Assembly: GCA_004366205.1 (NCBI GenBank)
Contig: SIRW01000041.1
Coordinates: forward strand, 1 to 35,169
Direction of reading: 5' to 3'
Length of the DNA stretch: 35,169 nucleotides
Origin: Actinomycetota bacterium
GTDB taxonomy: Bacteria; Actinomycetota; Acidimicrobiia; Acidimicrobiales; CADCSY01
The notes under the pieces are model-generated. The model searched no databases and had not been told where the DNA came from. It saw only the letters and a program-made list of their open reading frames with translations. Below are positions 1 to 35,169 of this stretch, piece after piece (positions within the stretch are counted from its first letter, which is position 1; each line of letters begins with the position of its first letter). Made by a program: the position numbers and the translations under genes.

Positions 1-889
1 GCTCCGAGCCACCGGCCTCGCCGGTGGCCGCCTCGCCGAGCACGGCCGTGTCCGGGCGTGCAGGCGCGGCCCCGCCGTGGCTGAGCTGCACGTTCGACGG
101 CACGGCGAGCGCCGCGGCGACGCCGATGGCCACGGCGAGCTTGTGCGCCACCACGCTGCTGCCGGTCGCGACCTCGTTGACGACAGGGGCCACCTGGGCG
201 GCAACACCCGCGCACGTGATCGGCCCGGCGCTCGCCGCGTGCGTCGCCGTCGCCGCGGCCGCGGGGTCCGGAGCGGGCGCGCCCGCCGACGCGAGCGCCT
301 TGCCCGGCCGGCGGCTCAAGGGGACGACGAACGCAGCGAAGGCGGCGACGCTGCCGAGCGCCCGGCGCAGGGCCGCCCGCGCCCGGTGCACCCGCGCCCG
401 GGCGTTGTCCTCGGTGACACCCGCGGCCTGCGCCACCTCGTCGTAGGTCAGGTCGTGGACGAACCGCAACACGAGCGCCTCCCGGTAGTTCCGGGGCAGC
501 CGCGCCCATGCGTCCGCCAGCTCGCCGTGGGGAAGGTCGACACCGAGGACCTCGTCGGCGGCGGGCTCGACCAGCCGCTCAGATCGACCGAACCGGTCGA
601 GGAGCGCCGACTCGCGGGCGCGGCGACTGCCTTCGTCGGCGCAGACGTTCTCGAGGATCCGGTGCAGCCAACCGGCGACGTTGTACTCCCCGTTGAAGCG
701 CGGCAGGGCCCGAAAGGCGCGCAGCAACGTCTCCTGCACGGCGTCCTCGGCGGCCTGCCCGTCGCGCAGGCGCCGCAGCGCGTGGCCCATCAGCGAGCCG
801 TGGTGGTTGCGGACCAGCGCGGCGAACGCCGCCGGGTCGCCCGCCTTGTGGGCCTCGACGAGAAGCCTGTCGTCGATGGAGATGGCCAC
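1..889 (-). CDS. ECF-type RNA polymerase sigma factor with C-terminal extension (3' end outside window)
   Basis: Read on the minus strand, 296 codons are open to the window edge with no stop. Residues about 20-90 form a sigma-70 region 2, with motifs AEDAVQETLLRAFRALPRF and GWLHRILENVCAD. Residues about 118-176 form a region 4 helix-turn-helix, with LPRNYREALVLRFVHDLTYDEVAQAAGVTEDNARARVHRAR-type residues. These are hallmarks of ECF sigma factors, which direct RNA polymerase to stress or envelope regulons. Beyond region 4 there are at least 120 more residues, Ala/Pro-rich, with a short hydrophobic stretch near residues 251-264, so this is a sigma factor with a long tail, perhaps membrane-linked or sensory (inference). 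The start is a GTG at 889 four bases after GGAGG; an adjacent GTG at 892 is the alternative. No anti-sigma gene is visible. A lipoprotein gene is divergent. Confidence 0.88.
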   Translation of the reverse strand, partial: MAISIDDRLLVEAHKAGDPAAFAALVRNHHGSLMGHALRRLRDGQAAEDAVQETLLRAFRALPRFNGEYNVAGWLHRILENVCADEGSRRARESALLDRFGRSERLVEPAADEVLGVDLPHGELADAWARLPRNYREALVLRFVHDLTYDEVAQAAGVTEDNARARVHRARAALRRALGSVAAFAAFVVPLSRRPGKALASAGAPAPDPAAAATATHAASAGPITCAGVAAQVAPVVNEVATGSSVVAHKLAVAIGVAAALAVPSNVQLSHGGAAPARPDTAVLGEAATGEAGGSE

Positions 890-949
890 CACGCCTCCCG
901 CGCCGGTCTCCGGGTAGTCCCCGCCTCGTGCTACCCCCGCCGGACCCGG

Positions 950-955
950 AGTGTA
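950..955 (-). promoter_or_regulatory. Possible -10 box of the sigma factor gene
   Basis: On the minus strand the context is GGTTACACT. TACACT fits TANNNT and would give a leader of about 50 bases. The same GGTTACACT string precedes the short ORF at 14972. No convincing -35 was seen. The rest of the 893-1126 gap shows nothing I can name. Confidence 0.35.
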
Positions 956-1126
956 ACCACCCTCATCGACGTCGTCCCGGTGGCCGCCAGCCGGGCGGTG
1001 GGCACCGCCGAGAGCAGGCAGTACCAAGGCCCGCCTCCCCGGTTCTTCTGTCATCGCCCCCCCGGCCAGTTGTCCGCACTGATCGCAGGCCCGTCGCACC
1101 GAGCGCGCGCCAGCCCGGCTGAGCGC

Positions 1127-1132
1127 TACCGT
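1127..1132 (+). promoter_or_regulatory. -10 box TACCGT of a leaderless lipoprotein gene
   Basis: TACCGT lies 8 bases before the ATG at 1141 and no purine-rich ribosome binding site fits between. A transcript starting about 7 bases after the -10 box would begin at or next to the start codon. Confidence 0.45.
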
Positions 1133-1140
1133 GCCGGGCC

Positions 1141-2064
1141 ATGGAGCCGCACCGATCGATCCCCGTCCGCCTGGCTTCGATCCTGCTCCCGGCTGTCGCG
1201 GTGCTCGCCGCCTGTGGTGGGGGCAACGAGACCCCGAGTGCCGCCAGCCCGAGCGCGGACGAACCAAGCGCAGCCGCCGCCGTCTGCTCGGAGCTCCCCG
1301 AGATCGTCACCGCGCCGTTGACGCCTGAGGGTGTCACGGCGCTCGACGACGCGACCGAGCAGGCTGCGGGCGCCGTCGGGGACGCCCTGCGCGCACTCGT
1401 CGACGGGCTGCGTGCGAGCGACGTCGCCGCCAGCCGCGCCGCCGCCCAAGACGCAGAAGGGGCCTGCGCCGACGAGGGTGTCGCCGTGACCGGCCTCGCC
1501 GCGCAGGTGGAGGGCTCGTTCCACCTCGCCGGTGCCAGCACCACACCCACCTACACGTGCACGGGCGCCGACGCCACGAGCCAGACGCTGCTGGACGTGC
1601 TGGCCGAGGGCGCAGTGAACTTCGAGCCCACCCTGACGGTGGACCCGGTCGCACCGGTGCCCGCCCAAGGCGACGCGTTCACGGCGCGCTTCTCGGGGTC
1701 GCTCGCCGTCGATCCCGACATCGTCGCCAGCGTGATCGAAGCGGGGATCACGACCGCGTCGCTGTCGGAGGTGACCATCCGGGTGCTGCCGGGAGTGGGC
1801 GTGGAGGGCGAAGAGCTGGTCGCTGAGGTTCCCCCTGCGACGTTCACGCTCGAGCCGGACCAGCCCGTTGGCCTCGACGTCGGCCCCTTCGAGCAGCAGT
1901 TCACGCGCACGGACGCCGCCGGGCAGCCCGTCAGCTTCGAAGCGGGACCGATGACGATTACGATCGGCGCCGCGCTGGCCGGCGCGCCGATCGAGCTGCG
2001 GCTGTCGTGCGAGCCCGGCGGGGCCACCAGCGCGACGCTGACCGAGGCCTTGGCGCACGGCTAG
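1141..2064 (+). CDS. Putative secreted lipoprotein of unknown function
   Basis: The product has 307 residues. It begins with a short basic N-terminus, a hydrophobic segment, and the lipobox VLAAC with Cys25, followed by a Gly/Ser/Pro/Ala-rich linker. This indicates export and lipid anchoring on the outer face of the membrane. The mature part has a helical Ala-rich region (about 60-120) and then a beta-rich half (about 140-300) with two cysteines, in TYTCTGADA and LSCEPGG, spaced as if to close an Ig-like beta sandwich with a disulfide. I do not recognise a named family with confidence; actinobacterial beta-sandwich domains of unknown function look similar. It is divergent from the sigma factor gene and could belong to the same regulon (inference). 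The ATG follows a TACCGT box and has no ribosome binding site. Confidence 0.78.
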   Translation: MEPHRSIPVRLASILLPAVAVLAACGGGNETPSAASPSADEPSAAAAVCSELPEIVTAPLTPEGVTALDDATEQAAGAVGDALRALVDGLRASDVAASRAAAQDAEGACADEGVAVTGLAAQVEGSFHLAGASTTPTYTCTGADATSQTLLDVLAEGAVNFEPTLTVDPVAPVPAQGDAFTARFSGSLAVDPDIVASVIEAGITTASLSEVTIRVLPGVGVEGEELVAEVPPATFTLEPDQPVGLDVGPFEQQFTRTDAAGQPVSFEAGPMTITIGAALAGAPIELRLSCEPGGATSATLTEALAHG

Positions 2065-2086
2065 GACAAGCCCGGATCAGCGTTCG

Positions 2087-3673
<1,587 letters not shown>

Positions 3674-3679
3674 GGGCCA

Positions 3680-3685
3680 AGCCTA
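3680..3685 (-). promoter_or_regulatory. -10 box TAGGCT of the mutase gene (leaderless)
   Basis: Minus-strand TAGGCT is separated from the ATG by only 6 bases (TTGGCC type spacer), leaving no room for a Shine-Dalgarno sequence. The same hexamer at the same or similar spacing precedes the genes starting at 21910 and 28197. Confidence 0.5.
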
Positions 3686-3743
3686 CGGACGGGGGGTGGG
3701 CCGGAGCGAGCCGGCTCAGGTTGCTCCGCTGGGCGGGTGCACG

Positions 3744-3793
3744 ACAACTGGGAAAGGTACTCCCGGTAATCCGCAACTCCCGTACCCAGTTGT
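3744..3793. repeat. Interrupted inverted repeat, possible terminator or REP-like hairpin
   Basis: The arms ACAACTGGG (3744-3752) and CCCAGTTGT (3785-3793) are perfect complements, and GTAC/GTAC extends the stem after a four-base bulge. The element lies 22 bases downstream of the stop of the 3815-5431 gene and about 60 bases upstream of the mutase promoter. It could terminate the former or act as an operator of the latter. A similar-sized hairpin sits inside the neighbouring gene at 4566-4616. Confidence 0.45.
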
Positions 3794-3814
3794 GCGCCTC
3801 CGGGGCGCCTGCGC

Positions 3815-5431
3815 TCACGCCAGGCGGCGGCGTTCGACCCAGAGGGCGAGGGCGGCGAAGGCGGAGGCGGCGGCGAGCAGCACGACGAGGGCGACGAGCG
3901 CGGGCGAGGCGAGGGGCGACCAGGCGAGGAGCGCCCGGGTGGAGTCGGCCAGGCCGGTCTCGGTGCTCCCCCACCAGCGATCCAGGGTCCACACGCCGGC
4001 CTGGAGCTGGAGGGCGCCGGCGACGCCGAGCACGGCCAGCGGCGCCCACCGCCGGTGGCGACCGAGCAGCGACACCACCCCGGCGGCGGCGACGGCGGCG
4101 ACCCCAGCGAGGCCCGGGTACGTGTAGCGACCGTGGATGCCGCGGGGCGCGCCGGTGTCGAGGTACAGGTCGAGCGCGCCATAGGCGACGACGGCGAAGA
4201 TCCCCAGGAACGGCAGGCACAGCACGGCCAGGTCTGCGCGGGTCGCCCCCGTCCGCACCACGGCGAAGGCGGCCCCGACGAGCGCCAGCAGGACGAGCGA
4301 GGCGACCACGCCGGGGGTCGTGGACCCGCCAGGCACGGTGACCGGCTCGAACCAGAACCGGGAGGCGAAGCGCTCGAGGGCGAACGGCGCCCACCACGCC
4401 AGGTCGGGCGTGAAGCCCTCGGGCACGCCCCGCTCGACGAACGGCAGTGGCTGCAGCGAGCCGTGGCGCACCAGGTTGGCGACCCACCACCACAGCCCGC
4501 CCGCCAGCATCACCCCGAGGGCCGCCCCACCCCGGCGGCCGAGCAGCCCCCACCCCCGACCCATCCGTTCTGGGTGGCGCTCGGTCCCGCCCGCTGGAAC
4601 CTGGCGCACCCAGAACCGGGAGAGGAGGGGGCGGCGGGCGCCGAGGAGGTAGGCGGCGGCCACGACGGGGGGCAGGGCGAGGGCGAAGCCCTTGGTGAGC
4701 AGGGCGAGGGCGCCGAGGACCCCGACGGCGACGGCGGTGCGGGCCGACAGGTCGCCCTTGGCGACGCCTGCGAGCAGCGCGGTCATGGCCGCCACGAGCA
4801 CGACGAGCAGGTTGTCGTTGTTCACCGACGAACCGATGTGGGTGAGCATCGGGACGGCGAGGGGCAGCGTGGCCGCCACGAGCGCGGCGGCCCGGTCGCC
4901 GGTCGCCCGCCACGCCGTCGCCCAGGCCAGCACCGGCAGGGGGAGCACCAGCACGGCGCTGTAGAAGCGCAGCAGCAGGACCTCGACGTCGTAGGCCATG
5001 GTGAACGGCAGGGCGTCGGCCGCGGCCAGCACGACCGCCCCGCCCAGGTAGTACAGCGGCGGGTGCTGGGTCATCTGCTGGGGGATGTCCGACGGCCGGT
5101 CCGGCCCCAGGTCGGCGAAGGTGAGCCGCTCTCCCCGGGGCGGGGCGAGCCGGCGATCGAAGGGCAAACCCGGGTCCCACGGGCGGTAGGCGACCAGCCC
5201 CCACGAGTTGGTGACCTCGACCGACAGGCGCCGCTCCCCCGGATCGGGCCAGCGCCACTCGGCCCGCACCGCCCGGGTCATGTCGACGTGGGCGGGCTCG
5301 TCCGGTGACCGGTAGGTCGGGAACAGCACCGCCTGCACGGCGAGCAGCAGCCCGAACACGGCGACGAGCGCCCACACGGCCTGCGGCGGGCGCGCGCGGG
5401 CGCCCCCGCCCGGTGGAGGCCGGGGCGTCAC
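3815..5431 (-). CDS. DUF2142-type polytopic membrane protein
   Basis: The 538-residue protein has about ten hydrophobic segments. After the first (about 19-36) come SPDEPAHVDM (42-51), QHPPLYYLGG (122-131) and GSSVNNDNLLV (200-210). These match the DUF2142 family of predicted membrane proteins, which resemble GT-C glycosyltransferases, with an acidic motif and a His-Pro-Pro loop on the outer face. The likely role is transfer of a sugar from a lipid-linked donor to an envelope acceptor (inference; the family lacks a firm biochemical assignment to my knowledge). GTG at 5431 is used as the start; the next gene upstream on the same strand ends 34 bases before it, so the two may be co-transcribed. 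Residues about 272-289, in a loop between membrane segments, are encoded by a strong inverted repeat (see 4566-4616). Confidence 0.8.
   Translation of the reverse strand: MTPRPPPGGGARARPPQAVWALVAVFGLLLAVQAVLFPTYRSPDEPAHVDMTRAVRAEWRWPDPGERRLSVEVTNSWGLVAYRPWDPGLPFDRRLAPPRGERLTFADLGPDRPSDIPQQMTQHPPLYYLGGAVVLAAADALPFTMAYDVEVLLLRFYSAVLVLPLPVLAWATAWRATGDRAAALVAATLPLAVPMLTHIGSSVNNDNLLVVLVAAMTALLAGVAKGDLSARTAVAVGVLGALALLTKGFALALPPVVAAAYLLGARRPLLSRFWVRQVPAGGTERHPERMGRGWGLLGRRGGAALGVMLAGGLWWWVANLVRHGSLQPLPFVERGVPEGFTPDLAWWAPFALERFASRFWFEPVTVPGGSTTPGVVASLVLLALVGAAFAVVRTGATRADLAVLCLPFLGIFAVVAYGALDLYLDTGAPRGIHGRYTYPGLAGVAAVAAAGVVSLLGRHRRWAPLAVLGVAGALQLQAGVWTLDRWWGSTETGLADSTRALLAWSPLASPALVALVVLLAAASAFAALALWVERRRLA
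4566..4616. repeat. 51-bp inverted repeat inside a coding region
   Basis: The left arm GTTCTGGGTGGCGC (4567-4580) pairs with GCGCACCCAGAAC (4604-4616) with one bulged base, and the stem continues through GGTCCC/GGAACC to a loop of about 7 bases. It lies within the DUF2142 gene and keeps the frame. Its size and CTGGG...CCCAG arms recall the intergenic hairpin at 3744-3793. Confidence 0.55.
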
Positions 5432-5465
5432 GCTCGCACGGTGGCCGGGGACGGTGATCGCCGGG

Positions 5466-7802
5466 TCAGGCGAGGCCGTCGACGACGATGCCGAGGATCT
5501 GGTCCTCGTTGCCGATCGTGGCCCGGAACCCGCCCCGCTGCCCGCCGACCGTGTAGAAGCCGACCAGGTGCATGGGGGCCTCGGACTGCTGCGGGCTCGT
5601 GCGGCCGCCGAAGGTGCTCTCGCCCGTGAGGCTGGCGCTGGCGAGGAGCGACCCGCCCTGGTTGCTGCGGATCTGGAGCTGGCCGGAGAACGTGACGCGC
5701 GCCTGCGGCTGGCCCGGCCCGTACTGGGTGACGCGCGTGAACTGCAGCGTCAGGCTGAAGTTGCCCTGGGGGTAGGCCGTGCCCCGGTGGGTGACCGGCA
5801 GGTCGCCGCTGTAGGTCCAGGTGCACGTGCGGGTGACGGTGGGGCTGGTCGGCACCGAGTCGGCGTCGCGGGGGTCGCAGCCCGCGGGGGTCCGCTGGGC
5901 GGGCAGGGTCTGGTCGCTGCCACCGGGGGTCGTGGTGGTGAGCCGCTGGGCGCCCTGCCCCCAGCTCAGGGCCACGGCGCTCGTCTCGTGCCCGGAGGGG
6001 CTGACCCCCCGGGCCTGGACGCTGGTGACCCCCGTGGCGGGCACGCAGAAGAAGCGGCTCTGCTCGGCCGGGTAGGCGGCGCCGGTCTCGAACGGGACGG
6101 CGCCGGCGTCGACGAGCTCGCCGCCGGAGGTGTTAAGGGCGAGCCACTGGCTGCCCGTCAGGGCGTTGCGGTAGGCGCACACCTTGGGACCCTCGGCCTC
6201 GACCGGGTCGCCAGGACCGCCGTGGACGCCCCCGTTGCTGCCGGTCGTGTGGTGCTCGGTGAACGCCATGTTCGTGTAGAAAACCTGCGACCCGACGATG
6301 CCGGGAGCCAGGTCGCCACGGACGTCCTCGTCGTAGATGCCACCGGACAGGACCTCGGCGAGGTCGAGCTCGGCACCCGCGCCGACGGCAGCGGTGCCGC
6401 CGAAGACGAAGCCGAAGCCGCCGTGGTTGTCCTCGCCGGGCTCGCCGGCGGTGCGCATCGAGCCCTCGTCGGGCCAGAGCCCCTCCAGGTACTCCTGGAC
6501 GACCGGCGGCACGCCGTCGCGGGCGACGAGCAGCAGCGGGCTCGCCAGATCGGACGCCTCACCGCCGATCGTCGTGGTGCCGTCGTTCTGCTCGACGGGC
6601 ACCGCCAGGCGCTCGGGCGGGGTGGCGGTGCCGTCGTAGGTGTCGAGGAAGTAGGCGCTGGCGAGGGCGTCGGGCCACCCGACGTGGGCGTCGGTGCGGC
6701 CCTCGGAGCGGGCGATGCCGACGGCCAGGTTGCTGTAGTAGCCGGTGTCGCCCGCACCGACGATGGGCGTCGAGTCGAACGCCCGACCCTCGTAGTGGCC
6801 GAAGAGCTGGCGGGCGATGAGCACGCTGGTCTCGAAGCGGTCCTCGCCGGCGATGCGGTGGACCGCAGCGCCGCCCGCCGCGGTGGCCGCCGCCTCGGCG
6901 ACCTCCTCGGGGATGGCGTTGGTGCCGCCGAGCACGACGATGTTGTCGGGCGACAGCGCCATCAGCGCCGCGGTCGTCTCGGGCGCCAGGCCCAGGCTCG
7001 AGGTGAGCAGCACAGGCACGTTGTTGCTGGCCGCGAACGGGCCGACCGCCAGGGCGTCGGCGCCGGTGAAGCCCTCGGCCAGGATCACGGTGTTGAGCAG
7101 CGTCGAGCGGTCGCCGGTCGCGGGCCCGGCGTGCAGGGTGATGTTGGGCAGCCCGGCGGTGCCGGCGACGACGGCGGCGATGCGCCGGGCGGTGTCGAAG
7201 CGGTTCTCGCCGGCGATGCGCACGACGTTGCGGGCGATGGTGTTGACCTCGTTGAACACCGAGGACGGCACGGCGGCCGTGCCGCCCAGGACCACGGCGT
7301 CGATCGGGTCGTCGCACGCGTCGGCGATGGCGTCGAGCGCGGCGCGGGTGCCGGCCGGCAGGCTCGTGGCGCCCTGGCGACCCGAGCCGGTCAGCAGCAG
7401 CACGGCGCCGCCGGTGTCGATCGAGCGACCCTCGATCGTGGCCACGAGGTCCTTCAGCGGCGCCGAGGCGAGGGCGTCGGCGGGGTTGTCCTGGGCGGCG
7501 ATGACCACCGCGCCGGGGCACGTGCCGAAGCCGTAGGCCAGGTCGGGGTCGTCGCCGTCGGCCTCGTTGAAGGGGTACCCGCCCGAGCTGGCCTGGTTCA
7601 CCGCCGAGACGAGCGCGAGGGTGCCGGCGGTCTCGGCCCGGCCCTGGCCGGCGAACCGCAGCGTGTAGGCGGTGGTGCCGAGCTCGTGGCCGTCGGGGAA
7701 GGAGGCCGGCGTCTGGGCCGGGCTGGGCTGGGCCAGCACACCCACGGTGACGGCCAGCGCCGCCAGCACGGCGACCGATGCTCGGCGGGTCGTTCTCCTC
7801 AC
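5466..7802 (-). CDS. Secreted protein with cell-wall-binding repeat 2 domains
   Basis: The product is 778 residues from a GTG at 7802, which follows GAGGAGG by 5 bases. The open frame runs further upstream, but this start puts a signal peptide (basic RRTTRR, hydrophobic 9-24, cleavage near AQPSPAQT) at the N-terminus. Two clear cell-wall-binding repeat 2 units follow: AVVLGGTAAVPSSV with RIAGENRFDTARRIA (169-209), and VVLGGTNAIPEEV with RIAGEDRFETSVLIA (289-330); a more diverged unit precedes them. In clostridia and actinobacteria these repeats bind anionic wall polymers. The remaining ~440 residues are beta-rich and unassigned, ending in a possible ligand-binding sandwich. The protein is therefore wall-attached and surface-exposed. 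Its gene is head-to-head with a flippase-like gene that opens a glycan island. Confidence 0.85.
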   Translation of the reverse strand: MRRTTRRASVAVLAALAVTVGVLAQPSPAQTPASFPDGHELGTTAYTLRFAGQGRAETAGTLALVSAVNQASSGGYPFNEADGDDPDLAYGFGTCPGAVVIAAQDNPADALASAPLKDLVATIEGRSIDTGGAVLLLTGSGRQGATSLPAGTRAALDAIADACDDPIDAVVLGGTAAVPSSVFNEVNTIARNVVRIAGENRFDTARRIAAVVAGTAGLPNITLHAGPATGDRSTLLNTVILAEGFTGADALAVGPFAASNNVPVLLTSSLGLAPETTAALMALSPDNIVVLGGTNAIPEEVAEAAATAAGGAAVHRIAGEDRFETSVLIARQLFGHYEGRAFDSTPIVGAGDTGYYSNLAVGIARSEGRTDAHVGWPDALASAYFLDTYDGTATPPERLAVPVEQNDGTTTIGGEASDLASPLLLVARDGVPPVVQEYLEGLWPDEGSMRTAGEPGEDNHGGFGFVFGGTAAVGAGAELDLAEVLSGGIYDEDVRGDLAPGIVGSQVFYTNMAFTEHHTTGSNGGVHGGPGDPVEAEGPKVCAYRNALTGSQWLALNTSGGELVDAGAVPFETGAAYPAEQSRFFCVPATGVTSVQARGVSPSGHETSAVALSWGQGAQRLTTTTPGGSDQTLPAQRTPAGCDPRDADSVPTSPTVTRTCTWTYSGDLPVTHRGTAYPQGNFSLTLQFTRVTQYGPGQPQARVTFSGQLQIRSNQGGSLLASASLTGESTFGGRTSPQQSEAPMHLVGFYTVGGQRGGFRATIGNEDQILGIVVDGLA

Positions 7803-7900
7803 GTGATCCTCCTCGGGGCAGCGGAGCGCGCCGCCGCCTGCCCCTGCTCGACGATGCCCGGTCCGGCGCTCCCGTGCGCGAACCGGCCGATGAAGGCCGA

Positions 7901-7906
7901 ATCGTA
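7901..7906 (-). promoter_or_regulatory. Possible -10 box TACGAT of the wall-binding protein gene
   Basis: Minus-strand TACGAT matches TANNNT and lies in a locally AT-richer stretch of the divergent gap 7803-7986. It implies a leader of about 90 bases before the GTG at 7802, which does have a good ribosome binding site. No -35 was recognised. Confidence 0.3.
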
Positions 7907-7986
7907 CTGCACGCCCGTGCCGGTCCGGGGCATCGGGCGGCGTCGGTGCCGGGTGGGGCGGGGTGGGCGTGCGACACTTGCCGTCC

Positions 7987-9045
7987 GTGGCCCCCGCTTC
8001 TGTGACCCCGCCGCCGGCTCCGGCGCGGTCGCGGTCGCGGCGGGCCGGGTGGGCGGCGGTCAAGTGGGGCTTCGCCCTGCTGGTGGTGGTGTTCCTCGTG
8101 CGGGTGGCCGCCGACAACGTCGACGCCCTGCGCGACACGTCCCTTGAGCTCCGGCCCCTGTGGCTGCTGGCCTCGGCGCCGCTGGTGGCGGGCGGCAGCC
8201 TCCTGCTGCCCCTCGCGTGGCGGCACCTCGTCGCCGCCTACGGGCCCCGGCTGCGCAAGCGCGACGCCATGCGCATCTGGTTCGTCTCGCAGGCGAGCCG
8301 CTTCATCCCCTCGGGCATGGCGACGGTCGCCTCCCGGGTGGTGCTGGCCCACCGCGAGGGGGTGCCGCGGTCGCTGGCGGGGGCGAGCGTGCTGGTCGAG
8401 GGCGGCATCATCCTCCTGCTCGGCGGGCTGGTCGCCGGCGTGTTCCTGCCCTCGAGCCTGGCGCCCGCACCGATCCGGCTGCTGCTGGTCGCCGGGTGCG
8501 CCGGCGCCCTGCTCGCCCTGCCGTGGGTGCTGGCGATCGGCGGCCGGCTGGTCTCGCGGTTGCCGGCGCTGGCGCCCGACGACCTCGACCTGCGCCAGCT
8601 CTACGAGGCGGTGGCGATCTACGCCACCAACACCGTCGCCAAGTCGCTCGGGTTCCTGTTCCTGGCGGCGTCGATCCTGCCGCTGTCGGCGACCGACGCC
8701 CCCCTCGTGATCGGCGCCATCAACGGCGCCGTGGTGATCGGCATGCTGGGCATCACCCCGGGCGGGCTGGGCGTGCGCGAGGGCGTGCTCGCCGCCCTGC
8801 TCGCCCACCGCTTCAGCCTGGGCGACGCCGCCGCCTTCGCCGTGGCCATGCGGGCCTGGGACTTCGCGTTCGAGCTGATCTGGCTGTCGGCCGCCGCCGT
8901 GGCCGGCCGCCGCCGTGACCGCGAGCGCGAGGACGCTCTCGCCGCCGGCGCCGGCGCCGGCGCCGGTCCGCCGCACCCCGACGCCGCACTTTCCGGACCC
9001 CGAACGTCGCCATCCGGCCTCGAGCGTCCGGAAAGCGCCGGGTGA
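7987..9045 (+). CDS. Flippase-like membrane protein (LPG synthase TM / UPF0104 family)
   Basis: The protein has 352 residues from GTG 7987; an in-frame GTG at 7963 is the alternative. There are seven to eight membrane segments. It has the family signatures FVSQASRFIPSGMATVASRVVLAHREG in the first half and the glycine-rich ITPGGLGVREGVLAALL in the second half. This is the membrane domain known from MprF and from AglD-like proteins, thought to flip or handle lipid-linked substrates. No catalytic aminoacyl-transferase domain is attached, so lipid or lipid-linked sugar transport is more likely than lysyl-PG synthesis (inference). The C-terminus is a cytoplasmic tail with a GCCGGC microsatellite encoding AGAGAGAG. 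A paralogue is at 13944-14915. GACACT 8 bases before the GTG suggests a leaderless start. Confidence 0.85.
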   Translation: MAPASVTPPPAPARSRSRRAGWAAVKWGFALLVVVFLVRVAADNVDALRDTSLELRPLWLLASAPLVAGGSLLLPLAWRHLVAAYGPRLRKRDAMRIWFVSQASRFIPSGMATVASRVVLAHREGVPRSLAGASVLVEGGIILLLGGLVAGVFLPSSLAPAPIRLLLVAGCAGALLALPWVLAIGGRLVSRLPALAPDDLDLRQLYEAVAIYATNTVAKSLGFLFLAASILPLSATDAPLVIGAINGAVVIGMLGITPGGLGVREGVLAALLAHRFSLGDAAAFAVAMRAWDFAFELIWLSAAAVAGRRRDREREDALAAGAGAGAGPPHPDAALSGPRTSPSGLERPESAG

Positions 9046-9058
9046 CGGGTGAGCGGCG

Positions 9059-10222
9059 TCAGCCGGACCAGGAGGCGGCCCGGCGGTAGGCGGCGAGGTG
9101 CGCGTCGACCACGGTCGCCGGGTCGTGGCGGGCGAGGGCCTCGGCGACCGGGGGCGGCAGCGGCAGGCGGCGCAGGGCCTCGGCGAGCGCGCCGGGGTCG
9201 GCGGGCGGGACGAGGATGCCGTCGGCCTCGTGGCGCACGGCCTCGGGCAGTCCCCCCACGGCGCTGGCCACCACGGGCCGGCCGACGGCGAGGGCCTCGA
9301 GGGCGACCAGGCCGAGCCCCTCCCGCAGGCTCGGCACCACCAGGGCGTGCGCGTCGCCCAGCCGCTCGATGACCTCGTGGTGCGGGCGGGCCCGCAGCAG
9401 GCGCACCCGCCCCTCCACGCCCACGACCCGGGCGGCGAGCCGCTCGAGGTCCGGCCCGTCGCCGATGATGTCGAGCTGCACGTCAACGCCGTCGGCGAGC
9501 AGCCGCTCCACGGCGTCGACGAGCACGTCGAAGCCCTTCTCGGGCACCAGCCGGCCCACGGCGAGGATCCGCAGCGGCGGGGGCGGGGGCGGCGGGGCGA
9601 CCTCCTGGCGGGGGATGCGCAGCGGCATGCGCAGCACGGCGAGGTCGCCGGCCGCGACGCCGAGCTGCGCCGCCGAATCGGCGCGCAGCGCCTCGGACAC
9701 GGCGCCGACCACGGCGGCCTCGCCGACCACCCAGCGGGCGAGGCGCCGCAACGCCCGGCCCCGGGCCAGCACCAGGTCGGTGCCGTGGAGCGTGACCACC
9801 AGCGGGATGTCGAGCCGCCGGCCCACGAGCGCCCCGGCGACGCCGGCGGGCACCCACCAGTGGGCGTGGATCACGTCGGGCCGGAACCGCCGGGCCTCCA
9901 GCCAGGCGGCGCGCAGGAAGGCGGCGAGGAACGGCGGCACCAGCGCAGCGCCCGCGGGCCGCCGCATGTTGGCGGCGATCCCCCCCCGGTGGGCCAGCAC
10001 CTCGAGCGACGGAGGGGCGTACCGGAAGCGCCGGACGTGGGCGCCGCCCAGGTGCTCGCGCCGCGCCGCGCCGGCGTCGTGGGGCGCCACCACGGCGTTC
10101 TCCACGCCGGCGCCGGCCAGGTGGGTGGTGAGGTCGAAGATGAACTGGCCCGACGGGTCGCCCTCCCGGCGGGGGAACGACGTCGTGAGGTGCAGCACCC
10201 GCAGGCGGCGTCCCCGGCTCAT
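9059..10222 (-). CDS. Glycosyltransferase family 4 (GT-B fold, group 1)
   Basis: The product is 387 residues from ATG 10222. The N-terminal Rossmann half begins VLHLTTSFPRREGDPSGQF, where GxF binds the acceptor side. The linker carries HAHWWVPAG and VTLHGTDLV. The C-terminal half has VGRLVPEKGFDVLVDAV and the E-x7-E nucleotide-sugar motif in REGLGLVALEALAVGRPVV. It is a retaining cytoplasmic glycosyltransferase that adds a sugar from a nucleotide donor to a growing lipid-linked glycan; donor and acceptor are not predictable. The open frame continues upstream of 10222 but only through the 29-bp tandem repeats, so that extension is rejected. It converges on the flippase-like gene, ending 13 bases away, and is divergent from the GT2 gene. 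Confidence 0.9.
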   Translation of the reverse strand: MSRGRRLRVLHLTTSFPRREGDPSGQFIFDLTTHLAGAGVENAVVAPHDAGAARREHLGGAHVRRFRYAPPSLEVLAHRGGIAANMRRPAGAALVPPFLAAFLRAAWLEARRFRPDVIHAHWWVPAGVAGALVGRRLDIPLVVTLHGTDLVLARGRALRRLARWVVGEAAVVGAVSEALRADSAAQLGVAAGDLAVLRMPLRIPRQEVAPPPPPPPLRILAVGRLVPEKGFDVLVDAVERLLADGVDVQLDIIGDGPDLERLAARVVGVEGRVRLLRARPHHEVIERLGDAHALVVPSLREGLGLVALEALAVGRPVVASAVGGLPEAVRHEADGILVPPADPGALAEALRRLPLPPPVAEALARHDPATVVDAHLAAYRRAASWSG

Positions 10223-10239
10223 GGGCCCGAACACTACGG

Positions 10240-10326
10240 GGCGGCCCCACCCCTGACCGCCGGCCATCGGCGGCCCCACCCCTGACCGCCGGCCATCGGC
10301 GGCCCCACCCCTGACCGCCGGCCATC
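10240..10326. repeat. Three exact tandem copies of a 29-bp unit
   Basis: Units at 10240-10268, 10269-10297 and 10298-10326 are identical, and six further bases (GGCGGC) start a fourth. Across each junction CCGCCG and CGGCGG can pair around GCCAT, giving repeated small hairpins. The array fills the divergent gap between the GT4 and GT2 genes and ends 6 bases before the -10 box of the latter. Confidence 0.9.
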
Positions 10327-10332
10327 GGCGGC

Positions 10333-10338
10333 TACGCT
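10333..10338 (+). promoter_or_regulatory. -10 box TACGCT of the GT2 gene
   Basis: TACGCT ends 10 bases before GTG 10349, so the mRNA should begin within a few bases of the start codon. The 29-bp repeats occupy the position where a -35 element would lie. Confidence 0.45.
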
Positions 10339-10348
10339 TCGCCGTGCC

Positions 10349-11293
10349 GTGACCGCGCCCGTCCCCGCCGCCGAGCTCGACGTCACCGTCGTGCTGCCCG
10401 TGTACAACGAAGCTGGCCACCTGCACGACGAGATCGACCGCATCCGGGCCGCGCTCGACGCCTCGCCGTACACCTACGAGCTCGTCATCGTCGACGACGG
10501 CTCCGACGACGGCTCCGGCGACCAGCTCCGTCAGCTCGCCGCCACCGACGACCGCCCGTCCGACCAGGGCGGCATCCGCCTGATCCAGTTCACGAAGAAC
10601 CGGGGGTCGGGCTCGGCCCGCAAGGCGGGCACGCACGCGGCGCGGGGTCGGGTCGTGGTGTGGACCGACGTCGACATGACCTACCCCAACGAGCGCATCC
10701 CCGAGCTGGTGAAGGCCATGGAGGGCCACGACCAGATCGTGGGCGCCCGCACCTCCGAGAAGGGCACCGCCAAGGCGCTGCGGGTGCCGGCCAAGTGGTC
10801 GATCCGCAAGCTCGCCGAGTACCTCGTCGAGACCGAGATCCCCGACCTCAACTCGGGCCTGCGGGCGTTCCGGCGCGACGTCGCCCTCCAGTACCTGCAC
10901 CTGCTGCCGCCCGGGTTCTCGTGCGTCACCACGATGACGATGACGTTCCTCGCCAACGGCTACTCGGTCACCTACATGCCGATCGAGTACGCCGAGCGGG
11001 CCGGCCGCTCGAAGTTCCACTGGTGGGCCGACACCAAGCGCTACGCCCTCCAGGTGATCCGCATGGTGCTGTCGTACAACCCGCTGCGGGTGTTCCTGCC
11101 GCTCGCGGTCGTGCTCGGCGTCGTCGGGCTCGGCAAGCTCGGCTACGACTGGATCACCCGCGACTTCCGGCTGGCGGCCAACACGCTGCTGATCATCTTC
11201 GCCGCCTTCCAGCTGTTCGCCATCGGCCTGCTGGCCGACCTCGTGGTGCGCCTGGCCCGGCCCCGCGACGAGATCGACCCGGCGTCGCACTGA
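10349..11293 (+). CDS. Membrane-anchored glycosyltransferase family 2 (polyprenyl-phosphate sugar synthase type)
   Basis: The 314-residue protein has a GT-A domain with VTVVLPVYNEAGHL (12-25), IVDDGSDDGSGDQL (47-60) and the metal-binding TDVDMTYP (106-113), then NSGLRAFRRDVA as acceptor-side motif. Two C-terminal membrane segments follow (about 247-268 and 277-300). This layout matches dolichyl- or polyprenyl-phosphate mannose/glucose synthases (DPM1/GtrB-like), which load a sugar on undecaprenyl or decaprenyl phosphate on the inner face of the membrane. Such lipid sugars are the donors used by GT-C enzymes, three candidates for which are encoded nearby at 15037-21036 (inference). The next gene starts 11 bases after the stop, suggesting an operon with the pyruvyl transferase and FrhB-like genes. 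Confidence 0.9.
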   Translation: MTAPVPAAELDVTVVLPVYNEAGHLHDEIDRIRAALDASPYTYELVIVDDGSDDGSGDQLRQLAATDDRPSDQGGIRLIQFTKNRGSGSARKAGTHAARGRVVVWTDVDMTYPNERIPELVKAMEGHDQIVGARTSEKGTAKALRVPAKWSIRKLAEYLVETEIPDLNSGLRAFRRDVALQYLHLLPPGFSCVTTMTMTFLANGYSVTYMPIEYAERAGRSKFHWWADTKRYALQVIRMVLSYNPLRVFLPLAVVLGVVGLGKLGYDWITRDFRLAANTLLIIFAAFQLFAIGLLADLVVRLARPRDEIDPASH

Positions 11294-11303
11294 CCGAGCC
11301 GCC

Positions 11304-12617
11304 GTGGACCGAACCGGGCGCGACCAGCCGGGCGTGACGCGGGTCGCCACCCTGGGCGCCACCTTCTCGGCCAACAAGGGCGCGGCGTCGATGCTCCAGG
11401 CGCTCATCGACGCCCTCCCGGGCCGGGTGGGGCCCTGCCGGTTCGCGGTGCTGAGCACGTTCCCCCGCGACGACGAGCGCCTCCCCCACCCGCCCGAGGT
11501 GACGATCGTGCCGTGCCGGCCACTGGCGCTGCTCGCGCCGCTGCTGCCCGTGGCGGTGCTGTGCGCCGGGCTGCGTCGCCTCGGCCTGCCGTGGCGGTGG
11601 CTCGCCCGGCGGTTCCCGGCGCTGCGGGCGCTGGCCGATGCCGACGTGGTGGTCGACGTGGCCGGCATCAGCTTCGTCGACGGTCGGGGCTTCCCGATCC
11701 TCGTCTACAACGTCCTGATGACCTCGCTGCCGCTGTGGCTCGGGCGGCCCACCGTGAAGGCGGCGCAGGCGCTCGGTCCCTTCCGGCGGCGCACCACCCG
11801 GGCCGCGGCCCGGGCCGTCCTCCCCCGCTTGGTGGCGGTCGGGGCCCGCGGTGAGCGCACCGCCGCGCACCTCGCCGAGCTGGGCGCCGGCAACGTCAGC
11901 GAGGCGGCCGACCTGGCGTTCCTCATGGCCGTGCCCGCCGAGGCGGTAGCGGCCGCCGAGCGGGTGCTGGCGGGCCGGCCTGGCGACGTGCAGCCCGCGC
12001 TCGGCCCCGGTGACCCCTTCGTGGCCGTGGCGCCGAGCGCCGTGGTCGACGGGTACTGCCGCTCGGCGGGCGTCGACTACCCGGCGATGGTGGCCGACCT
12101 GGTCGACCGCATCACCGCCGACGGCCACACCGCCGTGCTGTTCCCCCACTCGGCGCGCCCCGGCGAGCGCCGGGACCGCATGAACGACGTGCCCGTGTGC
12201 CGGGCCGTGCACGCCCGCCTCGCCCGCCCCGAGCGCTGCCTACTCATCACCGACGAGCTGGGCCCGGCGGCGCTGCGGGCCCTGATCGCCCGCAGCGAGG
12301 TGCTGATCACCTCGCGCTTCCACGCCATGATCTCGGCGCTGGCGACGGAGACCCCGGTGCTCGTCGTCGGCTGGAGCCACAAGTACGCCGAGGTCATGGG
12401 CGCCCTGGGCCTCGAGGAGTGGGTGGTCGACTGGGCCGGCGTCGACGCCGCCGCGCTCCACGAGCGCTTCCGGGCCCTGCACGCCGCCGCCGGCGACGTG
12501 CGGGCCGCCATCGCCGCCGGGCTGCCCGCCATGCGGGCCGCGTCCGAGCGCAACCTCGACCTCGTCGCCGCCGGCCTCGAGGCCGGCGCCGAGCGCGAGC
12601 GCGGAGCGGACCGGTGA
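11304..12617 (+). CDS. Polysaccharide pyruvyl transferase family protein
   Basis: The product is 437 residues from GTG 11304; GTG 11334 in the same frame is also possible. The N-terminus has the expected ATFSANKGAASMLQALIDAL nucleotide-fold start. Other motifs are DVVVDVAGISFVDG, KAAQALGPFRRRTTR, VLFPHSA and, near the C-terminus, SRFHAMISALATETPVLVVGWSHKYAEVM, the most diagnostic stretch of the family (WcaK/CsaB-like). These enzymes add a pyruvate ketal from phosphoenolpyruvate to sugars in exopolysaccharide or secondary wall polymers, giving the glycan a negative charge. Four bases overlap the next gene (GTGA), so translation is coupled to the FrhB-like protein. The acceptor sugar is unknown. 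Confidence 0.88.
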   Translation: MDRTGRDQPGVTRVATLGATFSANKGAASMLQALIDALPGRVGPCRFAVLSTFPRDDERLPHPPEVTIVPCRPLALLAPLLPVAVLCAGLRRLGLPWRWLARRFPALRALADADVVVDVAGISFVDGRGFPILVYNVLMTSLPLWLGRPTVKAAQALGPFRRRTTRAAARAVLPRLVAVGARGERTAAHLAELGAGNVSEAADLAFLMAVPAEAVAAAERVLAGRPGDVQPALGPGDPFVAVAPSAVVDGYCRSAGVDYPAMVADLVDRITADGHTAVLFPHSARPGERRDRMNDVPVCRAVHARLARPERCLLITDELGPAALRALIARSEVLITSRFHAMISALATETPVLVVGWSHKYAEVMGALGLEEWVVDWAGVDAAALHERFRALHAAAGDVRAAIAAGLPAMRAASERNLDLVAAGLEAGAERERGADR

Positions 12618-14005
12618 CCGAGCGCGCAGCGGAGATCTTCCCCACCGGCACCGGATGGGTCGGCCACGACCTGTCGGGGGTGATCGGGTCGAGCATGTGC
12701 ATCGGCTGCGGCGCCTGCGCGGCGGCCGACCCCACCGTCGAGCTGCGCCTGCACCCCGACAAGCTCATCTACGAGCCGTCGCACCCGAGCGACGAGCGCG
12801 CCGCGGCCGTCTGCCCGGCCGTGCAGGTGGACTTCCCCGGCCTCCAGGAGCGCCTGTTCCCGGGCGCCGAGCAGACCCCCTACGGCGTGGTGCACTCGGT
12901 GATGCTCGCCCAGAGCACCGACGAGGAGCGCAACCGCAAGGCGTCGTCCGGCGGGCTCATCAAGGAGCTGCTGGTCCACCACCTGTCCCGGCCCGACATC
13001 GACGGCGTGATCGCCCTGGCCGAGGTCGGGGGCCTCGACTTCCAGCCCCGGCTGCTCACCCGCCCCGAGGAGGTCGACACCCTGCCCGGGTCGATCTACC
13101 ACAACCTCGCCCAGCCCCGGGCCATCGAGCTGCTGCGCGCCAACGAGGGCCGGTTCGTGCTCGTCGCCATCCCCTGCCAGCTCGAGGGCATCTGGCAGTA
13201 CGTGTTCACCCACGAGCCCCACCTGCGGGACCGCATCGCCACCACCATCGGCCTGCTGTGCGGGTGGCAGTACAGCCACCACGCCATCCGGGCGATCTGC
13301 CAGTTCAAGGGGCTCGACCCCGACGCCATCGAGCAGGTCTCGTACCGGGGCGACGGGCCCGTCGGCAAGCTGCGCATCCGGGCCGCCGGCCGGGAGGTGG
13401 CCGTCAGCCGGCGGGTCGACTTCGGCTACCAGGTGGCCTTCGACCGGTCGTTCAACACGCCCCGGTGCCACCTGTGCGTGAACCACCACAACATGCTCGC
13501 CGACCTCGTGGTGGGCGACGCCTGGCTGCCGTCGACGGTGATGACCCGAACCGGCATCAGCCTGCTGATCAACCGCACCGCCGAGGCCGACGCCACGATC
13601 CGCCGGCTCGCGGGCGACGGCCGGCTGGTGTTCAGCGACGTCACCGTCGAGGAGATCAAGGAGTCCCAGACCCGCCGGGTGGTCTTCGGCGACTTCGCGT
13701 ACGCCTACGGCGAGTACCTCGACGAGCTCGGCGTGCACCGCCCGCGGATGGTCGCGGCCAACCGCCAGGCGGCGAGGCTGGCGCCCCGCCGGGACGTCGA
13801 GGCGTTCCACCGCGAGCTCACCCGCAAGCTCGAGCTCCAGCGGGCGGGCCGCTACCGGTACCTCAAGTGGCGCAAGGCGACCAAGGAGCTGCGCCGCTTC
13901 CTGGGCCGCTACGTCAGCTGGTTCCTCGTGCGGGTCGTGAAGATCAAGAGCCTCCTGGGGCAGCGCAAGGAGGTCCCGCGCGAGAAGCTCGAGATCTTCC
14001 GCTGA
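12614..14005 (+). CDS. FrhB/FdhB-like Fe-S protein (coenzyme F420 hydrogenase beta subunit family)
   Basis: The protein is 463 residues from GTG 12614, which overlaps the upstream stop (GTGA). The frame is open far upstream, but that part is antisense-like shadow. Cys29-x2-Cys32-x2-Cys35 in MCIGCGACAAADP plus Cys67-Pro form a 4Fe-4S ferredoxin-type site. The central part has RKASSGGLIKELL and AIPCQLEGIW. The C-terminal FrhB half has RCHLCVNHHNMLADLVVGDAW, with a second Cys pair. Relatives bind a flavin and move electrons to or from F420 or other carriers. In many exopolysaccharide clusters such proteins accompany pyruvyl transferases, with unknown function; a redox change on a sugar or lipid carrier is plausible (inference). 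The last 62 bases overlap the convergent gene. Confidence 0.87.
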   Translation: MTERAAEIFPTGTGWVGHDLSGVIGSSMCIGCGACAAADPTVELRLHPDKLIYEPSHPSDERAAAVCPAVQVDFPGLQERLFPGAEQTPYGVVHSVMLAQSTDEERNRKASSGGLIKELLVHHLSRPDIDGVIALAEVGGLDFQPRLLTRPEEVDTLPGSIYHNLAQPRAIELLRANEGRFVLVAIPCQLEGIWQYVFTHEPHLRDRIATTIGLLCGWQYSHHAIRAICQFKGLDPDAIEQVSYRGDGPVGKLRIRAAGREVAVSRRVDFGYQVAFDRSFNTPRCHLCVNHHNMLADLVVGDAWLPSTVMTRTGISLLINRTAEADATIRRLAGDGRLVFSDVTVEEIKESQTRRVVFGDFAYAYGEYLDELGVHRPRMVAANRQAARLAPRRDVEAFHRELTRKLELQRAGRYRYLKWRKATKELRRFLGRYVSWFLVRVVKIKSLLGQRKEVPREKLEIFR

Positions 14006-14915
14006 CGGCCACGGCGAGGGCGGCGCCGGCCGCGTCCACGGCGATGAACACGACCCGGGACACGAGCGCCACGGTGGCGGCCACGCCGGGGGTGAGGCCG
14101 ACGGCGGCGGCGACGAACGCCGCCTCGCGCACCCCGATGCCCCCCGGCACGGGCACGACCACGAACCCGACCACCCACGACAGCACCCCGGCGAGCACCA
14201 CGTTGAGGAGCGGGGCGTCGGGGTCGAAGGCGACGGCCACCAGCCAGGTGGCGGCGCCGATGCCCAGCCACGACGGGACGTGCCGGGCGACCAGGCGCAC
14301 CGAGTCGCCCCAGGCGGGGACGTCGATGCCCGTCCGGCGGCGGGTCACCCGCTCGGCCCCGGCGACCAGGCGGCCGAGCACGCCCGGGTGCAGCCCGGCG
14401 AGACCGAGGGGCAGCAGCCCGAGCACGAGCAGGGCGGCGCCGGCGCCGCCCTCGCGCTGGGCGGCGAGGTCGAAGGGCAGCAGGGCCGCCACCACGAGCA
14501 CGGCGGCCAGGTACGTGGCGCCGAGCGACAGGGCCACGCTGCTGTAGGCCGGACCGCGGGGCACGCCGTCGCGCCGGGCGAGCTCGCTGCGGCCCACGAC
14601 CGGCCACACCCCGCCGGGCACGTACTTGCCGAGCTGGCCGAGGAAGTACCAGCGCAGCGCCGGGCGCAGCGGCGGGTGCCCCCCGCCCACGAGCTCGAGG
14701 GCGCGCCGCCAGGCCAGCCCGATGCCGGTCATGGCGGCCAGCGCCACCGGCACCGACAGCACGACCCAGCCGGCCCGGGCGTTGCCGAGGGCCTCGCCGA
14801 CGGCATCGGACTCGCGCACCAGGGCCCGAACGACGAACCCGGCGCCGGCCACGGCGACCAGGACGCCGACGCTGGTTCCGAGGTGGGCGAGGCGGCGGGC
14901 GCGCAGGGGCGCCAC
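13944..14915 (-). CDS. Flippase-like membrane protein (LPG synthase TM family), second copy
   Basis: The product is 323 residues from GTG 14915. About eight membrane segments are visible. The signatures WYFLGQLGKYVPGGVWPVVGRSELARRDGV and VPVPGGIGVREAAFVAAAVGL match the family of the 7987-9045 product, with the same GGxGVRE loop. Expected role: membrane transport or handling of a lipid-linked intermediate (inference). Its 3' end overlaps the FrhB-like gene by 62 bases tail to tail; the overlapped part encodes only the hydrophilic tail after the final membrane helix, so the stop seems genuine but the tail may be recently extended. The start has no ribosome binding site. Confidence 0.83.
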   Translation of the reverse strand: MAPLRARRLAHLGTSVGVLVAVAGAGFVVRALVRESDAVGEALGNARAGWVVLSVPVALAAMTGIGLAWRRALELVGGGHPPLRPALRWYFLGQLGKYVPGGVWPVVGRSELARRDGVPRGPAYSSVALSLGATYLAAVLVVAALLPFDLAAQREGGAGAALLVLGLLPLGLAGLHPGVLGRLVAGAERVTRRRTGIDVPAWGDSVRLVARHVPSWLGIGAATWLVAVAFDPDAPLLNVVLAGVLSWVVGFVVVPVPGGIGVREAAFVAAAVGLTPGVAATVALVSRVVFIAVDAAGAALAVAVSGRSRASRAGPPCAAPGGS

Positions 14916-14956
14916 CCTACCGGTCCCGGACCCCCGGGCCCGCGCCCGGAGCCGGT

Positions 14957-14962
14957 TACACT
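14957..14962 (+). promoter_or_regulatory. -10 box TACACT upstream of a short leader ORF
   Basis: TACACT in the context GGTTACACT lies 9 bases before the GTG at 14972, so transcription should begin within about 3 bases of that codon. The same GGTTACACT precedes the sigma factor gene on the minus strand (949-957). Confidence 0.45.
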
Positions 14963-14971
14963 GCGCTCGCC

Positions 14972-15040
14972 GTGCCCACCGTCCGCCGCCCCACCGACCG
15001 GCGCGACCGGGGCTCGCTCCCCACGGTCACCGCGCCGTGA
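14972..15040 (+). CDS. Predicted 22-codon leader peptide overlapping the next gene
   Basis: A GTG placed where a leaderless transcript would start opens a 22-codon frame rich in Arg, Pro, Thr and Asp. It ends in TGA at 15038-15040, overlapping the GTG start (15037) of the large membrane gene as GTGA. The geometry suggests translational coupling: ribosomes loading at the 5' end would reach the membrane gene by termination-reinitiation. It could equally be untranslated leader. No similarity is claimed. Confidence 0.4.
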   Translation: MPTVRRPTDRRDRGSLPTVTAP

Positions 15041-17217
15041 CCCGGACCGGCACGGTCCGCACACCCGCCATCGCCGCGGCCGTGGCGGCGGCCGTGGTCG
15101 CGGCCGTGGTCGCGGCGGCGCACCTGCTGCTCGTGGCGCTCCTGCGGGCGACCCCGGGCGTGATCCTCTGGACCGACGGGGCGGGCTACCTGGCCAACGC
15201 CCGCTGGCTGGCGCCGGGGGTCCACGCCCCGGACCTGGACGTCACGCCCTTCTACCACGCCGGCTACTCGCTGCTGCTGGCGCCGGTGTACGCCCTGACC
15301 ACCGACCCCGGCACCGTGTACCGGTCGGCGCTCGTCGTGAACGCCCTGGCGGCCGGCGCCGGCGCGGTGCTGCTGTGGCGGCTGGCCACCGCGGTGTTCG
15401 GCCTGCGGGGCTGGCGGGCCGTGCTCGCCGCGGGCCTGGCCTCGACCTACCCGGCGGTGCTGCTGCAGTCGGGCTTCGAGTGGGCCGAGTCGCTGCTCTT
15501 CACCGTCGTGGCCCTCTGGGCGCTGGCCCTGTGGGCAGCGCTGCGCCGGGCCACGTCCCGCTCGAGCGTGGCCCTGGGAGCGGCCGGTGCCGGCACGTAC
15601 CTCGTGCACCCACGCGCCGTGGGGCTCGTGCTCGTGACCGCCCTCGTGCTGGCGGCCGCGGTGCTCCGGGGCCGGCTGCGGTGGCGGGTCGGGCTCGCCG
15701 GTGCCGCCACGCTGGTCGGGACGCTCGGCGCGACCGAAGCGCTGCACGCCGCCCTGCGCGCCGCGACCCGTGCGCCCGACGCGCCCGGCGCCGGAGCGGG
15801 CCTCGCCGCCCGGTTGCTCGACCCGGGGGCCTGGGGTGACATCGCCCTGCGGGCCGCCGGACAGGGCTGGTACCTGCTGGTGGCGAGCGCCGGCCTCACC
15901 GCTGCGGGCGTCGTCGTGCTGGTGGCCTTCGCCCTCGGCCGAGCGGACCGGGACCGAGCCTGGTTCGCGCTGGCCGTGCTCGCCGGAATCGCGCTCACCG
16001 GGGCGGTGGGGGCGGCGGGGGTGATCGACCCCCGCCGGGTCGACCATCACGTGTACGGCCGCTACCTCGAGGTGTTCGCGCCGCTGCTGCTCGTCGCGGC
16101 CGCCGCGGCGATGCTGCGGCCGGCCGGGCGCTGGCGGGTGCCCGGGCGGGCCGCCACCGGAGCGACCCTGGCGGCGGCGGCCGCGGCCGCCGTGGTCCTC
16201 GGCCTGGTGACGAGCCTGGGGTACGGCCCCGACGCGTTCACGGGGGACCTCATGCCCCTCAACGTGCTCGGCGTGCTCGTCTGGAGCGGGGACCGCACGA
16301 CCATCGACCTGCCCGCGGTGACGTTGGGGGCGGGCGCCGTCACCGTCGTGGTCGCCGCGCTGGTCGCCGCCAGCCGCCGCACGGCGGCGCTCGCGGTGCT
16401 CGCGCTCACCGGCGGCTTCGCACTGGCCGCCGGCGTCGTGCAGGCGCGCACGCTCGACCCCTTCGTCCGGCAGTTCGGCGAGCTCGTGACGATCCCCCAA
16501 GCGGTGAAGGCCCTCGAGGCCGACCTCGGGCTGGACGGCCCACAGGTGCTCTCGGTCGACCTGGCCGACCGGGACGGCATCGTCATCAACGCCTACGCCG
16601 TCGAGCTCCCCGATCACCGCGTGGAGCTGTTCGACTCCCGGCGGGGTGAAGGTCCCGCCGGGGAGCTGGTCATCGGGTCGAAGCGCTGGGGGGGGCGTCA
16701 GGTCGGGCGGGGGGCCGCCCTGCTGTACCCCGAGACGGCGCGGGACCAGGCGCTGTGGGCCGTCCCCGGTCCCATCGCCGCCACCGCGGCGCCGGTGGCG
16801 CCCGACACCGCCGGGCTCGACGACGGCTTCTTCGCCGGCTCGGTGCGCCACCTCGGCGGGGGCGAGATCCTGCTGGAGCACCCAGGTTCGAACGTCCCGC
16901 CGTGGGTACGGTGGGGCGCGCTGACCGGCGTGCCCGCCGTGCGCCTGGCCGTCCGGTGGTACCCCGTGGGCGACCCGGCGCGCGCGGAAGCGCTCCACAC
17001 GCACCTCGTGGACCTGCCCCACACCCTGGGGTTCGGCGCCCGCAGCCGGGTGAGGGTCGCGCTAGCGCCGGGGGACGACCCGGACCGGCCGTTGCCGCCC
17101 GGGCGCTACACCGCCGTCATCGCCCCGCAGGTGGACGGGACCTGGTTCCCCGACCGGGGCGGCCCCCAGGTCGTGCTCACCGTGACGGTGCCGGGCCGGC
17201 CGGCGGCGGGCCCGTGA
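15037..17217 (+). CDS. Large GT-C-like membrane glycosyltransferase with extracytoplasmic C-terminal domain
   Basis: The product is 726 residues from GTG 15037. The frame is open from 14626, but that part is antisense to the flippase-like gene and lies upstream of the -10 box. The first helix is followed by WTDGAGYLANARWL, an acidic loop typical of GT-C enzymes, then TPFYHAGYSLLLAPVY and LLQSGFEWAESLLF. About eleven to twelve helices run to about residue 480. A soluble part follows (DLADRDGIVINAYAVELPDHRVELFDS), and a further ~130 residues of beta-rich sequence end the protein. It probably transfers a sugar from a polyprenyl-phosphate donor on the outer face (inference). The 565-residue product of 19339-21036 is a clear paralogue lacking the final domain. 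The last 41 bases overlap the convergent gene. Confidence 0.8.
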   Translation: MTRTGTVRTPAIAAAVAAAVVAAVVAAAHLLLVALLRATPGVILWTDGAGYLANARWLAPGVHAPDLDVTPFYHAGYSLLLAPVYALTTDPGTVYRSALVVNALAAGAGAVLLWRLATAVFGLRGWRAVLAAGLASTYPAVLLQSGFEWAESLLFTVVALWALALWAALRRATSRSSVALGAAGAGTYLVHPRAVGLVLVTALVLAAAVLRGRLRWRVGLAGAATLVGTLGATEALHAALRAATRAPDAPGAGAGLAARLLDPGAWGDIALRAAGQGWYLLVASAGLTAAGVVVLVAFALGRADRDRAWFALAVLAGIALTGAVGAAGVIDPRRVDHHVYGRYLEVFAPLLLVAAAAAMLRPAGRWRVPGRAATGATLAAAAAAAVVLGLVTSLGYGPDAFTGDLMPLNVLGVLVWSGDRTTIDLPAVTLGAGAVTVVVAALVAASRRTAALAVLALTGGFALAAGVVQARTLDPFVRQFGELVTIPQAVKALEADLGLDGPQVLSVDLADRDGIVINAYAVELPDHRVELFDSRRGEGPAGELVIGSKRWGGRQVGRGAALLYPETARDQALWAVPGPIAATAAPVAPDTAGLDDGFFAGSVRHLGGGEILLEHPGSNVPPWVRWGALTGVPAVRLAVRWYPVGDPARAEALHTHLVDLPHTLGFGARSRVRVALAPGDDPDRPLPPGRYTAVIAPQVDGTWFPDRGGPQVVLTVTVPGRPAAGP

Positions 17218-19288
17218 CCGGCGCGTCCGTGAGCGACGCGTGCAGCACGTCGACCCAGAACACGAGGACCCGCCAGGCCTGCGGGCGACCGACGCGTCGA
17301 GCCAGCACGGGGATGGTGACCTCGACGCGGCCGCGGTGCTCGACGGACAGCTCGCCGCCTCCGCCCGGGCCGGGCCACGGCCGGTCGGGCCGGGCGGCGA
17401 CCGCCACGACGACGCCCTCCTCGTAGCCCCCGGCGCGCAGCCATCCGACGACCTCGACGGGGTCGAGCACCGGGTCGGGGTCGGCGGGGTGCAGGTCGTG
17501 GATGTTCAGCACCTCGCGCCCGAACGTCTCGAAGAGCGGGTACGCGAACAGGCGGAACGTGTTGGGGTGCAGCCGATGCGGTGGCAGCTCGTCGAGGGGG
17601 ACCCCGGTGAACACGATGGGGGCGGCGCGCTCGCCGGCCAGCCGGTCGATGGCGCGGACCTGCTCGTAGGCGCCGTCGAGCAGGGTGTGCTCCCGGGCGA
17701 GCGCCCCGCCCCCCCACAGCTGCAGGCCGGCCCCGACGGACGCGAGCGCCACGGCGCACCCCGCGGCGAGCCGGAGCCCGCCGCGGGTCGCCACGACGGT
17801 GCGCGCCAGCAGGGAGCCGGCGGCGGCGACCGCCCAGCCGGCGAGGAGCACGAGCACCGGGTAGAGCTCGCTGTAGAGGTACCGCTCCCAGTACAGGTGG
17901 TAGGGCGCCTCGCGGGGCGGTCCGATGCGGTGGGCGAACAGCACGGCGAAGGCGACCGCGGTGCTGACGGCGAACACGACCGTCACCCGGCGCGGACCGT
18001 CGAGGGGTCCGAGACCCTGGGCGAGCAGCACCGCCAGGCCGGCCCCCGCCAGGATGAGCAGGACGGGGTCGAAGCGCCCGAGCGCCTCCCACAGCCCCGA
18101 GGCGTCGGTGAACGATCCCAGGGCGACGACGCCGCCGGCGACGAGCGCGCCGAGGCTCCCCCGCTCGAGGAGCAGCGCCGTGCGGGGACCGACCTGCGGG
18201 CTGCGCCGGGCCAGCCAGCGGGTGGACGCGACGACGGCGGCCGCCACCGCGGCGATGAGGATCATCCCGGCCAGCGCGGGCAGGGCCCGGTCGAGGTGGG
18301 AGACGGGTGCGTACAGCGGACCGGGCAGGAACCGGGGGAGCTGGAAGTGCAGGAAGTAGGCGTCGGAGTAGCGGGCGTTGTAGGCGAAGCCGCCGTACAT
18401 CGCCACCGCCGCCACCGCCGCGAGGACGCCGGCGACGCGCAGGTCCCGGGGCCGTGCGAGCACCGCGGCCGCCACCACGGCCAGCCCGATCAGGCCCGCG
18501 AGCAGCAGGGCGTTGCCCCGGGTGAGCATGCAGAGCCCGGCGAAGGCGCCGGCCGCCGCGGCGGTGGCGAAGCCGGACCGCTGGAGGGCCGCGAGCGTGA
18601 GGTAGAGCACCGCCACCTGCAACACGGCGTAGAGCGACTCGGAGGCGGGGAACTGCGAGAACCACACCGGCACCGGGCCGAGGGCGACGAGCCCGGCCGC
18701 GGCGAGCTGGGCCGGCGACCCGAGCCCGAGGCGGCGAACGAGGCCGACCACCACCACCAGGAGCACGAGCCCGAGGAAGGGCAGGATGGCGACCGTCCCG
18801 GCCTGGCCGGCGACGACGGTCGAGAGCGCCAGGCACACGCTGAACAGGTGGAGGAACCAGCGGATGAACGGGCCACCGCCGGCCAGGACGTTCGCCCGGT
18901 TGACGTACTCGCCGAAGTCCGCCGTCTGGTAGAGGAAGTACACCGGGTCGCCCCGGAGGGCCACGGCGAGGACCAGCACGCCCGCCATCGCCACGCCCAG
19001 CGGCGTCAGCCGGGGCAGGCCGAGGGCTCGCACGTCGTGGCGGACGGCCCACCAGAGCGTCGCCGCCAGCGGCACCGTCGCCGTCAGCAGCTGGGCCCGC
19101 CCCAGCGCGCCGGCGTGGGCCAGCACCAGGCCGGCGAGCAGGTACCACCCCAGGCCCAGGAGGAGCCCCTCGACGGCGAGCAGACCCCAGCCCGGCGCCT
19201 CGCGGCCGCGGCGGGCGAGCAGCACCGCGCCCGGCAGGCCGACGACCAGGACCAGGGCCGCGAAGACGGGGACCAGCAGGGCGGGCAC
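17177..19288 (-). CDS. Large polytopic membrane protein, GT-C-like
   Basis: The product is 703 residues from GTG 19288, with about fourteen hydrophobic segments in the first 520 residues and a soluble C-terminal part. Visible motifs are YQTADFGEYVNRANVL, an acidic loop after the fourth or fifth helix, WFSQFPASESLYAVLQ and LTRGNALLLAGL, and later LYWERYLYSELYPVLVLLAG. These fit a GT-C-type transferase acting outside the membrane, but the resemblance to its two neighbours is weaker than theirs to each other. The soluble part includes IVFTGVPLDELPPHRLHPNTFRLF and a Trp-rich end. It is placed between the two paralogous GT-C genes on the opposite strand and overlaps the first by 41 bases. No ribosome binding site is seen before the GTG. 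Confidence 0.78.
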   Translation of the reverse strand: MPALLVPVFAALVLVVGLPGAVLLARRGREAPGWGLLAVEGLLLGLGWYLLAGLVLAHAGALGRAQLLTATVPLAATLWWAVRHDVRALGLPRLTPLGVAMAGVLVLAVALRGDPVYFLYQTADFGEYVNRANVLAGGGPFIRWFLHLFSVCLALSTVVAGQAGTVAILPFLGLVLLVVVVGLVRRLGLGSPAQLAAAGLVALGPVPVWFSQFPASESLYAVLQVAVLYLTLAALQRSGFATAAAAGAFAGLCMLTRGNALLLAGLIGLAVVAAAVLARPRDLRVAGVLAAVAAVAMYGGFAYNARYSDAYFLHFQLPRFLPGPLYAPVSHLDRALPALAGMILIAAVAAAVVASTRWLARRSPQVGPRTALLLERGSLGALVAGGVVALGSFTDASGLWEALGRFDPVLLILAGAGLAVLLAQGLGPLDGPRRVTVVFAVSTAVAFAVLFAHRIGPPREAPYHLYWERYLYSELYPVLVLLAGWAVAAAGSLLARTVVATRGGLRLAAGCAVALASVGAGLQLWGGGALAREHTLLDGAYEQVRAIDRLAGERAAPIVFTGVPLDELPPHRLHPNTFRLFAYPLFETFGREVLNIHDLHPADPDPVLDPVEVVGWLRAGGYEEGVVVAVAARPDRPWPGPGGGGELSVEHRGRVEVTIPVLARRVGRPQAWRVLVFWVDVLHASLTDAPVTGPPPAGPAPSR

Positions 19289-19338
19289 GGCCTCTAGCGT
19301 CGCGCCGGGCCCCTCCCGGCGTGGGAACCTGACGGTAG

Positions 19339-21036
19339 ATGGAACCGCTCCGGCGCCGTGGGGCGCTCGCCGTCGTCGTGGCCGTCCTCGCCCTCCTGGC
19401 CGTGCACCTCCTGCTGGCGCGCCACACCCCCGGTCCGGTCCTCTACGACGACGGCGCCGCCTACCTCGCCCAGGCCCGGTACCTGAGCGGTCACCCGAAC
19501 CCGCCCGACCTCACCCACACCGCCTTCTACCAGCCCGGGTACCCGCTCGTGCTGGTGCCGGCCCACCTCCTGGGCTCGGATCCGGCGTCCCAGCACCGCC
19601 TCGCCCTGGGTACCAACGCCGTGCTCGCGGTGGTCCTGGTGCTGCCGCTGTACCGGCTCGCACGCGGGCCGCTGGGGCTTCCGGGCGCCCGGGCGGCGAT
19701 CGCCGCCGTGGTCACGGCGACCTACCCGCCTGTGCTGCTGCAGTCCGGCTTCGAGTGGGCCGAGAGCCTCCTCATGCTGGGCTTCGCGCTCTGGGCTCTG
19801 GCCCTGCACCACCTGCTGCGCCGGCCCGCGGCGCCGGCGAGCGCCCTGGCCGGCGCCGCGGCTGGTGGGCTCTACCTCGTCCACCAGCGGGCCGTGATCG
19901 CCGGCGTGGTCGCGGCGGCCGTGCTGGTCGGCCTCGTCCTGCGGGGCCGGCTGGCGTGGCGGGGGGCGGCCGCGGGCCTGGGAGCGCTCGGCTTGGTCCT
20001 GGCCGGCACCCGCGCCCTGGGGAGCCACCTGCGGTCCGCCCTGTGGAGCCAGGCGCAGCCGACCCTCGAGGGCGACGTCATCGCCACCGCGCTCGATCCC
20101 GGGGCCTGGCCCACCGTGGCCGTCCACGCCGCCGGCCAGGCGTGGTACCTGGCCGTGGCGTCGCTCGGGCTGGCCGTGGTCGGGGGGGTGGTCCTCGTCC
20201 GCCTCGTGACGGGCCGCCCGGACGACCCGACGGGAGCGGCGTGGGCCGCCCGGTGGTGGGCGGCCGCCGTGCTCGGCGGGGTGGCGCTCACGCTGGCGCT
20301 GTCGGCCGTGTTCACCGTCCGGGGCGAGCGTGTCGACCACCTGGTGTACGGCCGCTACAACGACGCCCTGGTCCCCCTGCTGCTCCTGGCGGCCCTCGCG
20401 CTGGTCCTGCGCCCGGGTCGGGCGCCCCGTGCGCTCGTGGCGCCCGCGGCGACCGCGGTGCTCACGGTCGTGGCCACCGCCGGGACGCTCCGGCTCGTGC
20501 GCGGGGTCGACGCCTTCACCGGCCACGTGATGCCCCTCAACGTCGCCGGCCTGCTCCCCCTCCACCGCAACCACGGCGTGATCCCCACCGGCCGGCTGAG
20601 CCTGCTGGCCGTCGGGCTCGCCGTCGGGGTGCTGCTGGCGTCGGCGCTGGCCCCGCGGGTGGGGACGGCGGTGCTGGCGGTCGTGTTCGTGACGGGGGCC
20701 TTCGTGGGCGAGGCTCGCACCGTGCGCCCCTTCGTCGAGTTCTGGTCGGGCATCGTGAGCATCCAGGACGACGTGGCCGCCCGCACCGCCCCCGGGGACA
20801 CCGTGGGGGTCGACTGGCAGTCGTTCAACCTGGTGGCCTTCAACGCCTACCAGCTCCGCCTCGACGACCGGCGGCTCGCCATCTTCGACAGCGACCGCGA
20901 GCCGCCACCGGCCCGCCTGGTGATCGCCGCTCCGGACTGGCCGCACGCCCGGGCCCTCGGCGGCCGGCTGCTCGCCGAGGACCCCTACCCGGTCGGGCTC
21001 GGGCTGTGGGAGCTCGGTCTCGCCGCGCCCCGCTGA
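19339..21036 (+). CDS. GT-C-like membrane glycosyltransferase, paralogue of the 15037-17217 product
   Basis: The product is 565 residues from ATG 19339. It shares with the 726-residue neighbour, in the same order: DDGAAYLAQARYL, the FY-x-GYPLVLVPAHLL stretch, the near-identical LLQSGFEWAESLL, YLVHQRAV, a DHLVYGRYNDALVPLLLLA helix and a DAFTGHVMPLNVAGLL loop. The soluble part with VDWQSFNLVAFNAYQLRLDDRRLAIFDSDRE also aligns. It ends shortly after this point, lacking the extra C-terminal beta domain. An acidic first loop and about eleven helices suggest a lipid-phosphate-sugar-dependent transferase. The duplication followed by domain gain or loss is read from the sequence; donor and acceptor are unknown. 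It ends 13 bases from the convergent methyltransferase gene. Confidence 0.8.
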   Translation: MEPLRRRGALAVVVAVLALLAVHLLLARHTPGPVLYDDGAAYLAQARYLSGHPNPPDLTHTAFYQPGYPLVLVPAHLLGSDPASQHRLALGTNAVLAVVLVLPLYRLARGPLGLPGARAAIAAVVTATYPPVLLQSGFEWAESLLMLGFALWALALHHLLRRPAAPASALAGAAAGGLYLVHQRAVIAGVVAAAVLVGLVLRGRLAWRGAAAGLGALGLVLAGTRALGSHLRSALWSQAQPTLEGDVIATALDPGAWPTVAVHAAGQAWYLAVASLGLAVVGGVVLVRLVTGRPDDPTGAAWAARWWAAAVLGGVALTLALSAVFTVRGERVDHLVYGRYNDALVPLLLLAALALVLRPGRAPRALVAPAATAVLTVVATAGTLRLVRGVDAFTGHVMPLNVAGLLPLHRNHGVIPTGRLSLLAVGLAVGVLLASALAPRVGTAVLAVVFVTGAFVGEARTVRPFVEFWSGIVSIQDDVAARTAPGDTVGVDWQSFNLVAFNAYQLRLDDRRLAIFDSDREPPPARLVIAAPDWPHARALGGRLLAEDPYPVGLGLWELGLAAPR

Positions 21037-21049
21037 GCGGGGTCGCCGC

Positions 21050-21910
21050 TCACGCGTGGAACCGGGCCCGGCGCAGCACCGCCCGGGCGAGGTCGGCCCA
21101 GCCCAGCACGGCGGCGGTGGCCGCGTCCCGAACGGCCTGGCGCCCGCCGGCCGCCGGGCCGTAGGCGAGGTCGCGGGCCACGTAGTGGGCGTGGGCCCAG
21201 TAGAGCTGGCCGCCCTCGGCGGGGACCTCCACGATGCGGTCGTCGAAGAACTGCCGGTCGGGCACGGCGACCCGAGAGTCGGCCTCGGCCAGCCCGTAGT
21301 GCACGAGGTGGCCCAGCCGCCACAGCACGAACCCGTGGGCCCGCAGGAAGCGGTCGACGTCGCCGAAGAGCGGCTGGCCCTCGTAGATCTCGTTGAGCTC
21401 GACCTCGACCTCCAGCGTCCGCGTGCGCCCCAGGGTCTCGACCGCGCCCTTCAGGACGCCGAGCTCGGAGCCCTGCGTGTCGAGCTTCATGTGGTCGACC
21501 CGGCCCAGCCCGTTCGCCGCCGCCCAGGCGTCGAGCGTGGTGGTGGGCACCTCGGCCCGGCCCGCCGGTGCGATCACGTCCCGCAGCGCCGGGCGGGTGG
21601 CCCGGGCCTGCTCGCTCGGCGGGTACAGCGACGAGCACGCCGGCTCGGCGGTGAGGTGCAGCACGGCGGTGCCCTCGGTCGCCGCCAGCGCCGCCGGCAC
21701 GACCGTCACCGCCGGCCGCCCGCCGGTGGCCGGCCCGCCGGCGCCGGCGTAGGCGGCCTCCAGGCGGCGGCACTCCTCGGCGTCGGGCTCGAACCCGATC
21801 AGCCGGACGCGGTCCCCCAGCGCCTCCCAGCGCTCCCAGAACCCCCACCGGCAGCCGACGTCGACGACCGTCAGCGGCTCGTCGAGGCGGGGCAGCAGGT
21901 CGTCGAGCAC
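21050..21910 (-). CDS. FkbM family S-adenosylmethionine-dependent methyltransferase
   Basis: The product is 286 residues from GTG 21910. Motif I VVDVGCRWGFWERWEALGDRV and the acidic strand end IGFEPD are near residues 15-42; HMKLDTQGSELGVLKGA is the FkbM signature in the middle, followed by EVELNEIYEGQPLF. FkbM proteins O-methylate hydroxyl groups of natural products and of sugars in surface glycans. Position at the end of the glycan island makes a sugar O-methyltransferase likely (inference). The last ~60 residues (AHAHYVARDLAYG onward) are an extra helical tail. TAGGCT 6 bases before the GTG indicates a leaderless message with its own promoter. Confidence 0.88.
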   Translation of the reverse strand: MLDDLLPRLDEPLTVVDVGCRWGFWERWEALGDRVRLIGFEPDAEECRRLEAAYAGAGGPATGGRPAVTVVPAALAATEGTAVLHLTAEPACSSLYPPSEQARATRPALRDVIAPAGRAEVPTTTLDAWAAANGLGRVDHMKLDTQGSELGVLKGAVETLGRTRTLEVEVELNEIYEGQPLFGDVDRFLRAHGFVLWRLGHLVHYGLAEADSRVAVPDRQFFDDRIVEVPAEGGQLYWAHAHYVARDLAYGPAAGGRQAVRDAATAAVLGWADLARAVLRRARFHA

Positions 21911-21916
21911 CGGGCG

Positions 21917-21922
21917 AGCCTA
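21917..21922 (-). promoter_or_regulatory. -10 box TAGGCT of the methyltransferase gene (leaderless)
   Basis: Minus-strand TAGGCT is followed by CGCCCG and then the GTG. This is the same hexamer and the same 6-base gap as at the mutase gene. Confidence 0.5.
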
Positions 21923-21951
21923 GAGCCGGCCGGCGCCGGGCCGATCGGGAG

Positions 21952-23127
21952 CTAGGCGCCCGGCGCCTGGACCGGGTGGGGCATGCAGAGCTCGTCGTAC
22001 TCGGCGATGGTGATCTGCTCGGGGTCGAGCGAGCACGCCGGGCAGGCCGGGTCCCGGTTGACCTTGAACGTGCGGAACGACTGCTCGAGGGCGTCGTAGG
22101 CGAGCAGCCGGCCGACGAGCGTGTCGCCCATCCCCAGCAGCAGCTTGATGGCCTCGATGCCCTGGATCGACCCGATGATGCCGGGCAGCACGCCGAGCAC
22201 ACCGGCCTCGGCGCAGGAGGGGGCGAGCTCGGCGGGCGGCGGCTCGGGGATCATGCAGCGGTAGCACGGCCCCTCGTAGGGGGCGAACACGGTGGCCTGG
22301 CCCTCGAACCGGAAGATCGAGCCGTGCACGACGGGCACCTTCGCCTTGAGCGACGCGTCGTTGAGCAGGTACCGGCTGGGGAAGTTGTCGGCGCCGTCGA
22401 TGACGACGTCGTAGCCCGAGATGATGTCCGCCACGTTGTCGGCGCCGAGGCGCACGTCGTAGCCCACGACGTTCACGTCGGGGTTGATGGCGGCGAGCGT
22501 CTTCTTGGCCGAGTCGACCTTGCGCTCGCCGATGCGGTCGATGTTGTGCAGCAGCTGGCGCTGGAGGTTGGAGGCGTCGACCACGTCCATGTCGACGATG
22601 CCGAGGGTGCCCACCCCGGCTGCCGCCAGGTACAGCGCGGCGGGCGAGCCCAGGCCGCCGGCGCCGAGCAGCAGCACCTTGCTGTCGAGCAGCTTGAGCT
22701 GGCCCTCTTCCCCGACCTCGGGCAAGAGCAGGTGGCGGTGGTAGCGGTTGCGCTGGTCGGGGCTGAGCGTCTCGGGGGTCTTCCAGTCCCGGCCCTCGTC
22801 CTTCCAGCGGTTGAAGCCACCGGCCATGGAGGCCACGTCGGTGTAACCGAGCTCGGTCAGGGTCTTGGCCGCGAACGCCGAGCGCACGCCGCTGGCGCAG
22901 TGCACGATGATGCGGGCCTGGCGGTCGGGCACCCGGTTCTCGATCTGGCTCTCGAGGTGGCCGCGGGGGATGTGGATCGCGCCGGGGATGGCGCCCTGCT
23001 CGTACTCGGCGGCCTCCCGCACGTCGAGCACCACGGCGCCGCGTGCGATGGCCTCGGCGGCCTCGGCCGTGTCGACCTCGCGGATCTGCCGGCGGGTCTG
23101 GGCCAGGAGCTCTCGGAAGCTGGGCAT
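21952..23127 (-). CDS. moeZ: Sulfur-carrier adenylyltransferase with N-terminal rhodanese domain (MoeB/MoeZ type)
   Basis: The 391-residue protein starts with a rhodanese domain (about 15-115): VVLDVREAAEYEQGAIPGA, and active-site Cys77 in HCASGVRSA. An E1-like ThiF/MoeB domain follows, with GAGGLGSP (155-162), DMDVVDASNLQRQ (179-191), DGADNFPSRYLLND, and two zinc-type pairs, Cys288-x2-Cys291 and Cys362-x2-Cys365. Cys305 is in PSCAEAGVLGVLPG. Such enzymes adenylate the C-terminal Gly-Gly of small sulfur carriers (MoaD, ThiS, CysO) and load sulfur for molybdopterin, thiamin, cysteine or tRNA thiolation. The known actinobacterial MoeZ carries its rhodanese at the C-terminus, so the order here is reversed. 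No carrier gene is adjacent. The ATG at 23127 has only a weak GAGGA upstream. Confidence 0.9.
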   Translation of the reverse strand: MPSFRELLAQTRRQIREVDTAEAAEAIARGAVVLDVREAAEYEQGAIPGAIHIPRGHLESQIENRVPDRQARIIVHCASGVRSAFAAKTLTELGYTDVASMAGGFNRWKDEGRDWKTPETLSPDQRNRYHRHLLLPEVGEEGQLKLLDSKVLLLGAGGLGSPAALYLAAAGVGTLGIVDMDVVDASNLQRQLLHNIDRIGERKVDSAKKTLAAINPDVNVVGYDVRLGADNVADIISGYDVVIDGADNFPSRYLLNDASLKAKVPVVHGSIFRFEGQATVFAPYEGPCYRCMIPEPPPAELAPSCAEAGVLGVLPGIIGSIQGIEAIKLLLGMGDTLVGRLLAYDALEQSFRTFKVNRDPACPACSLDPEQITIAEYDELCMPHPVQAPGA

Positions 23128-23169
23128 GGTGGCGTCCTCGGTGGCGTCGCGGTCCGTACCTACCCATAA

Positions 23170-23175
23170 ACCCTA
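23170..23175 (-). promoter_or_regulatory. Possible -10 box TAGGGT of the rhodanese-MoeB gene
   Basis: Minus-strand GATAGGGTTTATGGGTAGG is one of the most AT-rich spots in the area and would give a leader of about 35 bases. TATGGG, a few bases on, is an alternative. The rest of the 23128-23267 gap holds the promoter of the divergent gene, within which I could not fix a -10 box. Confidence 0.4.
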
Positions 23176-23267
23176 TCGGGCCGGTCGGGATTCCCGCCAC
23201 CGGCGTGGGACCTGCGGTTGGCCGGTTGGTACGGATCTTCCGGTAAAGGCGCACGCTCAGTGAGACG

Positions 23268-24569
23268 ATGCAACGGAGCGTGAGGAGAGTTGCGAGCCCC
23301 CCCGATGCGCCCCGGTCCCCCCTGCGGCCCGCCCGTCGCCTGCTGGCCGCCGCCCTGCTGGTCGCCGTCGCCGTCGCCGGCCTGCCCAGCCCCGCCGGCG
23401 CGTCGAGCCTGCCGCAGCCGGCGACGGCCGAGGTCGAGTTCCTCCGGCTGACGAACCAGGCCCGCGCCGGCGCCGGCCTGGCGCCGCTCACCCGGGACAG
23501 CGCCGCCGACGCCGTCGCCCGCGAGTGGTCGGGGGTCATGGCCCGGGAGGGCCGCCTCTACCATCGCCCCGACCTGGGCACCGCCATCACGACGCGGATC
23601 ACGCCCACGTGGACCCGCGGGGGCGAGAACGTCGGGGTCGGTGGCAGCGTGCCCTCCCTGCACGACGCCTTCATGGGCTCCCCCGGGCACCGGGCCAACA
23701 AGCTCGGGGACTTCAACCGGGTGGGGGTCGGCGTGGTCACCGACGGCAGCCGCATCTGGGTGACCTACGTGTTCGTCAAGGGCCCGGCGATCACCGGCGA
23801 CACCGGCACGGAGAGGCCGGTCAACGGCGCCATGTGGCTGGCGTCGACCGACGGCGGCGTGTTCGCCGTGAACGCGCCGTTCTTCGGGTCGCTGGGCGGC
23901 GTGCGCCTCGCCCAGCCCGTCGTCGGCATGGCCCCGACGCCCTCGGCCAAGGGCTACTGGCTGGTCGCCCGCGACGGGGGCATCTTCACCTTCGGCGACG
24001 CCCGCTTCTTCGGCTCCACCGGCGCCATGCGGCTCAACCAGCCGGTCGTCGGCATGGCCGCCACCCCCACCGGCAACGGCTACTGGCTGGTCGCCCGCGA
24101 CGGCGGCATCTTCACCTTCGGCGACGCCCGCTTCCGGGGCTCGACCGGCAACCTGCGGCTGAACCAGCCCATCCTGGGCATGGCCCCGACGCGCAGCGGC
24201 AACGGCTACTGGCTGTTCGCGAGCGACGGGGGCATCTTCACCTTCGGCGACGCCCGCTTCCACGGCTCGACCGGCAACCTGCGCCTGGTGCAGCCGATCG
24301 TCGGCATGACGCCGACGCCGACGGGCCGCGGCTACTGGATGGTCGCCCGCGACGGCGGCATCTTCACCTTCGGCGACGCCCGCTTCCTGGGCTCGCTCGG
24401 GGGCCGGGCGCTGCCGGCGCCGATCGTCGGGATGAGCGCCACGGCCACCGGCAACGGCTACCGCCTCGTCGACGCCGACGGCCGCGTCTACAGCTTCGGC
24501 GACGCCGGCTCGGGCAACAGCGGCCGGCTGGCCAACGGCGCTCCGGTCGTCGCCGCCGCCGGCATCTAG
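23268..24569 (+). CDS. Secreted CAP (SCP/PR-1-like) domain protein with 42-residue repeat tail
   Basis: The product is 433 residues from ATG 23268; GTG 23280 in frame is possible. A signal peptide (hydrophobic 24-39, cleavage after PAGAS) leads to a CAP domain (about 53-171) with LTNQARAGAGLAPL, RLYHRPDL, GGENVGVG, SPGHRANKL and GVGVVTDGSRIWVTYVFV. From about 184 to the end there are six units of 42 residues, typified by QPVVGMAATPTGNGYWLVAR plus DGGIFTFGDARFxGSTG; the first and last are diverged. The middle units are nearly identical, also in DNA (126-bp period), which suggests recent expansion or gene conversion. Similar GYW/FGDA repeats are common in Acidimicrobiia and may fold as a beta propeller (inference). 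An extracellular enzyme or adhesin is likely. Confidence 0.88.
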   Translation: MQRSVRRVASPPDAPRSPLRPARRLLAAALLVAVAVAGLPSPAGASSLPQPATAEVEFLRLTNQARAGAGLAPLTRDSAADAVAREWSGVMAREGRLYHRPDLGTAITTRITPTWTRGGENVGVGGSVPSLHDAFMGSPGHRANKLGDFNRVGVGVVTDGSRIWVTYVFVKGPAITGDTGTERPVNGAMWLASTDGGVFAVNAPFFGSLGGVRLAQPVVGMAPTPSAKGYWLVARDGGIFTFGDARFFGSTGAMRLNQPVVGMAATPTGNGYWLVARDGGIFTFGDARFRGSTGNLRLNQPILGMAPTRSGNGYWLFASDGGIFTFGDARFHGSTGNLRLVQPIVGMTPTPTGRGYWMVARDGGIFTFGDARFLGSLGGRALPAPIVGMSATATGNGYRLVDADGRVYSFGDAGSGNSGRLANGAPVVAAAGI

Positions 24570-24581
24570 GGATCTGGGCCG

Positions 24582-25373
<792 letters not shown>

Positions 25374-25413
25374 CCCCCGAGCATGCCACTCCCGCCGCCG
25401 CGGGAGCCCGGGC

Positions 25414-25442
25414 TTGACACGCCGCTGCATTTGGGATTGCAT
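25414..25442 (+). promoter_or_regulatory. Promoter-like AT-rich island with consensus -35
   Basis: TTGACA (25414-25419) is a perfect -35 hexamer; 17 bases on is TTGCAT, a weak -10. The surrounding 25420-25470 stretch is far more AT-rich than the rest of the window. It would drive the gene at 25500 with a leader of about 50 bases. Confidence 0.5.
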
Positions 25443-25499
25443 GAAAGATCACGAAACACACTTCCCCGGTGCACCCCGCTCTCCCCGCCGGAGGGACCC

Positions 25500-26144
25500 A
25501 TGCGATCCGTACCGCCCGTGCTCACCGACCCCGCGCCCGCCTCGCTGCAGATCCGTCCATGGCCCGACCCCGTCATCGACCAGCGGGGGGTGGACCCCCG
25601 CAGCGGCTACGTCGAGCAGTACTGGTTGGGGATCCTCGGCCCCAGCACCACGTGGCTGCTGCGCCGGCTCGTGGCGGGGCTCGAAGCCTCGCCGGCCGGC
25701 TACGAGCTCGACCTGGCCGAGACGGCGGCGGCGCTGGGCCTGGCAGGGCCCGGCCGCAACGGCCCCTTCGTGCGGGCGCTCACTCGGTGCTGCCAGTTCG
25801 AGCTCGCCCACGTGCCCGAGGACGGCGTGCTCGCCGTCCGCCGGCGCATCCCGCCGCTGTCGGCCCGGCAGGTCGCCCGGCTGCCCGAGGCGCTCCAGGC
25901 GGCGCACCGCCGCTGGCAGGAGGCCCAGGCCGGCGCCGGCGTCGAGGCCGTGCGGCGGCGCACCCGCCGCCTGGCGCTGTCGCTCGTCGAGCTCGGCGAG
26001 GACCTGGAGGCGACCGAGCGCCAGCTGATGCGCTGGCGGTTCCACCCCGCCCTGTGCCACGAGGCCGCCGTGTGGGCCTGGAAGCGCCACCAGCAGGCCG
26101 CCGCCGAGGCGGCCGAGGCGGTAGAGGCGCGCCAGCCCGCCTAG
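25500..26144 (+). CDS. Conserved-looking protein of unknown function
   Basis: The product is 214 residues from ATG 25500, preceded by a strong GGAGGG with 5-base spacing. I do not recognise the family. The first third has VDPRSGYVEQYWLGILGPSTTWLLRRLVAGL, followed by DLAETAAALGLAGPGRNGPFVRALTRCCQFELAHV, which reads like a small winged-helix or helical domain with a beta hairpin (VPEDGVLAVRRRIPPL). The last third is helical and rich in Arg, Ala and Glu (RRRTRRLALSLVELGEDLEATERQLMRW). There is no signal peptide or membrane helix, so it is cytoplasmic; DNA or RNA binding is possible but unproven. Its stop shares the CTAG palindrome with the stop of the convergent pepA gene. Confidence 0.75.
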   Translation: MRSVPPVLTDPAPASLQIRPWPDPVIDQRGVDPRSGYVEQYWLGILGPSTTWLLRRLVAGLEASPAGYELDLAETAAALGLAGPGRNGPFVRALTRCCQFELAHVPEDGVLAVRRRIPPLSARQVARLPEALQAAHRRWQEAQAGAGVEAVRRRTRRLALSLVELGEDLEATERQLMRWRFHPALCHEAAVWAWKRHQQAAAEAAEAVEARQPA

Positions 26145-27622
26145 GCCTGGGCCGTGGCCTTCGCCGGCTTGGGCCTGGTGAACCCGCTGGCCAGCTCGAC
26201 GAGCGTGCGCACGGCGGCGCCCGTGCCGCCCCTGGGGGTGTAGCCCTCGTCCTCCTCGGACCGGGCGGGGCCGGCGATGTCGAGGTGGGCCCAGGGCACG
26301 TCGCTGACGAACTCCTTGAGGAACAGCCCGGCGGTGAGGGCGCCGGCGTTGCGGCCGCTGCCGATGTTCTTCACGTCGGCGACCTCGGACTCGAGCTGCT
26401 TGCGGTAGTCGGCGGGCAGCGGCAGGGGCCAGACCTGCTCCCCACCGCGGTCGGCGGCCGCCCGCACCTGCTCGACGAACCCCTCGTGGTTGCCCATGAG
26501 CCCCGACACCTTGTCGCCCAGCGCCACGATGCAGGCGCCGGTGAGGGTGGCCACGTCGACGATGGCGTCCACGCCGTCCTCGACCGCGAGCGACAGCCCG
26601 TCGGCCATCACCAGGCGGCCCTCGGCGTCGGTGTTGAGCACCTCGACGGTCTTGCCGTTGCGGATGCGCAGCACGTCGCTCGGGCGGATCGCCTTGCCGC
26701 TCGGCATGTTCTCGGCCAGGCACAGGTAGCCGATCACCTTCGTGCGGGCGCCGACGGCGGGCAGCACCGACATGGCGGCGAGCACCGCGGCGGCGCCGCT
26801 CATGTCGTTCTTCATCGTCATCATGCCCTCGCTCGTCTTGAGCGACAGGCCCCCGGAGTCGAACGTGATGCCCTTCCCGACCAGCCCCAGCGTCGAACGG
26901 GGGGCCTTCTCGGGCTCGTAGACGAGGCGGACCAGGCGCGGCGGGTTGTCGCTGCCCTGCCCGACGCCGAGCAGCCCTCCGAGGCCCTCGCGCTTGGCGG
27001 CCTTCTCGTCGAGCACCTCGACGCCGAGCCCGGCCTCGGCCGCGACCTGCTCGGCCCGCTGGGCGAACACCTTGGGGGTCAGGTCCCCGGGCGGGGTGTT
27101 GACGAGGTCGCGGGCGAGGGCGACGGCGCGCGAGGTGGCGGCGCCGCGCTCGACGCCGGCGGCGAGCTTGCGCCCGCCGGTCCCGACGACCGTGAGCTCG
27201 GCGATGCGCACCTCGTCGGGATCGGACTTGTACTCGGTGTACCGGTACGCGGCGAGGGCGGCGCCCTCGGTGACGGCGCGGGCGGCGAGGCCGACGTCGA
27301 GGTCGTCGGGGGCGGCGGCGAGCAGCGTGGTGGCGACCCGCCCGCGCTTGGGCACGGCCCGCACGAAGGCGGCGGCGGCCCGGCGCAGCGCCTCGGCGTC
27401 GACGCCGGCGGGGTCGCCGACGCCGAGGGCGACGAGGACGGGCCCCTCGGCAGCCGGGCCCAGCACGAGGCTCTGGCCCCGCTTGCCCTCGAAGCCCTGG
27501 GCCTCGAGGAAGGCGCGGTCGAGGCCGGTGCCGTCGGCGGCGGCGAGGTCCGTGCCGACCGGTACGCCGAGGGCCTCGGCGTCGTCGGGCACGGCGCGGG
27601 CGGTGACGAAGGCGATGGGCAT
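26141..27622 (-). CDS. pepA: Leucyl aminopeptidase (peptidase family M17)
   Basis: The product is 493 residues from ATG 27622. The N-terminal macrodomain-like part (about 1-165) is followed by the catalytic domain with GKGITFDSGGLSLK (249-262), MKNDMSGAAAV (270-280) and the family signature NTDAEGRL (330-337). Expected metal ligands and catalytic residues are present: Lys250, Asp255, Lys262, Asp273, Asp332, Glu334 and Arg336. The enzyme is a cytoplasmic hexameric two-metal exopeptidase that removes N-terminal residues in peptide turnover. The start codon shares one base with the stop of the adenosyltransferase gene (TGATG) and follows AAGGAG, so the two genes form a coupled operon. Its stop overlaps the convergent 25500-26144 gene by 4 bases. 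Confidence 0.95.
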   Translation of the reverse strand: MPIAFVTARAVPDDAEALGVPVGTDLAAADGTGLDRAFLEAQGFEGKRGQSLVLGPAAEGPVLVALGVGDPAGVDAEALRRAAAAFVRAVPKRGRVATTLLAAAPDDLDVGLAARAVTEGAALAAYRYTEYKSDPDEVRIAELTVVGTGGRKLAAGVERGAATSRAVALARDLVNTPPGDLTPKVFAQRAEQVAAEAGLGVEVLDEKAAKREGLGGLLGVGQGSDNPPRLVRLVYEPEKAPRSTLGLVGKGITFDSGGLSLKTSEGMMTMKNDMSGAAAVLAAMSVLPAVGARTKVIGYLCLAENMPSGKAIRPSDVLRIRNGKTVEVLNTDAEGRLVMADGLSLAVEDGVDAIVDVATLTGACIVALGDKVSGLMGNHEGFVEQVRAAADRGGEQVWPLPLPADYRKQLESEVADVKNIGSGRNAGALTAGLFLKEFVSDVPWAHLDIAGPARSEEDEGYTPRGGTGAAVRTLVELASGFTRPKPAKATAQA

Positions 27623-28197
27623 CAGGTCTCCTTGGGTTCGGTCGAGCCGGCACGGCCGCGGGGGCGGGTGCGGGCGGGGAGGTGCTCGCGCTCCTGCCAG
27701 CGGGCCATGGTCCACACCAGGTCGGACAGCCGGTTGAGGTACACCGCGGCGTGGGAGCCGCCGGCGGCGACCGGGATCACCGAGCGCTCGGCCCGCCGCA
27801 CGACCGTGCGGGCGAGGTCGAGCAGGGCCGAGGTGCGGTCCTGGCCGGGGACGACGAACTCCGTCGGCGGGTCGAAGCGCTCGGACAGGTCGTCGATGAG
27901 GGCCTCGAGCCCGGCGACCATCTCGGCGGTGACCAGGGTGACGCCGGGGGTGAGCTTGCCCCGGTTCTCGGGGGCGGTGGCCACCTCGGCGCCGAGCACG
28001 TACAGCTCGCGCTCGAGCCGCACGAGCAGCTCGTCGAGCTCGGAGCCCCGCTCGGCCTCGGCCCGGGCCACGCCGAGCGCGGCCTGGGCCTCGTCGACGT
28101 CGCCGCTCGCTTGGTGGACGGGACCGTGCTTGGGGGCCCGGCCGCCGAAGAGCAGGCCGGTGGTGCCGTCGTCGCCGGTACGGGTGTAGACCTTCAC
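27622..28197 (-). CDS. pduO: PduO-type ATP:cob(I)alamin adenosyltransferase
   Basis: The product is 191 residues from GTG 28197. The N-terminus MKVYTRTGDDGTTGLLFGGR is the ATP-binding signature of the family, and RTVVRRAERSV plus YLNRLSDLVWTMAR are the corrinoid-side signatures near the C-terminus. It transfers the 5'-deoxyadenosyl group of ATP to cob(I)alamin, producing adenosylcobalamin, the cofactor needed by the mutase at 2087-3673. The usual AYGTVDE motif reads ASGDVDE here, a modest deviation. A basic, Pro-rich tail of about 20 residues extends the C-terminus. A TAGGCT box 9 bases before the GTG points to a leaderless message. Coupled translation with pepA is shown by the TGATG junction; a functional link between the two is not obvious. 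Confidence 0.93.
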   Translation of the reverse strand: MKVYTRTGDDGTTGLLFGGRAPKHGPVHQASGDVDEAQAALGVARAEAERGSELDELLVRLERELYVLGAEVATAPENRGKLTPGVTLVTAEMVAGLEALIDDLSERFDPPTEFVVPGQDRTSALLDLARTVVRRAERSVIPVAAGGSHAAVYLNRLSDLVWTMARWQEREHLPARTRPRGRAGSTEPKET

Positions 28198-28206
28198 GCC
28201 CCGGCG

Positions 28207-28212
28207 AGCCTA
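28207..28212 (-). promoter_or_regulatory. -10 box TAGGCT of the adenosyltransferase-pepA operon
   Basis: Minus-strand TAGGCT is followed by CGCCGGGGC and the GTG start. It is the third TAGGCT box in the window placed directly before a start codon. Confidence 0.5.
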
Positions 28213-28295
28213 GACAGCCACGGGCGGGCGGGCTCGACGCCGCCGCGCGGCCGGCGGGGGGCGGGGGGCGACGCCACTTCGGGCCCGGAGCGCCC

Positions 28296-28318
28296 TAGGG
28301 TGGCTGACGCACCCGTCA
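28296..28318 (+). promoter_or_regulatory. Possible promoter and operator of the first substrate-binding gene
   Basis: TAGGGT (28296-28301) fits a -10 box. Immediately after it TGACG and CGTCA form an inverted pair with a 4-base spacer (28305-28318), covering the expected transcription start. The half-sites match those of the palindromes before the other two paralogues, but spacer and position differ. The rest of the 28198-28481 gap is GC-rich leader without another recognisable site. Confidence 0.35.
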
Positions 28319-28481
28319 TCGACGTCCCGACGTCGCGGGGGCCGCAGGCCGCTCGAGCCCGACCGGCCCGGCCACCCGCCCGGGGCCTTGGCGATGGCCC
28401 GGGTGCGCGCCGGCGAGGCCCGCGCAACCACACGACACCGACAGCGACACGCACCCACACCCCACGACGGAGACTCCCACC

Positions 28482-30206
28482 GTGCACCCAGCACCATCCC
28501 CCGCAGGCCGGCGCGCGCCCGCGCTCGCCCGGCTCCTCGCCCTGCTCGCCACGATCGCCCTGGTGGCGGTGGCGTGCGGCAACGGCGCCGACGACGGCGT
28601 CGCCGACATCGACCGGCCCGGCACCGGGCCCGTCCGCGACGGCGGCGACCCGGTCTACGGCGGCACCATCACCGTCGGCCTCGAGGCCGAGACCAACTCG
28701 TTCCTGCCCGGCGAGGCGTCCCTCGCCATCTCGGGCAGCACGATCGCCCACGCCATCTACGACCCGCTCGTCATCCTCGACGGCGAGGGCGAGATCCGGC
28801 CCTACCTCGCCGAGTCGATCGAGCCCAACGACGAGCTCGACCGGTGGACGGTGCGCCTCCGCGACGGGGTCACCTTCCACGACGGCACGCCGCTCACCGC
28901 CCAGGTCCAGGCCGAGGCGTTCGACGAGTACCTCTTCGTCGAGGGCTCGAACGTGCAGGGCACCCTGCTCACCAACGGCGTCACCGGGGTCGAGGTGATC
29001 GACGAGCTGACCTACACCTACGTGCTCTCCGGGCCCAACGCCGCGTTCCCCGACATCCTGCGGGGCATCATCGGCATGCCGTTCTCGGTCGAGGCCGCCC
29101 GCGCCGCCGGGGACGACGCCGGCGCCAACCCGGTCGGCACCGGCCCGTTCGCCTTCGAGAGCTGGCAGCGCGACAGCCAGCTCGTCGTCGTCCGCAACGA
29201 GGACTACTGGCGCTCCGACGAGAGCGGCAACCCGCTGCCGTACCTCGACAGCGTCGTGTTCCGCCCGATCCCCGACGAAGAGACCCGGCTGGCCGCCCTG
29301 GCCACCGGCGACGTCGACGTCATGCACTCGCTGCGGGGCAGCTTCATCAAGCAGGTCGAGGAGATGGCCGAGGCCGGGGGCTACGTGTCGTACCTCATGA
29401 CCAGCAACGAAGCCGGCGTGTCGATCATGAACACGACGGTGCCGCCCGTGGACGACCGCCGCATCCGGCTGGCCATGGCATGGGCCGGCGACCACGAGTC
29501 GGTCGCCCGGGTGCTGGGCGACGACGGGCTCGTGCCCGAGACGACGCAGTGGTTCAGCCCCGACAGCCCCTGGTACTCCGAGCGGGTCGCCGAGGCCTAC
29601 CCCGGCTACCCCGAGCGCGACGTCGAACGGGCCCGCGAGCTCGTCGAGGACTACGTGAACGACCCGGACCGCTCCGATGGGCGGCCCGCCGGCTCGCCGG
29701 TCGAGATCGAGTACAACTGCCCGCCCGACCCGAGCCTCATCGAGGTCGCCCAGCTGGTGCAGGCCCTGTGGGGCGAGGCCGGGATCGAGGTGCGCCTGAA
29801 CCAGGTGGAGCAGGCCGCCCACATCCAGAACGCCATCGCCGGTGACTACATGGTCAACTGCTGGCGCCAGAGCGGCGAGAGCGATCCGTTCACGTTGCTG
29901 AACGGCGCCCACGGCGCCGTCGACAACCCCACGAACTTCACCAACTTCGTGCACCCCGACATCGACGAGGCGCTCGAGGTGCTGCGGACCAGCGCCGACT
30001 TCGACGAGCGCTTCGCGGCTGTGGAGCAGATCCACATGGTGCTCAACGAGGAGATGCCCTACACGTGGGGCGTGGGTACGCCCACGACGGTCGGCGCCCA
30101 CGACCGCGTCCGCAACCTGGCCGGCTGGACCTTCCCCGACGGCACGCTCGGTCGGGGCACACCCCAGGGCCTGATCCGGGTCGTGGAGGCCTGGCTGGAC
30201 CGGTAG
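28482..30206 (+). CDS. ABC transporter substrate-binding lipoprotein, family 5 (copy 1)
   Basis: The product is 574 residues from GTG 28482, about 8 bases after GGAGA. The signal segment ARLLALLATIALVAVAC gives a lipoprotein-type cysteine near residue 33. The mature protein begins after a Gly/Asp-rich linker with GDPVYGGTITVGLEAETNSF. Family 5 (DppA/OppA-like) hallmarks are WTVRLRDGVTFHDGTPLTA, YVLSGPNAAFPDILRG, NPVGTGPFAFESWQRDSQLV and RNEDYWR. Two cysteines, in NCPPDPSLIEVAQLVQ and NCWRQSGESDP, are conserved in all three copies and may form a disulfide. Ligands of the family are peptides, nickel, sugars or other small solutes; which one is not predictable here. No permease or ATPase gene is near. 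Confidence 0.9.
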   Translation: MHPAPSPAGRRAPALARLLALLATIALVAVACGNGADDGVADIDRPGTGPVRDGGDPVYGGTITVGLEAETNSFLPGEASLAISGSTIAHAIYDPLVILDGEGEIRPYLAESIEPNDELDRWTVRLRDGVTFHDGTPLTAQVQAEAFDEYLFVEGSNVQGTLLTNGVTGVEVIDELTYTYVLSGPNAAFPDILRGIIGMPFSVEAARAAGDDAGANPVGTGPFAFESWQRDSQLVVVRNEDYWRSDESGNPLPYLDSVVFRPIPDEETRLAALATGDVDVMHSLRGSFIKQVEEMAEAGGYVSYLMTSNEAGVSIMNTTVPPVDDRRIRLAMAWAGDHESVARVLGDDGLVPETTQWFSPDSPWYSERVAEAYPGYPERDVERARELVEDYVNDPDRSDGRPAGSPVEIEYNCPPDPSLIEVAQLVQALWGEAGIEVRLNQVEQAAHIQNAIAGDYMVNCWRQSGESDPFTLLNGAHGAVDNPTNFTNFVHPDIDEALEVLRTSADFDERFAAVEQIHMVLNEEMPYTWGVGTPTTVGAHDRVRNLAGWTFPDGTLGRGTPQGLIRVVEAWLDR

Positions 30207-30218
30207 CGCCACGACGGC

Positions 30219-30239
30219 GTGACGTCCGTCACGTACGCT
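30219..30239 (+). promoter_or_regulatory. Palindromic operator and -10 box of substrate-binding gene 2
   Basis: GTGACGTCCGTCAC (30219-30232; two 6-base arms with a 2-base centre) is followed after one base by TACGCT (30234-30239). The palindrome therefore fills the -35/-10 spacer, where a bound repressor would block RNA polymerase. The same arrangement occurs at 32070-32090. Confidence 0.65.
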
Positions 30240-30257
30240 TCGGGTGCAGCGATGCAC

Positions 30258-30272
30258 GCCGCGTGAAGCGGC
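30258..30272 (+). promoter_or_regulatory. Leader hairpin of substrate-binding gene 2
   Basis: GCCGC and GCGGC pair around GTGAA in the predicted 5' leader, about 20 bases before GGGGGAGAGACC and the start codon. A four-codon frame (ATG at 30252, TGA at 30264-30266) runs into the hairpin. A matching hairpin occurs before copy 3. Confidence 0.4.
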
Positions 30273-30291
30273 CAGACAAGGGGGAGAGACC

Positions 30292-32007
30292 GTGGCACAT
30301 CGGACACCCTCGGCAGGGCGCGCGGGCACCATCTGGTTCCGGCTGATCGCCCTGCTCGCCGTCATCGGCCTGGTGGCCGCCGCGTGCGGTCGCGACGAGG
30401 AGGCCGCCGAAGAGGAACGGCCCGGCGGGGGCCCGGTCGTCGAGGAGGGCGACCCCGTCTACGGCGGCACGATCACCGTCGGCCTCGAGGCCGAGACCAA
30501 CTCGTTCCTGCCCGGCACCGGCGCCTTCGCCATCTCGGGCGCCACGATCGCCCATGCCATCTACGACCCGCTCGTCATCCTCACCGACGACGGCGAGTTC
30601 AGCCCCTACCTGGCGGAGTCGATCGAGCACAACGACGACGTCACCGAGTGGACCGTGCGGCTGCGGCCCGGCGTGCAGTTCCACGACGGCACCGACCTCA
30701 CCGCCCAGGTCATGAAGGAGATCTTCGACGAGTACCTGTTCGTCGACGGCGCCAACACCCAGGGCGCGCTGGTCGCCGCCGGCGTGACCGAGATGCGGGT
30801 GGACGACGAGCGCACCTTCACCTACGTGCTCTCGGCCCCCAACGCCGCGTTCCCCGACAACCTGCGGGGCGCCATCGGCTGGCCGTTCTCGGTCGAGGCC
30901 GCCCGGGCCGCCGGTGACGACGCCGGGTCCCGACCGGTCGGGACCGGGCCGTTCGCGTTCGAGAGCTGGGAGCGCGACAGCCAGCTCGTCGTGGTGCGCA
31001 ACGAGAACTACTGGCGCTCCGACGAGGACGGCAACCAGCTGCCGTACCTCGACCGCATCGTGTTCCGGCCGATCCCCGACGAGGAGTCGCGCGTGGCGGC
31101 GCTGGCGACGGGCGACGTCGACGTGATGCACACCCTGCGGGGCAGCCACGTCAAGCAGGTCAACGCCATGGCCGAGGAGGGTGGCTACAACTCCTACATG
31201 ATGACGGGCAACGAGTCCGGCGCCACGATCTGGAACACCGAGCGCCCGCCCGTGGACGACAAGCGCATCCGCCAGGCCATGGCCTGGGCCGGTGACCACG
31301 AGGCGGTCGCCCGCGTGCTGGGCGACGACGGCCTGGTCGAGGCGACGACGCAGTGGTTCGCGCCCAACAGCCCGTGGTACTCGGAGCGCACGGCCGAGAG
31401 CTACCCCGGCTACCCCGAGCGCGACGTGGAGCGGGCGCGCCAGCTCGTCGACGAGTACCGCAACGACCCGAACCGCTCCGACGGCCAGCCGCCGGGCTCC
31501 CCGGTGCGGATCCAGTGGAACTGCCCGCCTGACCCGAGCCTCATCGAGGTGGGCCAGCTCGTGCAGCAGCTCTGGGGCGAGGCCGGCCTCGAGATCCAGC
31601 TCAACCAGGTCGAGCAGGCAGCCCACATCCAGAACGCGTTCGCCGGCGACTTCGAGGGCAACTGCTGGCGCCAGAGCGGCGACAGCGACCCCTACACGAT
31701 GCTCAGCAACGCCCACGGCGAGGGGAACCCGCTCAACTTCACCCGGTTCACCCACCCGACGATCACCGAGCAGCTCGAGGTCCTGCGCACCAGCACCGAC
31801 TTCGACACCCGCTACGCGGCGGTCGAGGCGATCCACGAGGTGCTCAACGACGAGATGCCCTACACCTGGGGCGTCGGCACGGTCACGACCGTCGGGGCCC
31901 GCGAGCAGGTGCGCAACATCGCCGGCTGGACGCTCCCCGACGGCAAGCTCGGCCGGGGCACGCCCGGCGGGCTGATCCGCCTGGTCGAGGCCTGGGTCGA
32001 GCGGTAG
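30292..32007 (+). CDS. ABC transporter substrate-binding lipoprotein, family 5 (copy 2)
   Basis: The product is 571 residues from GTG 30292, chosen because GGGGGAGAGA precedes it at proper distance; the frame is open 48 bases further up but inside the leader. The signal RLIALLAVIGLVAAAC leads to the lipid-anchored cysteine near residue 30. The fold and motifs follow copy 1: GDPVYGGTITVGLEAETNSF, WTVRLRPGVQFHDGTDLTA, RPVGTGPFAFESWERDSQLV, RNENYWRSDEDGNQLPYLDR, NCPPDPSLIEVGQLVQQLW and NCWRQSGDSDPYT. It is closest to copy 3, with which it also shares promoter, leader hairpin and ribosome binding site, so the whole transcription unit was duplicated. The substrate is unknown; the binding pocket loops differ most among the copies. 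Confidence 0.9.
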   Translation: MAHRTPSAGRAGTIWFRLIALLAVIGLVAAACGRDEEAAEEERPGGGPVVEEGDPVYGGTITVGLEAETNSFLPGTGAFAISGATIAHAIYDPLVILTDDGEFSPYLAESIEHNDDVTEWTVRLRPGVQFHDGTDLTAQVMKEIFDEYLFVDGANTQGALVAAGVTEMRVDDERTFTYVLSAPNAAFPDNLRGAIGWPFSVEAARAAGDDAGSRPVGTGPFAFESWERDSQLVVVRNENYWRSDEDGNQLPYLDRIVFRPIPDEESRVAALATGDVDVMHTLRGSHVKQVNAMAEEGGYNSYMMTGNESGATIWNTERPPVDDKRIRQAMAWAGDHEAVARVLGDDGLVEATTQWFAPNSPWYSERTAESYPGYPERDVERARQLVDEYRNDPNRSDGQPPGSPVRIQWNCPPDPSLIEVGQLVQQLWGEAGLEIQLNQVEQAAHIQNAFAGDFEGNCWRQSGDSDPYTMLSNAHGEGNPLNFTRFTHPTITEQLEVLRTSTDFDTRYAAVEAIHEVLNDEMPYTWGVGTVTTVGAREQVRNIAGWTLPDGKLGRGTPGGLIRLVEAWVER

Positions 32008-32056
32008 CCGTCACGCCGTCACCCGCTTCGGCCGTCGGTGACAGGGCCATCAGTGG

Positions 32057-32090
32057 GTGACGCCACAGGGTGACGATCGTCACCTACGCT
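32057..32090 (+). promoter_or_regulatory. Palindromic operator, extra half-site and -10 box of substrate-binding gene 3
   Basis: A perfect 14-bp palindrome GTGACGATCGTCAC (32070-32083) is followed after one base by TACGCT (32085-32090), the same geometry as before copy 2. An additional GTGACG lies at 32057-32062, and GTCAC/GTGAC pairs at 32018-32042 add further half-sites, so this promoter has up to five of them within about 70 bases. Confidence 0.68.
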
Positions 32091-32111
32091 GCGTGCCTTC
32101 GTGCACGCGAT

Positions 32112-32124
32112 GCCGCGACGCGGC
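32112..32124 (+). promoter_or_regulatory. Leader hairpin of substrate-binding gene 3
   Basis: GCCGC and GCGGC pair around GAC, followed by CTGACAGGGGGGAGAGA and the TTG start, closely matching the leader of copy 2. A short frame from ATG 32110 (MPRRGLTGGRDP) ends at TGA 32146-32148, overlapping the TTG start. Confidence 0.4.
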
Positions 32125-32144
32125 CTGACAGGGGGGAGAGACCC

Positions 32145-33866
32145 TTGACCTACCGGACACGCTCAGTGGGGGGCGCTGGCACCAGCGTGTGGCTCCGGCT
32201 GATCGCACTGCTCGCCGTCATCGGCCTCGTGGCCGCGGCGTGCGGCGACGACGGCACGGCGACCGACGACGAACGACCGGGAGGCGGCCCGGTGGTGGAC
32301 GAGGGGGATCCGGTCTACGGCGGGTCGGTCACCGTCGGGCTCGAGGCCGAGAGCAACTCGTTCCTGCCCGGCGAGTCGGCGCTCGGCATCGCCGGCACGA
32401 CCATCGCCCACCACATCTACGACCCGCTGATCATCCTCAACGAGGACGGCGAGAACATCCCGTACCTGGCCGAGTCGCTCGAGGCCAACGACGACGTCAC
32501 CGAGTGGACCGTGCGGCTGCGGCCCGGTGTGCAGTTCCATGACGGCACGCCCCTCAACGCCCAGGCGCTCAAGGACGCCTTCGACGAGTACCTGTTCGTC
32601 GAGGGCTCCAACACCCAGGGCCCGCTGATGACCGCCGGCGTGACCGGCATGCGCGTCGACGACGAGCTCACCGTCACCTACGAGCTCTCGTCGGCCAACG
32701 CCGCCTTCCCCGACCTCTTGCGGGGCTCGGTCGGCTGGCCGTTCTCGGTCGAGGCCGCCCGGGCGGCCGGGCCCGACGCCGGCGCGCGCCCGGTCGGCAC
32801 GGGGCCGTTCGTGTTCGACAGCTGGGAGCGCGACAGCCAGCTCGTCGTGGTGCGCAACGAGAACTACTGGCGCTCCGACGACAACGGCAACCAGCTGCCC
32901 TACCTCGACCGCATCGTGTTCCGCCCGATCCCCGACGAGGAGACCCGGGTGGCGGCCCTCGCCACCGGCGACGTGGACATCATGCACACCCTGCGGGGCA
33001 GCCACATCAAGCAGGTCATCGCCATGGAGGAGGAGGGCGGCTACGTCCAGTACCTGATGACCGGCAACGAGTCGGGCGTGTCGATCATCAACACCACCGT
33101 CCCGCCCCTCGACGACCGCCGGATCCGCCAGGCGATGGGCTACGCCGGTGACTCCGAGGCCGTGGCCCGGGTGCTCGGCGACGACGGCCTGGTCGACAAC
33201 ACCACCCAGTGGTTCAGCTCGGACAGCCCGTGGTGGTCCCAGCGGGTGGCCGAGGGCTACCCCGGCGGGCTCGAGCGGGACGTCGAGCGGGCCCGTGAGC
33301 TCGTCCAGGAGTACGTGAACGACCCGAACCGCTCCGACGGCCAGCCCGTGGGCACGCCGCCGCGGTTCACCTACAACTGCCCGCCGGACCCGAGCCTCAT
33401 CGAGGTCGCCCAGCTGGTGCAGCAGCTGTGGGGCGAAGCCGGCATCGAGGTCGAGCTGAACCAGCTCGAGCAGGCCGCCCACATCCAGGTGGCCCTGGCC
33501 GGCGACTACGAGGTCAACTGCTGGCGCCAGGGCGGCGACTCGGACCCCTACACGGTGCTGAGCAACGCCCACGGCTCGCTCGACAACCCGCTCAACTTCA
33601 CGAACTTCGTGCATCCGGGGATCGACGAGCAGCTCGAGATCCTGCGGACCAGCACCGACTTCGACACGCGCTACGACGCCGTCGAGCAGATCCACCTGAT
33701 CCTCAACGAGGAGATGCCCTACACCTGGGGCGTGGGCACCGCCACCACGGTCGGCGCCCGTGAGCAGGTGCGCAACATCGCGGGCTGGACCCTGCCCGAC
33801 GGCTCGCTCGGCCGGGGCACACCCAACGGCTTGATCCGTCTCGTCGAGGCCTGGCTCGACAGTTAG
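32145..33866 (+). CDS. ABC transporter substrate-binding lipoprotein, family 5 (copy 3)
   Basis: The product is 573 residues from a TTG at 32145. This unusual start is chosen because the preceding GGGGGGAGAGACCC aligns with the ribosome binding site and GTG of copy 2 and the N-termini then match (TYRTRSVGGAG against AHRTPSAGRAG). The signal RLIALLAVIGLVAAAC is identical to copy 2. Motifs: GDPVYGGSVTVGLEAESNSF, WTVRLRPGVQFHDGTPLNA, RPVGTGPFVFDSWERDSQLV, NCPPDPSLIEVAQLVQQLW and NCWRQGGDSDPYT. The rare TTG codon may lower translation relative to the other copies. The protein would be anchored outside the membrane and bind an oligopeptide-like or other solute. A strong bidirectional terminator follows. 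Confidence 0.88.
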   Translation: MTYRTRSVGGAGTSVWLRLIALLAVIGLVAAACGDDGTATDDERPGGGPVVDEGDPVYGGSVTVGLEAESNSFLPGESALGIAGTTIAHHIYDPLIILNEDGENIPYLAESLEANDDVTEWTVRLRPGVQFHDGTPLNAQALKDAFDEYLFVEGSNTQGPLMTAGVTGMRVDDELTVTYELSSANAAFPDLLRGSVGWPFSVEAARAAGPDAGARPVGTGPFVFDSWERDSQLVVVRNENYWRSDDNGNQLPYLDRIVFRPIPDEETRVAALATGDVDIMHTLRGSHIKQVIAMEEEGGYVQYLMTGNESGVSIINTTVPPLDDRRIRQAMGYAGDSEAVARVLGDDGLVDNTTQWFSSDSPWWSQRVAEGYPGGLERDVERARELVQEYVNDPNRSDGQPVGTPPRFTYNCPPDPSLIEVAQLVQQLWGEAGIEVELNQLEQAAHIQVALAGDYEVNCWRQGGDSDPYTVLSNAHGSLDNPLNFTNFVHPGIDEQLEILRTSTDFDTRYDAVEQIHLILNEEMPYTWGVGTATTVGAREQVRNIAGWTLPDGSLGRGTPNGLIRLVEAWLDS

Positions 33867-33870
33867 CGCG

Positions 33871-33930
33871 GCGCACGGGGTCCGCCCGTTGGGGCGGGCG
33901 GCGCACGGGGCCCGCCCGTCGGGGCGGGCC
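33871..33930. terminator. Duplicated 30-bp hairpin terminator
   Basis: Two tandem 30-base units (33871-33900, 33901-33930) differ at three positions. The second contains a perfect 11-bp stem, GGGGCCCGCCC and GGGCGGGCCCC around GTCG; the first forms an 8-bp stem with one wobble pair. There is no U-tract, as is usual in high-GC actinobacteria. It lies between convergent genes, so it may serve both strands. Confidence 0.7.
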
Positions 33931-33951
33931 CCGCCGCGTCCGGGGCGTCAG

Positions 33952-34482
33952 TCAGCGACCCGCGGCCACCCGGATCGGGAACTCCGACAACGCCCGCCGG
34001 CGGCGCCGGGGCGCGATGGTGCCGAGCGTGTACCGGCCGCGGGCGACCCGCCGGAGCCGGCCGACGCGGTGCTCGTAGCCGGCGGCGTCAGCGAGGTACT
34101 TCACCGGCGAGTGGCCGTGCACGTAGTAGCCGTCGAGGTGGAGCCGGCGGTGGATCTCCTCAAGGTCGAGCGGACCGCCGCCGGCCCGGGCGAGGACGGC
34201 GACGATGGCGTAGCGGAGATGACGCCCGGAGAGGGCGATGGCGCCCCGGGCGGGGGGCGGCACGGGCGGCGGACCGTCGCGGTAGGTGCGGCGGAGGCCC
34301 TTCGGGTAGCGGCGAGGGCCGGCCTCGGGCCCGAGGGGCGTGGAGCGCAGCCGCCGCCGGAGGGTCGCGATGGTGGCGGGCCGCTGGACGATGGCCCGCT
34401 GGGCGGCGGCGAGCTGGCGGACCAGGGCGAGGCGTTCGTCGAGCTCGCCTCGGTCGATCGGATCCTCGGGGATGGCGGACAC
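33952..34482 (-). CDS. Small basic protein with possible winged-helix domain
   Basis: The product is 176 residues from GTG 34482, seven bases after GGAGG; the frame extends upstream to 34755 but through low-complexity C/G tracts, so that part is rejected. Residues about 1-40 are helical (ELDERLALVRQLAAAQRAIVQRP). A basic, Pro-rich linker follows. The C-terminal part, LRYAIVAVLARAGGGPLDLEEIHRRLHLDGYYVHGHSPVKYLADAAGYEHRVGRLRRVARGRYTL in continuous reading, has the helix-helix-hairpin order of a winged helix, with RLRRVARGRYTLG as the wing. I do not recognise a named family. A DNA-binding regulator is plausible (inference). It is divergent from metH across a 628-bp region holding the repeat array. 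Confidence 0.65.
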   Translation of the reverse strand: MSAIPEDPIDRGELDERLALVRQLAAAQRAIVQRPATIATLRRRLRSTPLGPEAGPRRYPKGLRRTYRDGPPPVPPPARGAIALSGRHLRYAIVAVLARAGGGPLDLEEIHRRLHLDGYYVHGHSPVKYLADAAGYEHRVGRLRRVARGRYTLGTIAPRRRRRALSEFPIRVAAGR

Positions 34483-34603
34483 GGCTTCCTCCGTCGGTCG
34501 CTGGGTTGCTGGGTTCGCGGGGGAAGCGCGTGGTCGCCCGGGCCACGCCCGGCGCCGCCGGATCCGACGGCCACGGCGTGGCGGACCAAGCGGATCGCCC
34601 CGA

Positions 34604-34609
34604 ACGATA
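34604..34609 (-). promoter_or_regulatory. Possible -10 box TATCGT of the small basic protein gene
   Basis: Minus-strand TATCGT fits TANNNT and would give a leader of about 115 bases. TTGTCG occurs upstream but only 11 bases away, too close for a normal -35. Confidence 0.3.
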
Positions 34610-34626
34610 CCTCCCGGTCGCGACAA

Positions 34627-34757
34627 CTTCCCCCCTCGCCCCCCGACCCCCTCGCCCCCCCGACCCCCGCTCCCCCGCACCCCCCGACCCCCGCTCCCCC
34701 TCGCTGTCGAACCTCTCCCCCTCGCTGCCGAACCTCTCCCCACGCCCACCCCCATGC
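34627..34757. other. C-rich tract (G-rich on the minus strand)
   Basis: Over about 130 bases the plus strand is mostly runs of 4-7 C with CG, CT or GA interruptions, including repeats of CCCCCGACCCCCGCTCCC type and two copies of TCGAACCTCTCCCC-like sequence (34705-34740). The minus strand thus has many G-runs able to form quadruplexes. No coding frame here is credible. Confidence 0.7.
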
Positions 34758-34870
34758 GCGCGTTTTATCGATTCACACACCGAATCGCCCGCCGAATCGG
34801 TGACCGAATCGCCCGCCGAATCGGTGACCGAATCGCCCGCCGAATCGAACACAGAATCGATAAAACGCGC
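34758..34870. repeat. Inverted-repeat-bounded array of GAATCG at 12-bp period
   Basis: The perfect 17-bp arms GCGCGTTTTATCGATTC (34758-34774) and its complement (34854-34870) bound the element. GAATCG begins at 34782, 34794, 34806, 34818, 34830, 34842 and 34854, exactly 12 bases apart; the last copy is part of the right arm. Spacers alternate CCCGCC and GTGACC, then AACACA. An opposite-facing CGATTC ends the left arm. The AT-rich arms stand out from the surrounding GC content. Function is unknown: an iteron-type protein binding array, replication or partition site, recombination site, or long RNA hairpin are possible. Confidence 0.92.
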
Positions 34871-34985
34871 CGCTGTGCAGGTGGGTGCGCGGGTGTGGGC
34901 GGGGCGGTGTGGGGGCGGGGCGGTGTTGGGGCGGGGCGGGTGCGTGGAGGGGGGCAGGGCGGGCGGACTGCTGGCGGGTGGGTGA
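34871..34985. other. G-rich tract on the plus strand
   Basis: This is the mirror of the C-rich tract: many runs of 3-6 G (GGGCGGGGCGG types) follow the array. Together the two tracts could pair as a long imperfect stem or form quadruplexes on opposite strands. Confidence 0.65.
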
Positions 34986-34994
34986 TAGGACCCA

Positions 34995-35046
34995 CCACAC
35001 GGCGACGCCCGGGGGGCGGGCCACACGACGACGCCCGAGGGGTGGG
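34995..35046. repeat. Two tandem copies of a 26-bp unit upstream of metH
   Basis: Units 34995-35020 and 35021-35046 both start CCACACG and share GACGCCC; they differ at three positions. CGCCC and GGGCG in the first unit can pair. The array sits about 50 bases before the metH -10 box. Confidence 0.75.
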
Positions 35047-35096
35047 CGACGGCGGAGCGAGCCGGTACGACACCGGGTCGCGGTGGGGGGCGCCGG

Positions 35097-35102
35097 TACG
35101 CT
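35097..35102 (+). promoter_or_regulatory. -10 box TACGCT of metH (leaderless)
   Basis: TACGCT is followed by CGCGGGTC and the GTG at 35111, so transcription should begin at or next to the start codon. A leader-encoded riboswitch is therefore unlikely. Confidence 0.45.
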
Positions 35103-35110
35103 CGCGGGTC

Positions 35111-35169
35111 GTGGGGTACCTCGAGGCGGCCCGGGAGCGGGTCGTGATCTACGACGGGGCGTTCGGCAC
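35111..35169 (+). CDS. metH: Methionine synthase (cobalamin-dependent), N-terminal fragment
   Basis: Only the first 19 codons are in the window: GTG, then GYLEAARERVVIYDGAFG. The (V/I)xxxDGAxGT sequence is the start of the homocysteine-binding barrel of MetH and related homocysteine methyltransferases. The short N-terminal lead and the wording VVIYDGAFGT favour MetH over BHMT-like or MmuM proteins, but the fragment is too short to settle this. MetH would transfer a methyl group from methyltetrahydrofolate through cobalamin to homocysteine. The gene continues beyond the window. Confidence 0.7.
   Translation, partial: MGYLEAARERVVIYDGAFG

Follow-up and report, generated by a model that had tools for sequence, protein, structure and literature searches.

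What kind of sequence closes a strictly phased array of short palindromic units with a perfect inverted repeat, and is it a binding site, a transcribed hairpin, a product of slippage or a sequence that moves? The question is raised by a 113-bp element (measured arm to arm) at positions 34758-34870 of a 35,169-nucleotide stretch of actinobacterial DNA, here called the window, which is an entire contig (C38) of a draft genome of 3.44 Mb in 119 contigs. In this element a perfect 17-bp inverted repeat encloses 12-bp-phased units of the CGAWTCR type. We searched the whole genome for further copies by BLASTN and with patterns, and the copy count given below comes from these searches and not from the ~1.87 Mb of the genome that was read base by base.

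Architecture and setting of the element

The left arm, GCGCGTTTTATCGATTC (34758-34774, plus strand), is the same in six of the eight two-armed copies found in the genome, and the other two carry GAATC in place of GATTC. The right arm, GAATCGATAAAACGCGC (34854-34870, plus strand), is its exact reverse complement, which bears out the perfect inverted repeat of the preliminary description. The array, CGAWTCRNNNNN (34769-34864, plus strand), comprises eight phased 12-bp units, the first reading CGATTC and the last entering the right arm. GAATCG starts at 34782, 34794, 34806, 34818, 34830, 34842 and 34854, that is, in 12-base steps, and the spacers alternate between CCCGCC and GTGACC, followed by AACACA. 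The exact period and the alternating spacers reported earlier thus hold, but the count of seven units does not: the CGATTC at 34769, within the left arm, shares the phase of GAATCG, from which only the central base of the palindrome CGAWTCG sets it apart, and the units therefore number eight.

The element lies 300 bp from the contig end and, as described before, between divergent genes, flanked by a minus-strand open reading frame (ORF; start ~34482) and by a plus-strand ORF that continues beyond the end of the window. The first 20 residues of the latter resemble MetH in our judgement, and a search of same-family genomes with the ORF neighbouring the element gave no match. On either side of the arms run short tandem repeats, C-rich on the left (34622-34757, plus strand; 60-nt GC skew -0.63) and G-rich on the right (34871-34985, plus strand; +0.62), both with approximate outer limits. 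Each of the eight two-armed copies is bordered by C-rich sequence on its 5' side and G-rich sequence on its 3' side, with a right-flank 60-nt skew of +0.39 to +0.62 (baseline standard deviation 0.15) that decays over 60-100 bp, and partial copies mostly lack this skew. The innermost flank bases share a consensus, CCCG on the left and CCGGGG on the right, and the longer flanks differ. With such C- and G-rich flanks, the outer boundaries of the element are fuzzy. We rejected two further ideas about these flanks: they do not form an extended sequence-specific palindrome, since each pairs no better with its own partner than with the flank of another copy, and the C-to-G skew switch, which appeared unique to the element in 110 kb, occurs 24 times in 1.87 Mb, with three of the switches at arrays.

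As RNA, the element is predicted to fold far better than dinucleotide shuffles on both strands (z = -7.3 and -6.2), which supports its potential for a long-stem hairpin. Its T-run does not follow the 3' arm, as it would in an intrinsic terminator, but belongs to the 5' side of the stem. Because of this, and because copies also occur inside genes, a plain terminator fails as an explanation, as had been anticipated.

Copies and array composition in the genome

Fourteen copies are found on 11 contigs. Eight are two-armed (C38, the window copy; C63; C108; C52:11.9k; C98; C50; C51:13.9k; C52:24.7k), and six are one-armed or armless (C93:20.6k, C93:25.3k, C51:2.9k, C76, C34 and C7). Genome-wide, the 30-base pattern GAATCGN6GAATCGN6GAATCG has 48 occurrences and the reversed control pattern none, which makes the phased array non-random and supports the earlier view of a real element. 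Searching the genome for the arm with up to three mismatches gave 20 matches, every one of them in an array.

The 14 copies supply 102 units, all with the same bases at unit positions 3, 5 and 6. Position 4 can be either A or T and position 7 either A or G, and the spacers vary. The centre is thus the variable one among the inner heptamer positions, which would fit heptamers that pair with each other and is equally compatible with a palindromic protein site. Unit number differs among arrays, and spacers are homogenised within each array, with a likeness of 0.64 within arrays versus 0.59 between arrays (permutation p<=0.0005). Such slippage-like behaviour is confined to the internal array.

Copies between and within genes

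Five or six copies are intergenic: the window copy lies between divergent ORFs, and those of C108, C52:11.9k, C98 and C50 lie between co-directional genes. About half of the 14 copies are inside reading frames and in frame, as judged from open frames, codon composition, homologues and Pfam. Three of these are two-armed, including the C63 copy inside ImuB, the C52:24.7k copy inside an AftD-like arabinofuranosyltransferase, and the C51:13.9k copy, across which the frame stays open from LipB into LipA. Partial copies lie in frame in the linker of an ECF sigma factor, between Sigma70_r2 (14-81) and r4_2 (130-181), in a loop of FabH, in the linker of a lipoprotein, at the C-terminus of an alpha/beta hydrolase and in a dioxygenase-like ORF; another occupies the segment directly upstream of the start of a gene that we judge to be ThpR-like. 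We take the lipoprotein to be thioredoxin-like, although the fragment tested gave no Pfam match, and the dioxygenase-like ORF to be related to homogentisate dioxygenase, although it matched neither Pfam nor PDB.

The host genes have unrelated functions. The insert peptides vary with frame and strand and are of the ESPT/ESVT, RIGD or DSVG type, representing three different frames, and therefore the conserved hexamer is a property of the DNA or RNA and not of a conserved peptide.

Empty sites and distribution among relatives

Comparison between genera reveals empty sites in three host proteins. Relatives of AftD align to query residues 20-131 and 215-489, several of them with 0-7 residues between the two parts versus ~80 here, and the alignment suggests that the G-rich right flank is part of this insert. 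ImuB relatives lack the insert ARFIDSPTES...ESIKRA in the linker preceding PWPGRLP, and FabH carries 15 inserted residues when compared with its best PDB match, a solved FabH.

The element itself was not found in 11 same-family genomes, nor in 59 relatives, which gave weak unrelated matches only. Among 298 genomes of the order, no array match has the arms. Matches in G026, G050, G073, G126, G158 and G197 proved on inspection to be different sequences. In G050, an order-level relative, CGATTCG and CGAATCG pairs cluster at two loci (L020 and L022) with ~11-bp spacing and no arms, possibly as an unrelated repeat family. One arm plus two units was found in one of 395 genomes of the class, the host genome itself, and in none of the 394 others. 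The right-arm pattern had no match in the genome_contigs and viral_contigs collections, from which the host's own or a very near genome may have been left out. Four phased CGAWTC units occur in at least 113 stretches of genome_contigs, with arms in none of the 80 inspected among the matches listed, and our literature search found no paper that describes this repeat.

Given its absence from the relatives and from the order and other class genomes searched, we regard the family as lineage-specific at the available resolution and, as far as these sequence comparisons reach, so far seen in one bacterium. The preliminary description had linked absence from relatives to a recent slippage product without function. 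The searches bear out the absence, but the conclusion does not follow, since copies with the same arms are dispersed at unrelated loci and the element is thus not a one-off slippage product.

Other repeats in the genome

The same genome carries further palindrome families. One has a fixed length of 45 bp, TTTCCGGACC-N25-GGTCCGGAAA, with 41 copies in ~1.9 Mb (up to two mismatches per arm) and almost none at other gap lengths; its copies often stand two or three in tandem at ~72-83 bp (among others at window 8990-9034, L245:283-491, L266:11054-11242 and L281:19755-19887). Another has a fixed length of 52 bp, CGTTCTGG-N36-CCAGAACG, with inner parts like GGTCTCACC and GTGAGACC and 34 copies in ~1.9 Mb (window 4566-4617; L228:13867 and 13961; L321:8854-9091; L239:119). 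This family is REP-like, yet the genome is without RAYT, and in a same-family relative (L063) these ends enclose a different middle part in a palindrome that is likewise 52 bp long. In addition, 51-bp palindromes with CGTTCT...AGAACG ends (CGTTCTGTGAGG... and CGTTCTCGAGGCC...) at L240:8435-8485 and 9437-9487 and at L215:8558-8608 possibly form one superfamily. The window also holds ~4.8 tandem copies of a 126-bp unit (23912-24510) and three consecutive, mutually similar ORFs (28482-33866), presumably peptide ABC transporter substrate-binding lipoproteins.

A probable mobile element and its alternatives

Taken together, these results suggest that the repeat is probably a MITE-like palindromic mobile element that is non-autonomous and lineage-specific, with a behaviour closest to that of the Rickettsia palindromic elements (RPEs). 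This reading is based on its dispersal, its near-constant arms, its in-frame residence in unrelated genes and the empty sites in relatives, features by which reviews of RPE, ERIC and Correia elements characterise such small elements (PMC2229807, PMC10969869). The element thus resembles a "selfish" sequence that moves more than a switch for local regulation. It would have spread by folding back on itself, with some enzyme acting on the folded form in trans. Its inner array consists of self-complementary CGAWTCG heptamers at 12 bp. Since each of these can pair with every other one once the strand is folded, the array could lengthen or shorten in 12-bp steps, through slippage or recombination, while the hairpin is retained. 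A unit of 12 bp is four codons long and most frames contain no stop, so that a copy landing in a gene could persist as an insert of the ESPT, RIGD or DSVG type in a linker, a loop or a terminus, and the one-armed or armless copies in genes may be trimmed survivors.

As to how it moves, the longest direct repeats in the flanks are 7.25 bp versus 7.8 bp in cross-pairs, given uncertain element boundaries, which reveals no target-site duplication. The draft genome holds no autonomous element or insertion sequence (IS) with matching arms. Mobilisation by a RAYT/Y1 (HUH) transposase was rejected, since a PF01797 search of the genome gave no match (5 of 14 control genomes were positive). With no transposase sharing the ends, no RAYT and no target-site duplication found, the mechanism of mobility is one that we infer. 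Tentatively, and with more doubt than for mobility itself, the repeat could be a foldback element of a new type, with an expandable self-complementary 12-bp array and an enzyme unlike those of REPs or IS-derived MITEs. If so, free change of length with hairpin and reading frame kept would let such an element colonise protein genes. FabH, the sigma factor, ImuB and AftD are natural test cases of tolerance to inserts, and the question becomes which enzyme moves the element.

Phased repeats also bring to mind an iteron or operator, in which CGAWTCG palindromes spaced at 12 bp would be bound by a protein with a role in regulating adjacent genes or in chromosome organisation, with the in-gene copies serving as sites too. 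Invariant CGAWTC at a 12-bp phase with a free spacer is what a dimeric DNA-binding protein would select, and five or six copies are intergenic, but we consider this unlikely, as the host genes are unrelated, about half of the copies lie within coding sequences, among them those of FabH and the sigma factor, and terminal arms and copy-specific homogenisation of spacers would be superfluous for a binding site. Moreover, the 14 loci are unrelated and are neither an origin nor neighbours of a rep gene, and GANTC occurs in the rest of the genome about as often as expected. With so many copies in frame, the iteron suggested in the preliminary description is not supported as the main function; a role as iteron or terminator is unlikely to be the primary one, although intergenic copies may have such a role. 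GANTC methylation by a CcrM-like system was likewise rejected: 115 sites are observed versus 116.8 expected under a maximum-order Markov model, the depletion under a first-order model being misleading, and this balance gives no sign of such a system. Intergenic persistence could also reflect a transcribed hairpin that serves as a site of mRNA processing, stability or termination, as in ERIC or NEMIS. The very stable predicted fold on both strands and the several copies between co-directional genes agree with this, but it too has a low probability, because no base-pair covariation speaks for a selected RNA fold, the arms being invariant and the spacers not seen by inspection to covary (a check raised by the preliminary description), copies also lie inside genes and between divergent genes, and the window has no Rfam family match.

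An artefact of assembly or binning in a metagenome-type draft, through repeat collapse or chimeric contigs, might be suspected from the 119 contigs and from the position of the window copy near a contig end. We hold it to be very improbable, since copies lie deep inside most of the 11 contigs amid ordinary conserved genes, with spacers that differ per copy, and host proteins with in-frame inserts align with relatives on both sides. Pure slippage, with separate origins of the 12-bp tandem repeats at many loci and arms that are alike by coincidence, would account for the variable unit number and internal homogenisation, but it is hardly credible given the same hexamer, phase and 17-bp arms at eight unrelated loci and a control pattern count of zero; the arms shared among loci contradict it.

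Comparison with known repeat systems

The mobile element proposed here shares features with several described repeats. In-frame invasion of conserved proteins by palindromic repeats is best known from Rickettsia. The TAACTGA direct repeats of Beggiatoaceae and Cyanobacteria are dispersed sets of a conserved heptamer (PMC4679880) but, unlike the present arrays, are contiguous, have no arms or palindrome, and lie mostly directly upstream of start codons. REP/RAYT systems have dispersed palindromes in common with the present family, whereas the present genome has no Y1 transposase (PF01797). The Caulobacter CcrM-associated intergenic repeats (CIR) are likewise ~110-bp inverted-repeat elements with GANTC sites (PMC2229807), but they do not occur inside genes and have stops in all six frames, in contrast to a family with in-gene copies in a genome where GANTC is not specially distributed.

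As in MITEs, the element is small, has no transposase gene, carries terminal inverted repeats and occurs in multiple dispersed copies with empty sites between genera. Bacterial MITEs with ORFs (ERIC/RU-1, Correia/NEMIS, YPAL) are small dispersed foldback repeats, some fused in frame to genes, and most described bacterial MITE families also lack an end match to an autonomous IS (PMC2229807). Compared with these, the present element has no TA termini or target-site duplication that we could see, no IS with matching ends in its genome, and an internal tandem array.

In behaviour, the closest likeness is to RPEs, which are ~100-150 bp long with terminal inverted repeats and occur between genes as well as in frame in unrelated conserved protein genes (PMC2229807, PMC10969869). 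By description, both share size, palindromy, terminal inverted repeats and residence in both settings, including palindromic copies in frame in unrelated protein genes. In contrast to RPEs, the present element has an expandable 12-bp heptamer array and C- and G-rich flanks, and its 14 copies belong to one lineage, in a very GC-rich, non-rickettsial host. Since the host is not a Rickettsia, we do not classify the element as an RPE. An independent case in so distant and GC-rich a bacterium, built so as to tolerate changes of length, would suggest that such elements can supply proteins with low-complexity linkers and that they arise repeatedly.
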